NCBI GenBank assembly: GCA_020348985.1
Contig: CP070761.1
Span: forward strand, 497,850-561,849
DNA length: 64,000 nucleotides
From: Candidatus Thorarchaeota archaeon
GTDB lineage: Archaea; Asgardarchaeota; Thorarchaeia; Thorarchaeales; Thorarchaeaceae
Direction: 5' to 3'
In this document: piece after piece, positions 1 through 64,000 of the stretch
Layout: each line of letters opens with the position of its first letter
How positions within the stretch are numbered: the stretch's first letter is position 1
Position numbers and translations under genes: made by a program
The notes under the pieces: model-generated
Databases searched by the model: none
What the model was told of the DNA's origin: nothing
Seen by the model: the letters and a program-made list of their open reading frames with translations, nothing else

Positions 1-423
1 GATGCTCCTGCTGAAGCGAGAATGGATCTTTTCGCCAAGGCAACAATTGATGCTCTTTCCAGAGCTACAGTCGATGCTCCTTCTAGAGCAACTGTTGATG
101 CTCCTGCTTGGGCAACCGTTGATGCATTTTCCAAAGCAACAGTCGATGCTCCTGCTGAAGCGAGAATGGATCTTTTCGCCAAGGCAACAATTGATGCTCT
201 TTCCAGAGCTACAGTCGATGCTCCTTCTAGAGCAACCGTTGATGCTCCAGCCAGGATAACTGTTGATGCTCCTTCTAGAGCTACAGTCGATGCTCTTTCC
301 AGAGCAACCGTTGATGCTCCTGCTGAAGCGAGAATGGATCTTTTCGCCAAGGCAACTGTTGATGCTCTTTCTAGAGCTACAGTTGATGCTCCTGCTGAAG
401 CGAGAATGGACTTGTCTTCTTCC
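1..423 (+). repeat. 24-bp tandem repeat array with higher-order structure
   Basis: Units of exactly 24 bp run head to tail from the window edge to about 408, with a degenerate last unit to 423. The variant unit encoding ARMDLFAK recurs at 16, 160 and 328. Spacings are 144 and 168 bp (6 and 7 units), and a fourth partial copy starts at 400 (3 units later). Long stretches of neighbouring higher-order copies are identical (about 1-90 against 145-234). This points to recent expansion by recombination or slippage. The array lies wholly inside the octapeptide-repeat gene, and every copy number keeps the frame. Confidence 0.9.
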
Positions 424-696
424 AGAGCAAGAAAAGACTCCGCTCACCTGGAGGCTAGGTTGGATAATTCAGCTATGACTCATACAATCGAAAAATCCCA
501 GTCACTGGTTGAAGCTGATAATTGCGCCAAGAGTGAACTTTGCGGATTCATCAATTACCAGCTGGACCGATGCATCAAGTGGCAACTTCATCGGTCCTTT
601 TGGTGGAGACTGGATGCTGCAGGTCGTTCATATCGCATTCACCACTTCGCCCAGGGATACGGGATTCAGATCGACAGCATAATTGAGATAGCATGA
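1..696 (+). CDS. octapeptide-repeat protein, 5' end outside window
   Basis: The reading frame is open from the first base, so the start lies upstream. From base 16 to 399 the protein is sixteen consecutive octapeptides of pattern A-[TR]-[VIM]-D-[AL]-[PLF]-[SA]-[RKEW], for example ATVDAPSR and ARMDLFAK. A unique C-terminal region of roughly 90 residues follows, containing three Cys and a WW pair (motifs LCGFINYQ and FWWRLDAAG). No signal peptide or membrane helix is visible in the part present. The repeat unit is 24 bp with no stops, so other frames are also open. This frame was chosen because it continues into the unique domain and ends just before a terminator-like hairpin. I do not recognise the family. 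An octad is not a classic coiled-coil heptad, a pentapeptide repeat or an RTX nonad. It could be a structural, adhesive or scaffold protein. Confidence 0.7.
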   Translation, partial: DAPAEARMDLFAKATIDALSRATVDAPSRATVDAPAWATVDAFSKATVDAPAEARMDLFAKATIDALSRATVDAPSRATVDAPARITVDAPSRATVDALSRATVDAPAEARMDLFAKATVDALSRATVDAPAEARMDLSSSRARKDSAHLEARLDNSAMTHTIEKSQSLVEADNCAKSELCGFINYQLDRCIKWQLHRSFWWRLDAAGRSYRIHHFAQGYGIQIDSIIEIA

Positions 697-730
697 GACT
701 CGGACTGAGTCTAACATCTCAAATCAGAAA

Positions 731-774
731 GGGAGGTGGGGCGACCCATCCTCCCCTTGCTACTTTTTTCTTTT
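731..774 (+). terminator. hairpin plus T-tract
   Basis: A GC-rich hairpin (GGGAGGTGGG pairing with CCCATCCTCCC through one bulged base) is followed within about 10 bases by TTTTTTCTTTT. It lies 35 bases after the stop of the octapeptide-repeat gene and before the convergent gene that ends at 954. It fits transcription termination of the left gene. Confidence 0.6.
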
Positions 775-953
775 AAACTAGCCAACAGACAACCCCTGTA
801 TCGATACGGGAGTCTCAAGCGCTTCCGCAAGTGGTCTATGTAGGAACTTGATCCCAACATTTTGAGAGATCTAGGTCACCCATTTTAGGCAATGGAGTGC
901 TCCTTTGAATCTCCATGTCTCTATCAGAAACCTCACCTTCAGACTCAGAGTAG

Positions 954-1598
954 CTACTCGGTCTCAATTGATAGCGATGTCTCACTCTGAAGGAAAACCA
1001 ACTTCTGTGTATTGAATGCCAGGAATCCAACGAAGAGAAGTGCTCCGAACACCGTATACCACTCAAGCAGTGGTCCGCTTGTGGTGAATGCAAACACGAG
1101 ACTTGATAGATCAACTACTAGTCCATAAAGCGGTACAGGCCTCAGAATTCCGTGATGGAACAGCAGTGCAATGTTCACCAAGAGAAGAACTACAAAATTG
1201 AGCAGAAAGAACGTACTTGATGCCTGCATATGAGGGCTCCCCTGATCTTCAGAATAGACGCCTATCATGATCAGAGCAATCGCAGAAAGCACCCCAAAGA
1301 CCAAACCTATTCGCAACACTGCCGACGCAATTCTGTAGTCTGAGTGCAACCAGTAGAGGCTTACGAAGAAAGGGACTAGGACTAATCCAGTGAAGATGCA
1401 ACCTAGATTGTAGAATATGGCTCCAGACGGATTGTAGTCGAAGTTTCCAAGTCGACTCAGATAGTTAGATTGCGGTGAATATGGATAGGGGTAGTACACC
1501 CACGAGACTAGGGTAAATAGACAGTAGACTAGTATCACAAGGGCACCGCTGACACTTGTTAGCGACCACTTACCCAGTCTCTTCACCATGAAATGCAC
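954..1598 (-). CDS. DUF998-like multi-pass membrane protein
   Basis: A protein of 214 residues with about six hydrophobic segments. The first loop carries SPQSNYLSRLGN followed by NPSGAIFYNLGC. This resembles the hallmark of DUF998 proteins (SPLTNYLSDLG then NP.A..FN), a family of unknown function. The GTG start at 1598 is preceded by AGGAG with 7-base spacing. An in-frame ATG lies three codons downstream. The gene is divergent from the AbfD gene at 1711 and shares a 112-bp intergenic region with it. No enzymatic residues are evident. Confidence 0.75.
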   Translation of the reverse strand: MHFMVKRLGKWSLTSVSGALVILVYCLFTLVSWVYYPYPYSPQSNYLSRLGNFDYNPSGAIFYNLGCIFTGLVLVPFFVSLYWLHSDYRIASAVLRIGLVFGVLSAIALIMIGVYSEDQGSPHMQASSTFFLLNFVVLLLVNIALLFHHGILRPVPLYGLVVDLSSLVFAFTTSGPLLEWYTVFGALLFVGFLAFNTQKLVFLQSETSLSIETE

Positions 1599-1710
1599 AC
1601 TCGGGCTCCTATATTACAGAACCTCCTCTTAAAGACAGGTAAATGGGTCAACTTGCCCTGATTCGTTTAAGTTAAGTATCAGTAGTCCGTCGGTTGTAGA
1701 GTGATTCCTC

Positions 1711-3147
1711 ATGAGAACCGGAGACGAGTATAAAGAAGCGCTTGTTAAGATGAAGCCGAATGTAATCATCGGCGGCGAGAACGTAGGAAGAGACGATGAA
1801 CGCCTTCAAGGAGTGATAAAGACAATCTCAATGACTTTTGACAGGGCAGATGATCCTGAGTTCAGGGACTTGCTCAGTGCTCAATCAGACATTGTGAACA
1901 AGGAAGTGAATCGATTCACACACATTCATCAAAGTGTCGAAGATCTTCTGGCGAAACAAGAAGTGACACGGAAGCTCTGTCAGCAGAGTGCAGGCTGCAT
2001 ATTCCGCTGTATGGGCATAGATGCTATGAATGCCCTTTCAATCATAACTCACCGAACTGAATCAATGACTGGGCGTCCGTACCACCAGAGATTCTTGGAG
2101 TACCTGAAGTTTTGGCAAGAGAACAACATTGTCGGTACATGTGCACAGACAGACCCAAAGGGAAACCGAGCACTGAGGCCTCACCAGCAAGCAGACCCTG
2201 ATCTCTATCTTCGAGTTGTCGAACACAGAGATGATGGAATCGTCGTTAGAGGTGCGAAGAATCACATCACGGCTGCAGCAGTTGCCGAAGAAATCATCAT
2301 AGTGCCAACTCGCTTTCTAACGCCTGAGGAAGACCAGTATGCCGTAGCTTTTGCAGTTCCCGGTGATTGGGAGGGAGTTAAGCTTGTAACTCGTGCCTCC
2401 AACTTCACCCGCCAACATTTCGAGTGTGCGATTGGAGATGTCGGCGACGTAGAGAACTTCATAATCTTCGATGATGTATTCGTTCCAAACGACCGGATCT
2501 TTCTGGGTGGACTTGAAGGAGAACATGTCTTTGGCGGATGGGCCGCTACTCTGTTTGCTCTCTATCACAGACACAGCTATACGGGCTGCAAACCTGCAAC
2601 TACTGACCTCATGACTGGACTGTGTGCTCTAGTGAGTGAGTATAATGGCATTGAAGATAAGAAGCATGTTCAGTCGAAACTTGCTGAATTGATCAGTGTG
2701 AGTGAGCTAGTATACGGTACAGGTATTGCAGCAGCCTACAAGGCAACGAAAGATGATTCTGGAACAATGATTCCTGACCCAATCTTCTGCAATGTGGCTC
2801 GAAGACATGCTGGAAAGAACTACTACCACGAGTTAGAGACCCTCGCAGACCTGTCAGGCGGGCTGCCTGCGACCTTGCCTCTAGAAGCGGACTTCTTTGG
2901 TGAGGAAGTAGGCCATTTGCTTCAGAAGTATATCAAGCGGAAAGAGGATGTCGACGCGACTGACATTTACAAGCTCTTCCGAGGGATTTCAGACTTCCTT
3001 TGTTCCTCTATCGGAGGAATCATGGCAGTTGCAGGAGTCCATGGAGGAGGAAGCCCCCAAATGGAAGATATCGCCATTCTGAAGCAATATGACGTGGATA
3101 CAAGGAAGGCGATGGCCAAGAGATTGGCAGGGATTTCAGACAGCTGA
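1711..3147 (+). CDS. abfD: 4-hydroxybutyryl-CoA dehydratase / vinylacetyl-CoA isomerase
   Basis: A 478-residue flavin and [4Fe-4S] enzyme that converts 4-hydroxybutyryl-CoA to crotonyl-CoA. It is a member of the HpaB/4-HBD superfamily and has the usual family length. The cluster ligands known from Clostridium AbfD (C99, C103, H292, C299) have clear counterparts. The motif GCIFRCMG gives C96 and C100. The motif YHRHSYTGCK gives H286, Y290 and C293, with the same H-x6-C spacing. The segment VFVPNDRIF matches the superfamily VFVPWERVF. The enzyme functions in 4-aminobutyrate/succinate fermentation and in the 3HP/4HB and DC/4HB carbon-fixation cycles. No other gene of those pathways is in this window, so its direction here cannot be told. 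It is transcribed alone, divergently from the DUF998-like gene. The ATG start is supported by N-terminal similarity to the family (MRTGDEY). Confidence 0.93.
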   Translation: MRTGDEYKEALVKMKPNVIIGGENVGRDDERLQGVIKTISMTFDRADDPEFRDLLSAQSDIVNKEVNRFTHIHQSVEDLLAKQEVTRKLCQQSAGCIFRCMGIDAMNALSIITHRTESMTGRPYHQRFLEYLKFWQENNIVGTCAQTDPKGNRALRPHQQADPDLYLRVVEHRDDGIVVRGAKNHITAAAVAEEIIIVPTRFLTPEEDQYAVAFAVPGDWEGVKLVTRASNFTRQHFECAIGDVGDVENFIIFDDVFVPNDRIFLGGLEGEHVFGGWAATLFALYHRHSYTGCKPATTDLMTGLCALVSEYNGIEDKKHVQSKLAELISVSELVYGTGIAAAYKATKDDSGTMIPDPIFCNVARRHAGKNYYHELETLADLSGGLPATLPLEADFFGEEVGHLLQKYIKRKEDVDATDIYKLFRGISDFLCSSIGGIMAVAGVHGGGSPQMEDIAILKQYDVDTRKAMAKRLAGISDS

Positions 3148-3243
3148 TACATTCTCTGGAAATGCTTTAAGAAGAGCAAGAGGTCTTGACTATGAGCATT
3201 CTCTCCTCGCATCAGAGAATGCTTGAGGAAGAAGGTAGGCTCG

Positions 3244-5931
3244 ATGAAGAAGACCCGTGAACAGCTTTCACAGGCACGCAAGCTGTTTGAAAACGGGGAA
3301 TATCATGGATCTCTCGAGCTAATAGAGTCCATGAAAGGAGGGGCTGAGCTCTCTTCTGAGGAGCTTTGCTCATTCGCCCTCTTGGAATGTCAGGTCTATG
3401 CGAAGCTTGGAGAGTTGCCGAAGATTCTTGCTATATCAGAAGAGATGATACCGACTCTTCCTGACGTAGAAGATGTTCTTCTTAGAGTGGACATTCTGGT
3501 CGAACGAGCACAGGCCTCGTGGCGATCGGGAAAGTATGATGTGGGAATCGCGGCAGTAGAAATGGCCGAGGAGTTCATTTCCACGAGAATGGAAAAAGAG
3601 GCCACAGAGGAGTCAGAAGACACAAGCAGAAGAAGACTCACCTTACTCCGTCACAAAGGAATTCTCTATTGGTACCAGGGGAAGCTCGACCGGGCTATAG
3701 AATGCCATGAGAAGAGTATGGAGATTGCAGAGAAACTCACTGATACAGAAGGCATAGCAAGCGCGTTGAATAACTTAGGCCTAGTTCACTGGTCAAAAGG
3801 CAACTTGCAGAAAGCTATCGAATTATACAGGCAGGGCTTGGCGATTAGGGAGGAATTAGGAGGCAAGCCAGAGATTGCAATCCTGCTCAACAATCTTGGA
3901 AACGTTCACACTCTGACAGGAGATCTCGACAAAGCTCTTGACTATCATCAACAGGCTCTCGAAATAAGATCCTATTTGGGCAATGATCAAGATATTGTTA
4001 CGACACTCATCAATATCGGATCAATCTATCAGATGAAAGGTCTGCTTGACAAGGCGAGAAGCAATTACGAACGGAGTCTGGAGATTAGCAAAGAACGTGG
4101 GTTCAGGTCAAACGAAGCCCTTGCACTTAACAATCTAGGGAGTATCTACTCGCTCACTGGAGAGTTAGAGCTTGCTCTCGACTGCCTCACTGAGAGCTTG
4201 AAAATCAATGAAGAACTTGGCAACAGACAGGAAATAGCATTAGCACTCATCAATCTAGGTGCAATTCATCAAAGGTCGGGAGACTCTGAGATTGCTCTTG
4301 AGGAGTACAAGCGGGGGCTCATGATATATGAAGAGGTCGGGAATGAGCACTACATCGCGATAACGCTGTACTACCAATTGTCGCTGGCACTGGAACTCGA
4401 AGACCAGACGCGCTCGAAGTATTGTTTAGAGAGACTCAAAGACATCAATGAGCGGACAGAGAACCGTGTAATTGACCAGCGATATCGCGTAGCCAGAGCA
4501 ATGTCTCTGAAAGCAAGTAAGCGTGTCAGGGACAAAATGAAGGCTCAGGAGATTTTCGAAGAAGTAGTCGATGAAGAGGTTGCGGATCACACACTGACAG
4601 TGACAGCAATGATTCACTTGTGTGACTTGCTACTTGTCGAATTGAAGATTTCCGAAGAGGAGGCAGTAATCAGTAGAATAATGGACCTAACCGGACGGCT
4701 TCACGAAATCGCCAAGCAACAGTCATCACATTCTCTTTTGGTCGAAACTTACTTGCTACAAGCCAAGCTTGCGATGATAGAACTTGACTTGGACAGAGCA
4801 AGGATCATTCTGGCGCAGGCCCATATTGCGGCAGAAGAAAGAGGTCTTCGTTCGTTGAGTCTCAAAGTTGCTCACGAACGTGAACTGCTACAATCCCAGC
4901 TGAGCAAATGGGAGACTCTCGTTGAGCAGAATCCGTCAACGAAAGACATGATTGGCATGACTAGGTTGGACAATCTCCTTGAACGAATGGTTCGCAAGAC
5001 CGTTGCAGTGCTAACTGACGAAGAGAAGAAAACAGCAGTCAAAGAGATACGCGGACGCGATTACAGTCTGGAACACTTTGATCATCTGGAGCAGTCTCAG
5101 GGATCCGAGAAGAGCGAGTTCCGTGTGGGAGTCGCACAGATAGGAGTGTCACAAAATGGCGACATTCTTGGTGAGAACTATGATGAAAGAGCGCCTGGTC
5201 TCTTCGGTATTCGTGAAGATCAGGCACAACTTCTGTGGAGCAAAGCATTGGCGATGATAAAGAAGGCCCACCAGGAGGGTGTCAACATCCTACTCTTCCC
5301 CGAGTTGACAATTGACCTCAACTACAGTCAATTCCTCGAAGAGATAGTCGAACTTGCGAAGGTCAATCAAATGTATATCATCCCGGGCTCTTTTCATGAT
5401 TCAGAACAGAAACGCAATGTGAGTGTGGTTGTTGGCCCTGACGGTGTCGTTTGGGAACAGGAGAAACACATACCTGCAATGATTCACTTCGAAGGGAGGA
5501 GAATAAAGGAAGGCATTCTAACGTCTGATACTCCGAGGAAAACAATTGTCTGCGACACGGAATACGGGAGGATTGCCATTGCAATCTGCAGAGACTTCCT
5601 TGACATGGACCTCAGAGTGGAACTCAAGAACTTTGAACCACCTGTAGACCTGATACTCAATCCAGCATTCACTCCCGTCACAGCAGACTTTGAAGCAGTG
5701 CATTTTGATGCACGAAGGTCAATCTACGCCTATTGTTTCTTCGCGAACGTAGCAGAGTTTGGCGATTCCCGCATTTACACTCCTGAGAAGGAAAGAGCAG
5801 AGCTGAGAATCCCTACAAAAGAAGAAGGTCTAATCTTCAAGGATGTCGATCTCTTTCGTCTTCGATCTGAACGCAAGAAATGGGAAATTGAGCAAAAGAA
5901 GCATAGATTGTTTATTCAGAGTACACGATAA
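3244..5931 (+). CDS. TPR-repeat protein fused to a nitrilase-type amidohydrolase domain
   Basis: The protein is about 895 residues from the ATG at 3244; an in-frame TTG at 3223 would add seven. Residues about 10-115 are helical. Residues about 125-400 hold at least six 40-residue tetratricopeptide repeats of the ALNNLGxxxxxxGxLDKALxxxxxxLEI type. After a helical linker, residues about 626-895 form a carbon-nitrogen hydrolase domain. It opens with FRVGVAQIG and has the complete catalytic triad: Glu in LLFPELT (E687), Lys in EQEKHIPA (K741) and Cys in AIAICRDF (C782). Such domains cleave or form non-peptide C-N bonds in amides and nitriles. No signal peptide is present, so it should be cytoplasmic. 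TPR arrays usually bind peptides or partner proteins, so the fusion suggests amidase activity directed to a protein-bound substrate (inference). The substrate is unknown. It stands alone downstream of abfD. Confidence 0.88.
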   Translation: MKKTREQLSQARKLFENGEYHGSLELIESMKGGAELSSEELCSFALLECQVYAKLGELPKILAISEEMIPTLPDVEDVLLRVDILVERAQASWRSGKYDVGIAAVEMAEEFISTRMEKEATEESEDTSRRRLTLLRHKGILYWYQGKLDRAIECHEKSMEIAEKLTDTEGIASALNNLGLVHWSKGNLQKAIELYRQGLAIREELGGKPEIAILLNNLGNVHTLTGDLDKALDYHQQALEIRSYLGNDQDIVTTLINIGSIYQMKGLLDKARSNYERSLEISKERGFRSNEALALNNLGSIYSLTGELELALDCLTESLKINEELGNRQEIALALINLGAIHQRSGDSEIALEEYKRGLMIYEEVGNEHYIAITLYYQLSLALELEDQTRSKYCLERLKDINERTENRVIDQRYRVARAMSLKASKRVRDKMKAQEIFEEVVDEEVADHTLTVTAMIHLCDLLLVELKISEEEAVISRIMDLTGRLHEIAKQQSSHSLLVETYLLQAKLAMIELDLDRARIILAQAHIAAEERGLRSLSLKVAHERELLQSQLSKWETLVEQNPSTKDMIGMTRLDNLLERMVRKTVAVLTDEEKKTAVKEIRGRDYSLEHFDHLEQSQGSEKSEFRVGVAQIGVSQNGDILGENYDERAPGLFGIREDQAQLLWSKALAMIKKAHQEGVNILLFPELTIDLNYSQFLEEIVELAKVNQMYIIPGSFHDSEQKRNVSVVVGPDGVVWEQEKHIPAMIHFEGRRIKEGILTSDTPRKTIVCDTEYGRIAIAICRDFLDMDLRVELKNFEPPVDLILNPAFTPVTADFEAVHFDARRSIYAYCFFANVAEFGDSRIYTPEKERAELRIPTKEEGLIFKDVDLFRLRSERKKWEIEQKKHRLFIQSTR

Positions 5932-6073
5932 GAAAGGACGGCTCACTCTCTAGGATGACAGTATGCCTGAGCACTTGTCTTCGACAAGAAAAATGAAGCT
6001 GACGAACGACCCGATTGGGTGTTCGTCTTATGTTGTATGTTTTATTGATTGGGAGTATCTAGAGATTCTAGTA

Positions 6074-6613
6074 CTACCAGCTTCTTCTGCGCTGTCCGCC
6101 GCCGCCACGACGATCTCTGCCGCCATAGCTTTGTCTACGGTTGCCGCCGTCATAGCCGCCGCCACCGTATGAACGTCCACCGCCACCATAACCACCGCCG
6201 CTACCACCACCGTAGTCTCTGCGGGGTCGACGATGATCCTCGTGTTCTTCAGCAGACATGTCGACTTCGGAATTCACTTCCTCGATAGCCTCTTCTGCCT
6301 CTGATAGTTCACCGTATCGTCCTATGTTTAGACGCAAGTTGCTTCTAAACAGTCCAGTGTATCCGTTCTTCAACTGGTATGTTGAGTCAACTGTAACTGA
6401 TTCAATTGTTTCATTCCAGAGGGGAACCTGAACGGTCCCAGTTGAGTCGCCAACAACAGCGTCAGCAACTCGATTTGTTTCTCCATCGCGGCGTGATGTT
6501 ACTTCACGCTCTTCACCTATAGCCACTACCTTGAATGCGATAGTGACATTCTTCATTCCGGGCCGAAGCTCGGCCACGGTAGCCTCAACAGGCTCTGTAT
6601 CACCGTAACTCAT
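6074..6613 (-). CDS. ssb: OB-fold single-stranded nucleic-acid binding protein with RGG tail
   Basis: The protein has about 179 residues. Residues 1-115 form one OB fold similar to crenarchaeal SSB/RPA-like proteins. The motifs are VAELRPGMKNVTIAFKVVAIGE, then VADAVVGDSTGTVQVPLWNE, then LRLNIGRYGEL. An acidic linker (EAEEAIEEVNSEVDMSAEE) follows, then about 55 residues of Gly/Arg/Tyr repeats (GGGYGGGGRSYGGGGYDGG and RDRRGGGGQRRR). Bacterial and crenarchaeal SSBs often end in an acidic tip. Here the tail is basic and RGG-like, which favours RNA or DNA binding and possibly condensation. The ATG at 6613 begins the conserved domain (MSYGDTEPVEATV). An in-frame TTG at 6652 would add 13 residues not expected in the family. 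A palindrome lies 70 bases upstream. Confidence 0.85.
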   Translation of the reverse strand: MSYGDTEPVEATVAELRPGMKNVTIAFKVVAIGEEREVTSRRDGETNRVADAVVGDSTGTVQVPLWNETIESVTVDSTYQLKNGYTGLFRSNLRLNIGRYGELSEAEEAIEEVNSEVDMSAEEHEDHRRPRRDYGGGSGGGYGGGGRSYGGGGYDGGNRRQSYGGRDRRGGGGQRRRSW

Positions 6614-6682
6614 TATGTTTTCACTCGCTTGTTGCGAATAGCAGTCTTCCAAAATCAGCGTGTTCCGTTGTGGACATATGAT

Positions 6683-6698
6683 GTGGGATTATTCCCAC
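6683..6698. promoter_or_regulatory. palindrome upstream of ssb
   Basis: GTGGGA-TTAT-TCCCAC is a perfect 6-bp inverted repeat with a 4-base centre, 70 bases upstream of the ssb ATG. The position suits an operator over or just upstream of the ssb promoter. No cognate regulator is identified. Confidence 0.4.
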
Positions 6699-6779
6699 TC
6701 TGAACCCTTTCAGAAAATGCGAATCTTGCGTGTTTTCTGCGTGTTCTCTCGGCTAGAGTTCCCTTAAGACATTATGCAT

Positions 6780-6954
6780 TGGGAGCAGAAGCAAAACAGG
6801 GACTGAAAGGGATGCAACAGCGTGCCCTTGCGGGGTGTGTCAGATTCAGCTTGTTGACTTTCGTCCGTGCACTCAGATGGATATTGCTTGTTCCGAACAT
6901 TCCCAAACATGGGTAAAGCGAATCTTGTCCAGCCACTCAAAGCTTCTGCTCCCA
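6780..6954. repeat. 13-bp inverted repeat spanning the hdrA 3' end
   Basis: TGGGAGCAGAAGC at 6780-6792 is the exact reverse complement of 6942-6954. The second arm encodes the last residues of the HdrA protein (WEQKL). The first arm lies about 150 bases beyond the stop. In hdrA mRNA the arms could pair and close a large loop. The 6614-6936 gap otherwise holds only the ssb palindrome. No reliable gene was seen there. Confidence 0.5.
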
Positions 6955-9900
6955 CAGGCTTCCAGCAGCCGCTCGGATCATTGGTATGATCTGTCCACTT
7001 CGAAAATGACGCATCGAGATGCTGTGAGTAGGACACGAAGCCGCACACGTCCCACAACCCTGACATAGCTCCTTGACAATGACGATCCCATCCTCACTCA
7101 TAGAGGGTGCACCATAAGGACAGATCTCAGTACAAAGCTCGCAGGAAAGGCAAGTCTCAGCATCTGACTCTGCATAGATAGGTTCGATTTCATACGTACC
7201 GGGAGCCATTATTGTCTGAGCTTTTGCGGCCGCAGCCTCACCCATTGCCACCGCCTTTGCTATGTCCATCGGACCGAGACAAGCGCCCGCCAAGAACACA
7301 CCATCCTTGAACGATTCAACTGGCCTCAGTTTTGGATGTGCACACAGGAAGTAGCCATATTGGTCAGTATTGATCCCAAACATCCTAGCCATGTCAGGTG
7401 TGTCAGGATGGGGATGTAAAGCTGTTGCCAGTACAGCCATGTCGAAACTTAGGCTCAGATTCGCACCTGTGTAAAGATCTTCTGCGAAGATTTGCAGGTT
7501 ACTTGTCGGAAAGTCTTCTTCGACTTCGGATGCTCTTCCTTTGACAATAACGACCCCCATCTCTCTGGCTCGTCGATACAGGTCCTCATAGCCCGTACCA
7601 TGAGTCCGCACATCCATCGCAAAGACAGTCACTTCAGTTTCTGGATACTTCTCCTTGACCTGTGTGGCCTGTTTTAGAGAGTTCTCGCATCCCACGTAGC
7701 AGCAGTAGTCGGAGTTATATCGCATGTCTCTGGAGCCAACGCATTGCAGGAAAGCTATAGACTTTGGAGTTGCTCCGTCTGAAGGTCTCTTAATCTTGCC
7801 TTTTGTTGGTCCTGCAGCATTAGTCAGCCTCTCCAGTTGGGCGTTCGTAATTACATTGGGAAATAGACTGTAGCCATATTCTCGAGTTTCCAAGGGTTCG
7901 TAAGAGTCAAACCCGGTGGCAAGGATTATGGTCCCAACATCGATTTCAACAATCTCATCTTGCATATCGTGGTCAATGGCTTTTGGCTCGCAGACATCAA
8001 CACACAGCTTGCACTCACTGCAGACGGAGCAGCCCAGGCACCGTCCTGCCTCTGATATTGCAGCTATGTCTTTGAAACCTAGCTCAACTTCTTCGAATGT
8101 ACTCTTTCTCTTTCGTTTCGCAAGAGTTGGCATGGCTGCACGAGGCCCAAGTCGTAGTCGCGAGTCATCTATCTCCGGGTCAGTTACTGGTCTAAGCTCT
8201 CTCGGACGGCCCTCGAACAGATCAACTCCCCGCAAGTGTCTATCGATTGATTCGGCAGCTTCCTTGCCTGCCGCAACAGCCTCGACAACACTTGCTGGTC
8301 CAGATACGATGTCTCCTCCGGCAAAGACACCGCGGGTACTAGTTTCCATCGAAACCTCATGAACTCTTATTGTCCCCCATGGAGTCGTGGCAAGTTCTTC
8401 AAAACCTTCGAGGTCGGCTCGTTGACCAATTGCGATTATTACAGTGTCTCCACGTAGTGTTGGCCCACTCTCAATCGAGAACTCAGGTGCGAAGGTTCCG
8501 TCCAGCTTGTACACTGATGTGCACACAGTTGTCTCAAGAGCTGAAGCAAATCCCCCACGATCAACAATCTTCTCCGGCCCCAATGATCCATGGATTTTGA
8601 CACCTTCTTCTTCAGCTTCTTCGATTTCCCAATCATGTGCCGGCATCCTGTCTTTTGACTTGAGGTCCCTGGTCTCAAGACATACAAGATTGACCTTCTT
8701 TGCTCCCAGTCGTATAGCTGTTCTGGCGCAGTCTATTGCAACATTCCCGCCCCCAATCACAATGACCTTCTCACCAAATTCCTTGGGCACCTTTCCTGCT
8801 CGAATACTTTTGAGAAATGGCAGACCGTAAAGAACGCCTTTGAGGTCAGAACCTTCAACTCTCAGTGTTGCAGGATTCTGAACTCCAATTCCGAGATAGA
8901 CTGCCTTGAAGTTCTTTTTCAGCTCTTTCAATGTCAAGTCTTTGCCAATCTTGGTGTTGTACTGAATATCAATGCCATGGGCAAGAACCCAGCCGATATC
9001 GTAACTGGCCACTTCTTCCGAAATCCGATACTCGGGAAGACAGTTTATCATCAGTCCTCCAGCTTCTCCCGAAGCTTCAAACACGGTGACAGGATAGCCC
9101 TTCTTCAACAGCTCAAGTGCACAAGTCAGACCTGATGGACCTGCGCCGACAACCGCTATCTTCTTCTTTTGCACGGGACTAATTGGCTCAGGACGTTCTT
9201 CACCTTCTGCCACTTGGTCGGCCACAAATCTCCTCAACTGTCTAATTGCAACTGCCTCATCTTGGTCGCCTCTGAGACAATCGCTCTCACATGGATGATG
9301 ACAGACACGACCGAGAATTCTTGGGAAAGGACCAGCATCACGTATGATATCGAGGGCCTCAATGAACTTCTGTTCTCTAAGCAATGCCACAAATCCGTGG
9401 TTGTTTACGTGAATCGGGCAGGCGATTCTGCAAGGAGAATACCCCAACTTCTCAATTGTATACGTGTTGGGTACTGCCTGAGGGAAGGGTCTGTAGATTG
9501 CTTTGCGTGCCGCCATCTTGAATTCGTAGGGGTTGGTGACATCCATCGGGCACACTGATTCGCACTCTGCACAGCTGTTGCATTTCTCGGAATCGATGAA
9601 TCGTGCCTTTTTCCTAACTGTGAGCTTGAAGTTCCCAACATACCCATCCACGTCCTCAACTTCACTATAGGTCAATAAGTTGATTTTCGGATGTTGTTCG
9701 ACTGAAGCCATTATGGGACCCAAGATACAGATTGCACAGTCATTCTGGGGGAACACCTTGTCAAGAAGTGCCATCTGACCTCCAATCGTTGGTCTACGTT
9801 CAATGAGATGGACCCTGTATCCGCCGTTTGCAGCATCCAATGCCGCAGAAATTCCAGCCACACCCGCACCGATAACTGCAACTTCAGGGATTACCAGAAT

Positions 9901-10332
9901 GCTTTCTCTCTCAAGCGGCTCCAGCTCTCGTGCTCTGGCAACAGCCATCTCCAACAGACTTTTCGCTTTCTCTGTGGCTTGATCATGTTCTTCCATGTGA
10001 CACCATGATACATGCTCCCTAATGTTGACCATTTCAAACAAGTACCGATTGAGACCCGCGTCTTCAATCGTCTTTCTAAAGATTGGCTCATGCGTTCTTG
10101 GTGTGCAAGAGGCGACAATCACTCTGTTCAAGGAGTGGGTATCAATGCAATCGCGAATAAACTTCAGGCCATCAGACGAACATGTAAACATCATATGTTC
10201 GGCATTCGCAACGTTTGGCAGTGTCGCAGCATGCCGTGCTACTGCTTCGACGTCTACTGTTGCGGCAATGTTGAGTCCACAGTGACACACAAAAACGCCT
10301 ATCCTGGCGTCATCTACACTATCAGCTGCCAT
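6937..10332 (-). CDS. hdrA: HdrA-type flavin/iron-sulfur oxidoreductase with inserted GltD/NfnB-like module
   Basis: A cytoplasmic redox protein of 1131 residues. Residues 1-145 form the HdrA N-terminal domain (VFVCHCGLN, ASCTPRTHEPIF). The first FAD site is VIGAGVAGISAAL at 153-165, followed by GGQMALLDKVFPQNDCAICIL. A ferredoxin motif CxxCxxCxxxC covers 251-261. Residues about 298-760 are an insertion resembling the small chain of glutamate synthase or NfnB. It has a five-Cys iron-sulfur region (301-352) and two dinucleotide sites, GAGPSG (397-402) and GGGNVA (527-532). Residues 765-781 add six Cys. HdrA resumes at about 790 with CVGSRD and YCCYVGC, then two C-terminal [4Fe-4S] motifs (1061-1071 and 1090-1100). 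HdrA proteins bifurcate electrons in heterodisulfide reductase complexes, and the inserted module suggests direct NAD(P)H input (inference). No hdrB, hdrC or mvhD is adjacent. ATG 10332 has GGAG 5 bases upstream. Confidence 0.92.
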   Translation of the reverse strand: MAADSVDDARIGVFVCHCGLNIAATVDVEAVARHAATLPNVANAEHMMFTCSSDGLKFIRDCIDTHSLNRVIVASCTPRTHEPIFRKTIEDAGLNRYLFEMVNIREHVSWCHMEEHDQATEKAKSLLEMAVARARELEPLERESILVIPEVAVIGAGVAGISAALDAANGGYRVHLIERRPTIGGQMALLDKVFPQNDCAICILGPIMASVEQHPKINLLTYSEVEDVDGYVGNFKLTVRKKARFIDSEKCNSCAECESVCPMDVTNPYEFKMAARKAIYRPFPQAVPNTYTIEKLGYSPCRIACPIHVNNHGFVALLREQKFIEALDIIRDAGPFPRILGRVCHHPCESDCLRGDQDEAVAIRQLRRFVADQVAEGEERPEPISPVQKKKIAVVGAGPSGLTCALELLKKGYPVTVFEASGEAGGLMINCLPEYRISEEVASYDIGWVLAHGIDIQYNTKIGKDLTLKELKKNFKAVYLGIGVQNPATLRVEGSDLKGVLYGLPFLKSIRAGKVPKEFGEKVIVIGGGNVAIDCARTAIRLGAKKVNLVCLETRDLKSKDRMPAHDWEIEEAEEEGVKIHGSLGPEKIVDRGGFASALETTVCTSVYKLDGTFAPEFSIESGPTLRGDTVIIAIGQRADLEGFEELATTPWGTIRVHEVSMETSTRGVFAGGDIVSGPASVVEAVAAGKEAAESIDRHLRGVDLFEGRPRELRPVTDPEIDDSRLRLGPRAAMPTLAKRKRKSTFEEVELGFKDIAAISEAGRCLGCSVCSECKLCVDVCEPKAIDHDMQDEIVEIDVGTIILATGFDSYEPLETREYGYSLFPNVITNAQLERLTNAAGPTKGKIKRPSDGATPKSIAFLQCVGSRDMRYNSDYCCYVGCENSLKQATQVKEKYPETEVTVFAMDVRTHGTGYEDLYRRAREMGVVIVKGRASEVEEDFPTSNLQIFAEDLYTGANLSLSFDMAVLATALHPHPDTPDMARMFGINTDQYGYFLCAHPKLRPVESFKDGVFLAGACLGPMDIAKAVAMGEAAAAKAQTIMAPGTYEIEPIYAESDAETCLSCELCTEICPYGAPSMSEDGIVIVKELCQGCGTCAASCPTHSISMRHFRSGQIIPMIRAAAGSLWEQKL

Positions 10333-10748
10333 AGAACTCCGTCCTTTTCTTGTATCTAAGTTCAGGAAAACAAGGAACTCGGAGGTTTTGAGGCCGCTTC
10401 CCAGGACCTAGCATTCACAGGAAGCTCAACACTGTATCTCCGGATTCTGGTCATCTTGGTTTGATAGGCAAAGTTGAACCTGTTACAGCTTGTAACTGAA
10501 ACATACCTAAGATATTAAGATAAACGGTTACACACTGAAATGTTTCAACATCGGTCATTGATGGATACACACATGTAACGAATCGGTCAATCTGAGAATT
10601 CGAAGTTTCAACTTCAGTCATGGAAAGCTGTCCTTTGTAGGGAACCGAACAAGGCGATTCTTCCATCGAAAAGCGGGATTATACTGAAGATGACTGGGTT
10701 TGAAAGTCCTAGAACAGCAAGCCGGCGGTTTTGATCAGTTTCCAGCCT
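10333..10748. promoter_or_regulatory. hdrA upstream region with palindromes and a direct repeat
   Basis: There is no convincing gene in this 416-bp stretch. It contains the perfect inverted repeat GTTACA-GCT-TGTAAC (10482-10496), about 150 bases upstream of hdrA. It also has TGAAA-TG-TTTCA (10536-10547) and an imperfect 20-bp direct repeat beginning GTTTCAAC at 10542 and again at 10605, 63 bp apart. An AT-rich segment around 10505-10525 could hold a promoter. These are operator-like features for hdrA or the downstream small ORF, with no regulator assigned. Confidence 0.4.
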
Positions 10749-10847
10749 ATGTCTCTTCCCATTGATCTAGTACCTTTTGCGATTCTGGGTGTGGGAATCC
10801 TAATCGTTGTCCTGGTGATTCTGTTCTTCAGAAAGCGTCAAAGCTAG
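10749..10847 (+). CDS. small single-helix membrane peptide (32 aa)
   Basis: A short ORF starting MSLPIDLVPFAILG and ending FFRKRQS. It is one long hydrophobic helix (about residues 7-27) followed by a basic tail. The composition and order (Pro-Ile-Asp, helix, R-K-R) match the C-terminal anchors of the secreted proteins in this window, such as those ending at 14132 and 15379. It may be a free membrane peptide or the stranded anchor of a lost surface protein. An in-frame TTG at 10731 would add six residues. There is no clear Shine-Dalgarno, so expression is uncertain. Confidence 0.4.
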   Translation: MSLPIDLVPFAILGVGILIVVLVILFFRKRQS

Positions 10848-10910
10848 GAGGCATCCCTGGTTGCGTGTGTCAACCATTGGCGCTCGAGCCAGCTCATCTA
10901 ATTGGCTGGA

Positions 10911-10978
10911 TTAACCCAAAACCGGTTAACTTATTAATAAAGCGAAAGATAGAATAAGGTTGCCATAATTAGGTTAAC
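10911..10978 (+). promoter_or_regulatory. promoter with repeated GGTTAA boxes
   Basis: A TATA-like TTATTAATAAAG lies at 10931-10942. Just upstream, TTAACC (10911-10916) and GGTTAA (10924-10929) form an inverted repeat with a 7-base spacer. The heptamer GGTTAAC at 10924-10930 recurs at 10972-10978, downstream of the expected transcription start. The arrangement on both sides of the TATA box looks like a repressor site for the adjacent HTH gene at 11044, possibly autoregulatory. Confidence 0.45.
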
Positions 10979-11043
10979 TCTCGTGAGGTTAGGAGGTTCG
11001 AGATACGTTCCGCTCGCTTCGATATCCAACAAGCCAGCAAAAC

Positions 11044-11478
11044 ATGATCTGGCTTAGGCGTCGCCAGAAAGTGCGACCGTACGAACTGGCGAAAGAGCTG
11101 AAAGTATCTCGTCCTTTCATAAGCAAAGCACAGAGAATAGCGGAGCAACGAATCGAAAAGCTTCTACGACACGCGGCATCGATCAACAGAATTAGAATAC
11201 GAGACATCAGTACCAAGTACGGGCTAGTGTACGGCTATTGCCCTGCTTACGATACAGAGACCTATATCTTCTACTCACCCAAGATTGGCATTCAGACCTG
11301 GTACGCCCATAGAGGCGAATGCGGCAGCTGTGAACTGTTGAAACAGTGCGAAACCACACTGAAGCAGATAGCCGAGGAATGGGAAATCGAGGTTCCTGAA
11401 GCCACACCTCCGACCGACCTGTCTATTTACCTGTTCGACATCATCATGAGGAGAATGAAATGGGTAAAAGGGAAGTAG
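11044..11478 (+). CDS. HTH DNA-binding protein with a cysteine cluster
   Basis: The protein has 144 residues. An N-terminal helix-turn-helix is seen in VRPYELAKELKVSRPFISKAQ (about 10-30). A middle region carries C66 and H89 together with the knuckle ECGSCELLKQC (C93, C96, C102), which probably binds one zinc. The C-terminus is helical (TDLSIYLFDIIMRRMKW). The layout suits a transcription regulator that combines an HTH with a metal-binding sensor or dimerisation module. The ATG at 11044 is the only usable start, because stops precede it in frame. A GGAGG sits about 50 bases upstream and is too distant to act directly. The 3' end overlaps the next ORF by 19 bases, so the surface-protein genes that follow may be its cotranscribed targets. 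Confidence 0.7.
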   Translation: MIWLRRRQKVRPYELAKELKVSRPFISKAQRIAEQRIEKLLRHAASINRIRIRDISTKYGLVYGYCPAYDTETYIFYSPKIGIQTWYAHRGECGSCELLKQCETTLKQIAEEWEIEVPEATPPTDLSIYLFDIIMRRMKWVKGK

Positions 11479-12875
11479 ACCTCGGAACAGAAGCATGTCC
11501 GATTCCTCCGGATCCCAGTCGTCGGAGACGAGATCCTTGGAACTCAGGTACTATCATCATGAGCGTAAGCTTGTCTATGATGATTGTGTCCAATCTGTTC
11601 ATGATCATTGTCCCGCCAACGCTCATTCTTCCTCCAGCAGTCCTTCCTCCACCGCCACCTACAGGGAGCAATATGCTTCTCACAAAGACAGATGGCAGTG
11701 GGAACATCAACTGGTCCTACAGCTACGGTGGTTTGGGAAGTGATCGTGGGTTCACCGTTATACAAACCATTGACGATGGATTTGCGGTTGTTGGGTCAAC
11801 AGATAGCTTCGGCATGAATGCATACAGCATATGGCTGGTTCGTACGGACAGGAACGGGTATCTCATTTGGAACAGAACCCATGGAAGTCTAGAGAATCAG
11901 TATGGATACGACATTGTAGAACTAGCGGACGGTGGTTTCGCTATCACCGGAAGTGTGCAGACTCCTACGCAATCAACGGATGTCATCCTGATTCGAGTTG
12001 ACTTTCTTGGAAACAAGTTGTGGGAGAAAACGTTCGGCGGTCCGCTGTCAGATGTTGGTCATTCCATTGTGAGATGTATGGACGGAGGTCTCGCTATCGG
12101 AGCCGTGACTTCAAGCTATGGCGCTGGAAGTTCGGACATGTGGCTAATCCGTACGGATGCAAACGGCAATCTTCTGTGGGATAGGACGTATGGCTCCCCC
12201 GAAAGGGACTGGGCCAATTCCTTGATCAGACTTCGTGATGGAGGATTTGCATTTGTGGGCTACTCACAAAGCGGTGGACAAAATGATGCCTCCTTGATTC
12301 GACTCGATTCTCAAGGCAATCCAATGTGGAATGGATCCTATGGCGATTCGGAGTCGCAGAGAGGATGGACTGCCGCAGAATGCAGAGATGGCGGATTCGC
12401 GATCGTGGGTTCAGAAGGTGTAGGAGGCACCGAGGACGGATGGCTGGGCCGAACGGATTCGGACGGAGACATGTTGTGGAGCGTGACCTACGGCGGATTC
12501 GGTTCTGATGCCGGATACTCCGTCGTAGAGTGTGAGAATGGTGACTTCGTTATTGCCGGAAAAGACGCAGGCAACCTGTGGCTTGGTCGAACTAATGATG
12601 AAGGTGGCCTTGAATGGAGCATTGCATTTGACGGCATCCATTCTGGATTAGGGTTCCTTCTGACTGGATGTCGTGATGGAGGCTTTGCCTTCACTGGACG
12701 AATCTTGACTCGTGCCTCGATGAGCCGATCACTCGAAAAGCTGTCAGATTCGAGAAGTGCCGAAGTCGAGAACTCGATATTCGAATGTGACGTCATTCCT
12801 TGTTTTCGTTTCTTACAAAGAACGATTGTAGTCTTCCGAGAGTCGCAACCTGATTGTGCATTCAGTCAACAATAA
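11460..12875 (+). CDS. membrane-tethered beta-propeller surface protein
   Basis: The protein has 471 residues. A short basic N-terminus (SRRRRDPWNSG) precedes one hydrophobic segment (about residues 32-60, SVSLSMMIVSNLFMIIV). This acts as an uncleaved signal anchor and is followed by a Pro-rich stalk (PPAVLPPPPPTG). Then come seven repeats of about 50 residues, each with a blade core like DGGFAIVGS preceded by a W-x-RTD motif. Seven repeats suit a seven-bladed propeller. After the last blade, about 55 residues lack the usual C-terminal membrane helix, so the anchor is only N-terminal. It overlaps the HTH gene by 19 bases and its stop lies 12 bases before the next start, consistent with an operon. 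The ligand or enzymatic role is unknown. Confidence 0.75.
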   Translation: MGKREVDLGTEACPIPPDPSRRRRDPWNSGTIIMSVSLSMMIVSNLFMIIVPPTLILPPAVLPPPPPTGSNMLLTKTDGSGNINWSYSYGGLGSDRGFTVIQTIDDGFAVVGSTDSFGMNAYSIWLVRTDRNGYLIWNRTHGSLENQYGYDIVELADGGFAITGSVQTPTQSTDVILIRVDFLGNKLWEKTFGGPLSDVGHSIVRCMDGGLAIGAVTSSYGAGSSDMWLIRTDANGNLLWDRTYGSPERDWANSLIRLRDGGFAFVGYSQSGGQNDASLIRLDSQGNPMWNGSYGDSESQRGWTAAECRDGGFAIVGSEGVGGTEDGWLGRTDSDGDMLWSVTYGGFGSDAGYSVVECENGDFVIAGKDAGNLWLGRTNDEGGLEWSIAFDGIHSGLGFLLTGCRDGGFAFTGRILTRASMSRSLEKLSDSRSAEVENSIFECDVIPCFRFLQRTIVVFRESQPDCAFSQQ

Positions 12876-12887
12876 GGAGAGAGTGTA

Positions 12888-14132
12888 TTGAGAAGAAAGA
12901 GGATTGAGCAGGCGCTCATCATTATCTTTCTTCTATTTGCTCTTATCGCTGGGCAAGCAACAAGTGCAGAGCCCATAGAACATGGATTTACTTCAGTTGA
13001 CCATGGAGTCTGGATTCAAATGAATCCCGAGGTATCTCCTCCCAACAGAACTGACACCTATTTTGTCTATGACATAGAATCAGACGTGGCGATTCTGTTT
13101 GGTGGATGCATTGCCAGGGACTTACTAGAGACTTCTGCAGAGGTGTATGAAGACAGAACCCTAAACGACACTTGGGTGTATGATTTCAACTCTGACACTT
13201 GGACAGAAATGTCACCGACCATTTCACCGGGCCCTCGAGGCACGGCCTCCATGGCCTACGACACAGAGTCTGACAGAGTCGTCCTGTTCAGCGGAATTAG
13301 GCAGATAAACGAACCAATGTATCATGTCAATTGGCAAGAGACTTGGACATATGACTACAATAGCAACAATTGGACAAACATGGAACCTACGACAATGCCT
13401 CCGCCTCGAGGATTCAGCAGTATGGCGTATGATGTTGAATCAGACGTCATAATCCTCTTCGGTGGCGTTCTAAACGGTGGCGCACCTACTTCGGGCACAT
13501 GGGCATATGACCTCAACAATAACAACTGGACCAACATGCGTCCTTCTCCTCATCCCACATCGCGTTTCATTAGCGCGATGACCTACGATGTTGAATCCGA
13601 TAGGGTAATCCTGTTTGGTGGTGCTCAGGGTGGAATCAGTCCGCGGAAATACACAGACACATGGGCGTATGATTTCAATACTAACACGTGGACTAACATG
13701 AACCCGATTCCTAACCCTCCGTCCGAGCCTTATGACATGACATATGACGTGAACTCCGACCTCTGCATTTTCTTTGGTGGAACCACAGATGTCAACGACA
13801 GTGTTCCTTCAGATGAGACTTGGGCGTATGACTACAACTACAATACTTGGACTAACCTCAATGTGTCATCGAGACCTGGGGCCCGCGGTCGACCATACCT
13901 CACCTACGATGATGAGTCTGATAGGATACTCATGTACGGCGGATATGGTCCGGAACGGTACAATCAGATCTACAATGACACTTGGGCTTTTGACTTTCTA
14001 GGATTTCCCACGACCGCAATCACAACTGACCCTCCGCCTGTGGGTGGGATTGATCCTGCAATAGCAGCGGCCAGTGTAGCCATGGCGGCTGTCGTAACCA
14101 CTGCCTATGTTGTCTTTTCCAGAAAGCGATGA
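12888..14132 (+). CDS. secreted Kelch-type propeller with C-terminal membrane anchor
   Basis: The protein has 414 residues and starts at a TTG with AAGGAGAG about 8 bases upstream. It has a signal peptide (ALIIIFLLFALIAGQATSA). Six blades follow, with the repeated motif YDxESDxxILFGG and the strand motif TWAYDFNTNTWTNM, as in Kelch and galactose-oxidase propellers. The tail is a TTDPPPVGGIDP stalk, one helix and RKR. It is the tandem paralogue of the next gene. It is likely displayed outside the cell and bound to the membrane. Propellers of this sort usually bind carbohydrate or protein, and no catalytic residues can be assigned. Spacing of 12 bases from the preceding stop supports cotranscription. 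Confidence 0.8.
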   Translation: MRRKRIEQALIIIFLLFALIAGQATSAEPIEHGFTSVDHGVWIQMNPEVSPPNRTDTYFVYDIESDVAILFGGCIARDLLETSAEVYEDRTLNDTWVYDFNSDTWTEMSPTISPGPRGTASMAYDTESDRVVLFSGIRQINEPMYHVNWQETWTYDYNSNNWTNMEPTTMPPPRGFSSMAYDVESDVIILFGGVLNGGAPTSGTWAYDLNNNNWTNMRPSPHPTSRFISAMTYDVESDRVILFGGAQGGISPRKYTDTWAYDFNTNTWTNMNPIPNPPSEPYDMTYDVNSDLCIFFGGTTDVNDSVPSDETWAYDYNYNTWTNLNVSSRPGARGRPYLTYDDESDRILMYGGYGPERYNQIYNDTWAFDFLGFPTTAITTDPPPVGGIDPAIAAASVAMAAVVTTAYVVFSRKR

Positions 14133-14176
14133 TCTCCTCTAGAGTTGGCTGAGCAATTCGAGAAAGAGGTGAAAAA

Positions 14177-15379
14177 ATGAAAAGAAGACTGATAGTGGCA
14201 GCCCTAATCGTACCGCTGCTCTTGTCATTAATGCCATATCCCGCATGCGTAGAGCCGGATTTCATAAGATTCGGATTTGTCGCTGTAGATAATGGTGTTT
14301 GGACCGAGATGAATCCAGCAGATTGCCCTGTGGCGAGGTTTGATTCCCCGCTCGTATATGATAGCGAGTCAGACAGGGTGATTATGTATGGTGGCCATCA
14401 AGGACGAGATATCGGCATGCTGAACGACACATGGGCATATGACTATGAAACCGACACTTGGACCGATATGTCCCCAACGATTGCGCCTTCTGCCCGAGCT
14501 TCCTATATGATGGCATACGATTCGGAATCAGATGTCGTCATTCTATTCGGTGGCCACATAAGAATAGACGAGACAATAGGTCATGTGTGCCACAACGATA
14601 CTTGGGCATATGACTATGATAGCAACACATGGACAAACATGAATCCTCCTTTGGCGCCTACGGCTCGTGTCTACAGCGCTGTGGCCTACGATTCTGAGTC
14701 AGACCGAATCATCATATTCGGAGGCATCCTTGAAGGTACAGTACTTGCATCAGACACCTGGGCCTATGACTACAACACAAATACTTGGGAGGAAATGGAC
14801 CCGTCAACCCAACCGTCCACGCGCTTTCATATGTCAGTGGCATACAACTCGGAAGCTGACCTCATCATACTGTTCGGGGGATCTAGACCGAGTCTTCAAA
14901 GAGATACCTGGTCGTATGACTACAACGCCGACAACTGGACCAGGCTAAGCCCAGATTCACGTCCAGTAGAACAGTCTGGGCACATGACCTACGATCCAGT
15001 GACAGACCAGTGCATTTTCTTTGGCGGTTATTTTGGGTCAGACGAAACGATCCTTAGCTCAGCTACCTGGGCCTATGACTACTCTACAAACAACTGGACT
15101 GTCTTGGAGACATCAGTGGCACCACTAAATCGGGCTCGTGCACCGATTGTATACGACGTAGACTCTGAAAGAGTCATTATGTTTGGAGGAATAGGTCCTG
15201 AAGAGGACTTTGCTCTCCTCTATAATGACACGTGGGCATTTGACGTTATTGAAGAGGTAACCACAACAACCACAACAACGCCGCCAGATGGAGGAATCGA
15301 TGTTACAATTGTTGTGCTCGCGGTTTTGGTGACTGTTGGGGTGCTGGCCGTCCTTGTAGTGTTCGTGAGAAGGAAATAG
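14177..15379 (+). CDS. secreted Kelch-type propeller with C-terminal membrane anchor (paralogue)
   Basis: The protein has 400 residues. The ATG start is preceded by AGAGGTG at good spacing. A signal peptide (LIVAALIVPLLLSLMPYPACV) is followed by FGFVAVDNGVWTEMNP, which matches the same region of the upstream paralogue. Six Kelch blades contain YDSESDxxIxFGG. The C-terminus is VTTTTTTPPDGGIDV, then a helix and VRRK. The two genes clearly arose by tandem duplication. The protein is probably on the outer face of the membrane. Sequence divergence between the copies suggests different ligands (inference). Confidence 0.8.
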   Translation: MKRRLIVAALIVPLLLSLMPYPACVEPDFIRFGFVAVDNGVWTEMNPADCPVARFDSPLVYDSESDRVIMYGGHQGRDIGMLNDTWAYDYETDTWTDMSPTIAPSARASYMMAYDSESDVVILFGGHIRIDETIGHVCHNDTWAYDYDSNTWTNMNPPLAPTARVYSAVAYDSESDRIIIFGGILEGTVLASDTWAYDYNTNTWEEMDPSTQPSTRFHMSVAYNSEADLIILFGGSRPSLQRDTWSYDYNADNWTRLSPDSRPVEQSGHMTYDPVTDQCIFFGGYFGSDETILSSATWAYDYSTNNWTVLETSVAPLNRARAPIVYDVDSERVIMFGGIGPEEDFALLYNDTWAFDVIEEVTTTTTTTPPDGGIDVTIVVLAVLVTVGVLAVLVVFVRRK

Positions 15380-15434
15380 TGGGACGGATAGCTTGGCTGT
15401 AAGCTTAAGTGCAGACGCTGCATTGGACATGTGA

Positions 15435-15479
15435 TGGAAGAACGTTCGTAGCTTCTGACAACGCGCGATCGTTCTTCCA
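15435..15479 (+). promoter_or_regulatory. 10-bp hairpin ahead of zinc-ribbon gene
   Basis: TGGAAGAACG at 15435-15444 pairs perfectly with CGTTCTTCCA at 15470-15479 across a 25-base loop. It lies between the Kelch gene stop and the zinc-ribbon ATG at 15502. There is no T-tract, so a spaced operator or an mRNA processing or leader hairpin is more likely than a classic terminator. Confidence 0.45.
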
Positions 15480-15501
15480 GTGGGGAGAATTGGCTAGATT
15501 G

Positions 15502-15711
15502 ATGGATCGAACGAAAGTCCTCACAACATGTCCTCACTGCAGTTCAAAGTATGCCTATACAGTGGAACACATCGATGAGAATAATCGGGTCAACTGTCAG
15601 AATTGTGGCAGTGAAATCGAAGCAGAAGGACATGTTGTTGAATATGGTTCTCTAGAACGTCTACGCATGAAATCCCCGGAAGAGACCTTCTCATCTGGGT
15701 CGCCTTCCTAG
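15502..15711 (+). CDS. small zinc-ribbon protein
   Basis: The protein is 69 residues from the ATG at 15502, chosen because GGGGAG lies upstream and the conserved part begins here (MDRTKVLTTCPHC). A GTG at 15409 would start inside the region before the hairpin. It has two knuckles, CPHC and CQNC, about 30 residues apart, with YAY between them. This is a rubredoxin-like or MJ0042-like zinc ribbon. It is soluble. It resembles the next gene (CPxCxxxYxY ... CQNCGxxI), which adds a membrane helix. Its function is unknown. Such ribbons often sit in regulators or adaptor proteins. Confidence 0.6.
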   Translation: MDRTKVLTTCPHCSSKYAYTVEHIDENNRVNCQNCGSEIEAEGHVVEYGSLERLRMKSPEETFSSGSPS

Positions 15712-15713
15712 TA

Positions 15714-15980
15714 ATGAGTGTGTCACCGTTCTTCTTGTACGCAATCCTGATAATGCCAGGCCTATTGCTATGGTGGGTAATCCAACAATCAAGACAAGAA
15801 GACACTCCGTTGACCACCGTCTACACTAGCTCTCGACGAAGAGACCCAGATGATCAAGGAATAATCATGAAGTGCCCCAATTGTGAGTTATCATATCGAT
15901 ACTTCATGGATGCAGTTGATTCTGTGGACGGCTCGGCTAGATGTCAGAACTGTGGTGAAAGGATACAAAGCAAGAGTTGA
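15714..15980 (+). CDS. membrane-anchored small zinc-ribbon protein
   Basis: The protein has 88 residues. An N-terminal membrane helix (FFLYAILIMPGLLLWWVI, about 6-23) is followed by a basic linker and a zinc ribbon with CPNC and CQNC, spaced as in the upstream gene. The ATG is 2 bases after the previous stop, so translational coupling is likely. The two genes form a soluble and anchored pair of related ribbons. The anchored domain should face the cytoplasm if the basic linker (SSRRRDPDD) follows the positive-inside rule. Function unknown. Confidence 0.65.
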   Translation: MSVSPFFLYAILIMPGLLLWWVIQQSRQEDTPLTTVYTSSRRRDPDDQGIIMKCPNCELSYRYFMDAVDSVDGSARCQNCGERIQSKS

Positions 15981-15997
15981 CTTCAAGCCTTCCTTGC

Positions 15998-17140
15998 TCA
16001 CTCATTTGGCTGTATGACGGCTTTCAGAGACTTCTGAGACCCTTGAGTCTCAAGAGCTTTCTGCGCCTCATCTAGCATGAAGTGATGCGTCACGAGCTTT
16101 CTGAGTGGAAATCGGTCTACGTTGTCGGCGATTGTTCTGACTGCTTGGTAGACGTGCGTGGTCTCTGTTCCCCAAACAGTCCTGATATCAAGGTGCTTTC
16201 TATTCATGTAGTGGGGATTAACCTCTACTCCCCCACTGTCTGTATACTGACCACAGATTGTGTACGTCCCTCCCTCTCTTACCAACTCAATGCCTTCTGG
16301 AACAGCCAGTGCATTCCCCGTTGCTTCGTACACAATGTCAGGACCATGTCCTTCAGAGATGTCCCTGACGAGGTCTCTTCTCTCATCCAGCGAAGTCTCC
16401 TCGATGTTGAGCGTATGCGTTGCACCGAACTCCTCCGCGAACTTCAGACGCTCGATTGACCTGTCTATCGTAGTGATTGTGTTTGCCCCGTTGATCTTGG
16501 CAAGGATAGTAAGCATTAGCCCTACAGGACCTGCACCCTGAACTGCGACATTTGTACCCCATCTGAGAGGACTTCTTGTGACAGCATGGATTGCAGTTGG
16601 TAGGGCACATCCGGCAAAGATTGCATCATCAAAGGTCACATGCTCTGGAATCTTTATCATCTGAGTTCTAGGCTTCAGATACAAATACTCGCTATATCCC
16701 CCAATCAAATACGGCCACTTCGTCGAGTCTAGAGTTATTCCGTAAACAGATCTATGTGGGCACTTCGTCGGTGCTTTTGCGATGAGACAGTACCAACATG
16801 AGTAGCATGTGTCAACAACATCGTGGAAGGCGATTCGGTCTCCTTCTACAATCTCGTGTCCATTGAGGTCTCTTGTATCTCCGGGTCCAACCCTCTCCAC
16901 CGTCCCAACCACCTCATGACCAAGTATGAGTGGATAAGGGACACCGGATAACTTGCCGTGCCAGAGGTGAACATCAGTTCCACATACGCCGACATTTGAC
17001 ACCTTCATAAGGACGGCCCCATCAATGACTTCAGGTATTTTGAGTTCCTGGATCTCAAGAGGTGCATTGGGTTCCGGAAGAACTGCAGCCAGACTCTTGT
17101 CTGTCAAACACTCACTAACCTTTGAATTGCTTGGCGCCAA
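15998..17140 (-). CDS. zinc-dependent medium-chain alcohol dehydrogenase
   Basis: The protein has 380 residues and belongs to the MDR family (threonine/sorbitol dehydrogenase branch). The catalytic zinc region is VGVCGTDVHLWHG and LGHEVVGTVERVG. The structural zinc lobe is CYSCWYC followed by a fourth Cys in PTKCPHRS. The Rossmann fold has VQGAGPVGLML, and an Asp in TIDRS suggests NAD preference. It would oxidise an alcohol or polyol to the ketone or aldehyde. The substrate is not readable from sequence. The frame gives a TTG start at 17140, and another TTG at 17107 (LTDKSLAAVL) is a credible alternative. The gene lies convergent to the zinc-ribbon genes with a 17-base gap. Confidence 0.88.
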   Translation of the reverse strand: MAPSNSKVSECLTDKSLAAVLPEPNAPLEIQELKIPEVIDGAVLMKVSNVGVCGTDVHLWHGKLSGVPYPLILGHEVVGTVERVGPGDTRDLNGHEIVEGDRIAFHDVVDTCYSCWYCLIAKAPTKCPHRSVYGITLDSTKWPYLIGGYSEYLYLKPRTQMIKIPEHVTFDDAIFAGCALPTAIHAVTRSPLRWGTNVAVQGAGPVGLMLTILAKINGANTITTIDRSIERLKFAEEFGATHTLNIEETSLDERRDLVRDISEGHGPDIVYEATGNALAVPEGIELVREGGTYTICGQYTDSGGVEVNPHYMNRKHLDIRTVWGTETTHVYQAVRTIADNVDRFPLRKLVTHHFMLDEAQKALETQGSQKSLKAVIQPNE

Positions 17141-17203
17141 GGCCTAGAATCCAAGTGAAAAATGTACTTGCTTGACTAGACTCAGGCAATTTGCCTCAAG
17201 AGA

Positions 17204-17497
17204 TCATAGTTTGTCTCTGTCATCTCTTCTCATTCTTTCCGACTTACCACGAGCCGGATAGAACCCGGTAGATGACCCCATCATGTCCGGCTTTGGCCTT
17301 GCAAAGTCACTCTCATATTGTGTTTTCGACCTTGGTGTAAGTGGTTTATCGGAGTGAGAGGCAGCATAGCTGCGATGAACAACTTCAGACTCAACGACCT
17401 CGCCGACGCGACCCAAGACGTAGTAGTATATGAGCAATCCAATGAGACCAGCGACTCCACTCGCCATCACTAGAATGATATCGAGCAACTGGTTCAC
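17204..17497 (-). CDS. small single-pass membrane protein
   Basis: The protein has 97 residues and a GTG start preceded by GGAGGAGA at 5-base spacing. One helix at residues about 8-30 (VMASGVAGLIGLLIYYYVLG) is followed by a polar, Arg/Lys/Ser-rich tail of about 65 residues. I do not recognise a family. The tail is probably cytoplasmic and disordered. It may be cotranscribed with the dehydrogenase that starts 64 bases downstream. Confidence 0.6.
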   Translation of the reverse strand: MNQLLDIILVMASGVAGLIGLLIYYYVLGRVGEVVESEVVHRSYAASHSDKPLTPRSKTQYESDFARPKPDMMGSSTGFYPARGKSERMRRDDRDKL

Positions 17498-17637
17498 TAC
17501 TTCTCCTCCAAATGTAACATGCTACCGAAGGACTTAGCATTTTCGTTGGTTTAAGTTGTTGGGGATTGATGAAGGCAATTACTGATATCTATTAAAGGAG
17601 GATTCCTTATTCAAACTAGGAAGAAGGGGGAATCAGA

Positions 17638-18159
17638 CTGGACATCTGGCTTGTTGTAATCCTCATCCTCGATATATGTGTCATCGCCTTTGGACTATGG
17701 ATAGTGTGGCCTGGGATTATCGGAGCCCCCTGGCTACCTACACCAAGAAGTAAAGTACGAAGTATGCTTGAAATCGCTGGTGTCAACCAAAATGACATTG
17801 TATACGATCTAGGGTCTGGTGATGGACGCATCGTTGTGATGGCCGCAAAGGAGTTCGGTGCCCGGTCAATTGGCATAGAAGCAGACCCATTTCGAGCACG
17901 ATGGTCCCGATTTGCAATCAGACGTAGCAGAGTAGAGGAAAGAGCCAGGGTGATTGGAGGAAACTTCTTTGATATCAGCCTGTCAGATGCAACCGTAGTC
18001 ACACTTTATGGGGGATACAAGATCAACATGCGGATTGGTGAGAAACTGGCTAGTGAACTTCGCGCTGGCACACGTGTAGTCTCATACCGTTTCTTTATCG
18101 AAGGTTGGACACCAGCCAAGACGGATGAGGATTCTTCGATCTACTTGTACGTGGCTTGA
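17638..18159 (+). CDS. aKMT/ATPSCKMT-like membrane-anchored lysine methyltransferase
   Basis: The SAM-binding core is VYDLGSGDGRIVVMAAKEFGA, then GIEADPFRA, then NFFDISLSDATVVTLY. This sequence of motifs typifies archaeal aKMT protein-lysine methyltransferases and eukaryotic FAM173/ATPSCKMT. The obvious GTG start (17704) would cut off a preceding in-frame hydrophobic helix (LDIWLVVILILDICVIAFGLW encoded from 17638). The frame is open back to a TAG at 17617, with no ATG, GTG or TTG before 17704. CTG 17638 follows AAGGGGGAA by 5 bases, so a CTG start giving an anchored protein of 173 residues is proposed. The eukaryotic relatives are also N-terminally anchored. The substrate would be lysines of membrane or chromatin proteins (inference). 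Confidence 0.7.
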   Translation: MDIWLVVILILDICVIAFGLWIVWPGIIGAPWLPTPRSKVRSMLEIAGVNQNDIVYDLGSGDGRIVVMAAKEFGARSIGIEADPFRARWSRFAIRRSRVEERARVIGGNFFDISLSDATVVTLYGGYKINMRIGEKLASELRAGTRVVSYRFFIEGWTPAKTDEDSSIYLYVA

Positions 18160-18241
18160 CATTATTGCTGGGAATGATCTCCCGAGGCAAGATTCTCTAC
18201 TAATCTCACGAGTTTCAAACCACTGTTTTGATTGCTTTTAG

Positions 18242-19318
18242 CTAATCTACCTCATCATGTCGATGGCAAGCGACAAGGTGGCCTCTTTCCACTTCACGCA
18301 GATAGGGTCTCTCAGTTAGACAAACAGACTCTGTGTGGGGACACCTGGGATGAAACGCACAGCCCATCGGCACTTTTCGGAGGTCAGGAGGTGCTCCAGG
18401 TATTCCCCGCAACCTACGCCGTTTGGATCCAGCAGATTTCCTGATCATTGCTATCGTTGGAAATGAGTCCATCAGACCCTTTGTGTAGGGATGACTCGGC
18501 TCATGGAACATCTGGACTGATTCGCCTACCTCCACAAGTCGACCAGCATACATTACACCGACTCGGTCAGACATTTCCGCAATGACTCCCGCATCGTGTG
18601 AGACAATCATCAGGGCAACCGCGAAGTCTTCCTTGACCATCTTCAGGACGTTCATGATCTGGGCCTGAACTGTAACATCGAGAGCGCTAGTAGGCTCATC
18701 TGCTATCACTAGGTATGGCCCAGAAACAAGAGATATTGCGATTAGAATTCTCTGCGCTTCCCCTCCAGAGAAAAGAGATGGGTCCTGAAAGTATCTTTCC
18801 CTTGCAGCGGCAAGATTGACAAGGTCTAGGCAGTCCAGGACACGTTCACGCATGGCGGCTCTTCGAATATCACTCTCGTGTATCTCTAGGGGTTCTGCTG
18901 TCTGATCTCCGATACTGAAAATCGGAGTCAGTGCGCCGTGTAGGCCTTGAGGGACGAAGGAAATGTGACTTCCCAGAAAGACAGCACGTTCTCTAGCGGA
19001 CAGGGCAAGGAGATCAGTTCCTCTGTAAAACACACTTCCAGTCACCGTCTTGTTCCAAACCTCTTGGCTGAAGGAATCCAGTTGAAAAGGGGACAATGCA
19101 CCTTGCTCAACTTTGGCGTCTTTGTATTTGTGAGCAATCTGGAAGAAGCCTAGTGCAGCTAGGATTAGAGAGGTCTTGCCACATCCAGACTCGCCGAGTA
19201 GTCCGAAGCATTCCTTCTCGTCTATTGTAAGGGAAACGTCATCAACTGTCACAATCTTTCCTTTGCTGCTTGGGATATGTGCACTGAGATTCTTGATCTC
19301 TAACAGAGGGGGAGGCAA
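18242..19318 (-). CDS. oligopeptide/dipeptide-type ABC transporter ATPase
   Basis: The protein has 358 residues. Walker A is GESGCGKTS (42-50), the signature is FSGGEAQRILIA, Walker B is YLVIADEPTSALD, and the switch His is in IVSHD. The C-terminus carries the Oligo_HPY extension typical of DppD/OppD (GCAFHPRCPHTESVC). Such ATPases power peptide or nickel import together with two permeases and a binding protein, and none of these is nearby. The TTG start at 19318 is 3 bases after the upstream stop, with AGGAG inside the end of that gene, so the two are translationally coupled. It may serve permeases encoded elsewhere. Confidence 0.88.
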   Translation of the reverse strand: MPPPLLEIKNLSAHIPSSKGKIVTVDDVSLTIDEKECFGLLGESGCGKTSLILAALGFFQIAHKYKDAKVEQGALSPFQLDSFSQEVWNKTVTGSVFYRGTDLLALSARERAVFLGSHISFVPQGLHGALTPIFSIGDQTAEPLEIHESDIRRAAMRERVLDCLDLVNLAAARERYFQDPSLFSGGEAQRILIAISLVSGPYLVIADEPTSALDVTVQAQIMNVLKMVKEDFAVALMIVSHDAGVIAEMSDRVGVMYAGRLVEVGESVQMFHEPSHPYTKGLMDSFPTIAMIRKSAGSKRRRLRGIPGAPPDLRKVPMGCAFHPRCPHTESVCLTERPYLREVERGHLVACHRHDEVD

Positions 19319-19321
19319 AGA

Positions 19322-19831
19322 CTAGCAATCTCCTAGGCGGTTCCACAATAGGATTCCAATTGCGATATCCACAACTCCTACAAGGCCATAGAAAGATAGA
19401 GCTAATGGGTACTTCCAGCTTTTCAGTATGCCGAACATGACTATTGTCAACCCACCGAGTATCAAGCCTAGGACCATGATGACTGAGTTCAAAGGGCGTC
19501 CAGCGATGTATGTAAGTCCCTCTCGGAATTGCTCGGCCATTTCGGAAATAGTCATGCAATTCTCTTCCAGAATCTCAATATTGATAATCTCAAGCAGAGC
19601 TCCTTCTGAGTGCGTTACAGTAACTCTGCTCCCTACCTTGGGAATTCTTCCATCAGATTTCTTCCCATATCTGAGCGCCATCCGTTCACCATCTGTTCTT
19701 CTGAGAATAACCGTGCCAGACATAAACCCAGCCCAATCATGAACATCGCATCCCATCACAATTCCAGTGGTTAAGACGGGCTTGATAACGACAGGTTTTC
19801 TTGTTGGGTCTTCAATATTCTGATCCGCCAT
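19322..19831 (-). CDS. membrane protein of unknown function, coupled to ABC ATPase
   Basis: The protein has 169 residues. Residues 1-115 are soluble and beta-rich (GTVILRRTDGERMAL, VGSRVTVTHSEGALLEI). Residues about 118-165 form two membrane helices (VIMVLGLILGGLTIVMFGIL and LSFYGLVGVVDIAIGILLW). No known family was recognised. The ATG start is clear. The stop lies 3 bases before the ATPase start, so the two proteins probably work together. It is too small to be a Dpp permease. Confidence 0.6.
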   Translation of the reverse strand: MADQNIEDPTRKPVVIKPVLTTGIVMGCDVHDWAGFMSGTVILRRTDGERMALRYGKKSDGRIPKVGSRVTVTHSEGALLEIINIEILEENCMTISEMAEQFREGLTYIAGRPLNSVIMVLGLILGGLTIVMFGILKSWKYPLALSFYGLVGVVDIAIGILLWNRLGDC

Positions 19832-19984
19832 TAGTGGTCAATCATTGGAATTCTCTGGAGGAGAATTAAGGGAGTGTTTCAATGCAGTGAAACAGCTTGA
19901 CGAATCTCATTTATGAACACTGTTTCACTAATTGGAAACGCGTGCTTGTACTATTACCATCCTCTGTTTTCGCGTGGACAACCA

Positions 19985-20365
19985 ATGAATGGAATTACTA
20001 TTCGAGTATACGTAGAATCATCCTCAAAGACGATTCATGCTGCAGATATGGACACAATTGGACATCCTATGTGCACCCAGACCAGGTCTCCCGTTGATAA
20101 GCTTGGAGTTGGCAGAGATTATTTCCCTCAAGACCAGATTGTACTTCTTGACGCTGTCACGCGTGCTGCACAGAAAATGGAGTTTACAGTCGAGGTCGTT
20201 GATGTTTCTAAGTATTCATTCTTCAGACGGTACAGATCAAAGGGAAATGTGCCTAGAATTGAAATTGCATTTGAGACCGGGCAGAGTGACATAGTATTAG
20301 ACAGCATACCTACTTCAGATGAACTCGTGAAGCTTATTCAAGATTCACAATTTCTGTTCCACTAG
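19985..20365 (+). CDS. uncharacterised protein, possibly thioredoxin-like fold
   Basis: The protein is 126 residues from the ATG at 19985 (MNGITIRVYVESSS), which begins the folded part. An upstream ATG at 19913 adds 24 residues of doubtful reality. The order of elements (ITIRVYVES, then helix LLDAVTRAAQKM, then TVEVVDVSKYSFF, then VPRIEIAFETGQ, then TSDELVKLIQ) looks like a thioredoxin fold without a CxxC. No homologue is recognised. Its 3' end overlaps the convergent regulator gene by 21 bases. Confidence 0.5.
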   Translation: MNGITIRVYVESSSKTIHAADMDTIGHPMCTQTRSPVDKLGVGRDYFPQDQIVLLDAVTRAAQKMEFTVEVVDVSKYSFFRRYRSKGNVPRIEIAFETGQSDIVLDSIPTSDELVKLIQDSQFLFH

Positions 20366-21268
20366 ACGCTCAAGCCGAGTTCTAATCAACGGATTTCGAT
20401 TGAAGGCAGTGTAATGAGTATGCGTTGAACAGCTTTCTACGCCGGGATAGCTCAGTATTGCCTGACTTGCTTCTTCCATTGATGGGAGGCGCTCGGTAAC
20501 GAAGAATGAAAACATCGTCTGCTGTGAGGGGTAATCTCTGGTTGCCCAGTAGTCAGAAGGGAATTCTGTATCAAGCCAATCAAGGAAATCCTTCCCGGAG
20601 AAACGATCAGCTTTGTGCCGGATTATGCATGTGAATGTGATATTCCGACCCAGATTTGGATTCCAAGCTAACGTAAACCAGAGGCGGTCCCCGTTTTCGA
20701 AGTCATCCAAGATACGTCTGACCATTTTGATGGGAAGTCCCGAATTTGCGGCAATCAGATGATCAGGCATCCTAGCATCAACAAGTAATTGATCCAGAAC
20801 CTTTGCTTCATTCAATGTGAATTCAGGCGCATCCGGTCGGAACTCCTTTTCATCTGCAAGTTGCTGCTTGAATCTCTCAATTCGAAGAACACCTGGCATT
20901 TGCTCTATGGTGCTACACAGAGCATCGAGGTCCTTATCCTTAGAGTAGTCAAAGCCCACATAGAAATCGCCTGAAGTGAAAGGGTAGACCAGATACATAC
21001 CTTCATGCTTCCGAACGGCGTTGGTGAAGGACTCAATCCCTATTGATGAATCAGTGTATGCTATGACATTGGAGAATCTGAGGTTCGAAGAATCTGGATT
21101 GATGTACACAAGAAATCGTTGTATGAAACCACTCTTCATTAGTAAGTCGATTCTCTTTTTCACTGAAGATCCGGTAAGGCCGACTAGTCCACCAAGTTTC
21201 CTGTAACTCATTCTACAATTGACAAGCAAGTGTTGAAGTATAGCCTTCTCCTTCTGGTCCAAAGCCAT
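20345..21268 (-). CDS. Lrp/AsnC-like double helix-turn-helix regulator
   Basis: The protein has 307 residues. The N-terminal winged HTH (MSYRKLGGLVGLTGSSVKKRIDLL, about 20-43) is of the AsnC type. A ferredoxin-like sensing region (about 60-140) follows. A second HTH occurs at about 155-195 (DARMPDHLIAANSGLPIKMVRRIL). The C-terminal domain ends RTRLERLVEQ. The same architecture recurs at 54075-55004, so the two are paralogues of an archaeal one-component family. The ligand is unknown. The ATG overlaps the stop of a short upstream ORF as TGATG. The neighbouring alpha/beta hydrolase has its own TetR regulator, so the target is not evident from context. Confidence 0.8.
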   Translation of the reverse strand: MALDQKEKAILQHLLVNCRMSYRKLGGLVGLTGSSVKKRIDLLMKSGFIQRFLVYINPDSSNLRFSNVIAYTDSSIGIESFTNAVRKHEGMYLVYPFTSGDFYVGFDYSKDKDLDALCSTIEQMPGVLRIERFKQQLADEKEFRPDAPEFTLNEAKVLDQLLVDARMPDHLIAANSGLPIKMVRRILDDFENGDRLWFTLAWNPNLGRNITFTCIIRHKADRFSGKDFLDWLDTEFPSDYWATRDYPSQQTMFSFFVTERLPSMEEASQAILSYPGVESCSTHTHYTAFNRNPLIRTRLERLVEQKL

Positions 21269-21459
21269 CAGGACTTGGAATTCGTACTCAGTAGATTAGT
21301 TTCACGGTTCTGGAAGAGCCTAGCCCTGTAATGACAAGTCAGCAATTTGTGGCTCTCATTTAGGTCTGAGATAATCAATCTTGACGTATCAGACACAGTC
21401 TGCAGCAAATATCCAACCTCAATCTCAGATAGACTCTTGCGTTCAAGGTTTGATGGCAT
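21268..21459 (-). CDS. doubtful short ORF coupled to the regulator
   Basis: A frame of 63 codons starts with an ATG (MPSNLERKSLSEIEVGYLLQ), and its stop overlaps the next start as TGATG. That overlap is typical of translational coupling and is the main support. There is no Shine-Dalgarno and no recognised domain. It could be a leader ORF or chance. The remaining 21460-21591 stretch shows nothing else. Confidence 0.25.
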   Translation of the reverse strand: MPSNLERKSLSEIEVGYLLQTVSDTSRLIISDLNESHKLLTCHYRARLFQNRETNLLSTNSKS

Positions 21460-21591
21460 GGAACTTGGCAACGAATGGCAATCATAAACTACGTGTTCAT
21501 TCGAGTCGCTAGTCAGTTTTCAATCGGCACATCACGGCATATCAGATACTTCTAACTCACAAGTAGATTGACTAAACCAATAGTCATCTGC

Positions 21592-22746
21592 TCAAAGCTT
21601 CTCACGAAACCAATCCATTATCATAGGTAGTTCTCTTTCAAGTAATGTATCGGAGCACATGTGATCCCCCTTGGGAACAATGCTCAGATCTACAGGGCCT
21701 CCAAAGAACTTCACAATTTGACGAACTCCCTCCACCGGTGCTAGACTGTCGTCCTCTCCATGCACAATTAATGATGGAACTTTGACTTTAGGGAGCATCG
21801 TTTCAAAGTTATATGCTCTTAGTCTTTTGAATATCTCATCCTGATCTAGGATTCCTGTGTGCTTAGTGATTTGTCTTCGTTGGATTGCAGGCATCCGTTT
21901 TACGACTTTGTCCAATTTGACCAAGGCCGCACCTACCATGGCAATTGATGCAATCCTGGGTTCAAATGACGACATTACTGCTGCCATTAAGGCTCCACCA
22001 CTGAATCCTATCGCACCGACTTGCCCAAAGCTGTATTCTGAATGGTTTAACAAGAAGTCCACACACAGACCTGTGAATATGCCAAGTTCCTGAAAGTTGC
22101 GATTTAGTACTCCATGATAACGGCTTTCTCCCCATCCTGGTTGGTCAATGTTGAGAATGGCAATACCTCGATCCAATGCTGCTGCTTCAATAAAGCGAAG
22201 AGTTTCCTTGACCGTGTCATTGCCTTGTGTCAGGATTATGACTGGATGTATTTCATCCGAAGTTGATTTTTCTGGAACACGTAGTCGCCCATGAAGATGT
22301 TCATTGCTCCATGGAATTCTTACATATTCCACAGGGGGATCTGAAAGATCGTCAATTCTTTTTGATACATCGAGTAAATCGGCGAAATTCTCAAGAATCA
22401 GATCCTCCTCATATGTCACCCAATCTGCTAGGAAGAAGTTTACTACAGCGTGTTGATATTCAACTGCAGCCAGCTCATAATCTCCTGCCTTCTCTGCCTT
22501 GAGACCTGCCTCTCTCCTTTCAAAAGCAACTTCCCGAGCATGCCCGCGGAAATCTATGCCCAGATCGCTTGATTCCGAGAATATCCTCACGATATCAGTT
22601 CGGTCTGCTCCCATCAATTCCATTGTCTGAAACAACATCTGAAACGTGGGAACGGTTTTCCATTTCTCGCTCGAGATTACCTTGGCAAGTAGTTTGTCCT
22701 GCCATTTATCAGGTAGTCGTGTCATCAATCCTCTTAGTAGTGACAT
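21592..22746 (-). CDS. alpha/beta hydrolase (esterase/dienelactone hydrolase-like)
   Basis: The protein has about 384 residues. The ATG at 22746 was chosen because GGAGAG lies 10 bases upstream; a TTG three codons earlier sits too close to it. The N-terminal 130 residues are helical, as in FrsA-like hydrolases. The catalytic core has HPVIILTQG, the nucleophile elbow GFSGGAL, the acid in GEDDSLAP and His in KGDHMCSD, so the Ser-Asp-His triad is complete. It probably hydrolyses an ester or acyl bond in the cytoplasm. It is divergent from a TetR gene, and its promoter is embedded between two identical palindromic operators. This points to induction by a small hydrophobic substrate or product (inference). 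Confidence 0.85.
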   Translation of the reverse strand: MSLLRGLMTRLPDKWQDKLLAKVISSEKWKTVPTFQMLFQTMELMGADRTDIVRIFSESSDLGIDFRGHAREVAFERREAGLKAEKAGDYELAAVEYQHAVVNFFLADWVTYEEDLILENFADLLDVSKRIDDLSDPPVEYVRIPWSNEHLHGRLRVPEKSTSDEIHPVIILTQGNDTVKETLRFIEAAALDRGIAILNIDQPGWGESRYHGVLNRNFQELGIFTGLCVDFLLNHSEYSFGQVGAIGFSGGALMAAVMSSFEPRIASIAMVGAALVKLDKVVKRMPAIQRRQITKHTGILDQDEIFKRLRAYNFETMLPKVKVPSLIVHGEDDSLAPVEGVRQIVKFFGGPVDLSIVPKGDHMCSDTLLERELPMIMDWFREKL

Positions 22747-22785
22747 TTTTCTCAACTCTCTCCATTGAACCGTGTTTGCAGTTCG

Positions 22786-22857
22786 TTAGTGACGCATCGT
22801 CACTAACTTAGCAGAGTAGAGGGTATTTAACAGTTTTTAGTGACGCATCGTCACTAA
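22786..22857. promoter_or_regulatory. twin palindromic operators of the TetR/hydrolase pair
   Basis: Two identical 21-bp sites, TTAGTGACG-CAT-CGTCACTAA, lie at 22786-22806 and 22837-22857, 51 bp apart. Each has perfect 9-bp arms. On the minus strand a TATA-like TTAAATA (22824-22830) sits between them. The expected hydrolase transcription start (about 22802) therefore falls in the first site, and the second covers the region just upstream of the TATA box. This is a textbook arrangement for repression by the adjacent TetR protein. Confidence 0.85.
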
Positions 22858-22897
22858 TTTCTTTACAGGAATTTCTAGGAATCTGTGTCCGTAGTTC

Positions 22898-22905
22898 TTT
22901 ATAAG
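22898..22905 (+). promoter_or_regulatory. TATA box of the TetR gene
   Basis: TTTATAAG lies 24-31 bases upstream of the ATG at 22929. That is the usual distance from an archaeal TATA box to the transcription start, so the mRNA should be leaderless. No Shine-Dalgarno is present, in agreement. Confidence 0.6.
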
Positions 22906-22928
22906 AGGTCTATTAATCCCCAAGATTC

Positions 22929-23588
22929 ATGCCGGTCCGACGTCGCACGAGAGATAAGAAGCAAAAGATTGCCCGAATTAAGCAGGTATTCAGATCCTTG
23001 GTGGAAACTCATGGATATTTGGAAACCACAAACAAGCTAATTGCTCGGCGTGCGAATGTAAGCGTCGGATTAGTCTACAAGTACTTCCCGCGCGGCAAAG
23101 TCGACATCCTACGTCAATTGATTCTTGATAGTCAAGAAATCTATCTAACAACTGAAGAACGACAAAGTCCATCCCTGCAAGTATCGTTGATTGATCGTCC
23201 ACCTTCATCAAAGTCCTTGCGGCTGTTTATTCGTCAGATGCTTGATTTTATCATAAATGCACATGTGAGTAATGCACCATTCATCCGGGCATTAGAGATT
23301 GCTATGCTGGCTGAACCATCTGCCTTTGACGACATAATAGGTTGGGCTCAACAAGTATTGAATCTAAAACCAATACTGACAGAGCTTGAAAAGTACGATG
23401 TTGTTAAGGAATCTCCAAGCGAGAAGGATCTTATAATCAAAACAAACATCATCGATTTGGTTATTCATCGCTACATTTTCTATGCTGGTCATCCATTCTC
23501 TAGCCATGATGATTTTACTGATTATCTACTAGAGCTATTCATTCAGCTATTTAGAATAGATATCCCACGGAATTCCAAACTTGTGTAG
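22929..23588 (+). CDS. TetR-family transcription regulator
   Basis: The protein has 219 residues. The N-terminal DNA-binding domain has KQVFRSLVETHGYLETTNKLIARRANVSVG followed by the signature LVYKYFPRGKVDILRQLI. The C-terminal helices (about 80-215) form the ligand pocket and dimer interface. The ligand cannot be read from sequence. It is divergent from the alpha/beta hydrolase, with twin perfect palindromes between them, so it very likely represses that hydrolase and perhaps itself. The start is supported by a TATA box at leaderless distance. Confidence 0.88.
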   Translation: MPVRRRTRDKKQKIARIKQVFRSLVETHGYLETTNKLIARRANVSVGLVYKYFPRGKVDILRQLILDSQEIYLTTEERQSPSLQVSLIDRPPSSKSLRLFIRQMLDFIINAHVSNAPFIRALEIAMLAEPSAFDDIIGWAQQVLNLKPILTELEKYDVVKESPSEKDLIIKTNIIDLVIHRYIFYAGHPFSSHDDFTDYLLELFIQLFRIDIPRNSKLV

Positions 23589-23686
23589 ACATCGGACACA
23601 AACTGCAATCACTCAATACTATCCTCGACCAGTACTCTTGAGGGTTCTTGGGTATACTACGTCAAACGAAATGATTTTAAACGGAT

Positions 23687-23729
23687 AACCTATCTCATAG
23701 ATGATAGTATCTTACCGATGAGATGGGTT
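23687..23729 (+). promoter_or_regulatory. imperfect inverted repeat before the retropepsin cluster
   Basis: AACCTATCTCAT (23687-23698) and ATGAGATGGGTT (23718-23729) pair over 12 bases with one G-T pair, spaced by 19 bases. They lie 60-100 bases upstream of the first retropepsin-like gene and just downstream of a TATA-like ATTTTAAA. The element is either an operator, perhaps for the wHTH protein encoded at 26394, or a 5' leader hairpin. Confidence 0.4.
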
Positions 23730-23789
23730 GTACTCAAATCATCTGGGAGGACAGACACACGAAATTGGAACAGTGAGGAGAACAGATAG

Positions 23790-24641
23790 ATGGAAATGAA
23801 ATTCGAGTTCGATACAGACGCAAGATGTGGACATGTTGCATTGCCAGTTCACATCAATGGAGAAGGACCATTCCTGCTCCATTTGGATACAGGTGGAGCC
23901 CGTACTTCCTTGAGTCACTCAGTGGTCAAAAAACTCGGTCTTGAGGCAACAGACCCTCCTAAGGAGATGGAGGCAGTGGGAGTTGGTGGCCCAGTTGACA
24001 TCAAGCTTTCCAAGGTTGACAAGATTGAGATAGGCACCGAAGTCTTAGAGGATGAGGAGATTATTGTCGTTGACTTCGAAGGAATCTTTGGAACTCAGTT
24101 TGACGGTATCATCGGCCATTCCATGCTGAAACATTACAAGATGACTGTGGACTACGTGAACCAGACTTTCAAACTTGAGAAAGACAACGGTAATGCTTCA
24201 AATAAATCGGTGGAGTGGGCAGGCTTTGAATATTTGGACGGAACACATCTTGTTGGCGTCCCTGTTCACATCAACGAGAACGGACCATACATGTTTGCGG
24301 TTGATACTGGGTCCAGTGGAAATGTCATGACTCCGAAAGTTGCGCAAGATCTCGGTCTAATGGTACCAGCGGCTGGTGCTAGTGACGCCTGCTCAGGCGG
24401 CGATTGTGCAGGTGTTGGTGGAACAATGACTGGCTACGGTGTACAAGTACGACGTCTTACAGTTGGCTCAGCGGCACAAGAGGATGTGATTGTTGGTGTG
24501 ATAGATCTGAAGGTTGTCTCTTCCAAGGGAGACGCTCTTGACAATGGAATCATAGGCTATCCATTCTTGAAGGACTATCAGCTCATTATCGACTATCCGA
24601 ATGAGCGTTTCGCATTAGTCAATGGACAGAATAGCAATTAG
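23790..24641 (+). CDS. two-lobed retropepsin-like aspartic protease, copy 1
   Basis: The protein has 283 residues and is made of two similar halves. Each half opens with a beta-rich segment and NGEGPF/NENGPY and carries the Asp-Thr-Gly active-site motif: D33 in LHLDTGGARTS and D172 in FAVDTGSSGNV. Each ends with the psi-loop-like GIIG followed by LKxYxxxxDYxNxxxxL. Two DTG lobes in one chain mimic pepsin, while each lobe looks like a retropepsin or clan AA monomer. There is no signal peptide or helix, so it is cytoplasmic. Both Asp are present, which suggests an active peptidase. GAGGAGAA lies upstream of the ATG. The two genes that follow are paralogues, 13 and 19 bases apart, forming an operon with a downstream wHTH regulator. 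Confidence 0.78.
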   Translation: MEMKFEFDTDARCGHVALPVHINGEGPFLLHLDTGGARTSLSHSVVKKLGLEATDPPKEMEAVGVGGPVDIKLSKVDKIEIGTEVLEDEEIIVVDFEGIFGTQFDGIIGHSMLKHYKMTVDYVNQTFKLEKDNGNASNKSVEWAGFEYLDGTHLVGVPVHINENGPYMFAVDTGSSGNVMTPKVAQDLGLMVPAAGASDACSGGDCAGVGGTMTGYGVQVRRLTVGSAAQEDVIVGVIDLKVVSSKGDALDNGIIGYPFLKDYQLIIDYPNERFALVNGQNSN

Positions 24642-24654
24642 GTTGTGATGAAGA

Positions 24655-25473
24655 ATGGAATTGAAATTCGAGTTGACTAGCGGGAATCTCATAGAAGTCT
24701 CGGATGTTTTCATTAACGATGAAGGCCCATTCAAGTTCATCATCGATACAGGAGCACGGGTCACATCAATACCTGCCGAACTAGCTGAGAAATTGGGCTT
24801 GGAGACCTATAATAGCGCATCTCCCTATTCGAAGGATCTCAAGCTCGTGCATAAGGCAGCTCGCCTAGAGAGGCTGAAAGTTGGCTCTGAGGTGTTTGAA
24901 GACGAAGAGATTCTCGTACTCGACCTGACGATTTGCTGCGGAGCCGGCGTCATTGGCCACACTACATTGAAACACTTCAAGATGTCAGTGGACTACGATG
25001 AGAAAGTCGTGAGGTTGGAGCGCCCATCTGAGGTATCTCAGGACGACGACGTAGATTGGATTCCACTCATATACGTAGATGGTTCTCATCTCTTCGAGGT
25101 CCCGGTAACGATTAATGACACTGGACCTCACACTTTCGTCATGGACACTGGGGCTGGAGGTTCAGCCATGGATCTTGAGACCGCTACTTCACTGGGACTA
25201 TCGGTAAAGCCTGTGCCCGGTCTAATTGTTCGGGGACTCTATGGTGATAACCAGGGGAGTCAGACCGTCGTTGAAAATGTGACAATCGGACACATCGACA
25301 GAGAGTCGTTCCCTTTCATCACTCTACCAATGAATGCCGTATGTGGATGCGGTGGCACCAATTCCATAGCAAGAAACGGGATTATAGGCTTCGACTTCCT
25401 AAAAGGCGTAGAGTTGGTCATTGACTACCCTGGTGAACGCTACGCGTTCATTGAGAAAAGAGAAGACAACTGA
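24655..25473 (+). CDS. two-lobed retropepsin-like aspartic protease, copy 2
   Basis: The protein has 272 residues with the same two-lobe plan as copy 1. D31 lies in FIIDTGARVTS and D164 in FVMDTGAGGSA, each followed by a helix (LAEKLGLE, ATSLGLS). Psi-loop-like motifs are GVIGHTTLKHF and GIIGFDFLKGV. Both catalytic Asp are kept. There is no export signal. It starts 13 bases after copy 1. Its cysteines (TICCGAG, AVCGCGG) differ from copy 1. The copies are clearly homologous but well diverged, suggesting different substrates or heteromers (inference). Confidence 0.78.
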   Translation: MELKFELTSGNLIEVSDVFINDEGPFKFIIDTGARVTSIPAELAEKLGLETYNSASPYSKDLKLVHKAARLERLKVGSEVFEDEEILVLDLTICCGAGVIGHTTLKHFKMSVDYDEKVVRLERPSEVSQDDDVDWIPLIYVDGSHLFEVPVTINDTGPHTFVMDTGAGGSAMDLETATSLGLSVKPVPGLIVRGLYGDNQGSQTVVENVTIGHIDRESFPFITLPMNAVCGCGGTNSIARNGIIGFDFLKGVELVIDYPGERYAFIEKREDN

Positions 25474-25492
25474 GAATTGGAGATTCACGAAT

Positions 25493-26293
25493 ATGGAGTT
25501 AGATTTCCGATTAGACCCCACGATGCACATCCGAATACATGCGAGTGTTAACGGTACTGGTCCTCATGACTTCCACGTGGACACAGGCGCAAGAGCCACC
25601 ACAATTTCAAGGGCTCTGGCAGAGCAGCTCAAAATCGAAACCTATGAGGAAGAACGCGAAAGAGCTGGAATAACGTACCAGACTACTCTAGCACGATTGG
25701 ACAACCTACGCATAGGAACGGATGAGTTCGTAGACGAAGAGGTCCTTGTAATGGACCTCCACAAGATGTTCGGGCCTAGTGCTCCTTACGGCAATGTAGG
25801 ATACACCACACTGAAACACTACGTCTTTTCGGTCAATTATACTGACCAAAAGCTGCGACTTGAAAGAGAGGAGCCGAAAGGGATTGCTGAGTGGATAGAC
25901 TTCCAGTATGTCGGTGGTTCACATCTGGTTGGAGTGCCAACCATCGTTAATGGAAAGGGGCCCTATGAGCTCATCATTGAAACAGGATCTGGAATCACGA
26001 TTCTCTCTCCTGAGTTGGCAAACGATTTAGAGCTTGGAGGGAACATGCAGGAAGTGATGGTCAGAGGTGTCGAAGGACAAACAACAGCTCACTTCGCATC
26101 TATAGACAGTCTGTCTGTTGGCAAATTCCTGCAGAAGAATCTCCAAGTCATTGTGATGGATCTGGGAAGCGTTGCAAGGAGTGGAGGCCTAATCAAGGAC
26201 GGCGCAATTGGGTACAACTTTCTAAAGAGTTTCGAGACAATCATTGACTATCCAAACATGAGAATCTCATTCGTACCAAAGGGACACAATTAA
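25493..26293 (+). CDS. two-lobed retropepsin-like protein, copy 3, with Asp to Glu change
   Basis: The protein is 266 residues from the ATG at 25493 (MELDFRLDPTM). That residue matches the start of copies 1 and 2, while the longer frame overlaps copy 2. The first lobe keeps D30 in FHVDTGARATT. In the second lobe the catalytic position is Glu (E163 in LIIETGSGITI). The rest of that lobe is normal, ending GAIGYNFLKSF then TIIDYPN. The protein is probably inactive or altered as a single-chain protease, or acts as a regulatory partner of copies 1 and 2 (inference). It is the third gene of the cluster, 19 bases after copy 2. Confidence 0.75.
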   Translation: MELDFRLDPTMHIRIHASVNGTGPHDFHVDTGARATTISRALAEQLKIETYEEERERAGITYQTTLARLDNLRIGTDEFVDEEVLVMDLHKMFGPSAPYGNVGYTTLKHYVFSVNYTDQKLRLEREEPKGIAEWIDFQYVGGSHLVGVPTIVNGKGPYELIIETGSGITILSPELANDLELGGNMQEVMVRGVEGQTTAHFASIDSLSVGKFLQKNLQVIVMDLGSVARSGGLIKDGAIGYNFLKSFETIIDYPNMRISFVPKGHN

Positions 26294-26393
26294 GAAACAC
26301 AAAGGATACACTAAAGTATCTCACAGGTGAAATGGGTTTCAGAGACCAAGAGTGTGGGAGACGGTGACAGCAAGTTCAGTCGCTTCAAGCAAA

Positions 26394-27071
26394 ATGGACG
26401 ACAGACTCAGAAAAGTCAGGCTCTACACGAGAGTTGGACAACAGGAGTCGTCGCTCCAGATATACTCATATCTTATGATTAATGGCAAGACGACTGCAGC
26501 CGAACTCAGGCGGAAAACAGGTCTGAGCAATGCAACTGTCTTCAGGAGTCTTGCTCTGCTTTTGGAAGCACAACTAGTGGACAAAGAAGAAGACCCGGAC
26601 GCCACAGATCGTCGCTACAGTATGCACTACTACATAACTCGAAACATCGTGGACGTCAGTAAAAAGCTCGTCACGAAAAGTCTGGTGACTTTCGCTGAAA
26701 TGACCGGCAAGTCAAAGACTCTGCAAGCATGGTATCAGGTTCTCGAATACCTACCTCTTACACTAAACCGCTTTACCTCCCAATATGCGCTGGACATTGG
26801 ATGCACTCCAGTAGATGACGATGAAGTTGAAGAAGCGAGATTCGTGAAGATGATGGCATTTTGCGTTGACAGCATAGACGACGTGAAAACACTTTTGATG
26901 AAGGTCCAGCAGTTTGTTGGAGAGTATCAAGCACTTCAAGGGAAGGAAAAGAGAAACTGGAAGAGCCCTCTTGCAAATCCCGTTGTTTTGTCAGTGAGCG
27001 TTGTCGCTCCCGCTCCTGAGACCGTGCCTTGCAAACCTACTGCAATTCTCCGCGTTTCAGAGAAGAAGTAG
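26394..27071 (+). CDS. winged-helix transcription regulator (MarR/TrmB-like)
   Basis: The protein is about 225 residues from the ATG at 26394; a GTG at 26352 in frame is an alternative. The wHTH is IYSYLMINGKTTAAELRRKTGLSNATVFRSLALLLEA, then a wing (DRRYSMHYYITRN). The C-terminal half is helical with no recognised ligand domain. It lies 100 bases after the third retropepsin gene on the same strand, so it may be cotranscribed with and regulate that cluster. It also borders the ArsR-like gene, which is convergent with an 8-base gap. Confidence 0.72.
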   Translation: MDDRLRKVRLYTRVGQQESSLQIYSYLMINGKTTAAELRRKTGLSNATVFRSLALLLEAQLVDKEEDPDATDRRYSMHYYITRNIVDVSKKLVTKSLVTFAEMTGKSKTLQAWYQVLEYLPLTLNRFTSQYALDIGCTPVDDDEVEEARFVKMMAFCVDSIDDVKTLLMKVQQFVGEYQALQGKEKRNWKSPLANPVVLSVSVVAPAPETVPCKPTAILRVSEKK

Positions 27072-27078
27072 CGGATTG

Positions 27079-27693
27079 TTAGTTTCCTACAGTTCTACGT
27101 ACAATGGGCAGCAATCCCGCAAAAGCTATGTGTGTAGAATCTGACTCTGCCTTACTTTCGACGGATTCGAGTTTCTTCTCTACCTCTTTTAAGAAACTCG
27201 TGTATTCCTCGTTCCAAATCCTGGCCTGCTTTTCTGATAGTACAAGGAATGTGAAACACATTGGATCAGAGATGGCAGACTCCGCAGATAGACTTGCGAA
27301 CTGAGCCCGTCGAAGCTTTGCCGTCTCAGTTGCAAGATTGGCAATCATTTGTAGATGTGATGCAGCAGATTCCAGAAAGCTGACTCGCTCTCGATGCTTC
27401 TCTGATGAATATGACCTTAGTTCAATCTCCAAACGCTGTTTAGTATCAGGCCGAAGGGTATAGATTTTGACAGGACGACCGGTGGGCTTTACCGTTACTT
27501 CAAGGAGCCCTGATTCAACCATCTTCGCTAGATGATGAGTCAACGTGCTTCTTCCTATAGTCAACTGTTCCATGAGTTGTCGTGCAGTCACTTCAGATCC
27601 AATCAGCACCTCAAGATAGATGCGAGAACGCACGGCGTCCGACAATATCTCCATGAGTCGCAGTTTTTTCTGCTCTTCCTTACTTGCACTCAT
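27079..27693 (-). CDS. ArsR-like winged-helix regulator
   Basis: The protein is 204 residues from the ATG at 27693, chosen because GGAGGT lies 8 bases upstream; a GTG one codon earlier is possible. The HTH is ILSDAVRSRIYLEVLIGSEVTARQLMEQLTIGRSTLTHHLAKMVESGLLEV, followed by the wing GRPVKIYTLRPD. The second half is helical and probably mediates dimerisation or sensing. No metal-binding cysteine pair is present. It is divergent from a class C serine hydrolase, and the shared 114-bp promoter region contains a perfect TTTCGAT-type palindrome. Confidence 0.82.
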   Translation of the reverse strand: MSASKEEQKKLRLMEILSDAVRSRIYLEVLIGSEVTARQLMEQLTIGRSTLTHHLAKMVESGLLEVTVKPTGRPVKIYTLRPDTKQRLEIELRSYSSEKHRERVSFLESAASHLQMIANLATETAKLRRAQFASLSAESAISDPMCFTFLVLSEKQARIWNEEYTSFLKEVEKKLESVESKAESDSTHIAFAGLLPIVRRTVGN

Positions 27694-27755
27694 CACAATC
27701 GACCTCCGGTTTCGATGCTTTAGTGGTAGATTTTATAATCGCATTGTTTTAAAAT

Positions 27756-27788
27756 ATTTCGATGTCATCGAAATGATACGAATGTATC
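27756..27788. promoter_or_regulatory. operator palindromes between ArsR-like and serine hydrolase genes
   Basis: ATTTCGATG-T-CATCGAAAT (27756-27774) is a perfect 9-bp inverted repeat. It is followed directly by GATAC-GAAT-GTATC (27775-27788). Half-sites TTTCGATG at 27710 and TATCGAAA at 27785 add further copies. The main palindrome lies between a TATA-like TTTAAAATA (27749-27757) and the expected start of the hydrolase mRNA. This suits repression by the divergently encoded ArsR-like protein. Confidence 0.75.
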
Positions 27789-27807
27789 GAAACATGAGAG
27801 ATGAGAC

Positions 27808-28800
27808 ATGATTGATACAGAGAAGATCCATTCATTCATTGACAAGCTGGAGCGTGAAGACAAGTTCTCCGGAACAGTGCTCATCGCCAAAGACAATGAG
27901 ACTGTTTTCGAGCGTGCATACGGACTCGCGTCCAAAACATTCAGCGTACCCAACACAATAGAAACGAAGTTCAACTTGGGCTCGTTGAACAAGATCTTCA
28001 CGAAGGTAGCAATCCTCCAATTGATGCAGGAGAGCATGCTGGAGCTAGATGATAGGGTTGAGAAGTTCCTCCCTGATTATCCATCAGACGCAGTGAAACG
28101 CTCCACGGTACGGCATCTAATCAATCACACGTCTGGTTTGGGCCATTACTGGACTCAGAAGTTTCGGGCATCGAACGGTAATCTCAGAACCGTTGACGAC
28201 TTCGTTAGGTTGTTCCAAGATGATCTGCTCCTGTTTGAACCAGGAGAAAGGAAGGAATACAGCAACAATGGGTATGTTCTACTCGGCAAGGTAATCGAGA
28301 TCCTATCAGGTCAGAGCTATTACAACTATATCAAAGACCGGATATACAAACTAGCTGGCATGCACTCTACGGACCACTTTGAACTGGATAGTCTAGAACC
28401 TGATTTGGCTACTGGCTATACAATCCACAAGGATGACGGTTGCTGTCCAGAAAGCAGAGAACAGGAATTGAGAAACAACATCTTCACAATAGGGTCAAAG
28501 GGAAGTCCTGCAGGCGGAGGCTTCTCCACTGTTCATGACATGCTAAGGTTCGACATTGCTGCGGCTGAGAACAAGCTCTTGGCTCCTGAGTACTCCGCAA
28601 TGATCTTCCGACCTATTGATGGTGAACCGGACTCCAAGCTACCCAGACTCATCCTACAAGCAGGAGGAGCTGCCGGTGTCTCTGCTTTCTATGCGAAGTA
28701 TCCTTATGATGGATACATTGCTGTGATTCTCTCGAACTATGACCCGGAAAACACAGAATCTGTCGAGAAGAGGATTCGGGATGAGATAATCGGCTCGTGA
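27808..28800 (+). CDS. class C beta-lactamase-like serine hydrolase
   Basis: The protein has 330 residues in the penicillin-binding/AmpC family. The catalytic SxxK is S59-L-N-K62 in NLGSLNKIFTK, the YxN motif is EYSNNGY, and the third motif appears as LQAGGAAGVS in place of KTG/HxG. There is no signal peptide, so it is cytoplasmic. Many archaeal members are esterases or peptidases rather than lactamases. The ATG start is clear. It is divergent from the ArsR-like regulator and probably controlled by the palindromes between them. Confidence 0.85.
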   Translation: MIDTEKIHSFIDKLEREDKFSGTVLIAKDNETVFERAYGLASKTFSVPNTIETKFNLGSLNKIFTKVAILQLMQESMLELDDRVEKFLPDYPSDAVKRSTVRHLINHTSGLGHYWTQKFRASNGNLRTVDDFVRLFQDDLLLFEPGERKEYSNNGYVLLGKVIEILSGQSYYNYIKDRIYKLAGMHSTDHFELDSLEPDLATGYTIHKDDGCCPESREQELRNNIFTIGSKGSPAGGGFSTVHDMLRFDIAAAENKLLAPEYSAMIFRPIDGEPDSKLPRLILQAGGAAGVSAFYAKYPYDGYIAVILSNYDPENTESVEKRIRDEIIGS

Positions 28801-28954
28801 GTGGTCATAGAGATTCCACAAGTTTTTTGCGCATGAATGTCAAGTACTCTGGTCAGAAATTCGTGTGTTCGAGGAAGAAAGCCGATGCTGCTTTACGGCA
28901 CTAGCTGCAAAGCAGAAGGTTGACGCACTCGAGCTAGATTGAGGAGGGTATCCT

Positions 28955-30013
28955 TTGAAACAACTAGGGCTTCTCTTGGATTGGAAGTTTAGATACACTC
29001 TCTGCGCACTCTTGATTCTACTTACTCCAACGTGGTGTAACGCAACATCATCTGCCCAAGATGATGCAGAATTCCGTTTCATAGCATACGGGGATACAAG
29101 AGGAGACGGATCCGAGTCAGTATCCCCGCTACACGTTGATATTGTTGGGCTTTACATTCAGCATGACCCAGATCTCATTATACATTCTGGAGATATGGTC
29201 AACCACGGAGGGGAGTCCTACCAATGGCCACTGTTCAACGACTCAATGACGGCTGTCTGGGAACTAGGAATTCCTTTCTATGGAGCGGCGGGTAATCATG
29301 AGGTATACACTGATGTATGGGGCGTTTCTGATGATGACTACAGTAACTACCTTGACTACTTTGACTACACTGATGTAATCGACCAACCAGGAGAGACTGA
29401 GCTGCATTATTCTTTTGACATGGATGGAATACACTTCATTATTCTCAACACTGTCGAAGAATGGACTTACAACGATTTCACGTGTTCAACTGCTCAGATG
29501 AACTGGCTTGAAGACGACCTCGCAGCAGGGCATGAATTCATTGTTGTTGCGTTCCACAATCCCGCATGGTCAATAAGAGCAGACCGCCCAGAACGTTGGG
29601 CGCAAGCTGAAAGCATCCGTAACACCTTCCACTCAATGTTCATAGATAATGGAGTAGATATTGTCTTCAATGGACATGATCACTGCTACTATAGAACTGT
29701 CAGAGATGGAATCTTCTATGTAATTACTGGAGGGGGTGGAGCACCTCTTTGCGAAATCCAGACAGAAGACACTGTCTGGCAAGATGGAGATGTTGGATTC
29801 AGTGACTATCACTATTGCTTGGCAAAGGTAGCAAGTGGACTTCTTAGCGTTGAGGTTTATCTCATGAACGGTACTGTCGCAGATGACTTCGACCTTGACG
29901 TGTCAGCTGCGAGTCCACCTCCCCTGTTCGAAGGAACTACTCTGATTGTCGTTGGGACAGTAGTTGTGATTGCGCTTCTTGTGATTGTTGCACTAAGAAG
30001 AAGAGCACAATGA
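28955..30013 (+). CDS. secreted, membrane-anchored metallophosphoesterase
   Basis: The protein has 352 residues and starts at a TTG preceded by GAGGAGGG. A signal peptide (TLCALLILLTPTWCNATSS) leads to a calcineurin-type phosphoesterase domain. The five metal blocks are YGDTRGDG, IHSGDMVNHG, AGNHEVY, FHNPAW and NGHDHCYYR. The last block resembles purple acid phosphatases. A C-terminal stalk (SPPPLFEG), one helix and ALRRRAQ fix it to the outer membrane face. It would hydrolyse extracellular phosphate esters. It is convergent with the TetR gene, with a 9-base gap. It may be independent of its neighbours. Confidence 0.88.
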   Translation: MKQLGLLLDWKFRYTLCALLILLTPTWCNATSSAQDDAEFRFIAYGDTRGDGSESVSPLHVDIVGLYIQHDPDLIIHSGDMVNHGGESYQWPLFNDSMTAVWELGIPFYGAAGNHEVYTDVWGVSDDDYSNYLDYFDYTDVIDQPGETELHYSFDMDGIHFIILNTVEEWTYNDFTCSTAQMNWLEDDLAAGHEFIVVAFHNPAWSIRADRPERWAQAESIRNTFHSMFIDNGVDIVFNGHDHCYYRTVRDGIFYVITGGGGAPLCEIQTEDTVWQDGDVGFSDYHYCLAKVASGLLSVEVYLMNGTVADDFDLDVSAASPPPLFEGTTLIVVGTVVVIALLVIVALRRRAQ

Positions 30014-30022
30014 GAAGAAGCA

Positions 30023-30619
30023 CTACTCGATCCCAAATGTATACAGAACCATATGGTGAAGATATTCTACGTATGCAGCATCGTCCTTGAACAGAGCAAT
30101 CCTCAAATGAGTTTCCCTAACTTCTGACATGACAGTGAAAGCCAGATGGAGTTTGATGAGAATCTCATCCATGGGAGTTCTTCTGAACATCTTCAGAGTA
30201 GCAAGTCTTTCCGCAACCATTCTGTAGAAACCGATTATAATCGGCCTAATATCCTCGGTGAGCTCAGGAGAAACAGTGCTCGTGTCTCTCAACGACGATC
30301 CATAGAGTGAACCGTTTCTACGCAATTCCAAGTGCAGCTTGATTATGGCTTTCCATTTCTCTTTGAAGTTGGATTCGTTCATTAAGTCAAGGTCTACAAG
30401 GTCCACTAGAGCCTCAATGTTCCGCTTCATCATCTCCTTGAGTATGTCTGCCTTTCCCTTCGGGAAATAGCGATAAACAGTACCGATACTCAATCCAGCC
30501 TCATCAGGAATATCGTTGATGCTAAAACCTTCGTAGCCTCTCCCAGAAACGAGTCTGTCCATAGCAGAGATGATTGCCTCGATTTTTGAAGCCTTGTCCC
30601 TAGTAAACTTCTTGGACAT
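30023..30619 (-). CDS. TetR-family transcription regulator
   Basis: The protein has 198 residues. The DNA-binding domain is AMDRLVSGRGYEGFSINDIPDEAGLSIG with the signature TVYRYFPKGKADILKEMM. The remainder is the helical ligand-binding domain. The ATG abuts the ATG of the opposite ORF (CAT-ATG at 30617-30622). It is divergent from a SAM methyltransferase, and two 22-bp direct repeats lie in the intervening region. It likely represses the methyltransferase and itself. It differs in sequence from the TetR at 22929. Confidence 0.87.
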   Translation of the reverse strand: MSKKFTRDKASKIEAIISAMDRLVSGRGYEGFSINDIPDEAGLSIGTVYRYFPKGKADILKEMMKRNIEALVDLVDLDLMNESNFKEKWKAIIKLHLELRRNGSLYGSSLRDTSTVSPELTEDIRPIIIGFYRMVAERLATLKMFRRTPMDEILIKLHLAFTVMSEVRETHLRIALFKDDAAYVEYLHHMVLYTFGIE

Positions 30620-30664
30620 ATGTCGGTCGTGTCGATTGAAGCACCAAGGACATATGAAGCTTGG

Positions 30665-30716
30665 TATATGAGTAGTTGCTCAGTTATCAAGTCTTATATG
30701 AGTAGACGCTCAGTTA
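30665..30716. promoter_or_regulatory. paired direct-repeat operators of TetR/methyltransferase
   Basis: Two 22-bp copies, TATATGAGTAG-NN-GCTCAGTTA with the middle pair TT or AC excepted, run at 30665-30686 and 30695-30716, exactly 30 bp apart. Each carries a weakly palindromic TGAGT..GCTCA core. The second copy contains a TATA-like TTATATG about 25 bases upstream of the GTG at 30722. These are probable TetR binding sites overlapping both promoters. Confidence 0.7.
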
Positions 30717-30721
30717 CTCCT

Positions 30722-31567
30722 GTGATTACTTTGACCGTAAAGACAACTGGGTTGAAGAAAAGAGAGGTCGAGAACTTGGGGCACTATGAGTTCATGGCGT
30801 ACATCGGAGTTCCATACTTCAGATGGGGTGGAATGGACACGACTGATAAACTTGCGAGTCTTTGCGGAGTTGAGAAGGGCAAGAGGGTCCTTTTGGTCGG
30901 CTGTGGGACAGGATACAGCGCATTCCACTTGGCCAAGAATTACGAGTGTGAGGTTGTGGGAGTTGATATATCCAACTTTCTGATAACAGTGGCGCAAGAG
31001 AAAGTTGAGGAAATGGGTCTTGGGGGTCTTGTCTCATTCGAAGTTGGCGACGCGCATGATCTTCAGTTCGATGATGGATCCTTTGGTGTCGTTCTCACCG
31101 AGTCAGTTGTGATCTTCCTCGACAAGGAAAGAGCACTGCTAGAGTTTGCGAGGGTTCTGCGTCCGGGAGGATTCCTAGGCATCAGTGAAATCTATCAAGC
31201 AGATGACGCACCAGAAGAGGTCTCAAACAGGATTGAGGAAGCCGCCAGGATGTTGAGCGAGAATGTCGGAGTTGAGGTTACGGTCCCGACTCCTCGACAG
31301 TGGATTGGCCACATGTCCGATGCCGGGCTTCAAAGCATTCAAACCGAGAAGCAGGAAATCGGCCTGACTTCGGGCGATTGGGCAGAAGTAGTTGGAAGAG
31401 CAGGTGTAGCTAGAGTCAGCTTGAAAGCTATGTACTATCTACTAAGAAGCAAAAAGATCAGAGGCCGTCTTCAAAGAGATAAACGGGTCAGAGAAATGTT
31501 CATGGAAGATGAAACAACAAAGAAATTCTTCGGACCTCTGCTCTGTGTTGGGACCAAGCCAGGTTAG
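30722..31567 (+). CDS. class I SAM-dependent methyltransferase
   Basis: The protein is about 281 residues from the proposed GTG. The frame stays open to an ATG at 30620, but that stretch holds the operator repeats. A TATA-like sequence centred at 30697 puts the transcription start at about 30722, giving a leaderless GTG. The SAM motif is VLLVGCGTGYSAFHLAK, then VVGVDIS, VGDAHDLQFDDGSF and ARVLRPGGFLGISE, as in type 11 methyltransferases. The C-terminal region (after about 180) is helical. Small-molecule or lipid methylation is most likely. Control is by the divergent TetR protein. Confidence 0.85.
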   Translation: MITLTVKTTGLKKREVENLGHYEFMAYIGVPYFRWGGMDTTDKLASLCGVEKGKRVLLVGCGTGYSAFHLAKNYECEVVGVDISNFLITVAQEKVEEMGLGGLVSFEVGDAHDLQFDDGSFGVVLTESVVIFLDKERALLEFARVLRPGGFLGISEIYQADDAPEEVSNRIEEAARMLSENVGVEVTVPTPRQWIGHMSDAGLQSIQTEKQEIGLTSGDWAEVVGRAGVARVSLKAMYYLLRSKKIRGRLQRDKRVREMFMEDETTKKFFGPLLCVGTKPG

Positions 31568-31629
31568 AAGGCCTTCAATATCTCATCTACCATTCTCGAC
31601 ACTCGGCTGAATGAAGCAATATGTACGTG

Positions 31630-32580
31630 CTACCACCACTCGTCCCTTCTTACCGAAGCCCGAGATGCTAGGTCACGATAAAGGACTGTTATGAAGATGT
31701 AGGAGAGCGAACCTACAAGTAATGTTGATAGAAAGGCAGGAATTAGAAGCATCCAGTCTCCATAGGTGAGATACATCGTGTAGAAGATCCCTGAGAGGAG
31801 GAATCCAATGATTCCGACCAAGAAGCCAACGAGAATGTAGCCTCCAAAGATATGTAGGAAATTCCCACTACTCAGTTCATATGCTCTTCTAAACGAGCCT
31901 AGGATCGAGACATCCTCAGCAATGACGACCGCAAGCAAGGGAGCAAACACAATTTGGATAAGAATGATGCCAATCAAGCCACCGAAAATGAGAGGCATCG
32001 CCGTTATGAATTCGCTTGGGACATCGAAAGGATTGTTGGGATCGTATTGTGCTAAACCCCTTGCTAGGAATATGTTACCGGGAGCAAGAACAGCAGAAGC
32101 TAATCCGCCAGTGATAAGCTGTACAGAGATTAGAGTCACAGCCTTGCCAAACGAGAATGAGACTGAACCAGATACATCTCCAGCCCTAGGGGTGCCGTAG
32201 TCATCCAAAGAGAACTTGACTATGGCTCCCGCTGCCAATGAAAGGAATATCAAACCGCCGAAGTTTAGAAAGAAAGAGACCATCCAATACTGATAGTTCA
32301 ATTCTCCTTCCGATCCGATTGCCCCAATCAGTACTCCAATCGGGTTGGCTCCGACGGATGACGCAATAGCTAGCCCAAATGTACCATAGAGAGCAATGAG
32401 AATGAGTGTCTGAATAACAAGATAGACGACATAAAGCCCTCCCATTAGGAGCGTATACTGGACTATCTTTCTAGACCACAGACCAAGTGTTCTTGAAACG
32501 AGTCCAGTAGCGTTTACTGTGAAATCAGCATCCAAAGAATCTGAAGGTTGAGGTCCCAGACCCGGCCCAATCTCTACCAC
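31630..32580 (-). CDS. multi-pass membrane protein of unknown function
   Basis: The protein has 316 residues and starts at a GTG preceded by AAGGTGATT. About six membrane helices are grouped around Gly-rich loops. The pattern (FVPLLAVVIAEDVSILGSFRRAYEL-like segment before the last helices) resembles the membrane domain found in glycerophosphodiester phosphodiesterase-associated proteins and DUF7544-type archaeal proteins. No catalytic motif was recognised. It is convergent with the methyltransferase gene and probably monocistronic. Confidence 0.65.
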   Translation of the reverse strand: MVEIGPGLGPQPSDSLDADFTVNATGLVSRTLGLWSRKIVQYTLLMGGLYVVYLVIQTLILIALYGTFGLAIASSVGANPIGVLIGAIGSEGELNYQYWMVSFFLNFGGLIFLSLAAGAIVKFSLDDYGTPRAGDVSGSVSFSFGKAVTLISVQLITGGLASAVLAPGNIFLARGLAQYDPNNPFDVPSEFITAMPLIFGGLIGIILIQIVFAPLLAVVIAEDVSILGSFRRAYELSSGNFLHIFGGYILVGFLVGIIGFLLSGIFYTMYLTYGDWMLLIPAFLSTLLVGSLSYIFITVLYRDLASRASVRRDEWW

Positions 32581-32719
32581 GAAATCACCTTGAGCAAGAT
32601 ATACTGTTACAGCTTAATAATTCCAGCTAAACCCTTCGTACAAAGGCTGCAGTGAGGTCTTTCGAGGGGCTCCGAATCTTCTTGTGCCAATGTGCAACTG
32701 ATTCATTGGGTATGGTATC

Positions 32720-33097
32720 GTGAGCTCGAGGGAAGAGATCAAAGCAGCTGCTCTCAGATTTGTCGAATGTATCAATGCCGGAGACTCGAAACGACTGGTT
32801 GAGCTGCAGACTGAAGACTTCACTTTCACTGACATGGCAGGAGATACTTTCGTTGGTCGAGATGGATGGGAAGGATACTTCGAGCCATACCCGGACTACA
32901 AGATACATCCACAGAAGATCTTGGTAAGCGGGAACAGCGTTGCAATAGTCGGAAAGACAACTGGCTCGCATGTTGAGCCAAGAGTAGAAGTCCTCTAAAC
33001 AATTCTATGGATAGCTGAAATCAGTGAAGGACTTGTTGCAAAGTGGCACATCTTTGGGGATGTTGAAGAGACCAGGGCGTATTTGGAGTCGCTTTGA
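32720..33097 (+). pseudogene. SnoaL/NTF2-like gene interrupted by in-frame TAA
   Basis: A GTG-initiated frame of 92 codons (REEIKAAALRFVECINAGD, then LQTEDFTFTDMAGD) stops at TAA 32996-32998. The same frame then continues for 32 codons with TILWIAEISEGLVAKWHIFG and EETRAYLESL. This is exactly the C-terminal strand and helix expected of a SnoaL-like cone-fold protein. Together they give about 125 residues, the usual family length. One substitution in a sense codon explains the stop. It is most likely a recent pseudogene or a sequencing error. TAA recoding would be unusual. Confidence 0.75.
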
Positions 33098-33169
33098 CAA
33101 CTCGATTGGTAGACTGAACAAACCAAAACTCAACATTGCTTTGTTGCGCCAACTTATATGCAGTCATAG

Positions 33170-34111
33170 ATGAGCAGTAGGGCGTGCGTTGTTTCACCGG
33201 CATTTACGTCGTATAATGCTAAAGGCGAGGAGATCACATTGGAAGTTGAGAGCTACAGTGCTTGGAATCCAGAAGTACCTAGGAAGTTCAAAGTTGATGA
33301 AAGACTGAAAGAGGCATTTTCGAGAACAGATTCAGCCATAGGCCACCTGCGCGAAATCAGGCCACAACTAGCCTCCAAGTATATTGAAGCCGTAGAAAAC
33401 AGACTACGAAGTGCAATTGAGTGCTACACAATAGATGCAAAATCCTTGGACATCGAGGACATGGTGAAGAAGCTAGAACACCTCAAGAAACAACCCGAAT
33501 TGAGCGAAATCTTGTTTCATTTTGTCTGTGATAAACTCGAACTGGATGAACACGCAATCTCAAATGACGAGATTGAGGTATCGTCATTCAACCACTGCAT
33601 GGCACATGAAAGGCTCAACTACTATCTAGGTAAGTCTCTTGCTGATCTTCTGGGTGATGAGTCGGCTATTCCTATCTGGAAGAAGATGGTTGGCCTTAGA
33701 ATAAGAGACGCAAGAGCAGGTTTCGAAGCTAGAATCAAGGAGATGGAACAGAAGGGAGAGAAGTATCCTAATGCTCGAGAAGGGATTGCGCAAGCAATTG
33801 AAACGTGGTCCGAAATCGGTCTGGGAGACTTCACCATTTCCGTCATCGATGACCACAAGGTCCTATGTAGATTCGACAAGTGCGTGACACACGAAGTCTT
33901 GAAGGGGCTTGATGACCCCGACTGGGCCTACTTGACATCCTGTTATCTAGGCGACGCGCCAGAGTATAATTCGTACAGACCTAGACATCTTAGAAGAACC
34001 CAGACCCTACATCACGGAGATTTCTGTGATGAACTGTATTGGGACACCGAGTTCTATACTGATCCCGAACAACCGTCATTGGAGTACACCAGGAAGCTAG
34101 GAAAGGATTGA
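33170..34111 (+). CDS. ATC-hydrolase-like protein, copy 1
   Basis: The protein has 313 residues. The N-terminal 130 residues are mainly helical and unrecognised. The C-terminal part matches the pattern of the L-2-amino-thiazoline-4-carboxylic acid hydrolase family (Pfam ATC_hydrolase). It has a Cys/His-containing strand (RFDKCVTHEVLKGLDD), YLTSCYLGDAPEYNSYRPR and then RRTQTLHHGDFCDELYWD, corresponding to the family's F-x-RT-x-T-x2-G-x3-CDF ending. The real substrate in archaea is unknown. The next gene is a paralogue 17 bases downstream. The ATG start has no Shine-Dalgarno, and a TATATG sits close upstream. Confidence 0.55.
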   Translation: MSSRACVVSPAFTSYNAKGEEITLEVESYSAWNPEVPRKFKVDERLKEAFSRTDSAIGHLREIRPQLASKYIEAVENRLRSAIECYTIDAKSLDIEDMVKKLEHLKKQPELSEILFHFVCDKLELDEHAISNDEIEVSSFNHCMAHERLNYYLGKSLADLLGDESAIPIWKKMVGLRIRDARAGFEARIKEMEQKGEKYPNAREGIAQAIETWSEIGLGDFTISVIDDHKVLCRFDKCVTHEVLKGLDDPDWAYLTSCYLGDAPEYNSYRPRHLRRTQTLHHGDFCDELYWDTEFYTDPEQPSLEYTRKLGKD

Positions 34112-34128
34112 GAAAGGAGCTAAAGTGA

Positions 34129-34995
34129 ATGGAATTCGAGAAAAGTGGTTCTCGTGACCCGAACGCACTGGAACATGAACAGAGTATACAGCCTTTGGAT
34201 TCTGTCAAACGGTCACCGTGGAAGAGACTGAACTATCTCCTCAATGTGGTGAAGGAACTGCAACCAGAAGCAGTTGATGCTTTCGCTCGGAATCTAGAAC
34301 TAAGGTATGGAAGCCTCGTAGAGTCACCGACTGTCGAGGACTCCCAGATTGGTCTGGAGGACCTCATTCCGGAGATGACTCTGCTGTTGAAGTACCCCGT
34401 ATTGGCGCTCAATAACCTGAACTACTTCCTCCAACTCCTGGAATTACCTGAAGGCACAGATTGGACGAATGATAAACTGGAAGTGCCAATTAGAATATTC
34501 AACCGTGCGTTCTTGGTCCCCAAGTACAACAATGTTCAGGTGCTTACTGAGACAATTGGGAGAGAAGATGGAATAAGAGTCTACAAGGAGTACGTTACTC
34601 GATTCGTAGATGACTGGGTCTCTAGTGAGCCGGAAAGACACTCCACTCTCGAAGAAATGAGACAAGACTGGCTCAAGGATGATGAAGATAACCCAGGCTT
34701 GGTCCGTCAGGTGGGTACAGTTGAGGATGGCAAAGTCGTCGTCAGGAAGGACAACTGTCTTTGGGCAGATTCCCTTGTTGATCTCCCGGATACCGAACTG
34801 AAGTACCTCGTCTGCTGTTATGGCGATTTCACAAGCATCAGGGTATACAACAGGAGCTTCGCATTGACAATGGAGCAAACCGTTGCAGCCGGAGACCACT
34901 ACTGCGATGTAGTTGTCCATGACACTAGAATAGACAACGACTTGAAACACCCATCGAAGGATTTCTTTGACTCAATTGGCCCGTTGGACGAGTGA
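34129..34995 (+). CDS. ATC-hydrolase-like protein, copy 2
   Basis: The protein has 288 residues. AAGGAGCTAAAGTGA gives a good ribosome site for the ATG. It shares a plan with the previous gene: a helical N-terminal half, then VVRKDNCLWADSLVDLPD, YLVCCYGDFTSIRVYNR and LTMEQTVAAGDHYCDVVVHD. Similarity to copy 1 is limited but colinear. The motif Cys are kept. Copies 1 and 2 may form a heteromer or act on related substrates (inference). The LRR gene follows 77 bases downstream. Confidence 0.55.
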   Translation: MEFEKSGSRDPNALEHEQSIQPLDSVKRSPWKRLNYLLNVVKELQPEAVDAFARNLELRYGSLVESPTVEDSQIGLEDLIPEMTLLLKYPVLALNNLNYFLQLLELPEGTDWTNDKLEVPIRIFNRAFLVPKYNNVQVLTETIGREDGIRVYKEYVTRFVDDWVSSEPERHSTLEEMRQDWLKDDEDNPGLVRQVGTVEDGKVVVRKDNCLWADSLVDLPDTELKYLVCCYGDFTSIRVYNRSFALTMEQTVAAGDHYCDVVVHDTRIDNDLKHPSKDFFDSIGPLDE

Positions 34996-35072
34996 TAAGA
35001 AAGCTTCTTCCTCTGACCATCGCGCTTATGTTTCGCCGGTTCTCTCTGATAGCAAAGGTTGGCGTTCCGTAG

Positions 35073-36080
35073 ATGATTGACTTGGAGTACGCCACATCAG
35101 ATGGGTTTGACATCATTCAGATTGGCAAAGACTGCTCAGCAGTCAATCTTAGTGGCATTGACATCCGGTCAATTGACTTGACACCACTCACAGATTGCTC
35201 TGAGTTGCATGCTCTGAATCTGTCGGATAATGAACTGAGAGAGCTAGATTTGGGCCCTCTTCATTCCTGCCGCAAACTGGTGGAAATCAATCTATCACGG
35301 AATAACCTGAAATCGATCGATCTCTCCGCCTTGGCATTCTCAACTATCCGTAGAGCCATGATTGACCAGAAACACGGGCGGCCAATTCTCTTGTTTGAAC
35401 CTATCTTTAGAGAGGTCGAATTCAAGGGATGGAAGCTTGGTGAACTCGTGGATCTAGCTCAAGATTCTCGAGAAGCTCCACATGCCGACTGGGCAAAGAC
35501 TGTAAAGGCACTAGAGGAGAGAGTTCGGTGGACTCCGGATTCTTCTTGGTTCGCAGTGCAGAGAGGACTGCTCCGGTATCTCAGCATGATCGAAATCGGA
35601 GGGGTTGACGGAGACCCTAGATTGATACTGGAAGACGTCTCTGCCGAACATGGGGAAGAGATTCTTACTCGAATCTACGAGAAGACAGTCAGTCTCTTGT
35701 CAGCTCAGCTCAGGCGAGGTGGACCAACCGTGTTCTTGGATGTTGAGGTCATGAAGAGAACGAGTGCCGCATGCTTGGTGCCTGAGATTCTTGAGAGTCG
35801 AGAGAAGGAAATGGAAGACTTGATTGTTCCAATAAGGAAAGATAGAGCCTATCTTGACGAGGTTGTCATTACACACTACGGATTTGAGGTCGTGATGGGA
35901 CTAGGGCTCGAAATGAGAGTCGGAAAGAGAGGTCTCAAACGACTGAAGAAGAGCTTCGAAGAGGTAGGGTACATTTTCAATACTGAAGAAGTCCAGACAG
36001 TCCCCAAACCAGATTTGACAAGGGCTTCTTTCAGTCTTAGGAACTACATTCAACGAGTGATTGCGGCCAAGAAGGGCTGA
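35073..36080 (+). CDS. leucine-rich-repeat protein with unknown C-terminal domain
   Basis: The protein has 335 residues. Residues about 20-95 contain three leucine-rich repeats (NLSGIDIRSIDLTPL, ALNLSDNELRELDLGPL, EINLSRNNLKSIDLSAL). Residues 110-335 form a helical region of unknown family (ADWAKTVKALEERVRWTPDS, LRRGGPTVFLDVEVMKRTS). It has no signal peptide and is cytoplasmic. Short LRR arrays mediate protein binding. It may be cotranscribed with the ATC-hydrolase-like pair. Its stop touches the convergent trmO stop with no gap. Confidence 0.7.
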   Translation: MIDLEYATSDGFDIIQIGKDCSAVNLSGIDIRSIDLTPLTDCSELHALNLSDNELRELDLGPLHSCRKLVEINLSRNNLKSIDLSALAFSTIRRAMIDQKHGRPILLFEPIFREVEFKGWKLGELVDLAQDSREAPHADWAKTVKALEERVRWTPDSSWFAVQRGLLRYLSMIEIGGVDGDPRLILEDVSAEHGEEILTRIYEKTVSLLSAQLRRGGPTVFLDVEVMKRTSAACLVPEILESREKEMEDLIVPIRKDRAYLDEVVITHYGFEVVMGLGLEMRVGKRGLKRLKKSFEEVGYIFNTEEVQTVPKPDLTRASFSLRNYIQRVIAAKKG

Positions 36081-36521
36081 CTAGGTTTTCGTGTACCTAG
36101 GAACATTGCTGCGGAACCATTCAGGCACTATTGCATTGTCAACTCTGTCTGAAGTAGGCATGTACGGTTTGATGTCAACAATTGGAGTGCCATCAAAGGC
36201 GTCAATCTGATCAATTCTGATTTCTCTCGTTTTGTCATTCAGACTTTCAATTCCCACAATCGAATGTCCAATAGGTGTCGGCCTGGCCGGACTCCTGCTA
36301 GCGAAAACGCCGGAGAGCTCGGCTGACTCTTGAGGTGGATAGTCTCTGAGGTTAGACCGGTCCTCAGGATTGTCGCGCTCAGTAATCCACCACAACACAA
36401 TGATATGAGAGAACTTGTCCAACTGAAGAACGCCATCCCAAAATTCCGGCTTGATCACCAATACTGGTTTGCGGTCATCAGGCTTCTCTACTTGACCAAT
36501 AACCGACGCTAACAAGTCCAT
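36081..36521 (-). CDS. trmO: TrmO-family tRNA (t6A37) methyltransferase
   Basis: The protein has 146 residues of the UPF0066/TsaA (YaeB) family. Hallmarks are GVFASRSPARPTPIGHSIV and AFDGTPIVDIKPYMPTSD. Enzymes of this family use SAM to N6-methylate t6A at position 37 of certain tRNAs decoding ACN and others. The protein covers the conserved beta-barrel domain and is shorter than bacterial TrmO, which has a C-terminal extension. The ATG start is clear. No partner gene is adjacent. Confidence 0.88.
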   Translation of the reverse strand: MDLLASVIGQVEKPDDRKPVLVIKPEFWDGVLQLDKFSHIIVLWWITERDNPEDRSNLRDYPPQESAELSGVFASRSPARPTPIGHSIVGIESLNDKTREIRIDQIDAFDGTPIVDIKPYMPTSDRVDNAIVPEWFRSNVPRYTKT

Positions 36522-36572
36522 GATTGTTTTTCTCCATTCATAGCCTATTCAACATAATCTCTATTGATACAC

Positions 36573-37103
36573 TCAATCTCTCTTCCGCATCTCTCTTCTC
36601 ATTGCTAGGAAGGCCGTGGGAATAAGAATTACTATGCCAATACCAATGGCCCAAAGGGCAATCATGCCTTCTGAAGGAGGAGGAGGCGTTGTAGGAGAAG
36701 TTGTTCCGGCGGGTGTTGTTAACGGGTTGTCATCGACAACTAAAATGCTGCCCCCTGTCCGACTCCAAGTTCCATTGTTGCTGGCCATATAGATTTCGAA
36801 AAAGTGGATGCCTACTTCAGTTGCAGTCCACAAGTAGATGTATGTGTCACCAATTACCAACATTGTGTGGTTGTCGTCTTCTATTTCAAAGTAGACAATG
36901 AAGATTCCAGTCGGATGAGTTACATTTAGCGAGATTTCTGCGACTTCGCCCGTGATGACTGGGTACGGATCAACAACTGGTATAGTCCATTCTGGATTGC
37001 TGCTCTGCGTAGCTGCTACGTGATGCGAACTGAGCAGAATCGACGACGTGAATATGCAAGAAAGGACAAGTGCGAAGGCTATCTGCAAATGACCGATCTT
37101 CAT
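36573..37103 (-). CDS. secreted, membrane-anchored Ig-like protein
   Basis: The protein has 176 residues. A signal peptide (IAFALVLSCIFTSSILL) is followed by one beta-sandwich domain of about 90 residues (EWTIPVVDPYPVITGEVAEI, VYFEIEDDNH, TATEVGIHFFEIY). A Thr/Pro stalk (TTPAGTTSPTTPPPP), one helix and a basic end (RREMRKRD) complete it. It is probably an adhesion or sensor ectodomain. Function unknown. Confidence 0.7.
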   Translation of the reverse strand: MKIGHLQIAFALVLSCIFTSSILLSSHHVAATQSSNPEWTIPVVDPYPVITGEVAEISLNVTHPTGIFIVYFEIEDDNHTMLVIGDTYIYLWTATEVGIHFFEIYMASNNGTWSRTGGSILVVDDNPLTTPAGTTSPTTPPPPSEGMIALWAIGIGIVILIPTAFLAMRREMRKRD

Positions 37104-37226
37104 TGGTTGTGCATCACCACAGTGAATTACTCCAAGATTGCGTCATCGTTCGCTGTCCAGTTGAAGAATCTTATCGTATATGCCCGGTTCTGAGTCTACG
37201 AGTTCACTTGCTGGTTTCTGACTCTT

Positions 37227-38951
37227 CTAGCCTCCAGCAAACATTATCAATCTCATTAGACTGTCTCTGAGATCATCTTCAGTGACGAAACCTGTTAGCT
37301 CATCCGCACCCATTTGTATCGTTGGCAATGCGGGCAAATCGTCTTCTGAAATCTCGGCTTCTGGGTCATCAATATTCACCAGGTCGATGACGGACCGAGG
37401 AATACCTAGCTCATCAAGAACAGACAGAAGACTATCAAGGACAGGAGTGCAGAAGACGCAGTGGTCCGACTTGTAAAAGACTATCGAAGGAATGTCGAGT
37501 GCCTCCTTCCACGCTGGAAGGATAATGACAAACTTGCTTCCTTCCTGTGGCTTACCAGCAATTCGGTCCTCAACCCAGATTCTTCCATCGAGATCAGACA
37601 CAAAGTGATCGACAACCGCCAATCCCAATCCCCGACCTGCTGCCCGTCTTCCAGTCCAATCGAAAATCAACTCCTTCTGGTCGTCAGATATTCCAGGACC
37701 CCTATCTGAGATCTCGATTCTTATCTTGTCGCCTGACTCTATCGGCTCTGCATTTACGTCGATTTCCACTTCATTGCCTTCGACATAGGACATTGAGTTG
37801 TGGATTATGTTGAAGAAGATATTCCACAGGAAGGCGTGCCCAGCCACTTCGAATGCGTCATCAGCCACATTGCTCTCTGCTTTGAGTGTCTTCCATTCGA
37901 AATCTCTGTCGGCTTCTCTAATCGCCTTCCCAATGTGTGGGTACAAATCGGTCTTACCTCTTGCCGGGGCTTCATGACCTAGACTCATAAGGACCCCCAG
38001 GTTTGCGATCAGCCTGGAGGCCCGTCTTAGATTCCAGGAGGTCTCTTGCATCAATGATGCCTCCCGTTCCGCCATCTTCAGAGAGGTCTTGAGGTCCTCA
38101 AGTGACAGCAGCGTGTTCTGATAGATCAAGTTCAGGTCACTGGTCATGGCCTCCAGATAGAGATTGGCTCTCTCACTCTCTTCTCTGAGTCTCTGTTCCG
38201 CGGCTCGTCTTCTCGTAACATCAAAGGCCATGAGACCAATCTCTTTTGCTCTCTCGGCACCTATGGCCAAAGCCCTGGACGAAATGCTCACCCAAATCAA
38301 TCGTTCATCGGGACGTTTGAATTCAATCTCTAGACCTGTAACACTTTTGCCCCTCAGGACTTCACTAATGATGTCGGCTCCTGGATCATACTCTGAGTTG
38401 GGATCAGGTAGGAAGTCAGCCAGTGTCTTCCCGAGGATTTCTTCGGCGCCACAACCCATGAGCTCCTCAGTAGCTTGGTTCACTTGTTCTATTTCGCCCG
38501 CACGATTCAATGTGATGTAGGCTATTGGTGACATGTCATACAGAGTGGCGAACCTCTTCTCAAGCTCAGTCACCTGCTCCTCGAGAGCTAGCTGTCTCGA
38601 GATGTCCTTCACCGAAGCCAGCACAGCGGGTTCGTCATAATACACGAACTCAGTCGGATTGATTTCAACGTGTATTGTGTCTCCGTTCTTGGACCGAAGT
38701 CGTGTGTTGAATCTCTCTATGTTCTCGCCGGACGCGATTGCATCGAGCATCGCACGGTCATGTCTCCGAGACAGCGTATCCACTAGGTCTTCAAAGGCCA
38801 TGTCCAGTAGCTCTTTCTCTGAGTAGTTCACCATTTCAGCGAATGCAGTATTTGCCAAAACGATGTCTTCATCCTGTAGCAGGATGACGCCTTCGTGAAC
38901 AACATCAAAGACCTTCTCAAGCCAACTAGAGGCATCTGGTTCGCCGGTCAT
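37227..38951 (-). CDS. PAS-PAS histidine-kinase-like protein lacking the H-box His, fused to a thioredoxin-like CxxC domain
   Basis: The protein is 574 residues from the ATG at 38951 (GAGGT 7 bases upstream). PAS domains lie at about 12-122 and 130-250. The dimerisation helix reads LYLEAMTSDLNLIYQN, where related archaeal kinases have MTHDINN, so the phospho-acceptor His is Ser271. The ATP-binding domain looks intact: NIFFNIIHN (N-box), DRGPGISDDQ (G1) and GRGLGLAVVDHF (G2). Residues about 488-574 form a thioredoxin or glutaredoxin-like fold (IVFYKSDHCVFCTPVLDSLL) with C498-V-F-C501 and a cis-Pro segment LPALPTIQMG. There are no membrane helices. It cannot signal by classic His phosphorylation. 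It may be an ATP-dependent redox sensor, or trans-phosphorylate a partner (inference). No response regulator is nearby. Confidence 0.85.
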   Translation of the reverse strand: MTGEPDASSWLEKVFDVVHEGVILLQDEDIVLANTAFAEMVNYSEKELLDMAFEDLVDTLSRRHDRAMLDAIASGENIERFNTRLRSKNGDTIHVEINPTEFVYYDEPAVLASVKDISRQLALEEQVTELEKRFATLYDMSPIAYITLNRAGEIEQVNQATEELMGCGAEEILGKTLADFLPDPNSEYDPGADIISEVLRGKSVTGLEIEFKRPDERLIWVSISSRALAIGAERAKEIGLMAFDVTRRRAAEQRLREESERANLYLEAMTSDLNLIYQNTLLSLEDLKTSLKMAEREASLMQETSWNLRRASRLIANLGVLMSLGHEAPARGKTDLYPHIGKAIREADRDFEWKTLKAESNVADDAFEVAGHAFLWNIFFNIIHNSMSYVEGNEVEIDVNAEPIESGDKIRIEISDRGPGISDDQKELIFDWTGRRAAGRGLGLAVVDHFVSDLDGRIWVEDRIAGKPQEGSKFVIILPAWKEALDIPSIVFYKSDHCVFCTPVLDSLLSVLDELGIPRSVIDLVNIDDPEAEISEDDLPALPTIQMGADELTGFVTEDDLRDSLMRLIMFAGG

Positions 38952-39050
38952 ATCGGTACCTCGCACTCACTTCAAAGCTGGAAATCGCCAATAACAATCT
39001 TCGCTGTTTCTATATTTGCGCAATTAATGGACCGGAAATAGCCCGATTCA

Positions 39051-40361
39051 TTAGTCGCGAAACCGAGAAGACTTCTTGCCTGAGAGCTTCTGAACAACCC
39101 AGACCAAACACCACTCCATAGAGCCCTTGTATTCCGCCTTCTCCCAAAGCACAAGAATAATTGACCAAACGAGGATGTTGAGCAGTCCGAACAGAATGAT
39201 GTTGACAAGAGTGGCATTCCATTGTGGCCATATTGGCGCAACAATCAGTTGGAGGACTACTGCAACAAGACCCTCCAGCATGTACACTGTCAAAGCCAAC
39301 TTACCAAAGTCCGGAACCATCTGAGCAAGCCTTGACCATCTTTCTCTGGTTGAAGCAGAGCGATAGTCTAGAAGCGCCAGTCCGAGGAAGATGAGAATGA
39401 AGAAGAAACCTAGTTGCAGAAGTTTGCGAGCGAGAAGATTGATGTTGGCGGCCCAAGTGAATGGCTCTTGGCCAGGCAATGCATCGATGTTGCCCATGTA
39501 TATCGCTCCAATCACAAGGGCAATTGCAGCGAAGATTACAGTGTAGCCCAGAACTTTCCGAGGGTTCTCGTTCCTTGCAATCGCGACACCAACCATGGCT
39601 CCAAAACAACCATATGAGAGGTGTGGGAAGATAGGCATCATTCCGTTCACAAGTGGTTCCAAGAAGAATGCCACTAGATAGTTACCTGAGTGGAAGGCGT
39701 TGTTTGAGAACTCACCAATCGCGAATCTTAAGAATGGGGAGACTGCCAGAAAGAAGAGACCCAATGATGCAAGAGTTCCATAGACTATTCGGGGGTATTC
39801 AAGCCCTTTCCACTTGCTAATGGCCCCCATCAAAGTCGACACGAAAATAATCGTCACTCCAATCATGCCAAGAGTTTCCATACCGATGAAAGAGGCAGGG
39901 TTGATTGCGGGGTCTGGTAATCGGCCAAACATGAGATAGTAAGGAAGTATTCCTGTCAGATTGATGAGCGAATCGTCCATCTGTACTAGCGGCATAGAGT
40001 CATCAATGAACCGGAGCAAGAGGACTCTGAAAGCTAGACTGTAGAGAAGCATGAGAATTCCGGTAATCCATCCCCCAGCTACAAGTACCCTTGCTGAAAT
40101 GCGTTTCAATGTAAGACGCTTCTGAATCATGTATGCGTTGACCGCTCCTGAGATGACATAGAATATCCCGGCCATCGTGATGAAGAGATACATAACACCA
40201 ATCTCTGGAGGTATAGCTCCGCCCGTGTAGGAGGAGAAGAAGTAGTCCCAGAGAACACGATGGAAAACAAGAATGCCTATTATTGCACCGCCTCTCAAGA
40301 GGTCGAATGTGTGGATTCTGTCAATCTTGACCTGTTCTTGGGCTTCGGGTGTGTCAGACAC
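39051..40361 (-). CDS. multi-pass membrane protein of the DUF1624/acyltransferase-like type
   Basis: The protein is about 436 residues with roughly ten helices. The GTG at 40361 (preceded by GAGGC) is preferred because the conserved region begins soon after. The longer frame from a TTG at 40430 adds Cys-rich residues unlikely in this family. The N-terminus, RIHTFDLLRGGAIIGILVFHR, matches the R-x-x-x-x-D-x-x-RG-x-A motif of DUF1624/HGSNAT and acyltransferase-3-like proteins, which move acyl groups across or onto membrane-side sugars. The His in VFHRVLWDYFF is the candidate catalytic residue. The substrate is unknown. Confidence 0.75.
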   Translation of the reverse strand: MSDTPEAQEQVKIDRIHTFDLLRGGAIIGILVFHRVLWDYFFSSYTGGAIPPEIGVMYLFITMAGIFYVISGAVNAYMIQKRLTLKRISARVLVAGGWITGILMLLYSLAFRVLLLRFIDDSMPLVQMDDSLINLTGILPYYLMFGRLPDPAINPASFIGMETLGMIGVTIIFVSTLMGAISKWKGLEYPRIVYGTLASLGLFFLAVSPFLRFAIGEFSNNAFHSGNYLVAFFLEPLVNGMMPIFPHLSYGCFGAMVGVAIARNENPRKVLGYTVIFAAIALVIGAIYMGNIDALPGQEPFTWAANINLLARKLLQLGFFFILIFLGLALLDYRSASTRERWSRLAQMVPDFGKLALTVYMLEGLVAVVLQLIVAPIWPQWNATLVNIILFGLLNILVWSIILVLWEKAEYKGSMEWCLVWVVQKLSGKKSSRFRD

Positions 40362-40446
40362 TGTATTCTGCCTCGATTGCCTACATGTAACTAGACCACA
40401 ATAAAAGTGTACATTAGAACTGATTGCCAAAGGGAAAGCTCAACAC

Positions 40447-42081
40447 CTAGTCTGGCAGGGCCAACCTCTTCGCTCCAACGTATACCATTGATAGTCCCAC
40501 TATCATGAGAACTACACCAGGTCCATAAGCAAGCAGGGCGAGGTTCTCAAACCCGGTCAATAATCCCAGGCCGAGTGCAGACCCGAGGATTGAGACCATT
40601 AGGGTTACCATAATGGCTCCTGTGTTGTCTCTGAAGATCTTGCTTTCACGGTCTTCGTAGTTGGGGTTGTTTGCTGTGACGCCTGTGCTAATCATCACCG
40701 CACCTGAAATAGCCATGCAACAGCCTAGAATTGCACCAATACTTTGAACTAGACCAAATGCCATCATCTTTGAAGCAATAATGGTGTAGATGAAGACAAC
40801 GGGAATCGCCAATAGCAGAGACTGAGCAATTCTGGCCTTCACATATTTGAAGACTCCGTCTGGAGTGCTTTTGATGATCCAAAGATGATTCTTGGACTCC
40901 ATGAATGCTATTCCTCCAAATGTGATGGCACCTACAATAGAGAGCATCATGTTGGAGCTTATGATGAAGTAGAAGAAGACTCTATCCGGGTCAGTCGCTC
41001 CTACTGAGTAGTTGATCATAAGCGGGAAGACGATGGCAAGAATCATTCCAAAACCCAAACTCGTCACGTTCTGAGCTTTCCTCCCGAAATCCTTCAGAGA
41101 TGTTATCACAAGAACGGTGAACGAGCTTGATGAGAGTCTCCTTAGACCTCTTAGAATCAGGTTTTCCCTTCCCGTAGTCACGACTGTCTCTGTACGAGCT
41201 CCAGCTTCGATTCTAAACAACCTATCAGACGTGAATAGAGCTAATCCGATTGTACCCACAAAAGTAGCCATCAACAGAATGAAACTGATAGAAGGTCCAA
41301 AGCCCAACATGGATCCTAGGATTCTGAGATCACTTGCGGACAATCCTACTCCGTTGCACATCACCGCAATCCAAGTTACGAGGTCCGCTCCCCAAGAAGA
41401 TGGCAACCAGTCCATCGAACTGCTTTGCATGACAGCCGCGAATTCAGCTGGTACGAGTTGAACTACGTAAATTGCAAGCAGAATGAGAAGTCCGGTTATT
41501 ACTGAGAAGGCAGTTGCAATGTCCCTTCCTCTTTCAGACCTACCGAGCTTCGACTGAAGTGCTGTTCCCAACAGGAGTGACAGCCAGACGGCGCTGATTG
41601 TCACGAAGAAGATGACTGAATAGATCAGAAGTTGACCGAATATTGAGACTTCATATGCAACAACCAATGGGCCAAGAACAACAGGAGCCGCCACTATTAC
41701 AAACAGACCGTAGACCGGAATCCCTGCCAAGAATGATCCAACCAGAATGTCCCGGGTCTTGACATTGTGACTAAGTAGAATCTCCCATTGACCAATCTTG
41801 ATCTCCTGCAATGCAGCTGAGATCGGACCCAGAAAGAGGATTATCCAAATCATGAGGACCAAAGATCTCATCATTCCTGGGAATAGAAACTTCAGGGCTG
41901 CGGTATACTCAGAACCAAACCAGAGGATCAGCAAAGATGACACAATCCATGGAGCGACTACAATTGCCCACAGAGGGCACACAATCATCAGGACAGTCGC
42001 TACTCTCTTACGGCGATGACGGAACCTTGATGTTATTGCAAGGAATTCAGCTTTTGCGATATGACTCCAGTTGTCTGACAC
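40447..42081 (-). CDS. ABC-2 type exporter permease
   Basis: The protein is 544 residues from the GTG at 42081, with GGAGGG 8 bases upstream and 2 bases after the ATPase stop. It has about twelve membrane helices in two halves, with a cytoplasmic loop containing KIGQWEILLSHNVKTRDILVGS, the coupling-helix region of ABC-2 exporters. It pairs with the ATPase encoded immediately upstream. The cargo is unknown; lipids, peptides or antibiotics are typical of the class. It is under the palindromic operator at 42897. Confidence 0.82.
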   Translation of the reverse strand: MSDNWSHIAKAEFLAITSRFRHRRKRVATVLMIVCPLWAIVVAPWIVSSLLILWFGSEYTAALKFLFPGMMRSLVLMIWIILFLGPISAALQEIKIGQWEILLSHNVKTRDILVGSFLAGIPVYGLFVIVAAPVVLGPLVVAYEVSIFGQLLIYSVIFFVTISAVWLSLLLGTALQSKLGRSERGRDIATAFSVITGLLILLAIYVVQLVPAEFAAVMQSSSMDWLPSSWGADLVTWIAVMCNGVGLSASDLRILGSMLGFGPSISFILLMATFVGTIGLALFTSDRLFRIEAGARTETVVTTGRENLILRGLRRLSSSSFTVLVITSLKDFGRKAQNVTSLGFGMILAIVFPLMINYSVGATDPDRVFFYFIISSNMMLSIVGAITFGGIAFMESKNHLWIIKSTPDGVFKYVKARIAQSLLLAIPVVFIYTIIASKMMAFGLVQSIGAILGCCMAISGAVMISTGVTANNPNYEDRESKIFRDNTGAIMVTLMVSILGSALGLGLLTGFENLALLAYGPGVVLMIVGLSMVYVGAKRLALPD

Positions 42082-42083
42082 CG

Positions 42084-42857
42084 TCAAGCCCTCCAAGCCA
42101 ATAGCTGTTCTCGGTCTACCCTACCACCTACTATTCGCAGATATGCTTCCTCAAGATCAGCGGCGTCAACTGACTCGATGATTTGTTCAGGCGACCCGAC
42201 GGTCATCAATTTGCCTTCACAAATGATTCCAATGACATCACACACTTCTTCTGCGAAGCTAGTCATATGCGTACAGATGAAGAACGAGGTCTCGGTTTCG
42301 TCAGCAAGTACGAGGATTAAGTCTTTGACTAGTGAACTGGCGGATGGATCTAGGCGAGAAGTTGGTTCATCCAAGAAGACAAGTTCAGGTTCGTGAAGCA
42401 GTGTCGAAGCCACCAGAACTTTCTGTTTCATTCCGGATGAATAGGACTCCAAGAGGTCATTCTGTCTTTCCTCTAGCCCGAGCAAGCTCAGAAGACTATC
42501 TATTCTTCTCAGAAGGGAATCCCCGTTTCTTCTGTTCAGCGCCCCGATGAACTCCAAGAACTCCACAGCCGAAAGTTTGGAGTAGATTCCAGGAGACTCT
42601 GGAAGAAGTCCTGTAATCGATTTGACCTGATCTCTTTGAGTTTCTATATCCAGACCGCAAACCCGGGCACACCCACTACTCTGTTTCATGAGCCCTGAGA
42701 GTATTCTGACAGTTGTAGTCTTTCCTGCTCCGTTAGGCCCGAGTAACCCAAATATGCTGCCGATAGGTACTTCCAAGGTAAGACTCCGTATGGCGTGAAT
42801 TGTACCAAAGGTCTTGCCAAGTGTTTCGGTCTGAATAGCTAAGCCGTTCTCGTTCAT
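42084..42857 (-). CDS. ABC exporter ATPase
   Basis: The protein has 257 residues. Walker A is GPNGAGKTTT, the signature is SYSSGMKQKVLVA, Walker B is LVFLDEPTSRLD, and the switch His is in ICTHM. It is of the CcmA/drug-export type (ABC-2). It couples to the permease starting 2 bases downstream of its stop. A GGTGA site precedes the ATG. It is transcribed divergently from the membrane protein/HTH pair at 42968, and the shared promoter contains an ACTTTGC-type palindrome. Confidence 0.9.
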   Translation of the reverse strand: MNENGLAIQTETLGKTFGTIHAIRSLTLEVPIGSIFGLLGPNGAGKTTTVRILSGLMKQSSGCARVCGLDIETQRDQVKSITGLLPESPGIYSKLSAVEFLEFIGALNRRNGDSLLRRIDSLLSLLGLEERQNDLLESYSSGMKQKVLVASTLLHEPELVFLDEPTSRLDPSASSLVKDLILVLADETETSFFICTHMTSFAEEVCDVIGIICEGKLMTVGSPEQIIESVDAADLEEAYLRIVGGRVDREQLLAWRA

Positions 42858-42896
42858 TGTGATTTCACAAGTTCACCTGTTGCTGATTTCTTATAT

Positions 42897-42947
42897 ACTT
42901 TGCGTTGCAAAGTAGTTTGCGGTTACTAGTTCTTATTATAGCAAAGT
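42897..42947. promoter_or_regulatory. operator palindrome between ABC exporter and regulator operon
   Basis: ACTTTGC-GTT-GCAAAGT (42897-42913) is a perfect 7-bp inverted repeat. It abuts a minus-strand TATA (AGTATATAAG, 42890-42899) for the ABC ATPase. A third half-site GCAAAGT (42941-42947) follows a plus-strand TATA-like TTATTATA (42933-42940) that serves the gene at 42968 at leaderless distance. The HTH protein encoded at 43605 is the likely ligand. Confidence 0.7.
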
Positions 42948-42967
42948 TATTTAAGACGAAAAGCTGA

Positions 42968-43618
42968 ATGACAGATCTGAACTCTACAATGTCTAATGAC
43001 AGTGATTTGAAAGAAGCGCAACAAGCAGCAAACCGTCACTCAATGCAGGACGGTTTCGTCATAGTGATGGTCGGACTCGTCCTAATCGTGGGATCCGGTT
43101 CATTCGTGATACCCGCATACATTGTGTTCATTGCGTTCTTCGTGCTATATGGACCAAAAGCCCTTGAGTCATTGCGAGAAAGGTACACCTATCCGCGAAT
43201 TGGATATGTTCAATTTCGTATGGAAGAAACAGCGACTCGCCTTGCAGCCGGGATCTTCGGTTTCATGGCTGTGTGTTTCGCTTTGACACTAGTTGCGATG
43301 TTCATTGTACAAGGAACAATATCATTGGACCTAATCTACGGATGGGTTCCAGCGTGGATAGGCATGACAATGATTGGTCCTAGTGTGTTTGGGGCGGATC
43401 AGACTGGCAGCCGTTACTACTACATCTTCGGGATATTGGCAGTCTCCACCGGTTTTGCCATCTCGATACTGGCCCATGACCTTGGCAGACTTGCAATTTC
43501 GCTCTATCTGGTTAGTCTGGGCCTGGTACTGACCATAACCGGCCTTGTGACTTTCGGGCGATTCCTCCGCAAGTTTCCGATTCTCGAGTCAGCGGGTGAA
43601 GTGATTGACGAGCAGTAG
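42968..43618 (+). CDS. membrane protein with five to six helices
   Basis: The protein has 216 residues and starts at an ATG about 28 bases after a TATA box, so its mRNA is nearly leaderless. The N-terminus is polar (25 residues). About six hydrophobic segments follow, with a cytoplasmic loop containing KALESLRERYTYPRIGYVQFR. No family was assigned. Gene order (membrane protein, HTH regulator, divergent ABC exporter) resembles stress-response cassettes in which such a protein accompanies the exporter. Its 3' end overlaps the regulator start by 14 bases. Confidence 0.68.
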   Translation: MTDLNSTMSNDSDLKEAQQAANRHSMQDGFVIVMVGLVLIVGSGSFVIPAYIVFIAFFVLYGPKALESLRERYTYPRIGYVQFRMEETATRLAAGIFGFMAVCFALTLVAMFIVQGTISLDLIYGWVPAWIGMTMIGPSVFGADQTGSRYYYIFGILAVSTGFAISILAHDLGRLAISLYLVSLGLVLTITGLVTFGRFLRKFPILESAGEVIDEQ

Positions 43619-43922
43619 TGAAGGAGACTCTGAGCCGGAAATTGACAAGCTAATCCATGAACCTGCCAGGCTCAAGATCATGACCCAACTCTACGTTGTG
43701 GAGAGCGCAGACTATGTCTTCCTCATGGGACTGTTGGGTCTTACATGGGGCAACCTGTCCTCTCATCTGAGCAAGCTTGAGACAGCTGGGTACGTGGAAG
43801 TGGACAAAGGATACGAGGGGAAGAAGCCACGGACTGTTCTCCGCCTAACTGAGAAGGGACGTGATGCATTCAGAGAATACCGAGCAGTAATGAAACGAAT
43901 AATCAACGATCTGCCAAAGTAG
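43605..43922 (+). CDS. ArsR/PadR-like small winged-helix regulator
   Basis: The protein has 105 residues. A TTG start lies inside the preceding gene, with GGTGAAGTGA upstream as its ribosome site. The core is HEPARLKIMTQLYVVESADYVFLMGLLGLTWGNLSSHLSKLETAGYVEV, then the wing KGYEGKKPRTVLRLTEKGRDAF. This is the common archaeal and bacterial GNLSSHLSKLE class of regulator. It probably represses the divergent ABC exporter and its own operon through the GCAAAGT sites. Confidence 0.85.
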   Translation: MTSSSEGDSEPEIDKLIHEPARLKIMTQLYVVESADYVFLMGLLGLTWGNLSSHLSKLETAGYVEVDKGYEGKKPRTVLRLTEKGRDAFREYRAVMKRIINDLPK

Positions 43923-43998
43923 CCTTCAGTCCACATTTCCGAACTTGCTGGTTCACGCCTATTGATATTCAATTCAGGTGCCTACTCTCCTGAAAACC

Positions 43999-44394
43999 AT
44001 GACAGAGGCTGATGAGCTGCGCAGTAAGTTTGAAAATGCCGTGAAAGATTTCTCATTGATGAGTCCAACGCAGCAGGGTGAGGGCATAACCAGGGTTCTG
44101 CATCAGAATGATTGGATACGGATTCTTGTCACCATGTCGGCAAACAGAGAAGAGAGAGAATCCACGATTGAAGTCGAGCTCTCTGTGCCGTGCAGCTCCA
44201 CCGAAGACTGCGACTCCAGATACACGGACACTGACCTTATTTGCGGCATGTCGCTTCATCTCAACTACCTTGCTGATCTAAACGAGGCAGGATTCGATCT
44301 GGAAATTATCAAGACGGACAGCATATGGACGGTTTCAGCAGAGATTTCAGAAGCTCCCGACTCAAATCTATTCAGATTGCTTGTCCCTCCATGA
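43999..44394 (+). CDS. uncharacterised small protein
   Basis: The protein is 131 residues from the ATG at 43999 (MTEADELRSKFENAV); a GTG at 43978 is an alternative. It begins with a helix, then several beta strands (DWIRILVTMS, STIEVELSVPC) and ends with a beta strand pair. There is no signal or helix for export. No family was recognised. It precedes the beta-helix surface gene by 115 bases. It has no Shine-Dalgarno, so it may be expressed leaderless. Confidence 0.5.
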   Translation: MTEADELRSKFENAVKDFSLMSPTQQGEGITRVLHQNDWIRILVTMSANREERESTIEVELSVPCSSTEDCDSRYTDTDLICGMSLHLNYLADLNEAGFDLEIIKTDSIWTVSAEISEAPDSNLFRLLVPP

Positions 44395-44509
44395 GCTGAA
44401 TGAGTATAAGCACGCAGATTCATTTTGGCGGAAGGAAATTCAACAAGACATATTTGTCCAGGCCGCCTACCATGTAGATTATCCCTCAGGCGTGGGAGAG
44501 GAGATACAC

Positions 44510-47500
44510 ATGAAGCGCCGCATAACCATTCTAGAGTTGTTTGCATCATCGTTGCTTATTCTTGGTCTGTTCGCAACACCGACAGCAGTGTTTCTGACCA
44601 CCGATGCATATGCAGGCAATCAAGGATTGAAGGGAAGCATGACACTGTCATACAACACATCGATTTCGTTTCTGACCATTATGGGAGATTTGGAACTTGA
44701 TACAGCAGCAGACACGCACAAGTGGCCTGGAGATGGTAGTCTAGGTAGTCCGTACGTGATCTCAGGATACAACATAACGACCGATAGTACTAACATACTT
44801 CTGGATAGTATAAATGATAGATATCTAGAGATTCGCGACTGTTGGATTGAAGGTGAAACAGGCAAAAGCAACTTTGGATTCAACATTTCGAGTTGCTATA
44901 ACCTAGTCATCGAAAACTGCACGATTTCCGGGAAGGTGAACGGGATCGCCATTATTGGGTGGTCTTCTGAGAGCGGCATCACTATCAACAATTGCACTGT
45001 CTTTGATTGTGATACAGGAATACAAATGAGCCATTCCGAAGGGATAATCGTCAATGACTGCAACATTTACGACTGTGATGTTGCTGGACTCACGATTTCT
45101 ACTCCGACTATCGAAACTAGAAGCCCTGGACTGATTTCATACAACAGGATCCACGATATGATTGGTTACGGGGTTTTCATTTCAAGGAGCGGTGGCTGGA
45201 CTCTGCAGGGCAACACAATCGATAATTGCGGAGGACCGGCAACTCCCGCAGTATGTATCGAGTACATCCCAATTGGGTCTTCATTCATGACTCAATGTAC
45301 GATCAAGAACAGCTATACGGGTATTCTGGTTAATGGTTCCAGGTCTGTTCGCTTAGCCTGGAATGATGTCTTTGACAACACGCAGGAAGGGATACTCTGC
45401 TTTGACAGCAACTACACAATGTTAGAGAACAACGACATCATGGGAAATAGATTCGCGGGGATATCACTGTCTAACAGCAATGACACTGTTGTGGAATACA
45501 ACTATGTCTTCAATCAGACAAGCGATGGTATGTACATAGATGCTTCATCAGACGTAAAAGTGCAGCACAATACATTCGACAGAAATGGAGGGAAATCAAG
45601 CGAGCTCTATGCTTGGGGCTGTCCGAATCTCTATGTCTTCGATAACGATTTCACAAACAACCAGTTCTACGATGGGATCTACCTTCGAAACTGTGATCAT
45701 GCCAATGTCACAGAGAACAGAATCTCTGGCCATCCGAGTTATGGACTCTATTTGCGCGATTCTGGATTCTGTGTTGTTCATAGCAACACCATTGAAGATA
45801 ATGGTGATGACGGGATCTACGTATACCAATCCTACAACAGCACATTCTCTAAGAATACTGTCATGAACTGCTCTACCAACGGCATTAGGTTCTGGCAGGC
45901 CGACAACAATACGATAATTGGCAATGATGTGTCGAACAACACAGACGACGGCATCTATCTATATGACTCGGAGAACTTGGAAGTCATTGATAATGACCTC
46001 TACGACAATGGCTGGACCAATTATCCATCGGCGCCTGACTCCGGAATTCATCTCTCGTCATCGCATGATGTCGAAATTCGTGAGAATAGAGTGTACAACA
46101 ACACAGCAGAAGGAATCACATGTTCTGGCTCAAACAATGTCACAATTATCGACAACGAGGTATTCGGCAATTGGGGACTAGCGGACCCGAGGTGTGGAGT
46201 CTTTGCTACGAGCAGTCATGATTTGGTAATCGTTGGAAACACTGTATACAACAACACCGAAGATGGCATGCAACTTGTCAATTGTGACGATGCCTTGATA
46301 TCCGAGAATGTGGTCTACGAGAATACGCAGCACGGGTTCAACTTGTGGTCCTGCGACAATGGAGTCCTTGATGAGAACACAATCTACGGTAATGGACTTG
46401 ATGGAGTCTATGCCTTAGATCCCTTCTCATGGAATATGACGTGGAATGTTGTATTCGAGAACGGCCGGTATGGTATTCAGCAAATTGGAGCAACAAACAG
46501 CCTAGTTTACTACAACGACCTTGGATGGAACGAAGTAGCAAATGGTTATGCAAGCTTGCCTGGGACTTGGAACACAACTGGCATAGGAAACTGGTGGCAT
46601 GATTTCAATGAAACAGCAGGGCCTACCTACAACGTCTCAACAGGTGTTGTAGACCACTACCCGACATTGAACCTCATTGCTGGCTACGCTGCTCCGCTAA
46701 GCTATGAGAAGGGAACACCAGATCAGTCCCTAACTTGGACAGCATCCACGTTGCATCCAGCAACGTATTCGGTCTACATCAATGGAGGATTTGCGTACAG
46801 CAGTGCCTGGGACGGCTCGAGCATCACAGTTGATGTTTCAGGCCTAGATGTCGGACACTATGACTACACAGTATTTGTGTATCACATCTCGGGTCGATGG
46901 GACAACTCATCCTCATACGTTGATGTCTACGATACGACTGAACCAACTTGGGTGACTCTTCCATCTGACCAAGAGATTGAACTAGGCACTTCACTGAGCT
47001 ACCAGCTTGAAGTCAGTGATCTGTCCAGTGTGACTTGGTCAGTCAATGACACTGTACATTTCGCAGTAGTTGACGGTCTAATCACGAACAATACCGCCCT
47101 CGAGTGGGGCGATTACGGACTCAACATAACTGCCATTGACGCGTATGACAATTCATTATCCCATACAATTCGCATTCGAGTTCGCGACACGATTGCACCG
47201 TTCTGGATCAATCTTCCAGAGGACCTAACCATTACTGAAGGTTCGAGCGTGAATGTCAACTTCTACGTGTTTGACCTGTCAGACATTGGCAGCTGGAGTC
47301 TTGACGATGAGGAACACTTCTCAATTTCTGACGGCGTTCTGACGAACACTGTTGACCTTGATGCCGGGACATACGACTTGACCCTAACAGCGACGGACCT
47401 TTACGGAAACTCCAACTCCACATCATTCAGAATCACGGTCACTGAAGTACCTGTGACAACTACAACGACAACTACCACTACTACGACTACTGATGGAGGC

Positions 47501-47596
47501 ATAGACCCAACAACGATGATGATTATTGCTGGCGGCAGTGCTGGCATCGTCATCATTATCGTGGTTGCTGGAGCTATGAGAAGAAGAGGAGGATAG
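44510..47596 (+). CDS. large secreted parallel beta-helix surface protein
   Basis: The protein is 1028 residues. The ATG at 44510 is preceded by GGAGAGGAGAT and starts the signal peptide (MKRRITILELFASSLLILGL). The longer frame lacks support. Residues about 70-720 contain many NosD/PbH1-type repeats (NNTxDGIYLYDSENLEVIDN, NTVYNNTEDGMQLVNCDD), forming a right-handed beta-helix. Two or three Ig/cadherin-like modules follow (WVTLPSDQEIELGTSLSYQL, FWINLPEDLTITEGSSVNV). A Thr12 stalk, DGGIDPT, one helix and MRRRGG anchor it. Such beta-helices bind or cleave polysaccharides. No catalytic residues were assigned. It is probably a cell-surface carbohydrate-binding protein. Confidence 0.85.
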   Translation: MKRRITILELFASSLLILGLFATPTAVFLTTDAYAGNQGLKGSMTLSYNTSISFLTIMGDLELDTAADTHKWPGDGSLGSPYVISGYNITTDSTNILLDSINDRYLEIRDCWIEGETGKSNFGFNISSCYNLVIENCTISGKVNGIAIIGWSSESGITINNCTVFDCDTGIQMSHSEGIIVNDCNIYDCDVAGLTISTPTIETRSPGLISYNRIHDMIGYGVFISRSGGWTLQGNTIDNCGGPATPAVCIEYIPIGSSFMTQCTIKNSYTGILVNGSRSVRLAWNDVFDNTQEGILCFDSNYTMLENNDIMGNRFAGISLSNSNDTVVEYNYVFNQTSDGMYIDASSDVKVQHNTFDRNGGKSSELYAWGCPNLYVFDNDFTNNQFYDGIYLRNCDHANVTENRISGHPSYGLYLRDSGFCVVHSNTIEDNGDDGIYVYQSYNSTFSKNTVMNCSTNGIRFWQADNNTIIGNDVSNNTDDGIYLYDSENLEVIDNDLYDNGWTNYPSAPDSGIHLSSSHDVEIRENRVYNNTAEGITCSGSNNVTIIDNEVFGNWGLADPRCGVFATSSHDLVIVGNTVYNNTEDGMQLVNCDDALISENVVYENTQHGFNLWSCDNGVLDENTIYGNGLDGVYALDPFSWNMTWNVVFENGRYGIQQIGATNSLVYYNDLGWNEVANGYASLPGTWNTTGIGNWWHDFNETAGPTYNVSTGVVDHYPTLNLIAGYAAPLSYEKGTPDQSLTWTASTLHPATYSVYINGGFAYSSAWDGSSITVDVSGLDVGHYDYTVFVYHISGRWDNSSSYVDVYDTTEPTWVTLPSDQEIELGTSLSYQLEVSDLSSVTWSVNDTVHFAVVDGLITNNTALEWGDYGLNITAIDAYDNSLSHTIRIRVRDTIAPFWINLPEDLTITEGSSVNVNFYVFDLSDIGSWSLDDEEHFSISDGVLTNTVDLDAGTYDLTLTATDLYGNSNSTSFRITVTEVPVTTTTTTTTTTTTDGGIDPTTMMIIAGGSAGIVIIIVVAGAMRRRGG

Positions 47597-47604
47597 GCTC
47601 CTGA

Positions 47605-47632
47605 GGCAGGGTCTCATTTACAGTGGACCCTG
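47605..47632 (+). terminator. hairpin after beta-helix gene
   Basis: GCAGGGTC (47605-47612) and GACCCTGC (47625-47632) form a perfect 8-bp stem with a 12-base loop, 9 bases after the stop. No T-tract follows, so the terminator role is tentative. It may instead protect the mRNA 3' end. Confidence 0.4.
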
Positions 47633-47791
47633 CGCTTCCATACTTCCAGTCCATGACGACGTTTGACCATCTCACAAATGGGCTTGCTTGCTCGCTCATT
47701 CTTATATCGCTTTAATAGCAGATTGACAAGAAGCAGGATGGGATATGGCAGAATCCAAGCAAGCAGAACTATGCTGAGAAGCAGGTCTTCG

Positions 47792-49123
47792 ATGAGAAGA
47801 ATTCCGTTGACGGGAATGATTCTCCTCATGCTGCTTTATTTCAGTCTGTCACATCAGACTGCCAGTGCGAATGGAGCAGAAGTTGTTTCATTTGGGGTAG
47901 AGGAGGAGATCCAAAGATTGGTGACGGAGGGGGATATTCCTTCGCTTCACGTGTGTGTAGTATCTGGTGACGAGCTAAACTGGGTACGAGGCTTTGGAGA
48001 GCAGACAAGTCCTGATACTGTATTCCTAGTAGGCTCAATACAGAAGATGTTCGTTGCTGTTTCAATACTGCAGCTATATGAGAACGATATCATTGACCTT
48101 TATGACGACATAAACGACTACCTTCCCTTTGCTGTCAGAAATCCACAGCATCCCAATATCTCTGTGACAATCCAAATGCTGCTCACTCATCGGGCAGGGC
48201 TTTATTCCACAATGTCCCCAGAATTCTGCTATGATTGGGAGGGGTTGCACTATCCCGACTACTACTCTCGGAGCTATTATCCGTCCGTCGTCGGCATTTC
48301 GTTGGGTGAGTTTCTGTATGAAGTGTTGGACCCCGACGGACAATATTACTATGCAAGCAATTGGATAAATGAACCAGGCACGGAGTACAGCTACTCTAAC
48401 ACAGGCTACAAGATCCTAATGTATCTCCTGGAAGTTGTGTCAAACAAGACAATCGCGGACTACATGCAAGAGAACATTTTCGGGCCCCTGCGTATGAACA
48501 ACACCGGATTCTATGCGTCGGACTACGTTGGGCATCACGCCATTCCTCACAGTCGTTTGGGTACAAACACCACGAACACTGCTCTACCAATCTGGAACGG
48601 CACCTACATGATACGAAGTACAGTGAGTGACATGGGGCACTTCATGATTGCATTGATGAACAGGTGTGAGTTCGATGGACACAAGCTGCTAGAGCCCAGC
48701 ACTCTTGATGAAATGATAGCAAATGAATACAGATACAGTGGTCCCAATCTCAGAAAGGAGCTCCGGTGGGAAGGTTATGGTTTGGGGCAGGATCTATTCT
48801 CACACGGAGTCAAAGGCCACGGCGGGTCTACTGTCGGATTCACAGCCAACCTCTATTTCAATCCTGATACGAAACTTGGAGTCGTACGACTCTCAAATGT
48901 GAATGCCATCCTGGATCCGTCTTCTAATGAATGGAGCACAATCTATGAGTACACCAGTCAGATTGTGAATCTAGTCATGAGTGATGTTGGCCTACTGCCA
49001 CTATTCGGAATAGCAGAGGTTCTGCCGGTAATGACTTTCGTCTGCGTTCTTGCAGTTGTAGGTTTTGCTTGCAAGCGTCGCAGGAAGGCACGCCTTGTGA
49101 CTGAGGCCAACAACAACGACTGA
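47792..49123 (+). CDS. membrane-anchored class C beta-lactamase-like hydrolase
   Basis: The protein is 443 residues from the ATG at 47792, which starts the signal peptide (MRRIPLTGMILLMLLYFSLS). The longer frame from 47663 is Arg/Ser-rich and unlikely. The catalytic motifs are S82-I-Q-K85 in VGSIQKMF, Y-S-N in YSYSNTGY and HGG in VKGHGGSTVG, so all three are complete. The C-terminal helix (VLPVMTFVCVLAVVGFACK) is followed by RRRK. It has an extracellular active site and probably acts as an esterase or D-peptidase on surface or imported substrates. It sits between two beta-helix surface proteins. Confidence 0.85.
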   Translation: MRRIPLTGMILLMLLYFSLSHQTASANGAEVVSFGVEEEIQRLVTEGDIPSLHVCVVSGDELNWVRGFGEQTSPDTVFLVGSIQKMFVAVSILQLYENDIIDLYDDINDYLPFAVRNPQHPNISVTIQMLLTHRAGLYSTMSPEFCYDWEGLHYPDYYSRSYYPSVVGISLGEFLYEVLDPDGQYYYASNWINEPGTEYSYSNTGYKILMYLLEVVSNKTIADYMQENIFGPLRMNNTGFYASDYVGHHAIPHSRLGTNTTNTALPIWNGTYMIRSTVSDMGHFMIALMNRCEFDGHKLLEPSTLDEMIANEYRYSGPNLRKELRWEGYGLGQDLFSHGVKGHGGSTVGFTANLYFNPDTKLGVVRLSNVNAILDPSSNEWSTIYEYTSQIVNLVMSDVGLLPLFGIAEVLPVMTFVCVLAVVGFACKRRRKARLVTEANNND

Positions 49124-49311
49124 CTAGGTGCATTTGAAATCTATCAGCGTCTTGATGATTTCTCGGCTGACTTGGTTTAATGAGTCCGGAACTGATAATA
49201 GACACCTAGCTCATCGGCTCGGAAGCGCTGCTAGTTCCTATCTGAATCCAGATGGTGAACATCTGTCTTCGAAAGCATGTCGCTAATGTGGTTAGGAGAA
49301 GTCCACGTCAA

Positions 49312-52300
49312 ATGAAAGTCAGATTTCTTTTTCTCATCATGGCCCTTTTGTTCTCGGTAGCGAATCCACAACTGGCAATAAGCACCCAAGAGCCAGACCC
49401 TACAACGGAAATCGTGCGCCTCACCGATGGTGAGGATTCGGAGTATTTCGAGAAGGGGCTTCTTGATGATGGCACACTAGAAAGACTCTCCCCTAGGTGG
49501 ACCCAGGAGGAATCGAATTTGAGTGCGTCAGTCGAGCCGCCTGCGTCCCGCATCGATGTCAGCAGTCGAGATCCCCACGACGCGATCATAATTACCTCTG
49601 ATGATGAATTTGAATCTCAGGGATGGCCAGGTAGTGGAACGGTTGAGGATCCCTACGTAATCTCTGGATGGATCATCTTTAGCGGGGGCCCTTGCATAGA
49701 AATCAGAGACACAATCGTACACTTTGCAATAAGAGACTGTACTTTGGTTCCCGATCCATGGTCATACCTAGCCGCAATCATGCTATCCAATGTTCAAAAC
49801 GGAGTTATCGAGCAGAATTTTATCCAGAGCGGATCTGTCGAACTTGACACGTGTGTTCAGATTACGGTTTCTCACAACGACTTCCATATTATGGATTATA
49901 TTGGGATTGATGTCTACAATTCGTACGAGTGCTTTTTCGGATACAATGACATCAACGGTGCTGACTATGCAGGCATCCGTTGTGAGAGCTCAAGTGAAAA
50001 CATCTATACCGGGAACCGCATTAGATCGAGCTCGGATGGAATAATGATTCTTGATGAGGAATCCTCCAACTTCACATTCAATTACCTCGATGGCATTTGG
50101 AACACCGGCATAATCGTTGCTGTAGGACAAGACAACTTTGTGTTTGGAAATCTATTAAGCTCGTGGGCTGGTGCCCGTGACGATGGGGCAAACACTAAGT
50201 GGGATGATGGAGTTGGCATTGGAAACTGCTGGGGTTTGTATGAAGTGTCCACGCCATATGAACTGCCAGGTGAAGCAGGTGGCGTGGATCATTTCCCAAT
50301 CATTTTGGAAGACCCAGAGAGTACGCTGCCCATAATAGCTAGACCACACTCAATCGTCAATGTGGATGGTGTGGATTCAGCTGTGACTTGGGTAGTCTGG
50401 AGTGATCAGGGAACATTCTCTCTACGCGAAAACGATTCAGAGGTTCAGGATGGAGCCTGGGAAGGGTCAGGACCCTTTGAGTTTCATCTCCTAGATACTT
50501 CAAACGCTGTTTACAACTACACTCTAACAATACATGACTCCATCTATGGAAGTGCAAGCGATTCTTTGTACTTGATTGTGCCAGGGTTCATTATCTTGAC
50601 TCCGCCGTGTCCGCCCATGAATATGCAGAGGGTTCTAGGAAGCGGTGAAATCGAGATCAGTTGGGATGCACCAACGCATGACGGGAATCTTCCTCTTCTT
50701 GGATACAGGGTATATCGAGGGTCAACGCCCTACAACTATGAAATGTTGGTTGAGATCGGACCTTTGACAACGTTTGCTGATAGTTCCATTCTACCTGACA
50801 GAATGTACTTCTACGTTGTCACCGCATTCAACGGCCTCCTTGAAGGTGAGTCATCTAGTAGTGTAAACAACCTCATTGAACACGATAGAATCCACGTGTT
50901 CTCGAACAACGACTTAGCCGAACTGGGTCTTCCTGGAAACGGAACTGAAGAAAACCCATTCAGGCTTGTACTCTTCAACATCACTTCCGCTGACACACCT
51001 ATCATAATATCCAACACAGATGCATTCTTCGTCGTTGAGAGCTGCTGGGCATCTAGAACGGACGGAGGATCTGACACAGGCGTCATTCTGAGTAGTGTCA
51101 GGAGCGTGGAATTCAGATTCTCATGTTTCGATGGGTTCGACAAGGGACTGGACATTAGCTACTGCAGGAACATCACCGTCAGCAACTGCACCTGGAAGGA
51201 CAATTACGGAGCTTGCACCTTCTTCTCCTCTACTTCTTGTGAGATTGTTGGAACGGATTTCATTGGATGTGGGTACCCTGTTGACATTTCATCGTCCATG
51301 AGCATCAGTATCAGGAACTCGAGTTTCACCAGCAGCGAGGACGCGTGGAATACATATAGATGCGTGTATGTGGGTTCTTCCGTAGAATGCAGCTTCTCAG
51401 GATGTACATTCAGTGACTCACAAACTGGTATACGATTTGAGTCGTCAGTCTATGGTAATGTGACCTCATGCACTTTTGACAGAGTGGGAGAACCATTGAC
51501 GCTCTGGAATTCAGATTACTGTGTAGTATTGTACTGTGATGTAGTTGATTCACAATCAGAAGGCAATGGGATCACCCTGATTGAATGTAACTTCTGTTCG
51601 TTCTTCAACATCTCGTTGGGTGGGAAAAGGGTTATCATTGAGGGCGGGACAGCAGTCAACTGGCTCCACTCTTTCGTCAATGTAACGACCAATGGCAAGC
51701 CAATCGGCTATTTCGCAAATTACCAGGATAACACAATCGACTCAACCTTGTTTTCTCAACTTATCCTAGCGGTCTGCTACAATGTCTCAGTAGATGGTCA
51801 TCACCTCGCGAACATCTCTAGTGGCGTCTCCATTGTATTTTCCAATCAGCTGTCAATTCAGAACTTAATCACGTCAAACGTTTGGCTAGAGAGTGCGAAT
51901 AGAATTAACTTGAAAGACATGTCAGTGTACGAATCTGAGGGGGATCTTCATTTATCTTCAAGTTCTAGCATCCTTCTAGACAACATATCCTTCACAAGGC
52001 AGCTGCACTGGGGAAAGGTGGACATCAGGTCGTGTCATAATGTCTCTTTCGTAGACAGTCGCATCGACGTGATGTACGAGGCAACACGCGTCTGGTACTC
52101 GGACAACTGCTCGTTCACGAGAGTGGCATTCGATTTTCGATCAACCGGCCTGCAGTTTTACCGATCACCAAATCCCAGGATCAGAAACTGTAGATTCAAT
52201 GGTGAAGACCGAGCCTCGATCTACCTCGAAATGACCAGTAATGCGCTCATTGAAGATTGTATCCTCGTAGGAGGAGGTCTCGAAATCAACAGCATGGATT

Positions 52301-53718
52301 GGTGGGGGGATAATCCGGAGGATTATTGGATTCACTCTATCAGTAATGTGACTGTCAATGGAAATCCGATTCTATACATGCGCGGAGAAAGCGGCGTGGA
52401 GATCCATGATGGTGTCTATTCCCAAATCATGCTTGTGAACTGTGTAGATGTATCAATTCGAGATGTGACAGTCGAGAACGCGTCAATTGGCCTCCAGATG
52501 ACATATACTTCAGGGGTAACAATACGAGACATCGAAATTGCTAATCAGCGAAGCGAGGGGGGCCGGGCAATGCTTGATTGTGCGCAGATTTCAATCCACA
52601 ACCTACAATATCATGATAATGAAGAAGGCCTTCGACTTTGGAGCTGTGCGGACCTTGTGCTCAACGATAGCAGCTTTGAAGACTGTGGGAGAGGAGTCTA
52701 TTTTGAGTGGTCAGCGGGATATTGCTACGTCACTAGCTGTTACTTCAGTAACTGCGGGGATGCGATTAATGTCGATAGTGGTTACCAAATCTTTGTAACG
52801 AACAACATCATTCGAGAGGGCTACACCGGGATCAGAGTGAATTCAGCACAAGGAGCCTTCGTGCAGTACAACGACATTGGTTATGTAACAGGTGGTTTGT
52901 ATCTATATTATGCCTCTGGCTCTCAAATAACCAACAATATCATCAATCATTGTTCTGGCAATGGAGTCGAAAACTACTATGGGGATAACAACTTGTATTC
53001 AGCAAATAGAATCCTCTATTGTGACTCTGACGGCATCGTTGCAAGAGGTATGGCTGAATCATCTTTCACTTACAACGAGATTGGGCACAACGGTGCAGTT
53101 GGACTACGTTTCTGGGATGGCCCTGAGAATTTCATCTTTGGCAATCTATTCTACGCCAATGGGGAGCATGATGCAGAAGACGATGGGACCAATAACCAAT
53201 GGGATGACGGCGAGAGTATTGGAAATTGCTGGGGCATGAGGAGTCTCGAAGTCCAGCGCTCAATATCGGGAACTGCAGACTCGGTGGATCGATTCCCCAT
53301 CTCGACTGATGATGTGGAGTTTGAATCTCCCATCATTAGTAGTCCACGGGATGTGAGTCAATACTACACGGACAGGAATCCTCTTACTTGGGTTGCTTGG
53401 GTGTTGCTTGGAGACTGCACGGTCTTGATTGATGGACTACCCGTCTTAATATCGCCGTCGGTAAGCTGTGGACCCATTACAGTTATGATCCATGAACTGG
53501 ATGCAGGGACACATAACTTCACAATCGTTGTCATGGATGAGTACGGAACTATCGACTCAGACACTGTTCTCGTTACTATCACGACAAACGACGTCAGTTT
53601 GCCTCTTCTCACATCAATCATTGCAGGCGCTGCGGTTGTCTTAGTAATCTGCTACGAAACCACAGGCGAGTCGTCTCTTCTATCAAAACTGAGACGCGAA
53701 GAAGAGGATATTCTGTAG
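49312..53718 (+). CDS. giant secreted parallel beta-helix protein with fibronectin-like domain
   Basis: The protein is 1468 residues from the ATG at 49312, the start of the signal peptide (MKVRFLFLIMALLFSVANPQ); an ATG at 49252 is also in frame. Three tracts of PbH1 repeats are visible (about 90-270, 560-880 and 900-1310). Each is rich in NNxx, DCxx and GxxLxxxSG coils and many Cys. Between the first two lies a fibronectin type III-like module (PPMNMQRVLGSGEIEISWDA, then LLGYRVYRGSTPYNYEMLVE). Twice it carries the motif DDGxNxxWDDGxxIGNCWG at the end of a helix tract. A C-terminal helix (LLTSIIAGAAVVLVICY) is followed by an acidic-basic tail instead of the usual RKR end. It is a surface adhesin or glycan-binding protein (inference). 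Confidence 0.83.
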   Translation: MKVRFLFLIMALLFSVANPQLAISTQEPDPTTEIVRLTDGEDSEYFEKGLLDDGTLERLSPRWTQEESNLSASVEPPASRIDVSSRDPHDAIIITSDDEFESQGWPGSGTVEDPYVISGWIIFSGGPCIEIRDTIVHFAIRDCTLVPDPWSYLAAIMLSNVQNGVIEQNFIQSGSVELDTCVQITVSHNDFHIMDYIGIDVYNSYECFFGYNDINGADYAGIRCESSSENIYTGNRIRSSSDGIMILDEESSNFTFNYLDGIWNTGIIVAVGQDNFVFGNLLSSWAGARDDGANTKWDDGVGIGNCWGLYEVSTPYELPGEAGGVDHFPIILEDPESTLPIIARPHSIVNVDGVDSAVTWVVWSDQGTFSLRENDSEVQDGAWEGSGPFEFHLLDTSNAVYNYTLTIHDSIYGSASDSLYLIVPGFIILTPPCPPMNMQRVLGSGEIEISWDAPTHDGNLPLLGYRVYRGSTPYNYEMLVEIGPLTTFADSSILPDRMYFYVVTAFNGLLEGESSSSVNNLIEHDRIHVFSNNDLAELGLPGNGTEENPFRLVLFNITSADTPIIISNTDAFFVVESCWASRTDGGSDTGVILSSVRSVEFRFSCFDGFDKGLDISYCRNITVSNCTWKDNYGACTFFSSTSCEIVGTDFIGCGYPVDISSSMSISIRNSSFTSSEDAWNTYRCVYVGSSVECSFSGCTFSDSQTGIRFESSVYGNVTSCTFDRVGEPLTLWNSDYCVVLYCDVVDSQSEGNGITLIECNFCSFFNISLGGKRVIIEGGTAVNWLHSFVNVTTNGKPIGYFANYQDNTIDSTLFSQLILAVCYNVSVDGHHLANISSGVSIVFSNQLSIQNLITSNVWLESANRINLKDMSVYESEGDLHLSSSSSILLDNISFTRQLHWGKVDIRSCHNVSFVDSRIDVMYEATRVWYSDNCSFTRVAFDFRSTGLQFYRSPNPRIRNCRFNGEDRASIYLEMTSNALIEDCILVGGGLEINSMDWWGDNPEDYWIHSISNVTVNGNPILYMRGESGVEIHDGVYSQIMLVNCVDVSIRDVTVENASIGLQMTYTSGVTIRDIEIANQRSEGGRAMLDCAQISIHNLQYHDNEEGLRLWSCADLVLNDSSFEDCGRGVYFEWSAGYCYVTSCYFSNCGDAINVDSGYQIFVTNNIIREGYTGIRVNSAQGAFVQYNDIGYVTGGLYLYYASGSQITNNIINHCSGNGVENYYGDNNLYSANRILYCDSDGIVARGMAESSFTYNEIGHNGAVGLRFWDGPENFIFGNLFYANGEHDAEDDGTNNQWDDGESIGNCWGMRSLEVQRSISGTADSVDRFPISTDDVEFESPIISSPRDVSQYYTDRNPLTWVAWVLLGDCTVLIDGLPVLISPSVSCGPITVMIHELDAGTHNFTIVVMDEYGTIDSDTVLVTITTNDVSLPLLTSIIAGAAVVLVICYETTGESSLLSKLRREEEDIL

Positions 53719-54074
53719 AATTGCGGAATGGATAATAGAAGACAGTGTCAAATAGCAACCTAGTCAAGAGTGGGAAATCATACGTAGTAGGAAACAGCGC
53801 TCTTCCTAAACCATGAGAGGGTCCAGATGGCAGTTTGTTGAAGGACATCTAATAGTACGTTTGTCGAAACGGTTTTCATTGATGTCGTAATCTCTGGGTT
53901 TGTGATTCAAGTCGTTGTGGTTTCAGGTGTAGGAGGCATCGTCATCCTTATAATCTCACTAGAATTCCGGTCCAGATTCAGAGCGTGAAGTCTGAGTACA
54001 AAAAAGCAATCAGGCAAAAATAAATCGGGCATATTCTCTGAAAACAGCATTGCCAAACATTACTTCATAGCACG
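53719..54074 (+). other. gap with a tiny hydrophobic ORF and a promoter
   Basis: There is no established gene here. A GTG at 53902 opens a 28-codon ORF (MIQVVVVSGVGGIVILIISL, ending FRSRFRA) that would be one membrane helix with a basic tail, but it has no ribosome site. AT-rich DNA at 54000-54025 (AAAAATAAAT) probably holds the TATA box of the regulator starting at 54075. Nothing else stands out. Confidence 0.35.
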
Positions 54075-55004
54075 GTGTTGGTATTGGACTTAACCGACAA
54101 GAGGATTCTCCTAGAACTTGACAAAGACTGCAGAGCTAGCTACGAGAATCTTGGACGCATCCTCGGAATATCTGCAAATGCAGTGAAGAAGAGAGTTGAC
54201 AAACTGATTAGTTCCGGAGTCATAGAGGAGTTCAGCGTCGTCCTGCGCCAAGCCATGACCGGAGCTGACTATCTAATAGCGGAAGTACAGACCGATGGGA
54301 ACGAGGACGAGGAGACGTTTGCGAATACGTTAGGGGCCAATGAGATGATCAACCAGGTTGGCCTTATAGCTGATCCGACAGGTCGCTCATATCTGGTTCA
54401 TGCAGAATATGTTGGAACGCAGGGTTTGATGAAACTCGGCAGGTTCTTGAGAGCCCTGGAAAACGTGACTCAAGTAGATTTGCACACCTTGCTGATCGGG
54501 CAAGGAAAGAGAATGGACCTCACCAAGTTACACCTTAGGGTACTTCGTCAACTTATGAATGATGCAAGAATGCAGATTGGTGAAATAGCTGAACGATCAG
54601 GTTTGACCGCTAGACGCGTTAGAAAAGCAATTCAGGAATTGCAGGAAAGCGAGGCCTTTTGGTTTGCCACAAGATGGAACCTTAGCCTCGGTGAAAGCAC
54701 CCAGTTCTATGTAAGAATAAATCGAGACACTCAGGTGATGGACCACAATGAAGTCGATGAGTGGATGCGTGGGCAATTTCCTCTAGAGTATTGGTACTCC
54801 TACGTTTCTGCCATTGAGCCAGTTATATTCGCCAAGTTTGTCACTGAGCATTTCAGACAAGCTGAGCCAATTTCGAGAGTTATCAAAGCAGCTCCTTTCG
54901 CCGTTTCTACTAACACTATGATTTGCTACCCGGTAAGGAAGTACCCTAGATTAGGGCGGATCAAGCTGGAGCAGATGCTAGCCGATGCAGGTCTGTGGCC
55001 ATAG
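54075..55004 (+). CDS. Lrp/AsnC-like double helix-turn-helix regulator (paralogue)
   Basis: The protein has 309 residues and a GTG start. The N-terminal wHTH is ASYENLGRILGISANAVKKRVDKLISSGVIEEF. A second HTH is MQIGEIAERSGLTARRVRKAIQELQES. The C-terminal beta-alpha domain ends RLGRIKLEQMLADAGLWP. It is colinear with the regulator at 20345-21268. It lies 62 bases upstream of, and on the same strand as, the LonC-type protease, so it may regulate that gene. The ligand is unknown. Confidence 0.8.
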   Translation: MLVLDLTDKRILLELDKDCRASYENLGRILGISANAVKKRVDKLISSGVIEEFSVVLRQAMTGADYLIAEVQTDGNEDEETFANTLGANEMINQVGLIADPTGRSYLVHAEYVGTQGLMKLGRFLRALENVTQVDLHTLLIGQGKRMDLTKLHLRVLRQLMNDARMQIGEIAERSGLTARRVRKAIQELQESEAFWFATRWNLSLGESTQFYVRINRDTQVMDHNEVDEWMRGQFPLEYWYSYVSAIEPVIFAKFVTEHFRQAEPISRVIKAAPFAVSTNTMICYPVRKYPRLGRIKLEQMLADAGLWP

Positions 55005-55033
55005 CAAGTTGATTCCACCACCAAAGAGCTTTT

Positions 55034-55052
55034 AATGTTCATATTTAACATT
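55034..55052 (+). promoter_or_regulatory. inverted repeat before the LonC gene
   Basis: AATGTT (55034-55039) and AACATT (55047-55052) form a perfect inverted repeat around CATATTT. They overlap a TATA-like sequence 15-33 bases upstream of the GTG at 55067. It could be an operator for the upstream Lrp-like regulator, and the mRNA would be nearly leaderless. Confidence 0.35.
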
Positions 55053-55066
55053 GTTAACTAGCTGCT

Positions 55067-57475
55067 GTGGTACGGTGGATTCTTTTGATTGATGAGTTGC
55101 CTGCTGATACAGTGAGGAAAGTCTGCGACCCAAGTCTGATTCAATGTAAGACCACTGAAGAGCTCTCTCCAGTTGATGACATCATAGGCCAAGAAAGAGC
55201 CCTTCGTGCCTTGAGATTCGGACTAGACATCGAGAATCATGGATTCAATATCTTCGTTGCTGGATATCCCGGAACCGGGAAAACCACAACTGTGAGGAGT
55301 TTCTTGGTTGATGTTGCCAAGAGCAAACCTGCTCCGATAGATTGGGTTTATGTCTACAATTTCAAGAAACAAGGAGAACCTCGAGCCATCGAAATGCCTA
55401 GAGGAATGGGAGTGGTATTCAAAAGAGACCTTGAAGAGCTGCTCAATGGTGCGAGGAAGGTCCTTCCCGAGGCCTTTGAGAGTGAGGAGTACATCTTACG
55501 TAGACAATCACTGGTAAAGGCTGTGGAGGCACAAAGAGACAAGCTACTTGCGGAAGTGAACGAGAAGGCAAAGAAGAAGGGGTTTGTCCTGAGACCGAGT
55601 CAGAGTGGACTTCTCATTGTGCCCGTTGTCGAGGGACAACCGATTAGTGACCAAGAAATGGCGGCCCTTGACCCAGAATTGTTGGAGAAGATAGCAGATG
55701 CCCGAGAGGAACTGAACACAGAGCTTCGAAGTGCAATGAGAGAGCTTAGAAAACTCGAGAGCGAAGTCAGCTCAAAGGTTGAAGCCTTGAACAGAGATGT
55801 TGCCCTCTTTGCGATCGGTCACTTCGTAGCAGATCTGAGAGAAAACTACTCACAGAATGAAGAGGCTGTCGCTTACATTGATGATGTCGAGCAAACCATC
55901 TTGAGTAATCTGCCCGTTTTTGTTCAGCCGCCCCAACAGACTCAGCCCAACGCACAAGAGCTAGTAGCTCGAGAGCGGTTCTTTAGAAACTTCGAAGTGA
56001 ATGTGATTGTGGACAATGGAGAGCTTGAAGGCGCACCTATAGTCGTAGAAATGAATCCGACGTATCTGAATTTGTTTGGGCAGATAGAGAAAGAAGCAAG
56101 ATTCGGCGTTCTAATGACTGACTTCACAATGATCCAACCTGGGAGTCTGCATAAGGCAAATGGTGGCTACCTCATGATTCCCGTCGAGGAGCTATTGAAG
56201 GCACCCTTATCTTGGGAGAGCCTGAAGCGCGCCTTGAAGAATAGGGAGATTGTCATCGAGGAAGCTCCCCAAGTCGCTGGAACGCTTGCAACAAGAGGGC
56301 TAAAACCAGAACCGATTCCACTTGATGTTAAGGTAATCCTTGTAGGAGACCCGTCAATCTATGAGCTTCTCTACACGAGAGACCCAGACTTCAAGGAGCT
56401 CTTCAAAGTCAAGGCACACTTTGACATTACCATGCCTCGGACTAAAGAGAACATTATGAAGTACGCATCAGCTATGGCGAATGTCTGTGCACGAGAGGGG
56501 CTCAAACATCTTGACGCAGAAGCCGCAGCGAAGGTTATAGAGTACAGCGTAAGACTGGCTGACGACCAAGAGAAGCTGTCAACACGATTTGCAGACGTTG
56601 CCGACATAGTCCGTGAGGCAACATTCTATGCTACAAAGGAGAAAGCAAAGCACGTCAGCGCGGCTCATGTAAAGAAGGCAATAGAAGAAAAGGTCTACCG
56701 CTCGAATCTCATCCAAGAGAAGATCCAGGAGATGATCAAGCGAAGAGTTATTCTAATCGACACACAGGGAGAGAAGGTAGGTCAGGTGAATGGTCTGACT
56801 GTAATGAAGTACGGCGATTTCACATTTGGTGGTCCTTCGAGAGTCACTGTTAGCATTGGCGTTGGTCGACACGGAATAGTCGACATAGAACGAGAATCCA
56901 ATCTTGGTGGCAACATCCACACCAAAGGCGTTATGATTCTGGGAGGCTACCTGCAGGGACTCTTTGCGCATGACAAACCACTGAGCTTGTCAGCAAGACT
57001 TGTCTTTGAACAAAGCTACGCAGGCGTCGACGGTGATAGCGCGTCGAGTACCGAGCTATATGCATTGTTGTCCACACTTTCTGGACTACCAATTAAGCAG
57101 AATTTCGCTGTCACTGGCTCTGTCAATCAGCGAGGACAGGTTCAAGCAATTGGAGGAGTGAATGAGAAGATAGAGGGCTTCTTTGAAGTGTGCAGAGCTG
57201 GTGGTTTGACAGGCGAACAAGGTGTCCTTATTCCAGCAAGCAACGTTCAGAACCTGATGTTGAAAGAGGACTTAGTCGAGGCTATCAGGGAAGGTAAGTT
57301 CCACATCTATCCGATTGAGAGAATCGAAGAGGGAATTGAGATACTAACTGGTGCCAGGGCTGGAGTACGGCAACCTGATGGTGGATTTGAAGAGGGTTCT
57401 GTATACGATTTGGTTGATAAACGTTTGATGGAAATGGCCCAAAAGCTAAGAGAATTTGAGGGAGCAAAAGAATAG
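55067..57475 (+). CDS. LonC-type ATP-dependent protease
   Basis: The protein has 802 residues. The AAA domain begins with IIGQERALRALRFGL and Walker A GYPGTGKTT (66-74). A long helical coiled-coil insertion (about 130-330; EVNEKAKKKGFVL, REELNTELRSAMRELRKLES) is typical of LonC/AAA_32 proteins. Next is the Walker B region (HKANGGYLMIP), then arginine-finger and lid segments (LADDQEKLSTRFADVADIVREA). The S16 protease domain has the Ser-Lys dyad: S658 in GVDGDSAS and K701 in GGVNEKIEGF. The protein has no membrane segment, unlike archaeal LonB, so it should be cytosolic. It degrades unfolded or regulatory proteins. The GTG start follows the preceding regulator stop by 62 bases. Confidence 0.9.
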   Translation: MVRWILLIDELPADTVRKVCDPSLIQCKTTEELSPVDDIIGQERALRALRFGLDIENHGFNIFVAGYPGTGKTTTVRSFLVDVAKSKPAPIDWVYVYNFKKQGEPRAIEMPRGMGVVFKRDLEELLNGARKVLPEAFESEEYILRRQSLVKAVEAQRDKLLAEVNEKAKKKGFVLRPSQSGLLIVPVVEGQPISDQEMAALDPELLEKIADAREELNTELRSAMRELRKLESEVSSKVEALNRDVALFAIGHFVADLRENYSQNEEAVAYIDDVEQTILSNLPVFVQPPQQTQPNAQELVARERFFRNFEVNVIVDNGELEGAPIVVEMNPTYLNLFGQIEKEARFGVLMTDFTMIQPGSLHKANGGYLMIPVEELLKAPLSWESLKRALKNREIVIEEAPQVAGTLATRGLKPEPIPLDVKVILVGDPSIYELLYTRDPDFKELFKVKAHFDITMPRTKENIMKYASAMANVCAREGLKHLDAEAAAKVIEYSVRLADDQEKLSTRFADVADIVREATFYATKEKAKHVSAAHVKKAIEEKVYRSNLIQEKIQEMIKRRVILIDTQGEKVGQVNGLTVMKYGDFTFGGPSRVTVSIGVGRHGIVDIERESNLGGNIHTKGVMILGGYLQGLFAHDKPLSLSARLVFEQSYAGVDGDSASSTELYALLSTLSGLPIKQNFAVTGSVNQRGQVQAIGGVNEKIEGFFEVCRAGGLTGEQGVLIPASNVQNLMLKEDLVEAIREGKFHIYPIERIEEGIEILTGARAGVRQPDGGFEEGSVYDLVDKRLMEMAQKLREFEGAKE

Positions 57476-57598
57476 TTGCTGGATTCCTAACTGTGACATT
57501 CGGAAATACTCTATTTCTGCTCTGCAACGGTCCTTTCCACCTAATTGCATGATACCAATCCTTGATATACATTCCAAATGACGCGCGGAGGAACAAGA

Positions 57599-57754
57599 AT
57601 GCAAGTAAATGAGATTAGAACCAAGACTGTTGTGTCCCTATTTGACACCGGGGCTTACAACAATGGCAGCAACTTGGTTGATCTTTCAGGTTTCCGGAAG
57701 TCCGGCCTTTTCTTAAATCGGCTCGGAATTGATTTCCAATCTGTGAGAGTCTAG
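57599..57754 (+). CDS. small ORF (51 aa) with strong ribosome site and DTG motif
   Basis: The ATG at 57599 follows GGAGGAAC with 6-base spacing, one of the better Shine-Dalgarno sites in the window. The peptide starts MQVNEIRTKTVVSLFDTGAY and ends LFLNRLGIDFQSVRV. The FDTGA followed by a hydrophobic stretch and LGI loosely recalls the active-site strand of retropepsins at 23790-26293. At 51 residues it is too short for a full lobe. It may be a real small protein, a truncated retropepsin remnant or a coincidence. Confidence 0.4.
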   Translation: MQVNEIRTKTVVSLFDTGAYNNGSNLVDLSGFRKSGLFLNRLGIDFQSVRV

Positions 57755-58106
57755 ACGTAGAGCTGCCATTACTCGTCCTTTGGGTGAGAGGAAAACCGCT
57801 GCCTTTCTATGAGATTCGATCAATCTCAGTAGCAGACGCTAATTCTTGGAGCAATTCACAAATGACCAAATGTGTTCGCTCCAAGAGTTGAACCTCTATC
57901 GTGTGAGAAGAAGATAGAGCTGGCTTGGACGCTCTTGACTTCGTCAGTTCAATGTTCCAAGATTCATCTATAGAATGAACCTGAAGCCAGTAAGCAGCAG
58001 TTCACTTCGCGAATGAAACGATGAACAACACCCTTGGGGAGTGTGGTATCAACGAATGGTACCACCTCCCAGATTCCCTTCTCAACTGATTGCAAAGCGA
58101 TGAAGT
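57755..58106. other. intergenic gap, nothing recognised
   Basis: There are no ORFs with good starts, no tRNA-like sequence and no strong hairpin with a T-tract. An open frame on the minus strand (57964-58617) is only the shadow of the membrane gene at 58107-58928. Confidence 0.5.
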
Positions 58107-58928
58107 TCACTCGACAATCTCTATGTAGAAGCCACCGAAAGGCCTCTTCCTGACCAAGGGAAGTACGACAATGGCAATTGCCAAGATAATGGCTACACCA
58201 AGTGCAGTCCCATAGATCAGAAGCGATGCGGCTTGCTTCGTCGCGATTCCGACAGATGCCCAAATCACTACGAGGTTGAAAGCGAAGTCTCTTCGAAGAA
58301 CCAACATCAACAGTGAGAGTATCAAAGCTATGACAAGAACGGCTGAAGTCCACATCTCTTGAACAGCCAGAGGGATTCCCACGATAACCTCGTTCAAGAC
58401 AGATGCCGTGTTGGCAATTGTCGCTAAGGAAATCCATCCAAGATACACACTGACAGGAAGATGCACAGCAAGCTTTACTCCGCGAGTTACATGTTTGATA
58501 CCGATGCCCAATCTGACATACGTGAAAAGAAGTACGACCAGAAGACCCACAATGAATAAGGGCGTGAAAACGAACAGAGAAGCTACTCCATAAGAATAGT
58601 GGAATAGGATCAACCATGAGATGTTGAACACAGCACCTATCAGGTATAGGAAGCTAATCTCCTGCAAATAGTCCATTTCGCGCTGACTCGAGCGTAGCTG
58701 ATAGACTATGAAAATCCCCAGCAGGGTGTAGATGACTCCCCAGATAGAGAAGACATACCCTGGAGGTGTGAACAGACTCGGATAGAAATCTGACACTTCC
58801 CCTGACGTTACTCCGTTAAGGGGGATTATGTTTACTAATGCATTGAATATGATTGTAGATATGATTGCTAACAGATTCACAATCTGTAGTACCTTAGGAT
58901 TGGTATTTGTCAAAATTACAACTCCCAT
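58107..58928 (-). CDS. TspO/MBR-related tryptophan-rich membrane protein
   Basis: The protein has 273 residues and about seven helices. The segment FTPPGYVFSIWGVIYTLLGIF matches the start of TspO/MBR proteins (PP-x-x-x-F-x-x-W), which bind porphyrins or lipids. The second half (LGWISLATIANTASVLNEV) also resembles longer TspO-related archaeal and bacterial proteins. Its role is uncertain (stress or tetrapyrrole sensing in the known members). The ATG is about 25 bases from a TATA box, so the mRNA is probably leaderless. Confidence 0.75.
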   Translation of the reverse strand: MGVVILTNTNPKVLQIVNLLAIISTIIFNALVNIIPLNGVTSGEVSDFYPSLFTPPGYVFSIWGVIYTLLGIFIVYQLRSSQREMDYLQEISFLYLIGAVFNISWLILFHYSYGVASLFVFTPLFIVGLLVVLLFTYVRLGIGIKHVTRGVKLAVHLPVSVYLGWISLATIANTASVLNEVIVGIPLAVQEMWTSAVLVIALILSLLMLVLRRDFAFNLVVIWASVGIATKQAASLLIYGTALGVAIILAIAIVVLPLVRKRPFGGFYIEIVE

Positions 58929-58948
58929 CTCGCTTTGAGCGATTTGGA

Positions 58949-58961
58949 TTTATATTTATTT
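58949..58961 (-). promoter_or_regulatory. TATA box of the TspO-related gene
   Basis: AAATAAATATAAA on the minus strand is centred 27 bases upstream of the ATG at 58928. This matches an archaeal TATA box with transcription starting at or next to the ATG. Confidence 0.6.
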
Positions 58962-59011
58962 GAACACCATTTAACTATTGTGAAGTGTGCATATATCACG
59001 TCGGACATTGA

Positions 59012-59140
59012 CGAGCAGCTTTCAGAATGCAGCACAGAAGGTGCGATGGCACCGAGTTCACAGCTGAGGTCAGTCTGACCCACATCATCTTCGAAGGTGA
59101 ATCCCTTGTTCAGGGTATAGTCATAATGATTGTGGAATGA
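59012..59140 (+). pseudogene. PAS-domain relic
   Basis: An open stretch of 42 codons reads AAFRMQHRRCDGTEFTAE, then VSLTHIIFEGESLVQGIVIM. This is nearly the PAS/PAC consensus (FRxRHKDGTEFxAEVSLTPIxFEG...VQGIVRDIT). The upstream half of a PAS domain and everything after the strand are missing, and stops bound the stretch. It is a remnant of a sensor-kinase gene. The nearest intact PAS protein is at 37227-38951. Confidence 0.55.
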
Positions 59141-59153
59141 ATCCGAAGAGTAT

Positions 59154-60347
59154 CTAGCTGATTATGAGCAACTCCAAATCCCTTGGGTATTTTGTTAGTA
59201 CCTCAATGCCATCATTAGTGACGACAAATGTATCGCTGTGTCGGAAACCGCCAAGACCCCGTTCATAGATGCCAGGTTCGCAAGAAAAGATCATTCCGGG
59301 CTTCAGCACCTCTTCAGAACCGACATCAAGGAATGGCCGTTCATGCCCCTCCATTCCTAAGGCATGTCCCGTGTGATGTCTAACAAGATTGGCAACACCA
59401 TGGTCCTTGAACGCCTTTCTGGCAGCTTTGTCTACTTCGGCACAATCAATGTCGGGTCCTGCTGCGGCCAGTGCTGCATCTTGTGCGGCCATCATGGCTT
59501 TGAATAGCTCCTTCTGGCGGGAACTCGGTTCGCCCATAAACATGGTTCTTTCAAGCTCGGACTTGACTCCATAGACATCCGATGAGGCTCCGGTCACGAG
59601 TGTGTCGCCCTTCTTGAATAACAGCCCTCTTGACAATGCATGCGGGAAATATGAGTTAGGGCCAATCTGTCCACGATAGACTGCAGACGCAGGAAACATC
59701 GAGAAGCCTGTGGGATGATAGTTGTCGCCGAGCTCTGTTATCATGTCATGTGAGCCCTGAGTACTTGCCCTGATTGAAACGTCCATCTCGTTGGCACCAA
59801 CTTCGGTGAAGTCTTGTAGATACTTGTGGACTCGGTCAGCCCACTTCGAGGACTCCCGCATTAGATCGATTTCTTTTGGTTCTTTGATGACTCGCATATC
59901 CATTATTAGATCTGGTAGCAAATGAAACTTGAAACCAGTTGATTCCTCGAGCTTTGGCCCTTTGTATCCCCAATAACTTGGTGCCCCGGGAGCTTCAGAT
60001 GCAACCTTAAGAGGCTCTATCTTGATCTCATTCATCAGAACGTCAGCCAGACAGTACATGGGGTGTTTCACATCGGGATACTCGAAGTATGAGAAGATTT
60101 CAGAAACGAAAGGAACCTGATGCTCCACGTGATCGATTTCCAGTGAAGGTACGAAGAAATAGGTCTCGCCCTTGTGCACAATAAGGACAATAGGTCGTTC
60201 TGTCGGTATGAAAGACAGACCTGTGAGATAGAAGATGTTCTTTGCGTTGAAAACGAGAAGAGTGTCTTTCTCTTCCTCCTCAAGCTTTGCACTTAGTTTC
60301 TCAATCCTTTTCTGGTGATGCTCTGGCGTCAATCTTGTCGTCGTCAA
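59154..60347 (-). CDS. M24-family peptidase/creatinase-like protein with altered metal site
   Basis: The protein has 397 residues and a TTG start with AAGGGAAAA upstream. An N-terminal creatinase domain (about 1-165) precedes a pita-bread domain. The His and Glu regions are HHTGHALGMEGHERPFLD and FSCEPGIYERGLGGFRHSDTF. The two Asp of classical M24 enzymes are replaced: LVTGASSDVYGVKSELERTMF has Thr for the first Asp and Glu for the second. The last Glu is in FRHSD rather than RxED. This SELERT/FRHSD signature is seen in a distinct group of M24 proteins, so metal-dependent aminopeptidase activity is doubtful. It may bind a different metal or act like creatinase, with no metal. Confidence 0.85.
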   Translation of the reverse strand: MTTTRLTPEHHQKRIEKLSAKLEEEEKDTLLVFNAKNIFYLTGLSFIPTERPIVLIVHKGETYFFVPSLEIDHVEHQVPFVSEIFSYFEYPDVKHPMYCLADVLMNEIKIEPLKVASEAPGAPSYWGYKGPKLEESTGFKFHLLPDLIMDMRVIKEPKEIDLMRESSKWADRVHKYLQDFTEVGANEMDVSIRASTQGSHDMITELGDNYHPTGFSMFPASAVYRGQIGPNSYFPHALSRGLLFKKGDTLVTGASSDVYGVKSELERTMFMGEPSSRQKELFKAMMAAQDAALAAAGPDIDCAEVDKAARKAFKDHGVANLVRHHTGHALGMEGHERPFLDVGSEEVLKPGMIFSCEPGIYERGLGGFRHSDTFVVTNDGIEVLTKYPRDLELLIIS

Positions 60348-60435
60348 TTTTCCCTTACCGGTTTCTAGAGGTTGTAACCATCAATTAAGAATTGTCAGGC
60401 GGACTTTCTTCACTTATTCCTAGGTCGAGCTGAGA

Positions 60436-60972
60436 TTATTGAGGTCGACTTGACCGAATTCGCCCACCTTGAAGGATCATATCACTGACCGTGACGATTC
60501 CCGAACATATGCTGACCGTGAAACTCAGAATCAGAGCAAGTGGAACCGAGTAGTATAGAATTCCAAATAACGCTTCAATTGAGGGAAGATGCCGAACCAA
60601 GTAGAAGTGGAGAAATGGATCGGATAGTTGCCTTTGGATTTCAGCGACTACTGGAATGAAAAACATGGCAACAGCCAGGAAACCAACGAGATTGAGAATC
60701 AGAGACCCCTTCCATGCATTCTTGTCTTCCATCATGAGCCCATAGAATACCACTAGTCCAACTGCGCCCATCACAAGCGGCAAGAGCGCCAGTGAAATGA
60801 AAGAAAGGGAGTCACGGAATGGGTTCCCGTAGGGGCCCCCATAGAAGCCCTCGGCCTCAAAGAGGATACCGCTCATGAGATCATAGGCATTATACGACAC
60901 TACTTCAAGAAGTAAATAGACAAACGCCGTAGCCGCTTGAAAGAGTGCCACTATTGTTGGTTTGTCCATCAT
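60436..60972 (-). CDS. small membrane protein, YGGPxGNP family, copy 1
   Basis: The protein has 178 residues and an ATG start with GGAGGG upstream. It has four membrane helices. Between helix 1 and 2 lies EAEGFYGGPYGNPFRDSLSF. The same motif occurs in the next gene upstream (VEGYYGGPWGNPYHEFLSF). No known family was recognised. It is the last gene of a three-gene set. Confidence 0.65.
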   Translation of the reverse strand: MMDKPTIVALFQAATAFVYLLLEVVSYNAYDLMSGILFEAEGFYGGPYGNPFRDSLSFISLALLPLVMGAVGLVVFYGLMMEDKNAWKGSLILNLVGFLAVAMFFIPVVAEIQRQLSDPFLHFYLVRHLPSIEALFGILYYSVPLALILSFTVSICSGIVTVSDMILQGGRIRSSRPQ

Positions 60973-61037
60973 CTTATTTGCCCTCCTTCATTGATTGAAA
61001 AGGAGTGCGGCTATTGCAGAATTACGCGTCACTTCTT

Positions 61038-61544
61038 TCACTTCCCGAAGACTGAATCAACAGGTAAACTTCTACTTTGACCGGCGAGCATCTCATAGCT
61101 TAGTTTCGCTACTGCTAGACTCAGAATCACAGCAGGGAGAATTAGGAAGTACAAGACCAGTACAAAGCCTATGTCCACGAAGGGCTCCGATCTCAAGAAC
61201 TGTAGAGATTCTATCGCAAGAACTGGAAAGAATATGAGAATCATTAATACGATTCCAACGACATTGAGCAACTGAGACCACTTCCATAGGTTCTTGATTT
61301 CCATCCGGAGTGGGTAGAACAGTATTAATCCAATTGCGCCTATCAGAAGCGGCATTATCACAGCTGAAAAGAACGAAAGGAACTCATGATACGGGTTCCC
61401 CCATGGACCTCCATAATAGCCCTCAACCTGAAAGAGAATTGCCCCAAGGGTATCAAGGTTCTGGGACGATACGGCGCCAAGAAGTAGATAAACAGAAGCC
61501 GCAGCCAATTGGAGGAATGCCGCAATACTTGATTTGGTAGTCAC
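61038..61544 (-). CDS. small membrane protein, YGGPxGNP family, copy 2
   Basis: The protein is 168 residues from the GTG at 61544. That start overlaps the preceding stop as GTGA and has GGAGG 8 bases upstream. The ORF from 61601 would overlap the previous gene and is less likely. It has four helices and the loop YYGGPWGNPYHEFLSF. It is paralogous to copy 1 (same length and loop, similar helix order). Function unknown; presumably a complex with its neighbours. Confidence 0.68.
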   Translation of the reverse strand: MTTKSSIAAFLQLAAASVYLLLGAVSSQNLDTLGAILFQVEGYYGGPWGNPYHEFLSFFSAVIMPLLIGAIGLILFYPLRMEIKNLWKWSQLLNVVGIVLMILIFFPVLAIESLQFLRSEPFVDIGFVLVLYFLILPAVILSLAVAKLSYEMLAGQSRSLPVDSVFGK

Positions 61545-62383
61545 ATCTCTTGCCTCCGCGACAGGTAGAACGCGTTCCTTGTGGTAGGAACGAGCAAGCA
61601 TACGACAACAACCAAGCTAGTCGCAAAGGTGATTATGGCGCTGATGCCTGGGCCACCTGAGTAGAAACCAGAGGGGAGAGCATCGAAACTTAGGAAGAGA
61701 GCAATAAGGAGAGTAACAAGATTCAGGAACAAAGCTGACCAATAGGCCCAAGTCTGTAGGTTCCAGAGCCCCCAGAATACGAGTAGACCAATGATCCCCA
61801 CCATATAGAAGATGATGTTGAGTATATTTGTGAACCAGACCATTCCATGCATTACTAGATTGAAAAGTGTAGAAAGCAGATAGATTATGGCGAGAATAGC
61901 TATTCCTTTAGGTATTGCCAAATCTCTGAGTATGAAGACACCGGAGTATAGGGCGACTGTGCTACTCAGAACAAGGACAACGGGAACGAGTATGAACAGA
62001 AAGTCGAGGACAGGACGAGCAGCCAGATAGTAGTCCGTCATATCTGGATTTAGAGTCTGGAGATACAGTCCAACGTTATCGAAGATCTCGCTGTATCCGG
62101 CCCAAGTCCATAGAATTCCAATGACATTGAAGACAATAGTCACACCCCATCTATTCGTACTTGAAATCCAGAGTTCGGAGAATAGCACCAGGCAAACTAT
62201 GCCGACCAAAACTGGTGTAGGCCTCAAAAGGCCAGTACCACCAACGGCCATCATACCGAGTGAGTAGTCATCGATAAAATGGCGCAAACCCTCGAAAGCT
62301 CCATATGTCACTAATCCTAGAAGAATATAGCCTGCTGCTGCAGCCAATAGGAAGAATGCGGGCAATGTTAATTTGCGAGACAC
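61541..62383 (-). CDS. multi-pass membrane protein related to the YGGPxGNP pair
   Basis: The protein is 280 residues from the GTG at 62383 (MSRKLTLPAFFLLAAAAG), where GGAGGTCG lies 8 bases upstream. The longer frame from the ATG at 62404 contains that ribosome site inside its coding sequence. It has about seven helices. The first half (ending SGVFILRDLAIPKG) follows the same helix plan as the two smaller proteins. The second half adds a second bundle. It may be a fusion or duplication of the same module. It overlaps the next gene by 4 bases, so the three form an operon. Confidence 0.65.
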   Translation of the reverse strand: MSRKLTLPAFFLLAAAAGYILLGLVTYGAFEGLRHFIDDYSLGMMAVGGTGLLRPTPVLVGIVCLVLFSELWISSTNRWGVTIVFNVIGILWTWAGYSEIFDNVGLYLQTLNPDMTDYYLAARPVLDFLFILVPVVLVLSSTVALYSGVFILRDLAIPKGIAILAIIYLLSTLFNLVMHGMVWFTNILNIIFYMVGIIGLLVFWGLWNLQTWAYWSALFLNLVTLLIALFLSFDALPSGFYSGGPGISAIITFATSLVVVVCLLVPTTRNAFYLSRRQEM

Positions 62384-62598
62384 CCAATTCGACCTCCTTC
62401 TCATCGCGAGAGTTATGAGATACTCACTTGCGTAGACATGACCTGCATAAATCTACATTGGTTCTTCTTTCGAACTCAAATCAACTGCTTCGTTCTGTTT
62501 TTGTCATGTAACTTTTCAAATAGAGGAAGAGGGGTCTCCTTTGCTGCCGTAACCAAACATCATAGATTGATTTCCATGTGAAACTAGTGCTGACGATT

Positions 62599-64000
62599 TC
62601 AGGCGCTTCTGAAGGTCAAAGCAATCCGTTTCTTGTCCGACCCTTTGATTTCCTCGTACCGGATTCGACCACCATACCGTTCCATCAAAAGGATTGACAT
62701 GAAGAGGTCCAAATCTAGAATGCTTCTTCTCAAGGGAGGTCTAACGGTCAGCCACTCAATCATTTCTGACGTAATCCCAGGACCCTCATACTCGAAAGTC
62801 AATTCCGTATCTCCAGAAACCTTCTTCATTGATACATTCACCATTGGCGAAGGTCCCTTGACCTGCTGACCACACCTAGTGACCATGTTCACTAGGACGA
62901 TGTCGATCATGTCATCGGCGTAAACCTGTATCGAACCCTCCTTAGCCGAAATTGCAAACACGACGTCCCTCTGTAAAGAAGATTCTGCTTCTCTAACTGA
63001 TTTTAGGAGAGCTTGGTCGAGATTGACAGGCCAGGTGATTGCGTCAGCTCTTTCTTTGATCTTGGTCAACTTCGCAACCTGTCGGTTGACCCGGATAGCT
63101 TCTTGAATCAAGTCCTCCGTTGGCTTTTGCAGTGATGAAAGATCTCCTCCAACCTTAATCCCTTCCTCGATCAGCTCGAGATAGGTCGCAATCGCATGGA
63201 GAAGATTCCCCATCTTGTGGGTCCATAAGCTCAGATAGAACTCGGTCTCTTCCCGTGATTCCTGCAATTGGAATGTTCGCTCGCTTACAACAGTCTCCAG
63301 GGCTCGATGTGGTTCTATGATAGACGTAAGAATCATAGCTGCAGCTAAGAGCGTGAAACCAACAGCCATGCCCGCAATCCAAATGAGTTCTGCCACTTGC
63401 AGTGGATCATCAAGAATTGCGAAGACAAAGACTGACGTAATCCAACTGACAAGTGCAAGAGTAAGTGCAAGGACAATCCGATCCTTCGTCCTAAGCCATT
63501 CGGACATGTACCGAAAGAAAGACACGAAGGCTGTAATGCTGACGACAATGAAGACTGCCCAGCCGACGGGGGTAATTCCGGCAAGTCCCCAAGGAGGTCT
63601 CGTTAGTTCAAAAGGAGGCACTGGAACAAAAAACAACCATAATGCAAAGGCAGGCTGTGCCAAAATGCCCCACAAGATAGTGATATTCCGCATCTTTGTG
63701 GTCACTTGCCTTTCGCCGGCTATGGAACCAGCAAGCAAGCCGGGAGCCAAGAGGAAACCAAGTGCGGTCACAATAGTCCGGTTTCTGATTCTATCGGCGA
63801 AAGCAGACCATGTAGCCACCGGATGTGTGACTAGAATAAGAAATGCCAGAAGGACAACGTTTGCTCCAAGCAGGCAGATTATGAAGCTTCTGAAGAATCG
63901 CTCTTGTGTATACTGAACGAAAGAATATGTCGCGACAATTCCTGATACCGTGGCCCAGATTGTGGTGACAACTGAGAGCCAGAAATTGAACTCGGCTGTT
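62599..64000 (-). CDS. membrane histidine kinase, 5' end outside window
   Basis: The frame is open through the right window edge. The displayed GTG at 63819 is not the true start, because upstream codons encode further helices (NFWLSVVTTIWATVSGIVAT, FIICLLGANVVLLAFLILV). At least six helices precede the dimerisation domain EFYLSLWTHKMGNLLHAIAT, which keeps the phospho-acceptor His. The ATP-binding part has a weak N-box (LVNMVTRCGQQ) and G1 (EGPGITSEMI) but no clear G2, so catalysis may be weak. It lies 195 bases upstream of the small membrane protein operon on the same strand. No response regulator is visible. Confidence 0.82.
   Translation of the reverse strand, partial: TAEFNFWLSVVTTIWATVSGIVATYSFVQYTQERFFRSFIICLLGANVVLLAFLILVTHPVATWSAFADRIRNRTIVTALGFLLAPGLLAGSIAGERQVTTKMRNITILWGILAQPAFALWLFFVPVPPFELTRPPWGLAGITPVGWAVFIVVSITAFVSFFRYMSEWLRTKDRIVLALTLALVSWITSVFVFAILDDPLQVAELIWIAGMAVGFTLLAAAMILTSIIEPHRALETVVSERTFQLQESREETEFYLSLWTHKMGNLLHAIATYLELIEEGIKVGGDLSSLQKPTEDLIQEAIRVNRQVAKLTKIKERADAITWPVNLDQALLKSVREAESSLQRDVVFAISAKEGSIQVYADDMIDIVLVNMVTRCGQQVKGPSPMVNVSMKKVSGDTELTFEYEGPGITSEMIEWLTVRPPLRRSILDLDLFMSILLMERYGGRIRYEEIKGSDKKRIALTFRSA

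What the first reader, a model, noticed from the sequence alone, without database searches (positions are those of the whole stretch)
37227..38951. Kinase-like PAS protein without phospho-His but with a thioredoxin-type CxxC domain
The H-box is MTSDLN instead of MTHDIN, yet the N, G1 and G2 boxes of the ATPase are kept. A C-terminal CVFC thioredoxin-like domain with a cis-Pro segment is fused in frame. This combination suggests an ATP-gated redox switch, or a redox-controlled kinase acting on a residue other than its own His. I know of no described system with this layout.
Basis: partly seen in the sequence, partly recalled or inferred. Interest (0 to 1): 0.75.

Follow-up and report, generated by a model that had tools for sequence, protein, structure and literature searches.

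The report
Redox-tailed kinase lacking its phosphorylation site
In one family of Asgard archaea a sensor kinase carries a thioredoxin-like redox domain at its end, and this gene is a duplicated copy that lost the histidine such kinases phosphorylate yet is still kept intact by selection, so it probably signals through shape and redox chemistry rather than phosphate.

Summary
Window 37227-38951 (-) encodes 574 aa: two PAS domains, a DHp region with MTSDLN in place of MTHDLN, a HATPase_c domain with N, G1 and G2 boxes, and a C-terminal CVFC domain with a Trx-type cis-Pro. It is not a one-off: I aligned 48 proteins with this order, all from one Asgard GTDB family. CxxC and cis-Pro are invariant (48/48). 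Twenty-seven keep the His. The 21 His-less ones form a single clade after one duplication, and the site there drifts (S 12, Q 6, R, N, K), so Ser is not a conserved phospho-acceptor. dN/dS of 0.03-0.18 in close His-less pairs shows the gene is not decaying. Four extra cysteines of the Trx domain are all present (34) or all absent (14, this gene included). His+ copies sit beside a Cd-type P1B ATPase (18/27) and an ArsR/SmtB regulator (14/27); His-less copies never do. A second Asgard family has an apparently independent PAS-Trx-PAS-kinase fusion that also lacks its His. Best reading: a pseudo-histidine kinase signalling by conformation and thiol chemistry. Closest functional parallels are DivL and the thiol redox sensor RdmS. 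Whether the CxxC is input or output is unknown.

The parts
37227..38951 (-). whole gene, 574 aa, PAS-PAS-DHp(no His)-HATPase_c-Trx-like
38601..38900 (-). PAS domain 1 (aa 18-117)
   Evidence: Pfam PF00989
38214..38522 (-). PAS domain 2 (aa 144-246)
   Evidence: Pfam PF13426
37962..38201 (-). DHp-like two-helix region (aa 251-330)
   Evidence: homology to His+ relatives; helices 248-290 and 295-326 in a low-confidence full-length model
38139..38141 (-). Ser271 at the phospho-His position (MTSDLN)
   Evidence: S 12, Q 6, R 1, N 1, K 1 in the His-less clade; H in all 27 sister paralogues
37512..37829 (-). HATPase_c domain (aa 375-480)
   Evidence: Pfam PF02518 E 9e-18
37797..37799 (-). N-box Asn385 (kept here; Y/F/S in 7 relatives)
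37692..37706 (-). G1 box DRGPG (aa 416-420)
37620..37637 (-). G2 box GRGLGL (aa 439-444)
37242..37487 (-). thioredoxin/glutaredoxin-like domain (aa 489-570)
37449..37460 (-). CVFC redox motif (aa 498-501); CxxC invariant in 48/48
37323..37325 (-). cis-Pro543 (LPALPT), invariant in 48/48
   Evidence: cis geometry is inferred from the family
36084..36521 (-). TrmO-like neighbour, near 8 His-less loci; probably synteny only
42087..42857 (-). ABC ATPase upstream on the same strand; 70% identical to the ABC ATPase beside a stand-alone 6-Cys Trx gene in this genome

Best explanation
The gene encodes a pseudo-histidine kinase: a duplicated, non-autophosphorylating member of a family-specific group of cytosolic sensor kinases that all end in a thioredoxin-type domain. 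Two PAS domains sense a ligand or the redox state. The DHp/CA core keeps its dimeric, ATP-binding shape but cannot make phospho-His. The C-terminal CxxC domain cycles between dithiol and disulfide (or makes a mixed disulfide with a partner), and this state is coupled to the conformation of the kinase core. Output is by protein contact, most plausibly on the His-bearing sister kinase present in most of the same genomes, or on the few receiver proteins. Shown: layout, conserved CxxC and cis-Pro, single loss of the His, drift at the site, purifying selection, Trx fold by prediction. Inferred: no autokinase activity, redox cycling, coupling and partner. Confidence about 0.9 for 'no phospho-His signalling of its own' and about 0.5 for the full redox-coupled mechanism.
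For: His absent in all 21 members of a clade with 100/96 support, nested among 27 His+ copies. Site drifts S/Q/R/N/K. N-box Asn lost in 7 members and G1 or G2 degraded in a few, so strict kinase chemistry is not under selection in parts of the clade. CxxC and cis-Pro 48/48. dN/dS 0.03-0.18 in every domain that could be estimated in close His-less pairs, comparable to His+ pairs from the same genomes. Trx fold. Every other kinase-like protein I checked in this genome keeps a His: the sister copy plus eight more. Recurrence in Asgard family f23: PAS-Trx(CVYC)-PAS-DHp with T/S replacing the His of SHELRTPL in 9/9, ATPase boxes kept where the sequence reaches. Of 21 genomes with a His-less copy, 17 also hold the His+ copy; in seven genomes the two lie about 16-22 kb apart on one contig.
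Against: No biochemistry. The His+ copy is near universal in the family, so co-occurrence is no more than expected by chance. N, G1 and G2 boxes are kept in the window protein itself, so phosphorylation of another protein is not excluded. The full-length AlphaFold2 model is unusable (pLDDT 38.5), so nothing shows that the Trx domain touches the kinase core.
Confidence: 0.55

Rival explanations
1. It is still a kinase: ATP is bound and the phosphate goes to another protein or to a non-His residue, under control of the CxxC.
For: N, G1 and G2 boxes intact in the window protein; [quoted passage not shown]
Against: Site residue not conserved (S/Q/R/N/K), N-box Asn lost in 7 of 21 relatives. The reported RdmS autophosphorylation was later revised as unspecific.
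Confidence: 0.2
2. The kinase core controls the Trx domain: PAS and ATP state gate a disulfide reductase or isomerase, so the redox domain is the catalytic output in place of a receiver.
For: C-terminal position after the CA domain, where hybrid kinases carry output modules; CxxC and cis-Pro invariant while the phospho-acceptor is gone; the same Trx-type module is fused to several other regulators in Asgards.
Against: In f23 the Trx lies between PAS domains, an input-like place. No reductase or obvious substrate gene is conserved beside the His-less copies.
Confidence: 0.2
3. The Trx-tailed family are metal/thiol-stress sensors and the window copy is a metal-blind derivative that tunes the His+ sensor. 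(Overlaps with the best explanation; it names the signal.)
For: His+ copies lie beside a Cd-family P1B ATPase (18/27) and an ArsR/SmtB metalloregulator (14/27), both over NCBIfam cut-offs in the members tested; His-less 0/21; Fisher P 7e-7 and 5e-5. Four extra Cys are all-or-none.
Against: Loci are related by descent, so the P values overstate. Q and K copies keep the four Cys but lack the His and the linked ATPase. This genome itself has no close copy of that ATPase.
Confidence: 0.3
4. A decaying pseudogene-like copy or an assembly artefact.
For: Loss of a catalytic residue after duplication.
Against: Intact in 21 genomes, dN/dS far below 1 in all domains.
Confidence: 0.02

Closest known systems
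RdmS / MsmS (Methanosarcina acetivorans, MA_type 2 kinases)
   Same: Archaeal multi-domain sensor-kinase-like proteins without an H-box; [quoted passage not shown] ATP bound and hydrolysed, no autokinase (PMC11784639, PMC6944256).
   Different: No Trx domain reported in the passages read; not compared by sequence here.
DivL (Caulobacter)
   Same: PAS-bearing pseudo-histidine kinase with the His replaced (Tyr550), no kinase or phosphatase activity, proposed to act allosterically on CckA (PMC4211667).
   Different: No Trx domain; different lineage.
KKK40347.1 (Lokiarchaeum)
   Same: Asgard kinase reported to lack the catalytic His (PMC10343646).
   Different: About 39 kDa; listed matches are BaeS/HATPase-type only, no Trx.
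MJ0307-family archaeal thioredoxin (TIGR00411; PDB 1fo5)
   Same: Fold, CxxC and cis-Pro of the tail; best PDB match and commonest NCBIfam match of the family.
   Different: Free-standing small proteins; here fused, and ancestrally with four extra Cys.
SasA (cyanobacterial clock kinase; from memory)
   Same: Histidine kinase carrying a Trx-fold domain.
   Different: N-terminal KaiB-like domain without CxxC; His kept. Recalled, not tested.

Membership tests
Histidine kinase (DHp/HATPase_c two-component sensor) | HATPase_c with N, G1 and G2 boxes | tested here: met
Histidine kinase (DHp/HATPase_c two-component sensor) | Phospho-accepting His in the DHp helix | tested here: not met
   Ser271; His absent in all 21 clade members
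Histidine kinase (DHp/HATPase_c two-component sensor) | Cognate receiver protein encoded with it | tested here: not met
   No receiver gene in the window neighbourhood examined; one stand-alone receiver found in the 86%-complete genome, far away
Pseudo-histidine kinase | HK scaffold with the His lost but the gene under purifying selection | tested here: met
Pseudo-histidine kinase | No autophosphorylation, allosteric function | not testable with these tools
   needs purified protein
Thioredoxin/glutaredoxin-like superfamily | Trx fold, CxxC at the start of helix 1, cis-Pro opposite | tested here: met
Thioredoxin/glutaredoxin-like superfamily | Thiol-disulfide oxidoreductase activity | not testable with these tools
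   needs an assay
MJ0307 thioredoxin family TIGR00411 | Score over the curated cut-off (92.75 bits) | tested here: not met
   Window domain has no hit; best of 30 family members only E 3e-5
RdmS/MsmS MA_type 2 kinases | H-box absent, thiol redox sensing, sequence kinship | tested here: inconclusive
   H-box His absent; no Methanosarcina sequence compared

The most novel reading that the evidence does not exclude
A class of signalling protein in which a histidine-kinase core no longer transfers phosphate but, driven by PAS ligands and ATP binding, switches an attached thioredoxin-type domain on and off, so that the output is disulfide exchange on target proteins. It would have arisen at least twice in Asgard archaea.
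Probability: 0.2. Interest if true: 0.88.

Novelty: new variant of a known kind. Interest (0 to 1): 0.62.

Why it matters
Pseudo-histidine kinases and thioredoxins are both known, but I found no description of one fused to the other. Here the fusion is fixed across an Asgard family, exists as matched His-bearing and His-less paralogues in the same genomes, and recurs in another family that also lacks the His. That gives a natural experiment on what a kinase scaffold does once phosphotransfer is gone, and suggests that Asgards, the archaeal relatives of eukaryotes, use a plug-in redox module on kinases, V4R proteins and Ras-like GTPases.

Tried and rejected
Ser271 as a substitute phospho-acceptor: rejected, not conserved. 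Pseudogene or artefact: rejected. A conserved operon for the His-less copies: not found; only TrmO recurs (8 loci) plus lineage-local sets. Homology of the window ABC permease (40450-42096) with the permease beside His+ copies: not supported, E 0.06. Full-length AlphaFold2 with two sequences: pLDDT 38.5, discarded. The genome-contig scan with the single protein found only one relative. Papers on HK-thioredoxin fusions: none found. A co-occurrence argument for His-less with His+ copies: 17 of 21, but His+ is so common that this is uninformative.

Full report
Observation. The ORF at window 37227-38951 on the minus strand encodes 574 aa. Pfam finds two PAS domains and HATPase_c, no HisKA and no thioredoxin family. 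The H-box reads MTSDLN (aa 269-274), the N, G1 and G2 boxes are present, and CVFC (498-501) with LPALPT (cis-Pro 543) follows the ATPase.

The host is an Asgard archaeon (Promethearchaeota). The one named relative found, an MAG called Lokiarchaeota, carries a 49% identical orthologue. The genome is one 3.16 Mb contig, 86% complete; window G+C is 47%.

The family. A search of the genome and its relatives gave 48 proteins that I aligned with the same order, all in one GTDB family (f1) and spread over 31 genomes; canonical kinases without the tail serve as outgroup. The first CxxC Cys, the second, and the cis-Pro are each 48/48; the G1 Asp is 48/48; the N-box Asn is 41/48. The residue at the phospho-His position is H 27, S 12, Q 6, R 1, N 1, K 1. 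A maximum-likelihood tree built without that column puts all 21 His-less proteins in one clade (100/96), inside the His+ group; one change of state suffices. So the His was lost once after a duplication and the site then drifted. This argues against Ser as a replacement acceptor. In seven His-less proteins the N-box Asn is also gone (Y 5, F 1, S 1), and a few have damaged G1 or G2 boxes. Yet dN/dS in close His-less pairs is 0.03-0.18 in every domain where it could be estimated, like the His+ copies of the same two genome pairs. The proteins are maintained, not decaying. Of 21 genomes with a His-less copy, 17 also have a His+ copy; in seven genomes the two lie about 16-22 kb apart. The own genome's His+ paralogue reads MTHDMNN (G000:424931-426283); its apparent lack of PAS1 may reflect masked sequence just upstream. 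Eight other kinase-like proteins of this genome also keep a His.

The tail. The 30-sequence profile of the domain (28 fused, 2 stand-alone) matches MJ0307 thioredoxin (1fo5, E 2e-4), other thioredoxins and a glutaredoxin in PDB. The AlphaFold2 model of the window domain (pLDDT 79) shows the Trx arrangement, and Foldseek returns thioredoxins, mycoredoxin and NrdH. The ancestral form has six cysteines: CX4C just before strand 1, the CxxC, one after the cis-Pro strand, one near the C-terminus. The four extra Cys are present together in 34 proteins and absent together in 14, with no intermediate. By Trx topology they should lie at the pole opposite the CxxC, so a four-Cys metal site or two structural disulfides is plausible; this is inference. 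Stand-alone ~110 aa versions occur widely in f1, including genomes where no fused kinase was found (G010, G025, G004, G015). Two are in this genome. Nearly all that I read keep the six-Cys layout.

Context. His+ copies lie next to a heavy-metal P1B ATPase (18/27) and an ArsR/SmtB regulator (14/27). The examples tested exceed the NCBIfam cut-offs for TIGR01512 (cadmium family, 487 against 313.5) and NF033788 (82 against 55). A DsrE-like protein (12/27) and an ABC pair are also common. None of the 21 His-less loci has the ATPase, the ArsR protein or the DsrE-like protein nearby. Some loci are truncated by contig ends and all are related by descent, so the P values (7e-7, 5e-5) overstate the case. 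This genome has no close copy of that ATPase. It holds one receiver domain, a stand-alone REC of about 130 aa, against 14 HATPase_c hits over the cut-off, some of which need not be kinases. Orthodox kinase-regulator pairs are therefore scarce here.

Recurrence. In Asgard family f23, nine genomes carry PAS-Trx(CVYC)-PAS-DHp-HATPase_c proteins of about 660 aa. The DHp reads ELTSTKLLEPL, EVTSTGLLDPL or EITTSNLLEPL where canonical kinases read SHELRTPL, so the His is T or S in all nine; N, G1 and G2 are kept in the eight that reach that far. The Trx is in another place and the kinase halves are only about 23% identical to the window protein, so this is best read as an independent fusion. Related Trx-type domains are fused to V4R proteins and to Ras-like GTPases in other Asgards.

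Mechanism. I favour a pseudo-histidine kinase whose PAS inputs and CxxC redox state set the conformation of an ATP-binding dimer that acts on partners by contact, perhaps on its His+ sister. Precedents: DivL, which lacks kinase and phosphatase activity and is proposed to act allosterically (PMC4211667); the ChrS pseudokinase variant working through the paralogue HrrS, with which native ChrS forms heterodimers (PMC9491836); and RdmS, an H-box-less archaeal thiol redox sensor that binds and hydrolyses ATP without being an autokinase (PMC11784639; PMC6944256). Whether the CxxC is input or output is open.

Novelty. Each element is known and no description of the combination was found in the held open literature; subscription papers were not searchable. 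I rate it a new variant of a known kind, with a less likely but more interesting reading as a phosphate-free, redox-output kinase scaffold.

Noticed in passing
L154:952-2931, L157, L168-L176 (Asgard family f23): PAS-Trx(CVYC)-PAS-DHp-HATPase_c proteins, His replaced by T/S in 9/9: an apparently independent Trx-kinase fusion without phospho-His.
   Followed up: partly
L155:337-1782, L160:301-1782, L161:292-1788, L164:286-1773: N-terminal Trx-type CxxC domain on ~500 aa proteins of several Asgard families; L160 has two V4R matches by Pfam and weak similarity to the methanogen regulator MsvR.
   Followed up: partly
L166:1471-2352, L167:537-1382: Ras-like small GTPase fused to a C-terminal Trx-type domain with CDFC.
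   Followed up: partly
G000:1478211-1478555 (L177): Only one receiver domain found in the genome, a stand-alone REC of about 130 aa, against 14 HATPase_c hits over the cut-off.
   Followed up: partly
L102:8651-8980; window 42087-42857: Stand-alone six-Cys Trx-like gene lies directly downstream of an ABC ATPase that is 70% identical to the ABC ATPase near the window kinase.
   Followed up: partly
L052, L057, L066, L070, L083 and others (18 of 27 His+ loci): Conserved ArsR/SmtB - Cd-family P1B ATPase pair beside the His+ Trx-tailed kinase; possible metal-stress sensor.
   Followed up: partly
L071-L074, L076, L077: The glutamine (MTQDLN) copies sit in a conserved cassette with a MinD-like ATPase and several uncharacterised proteins (read by eye, no family search).
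   Followed up: no
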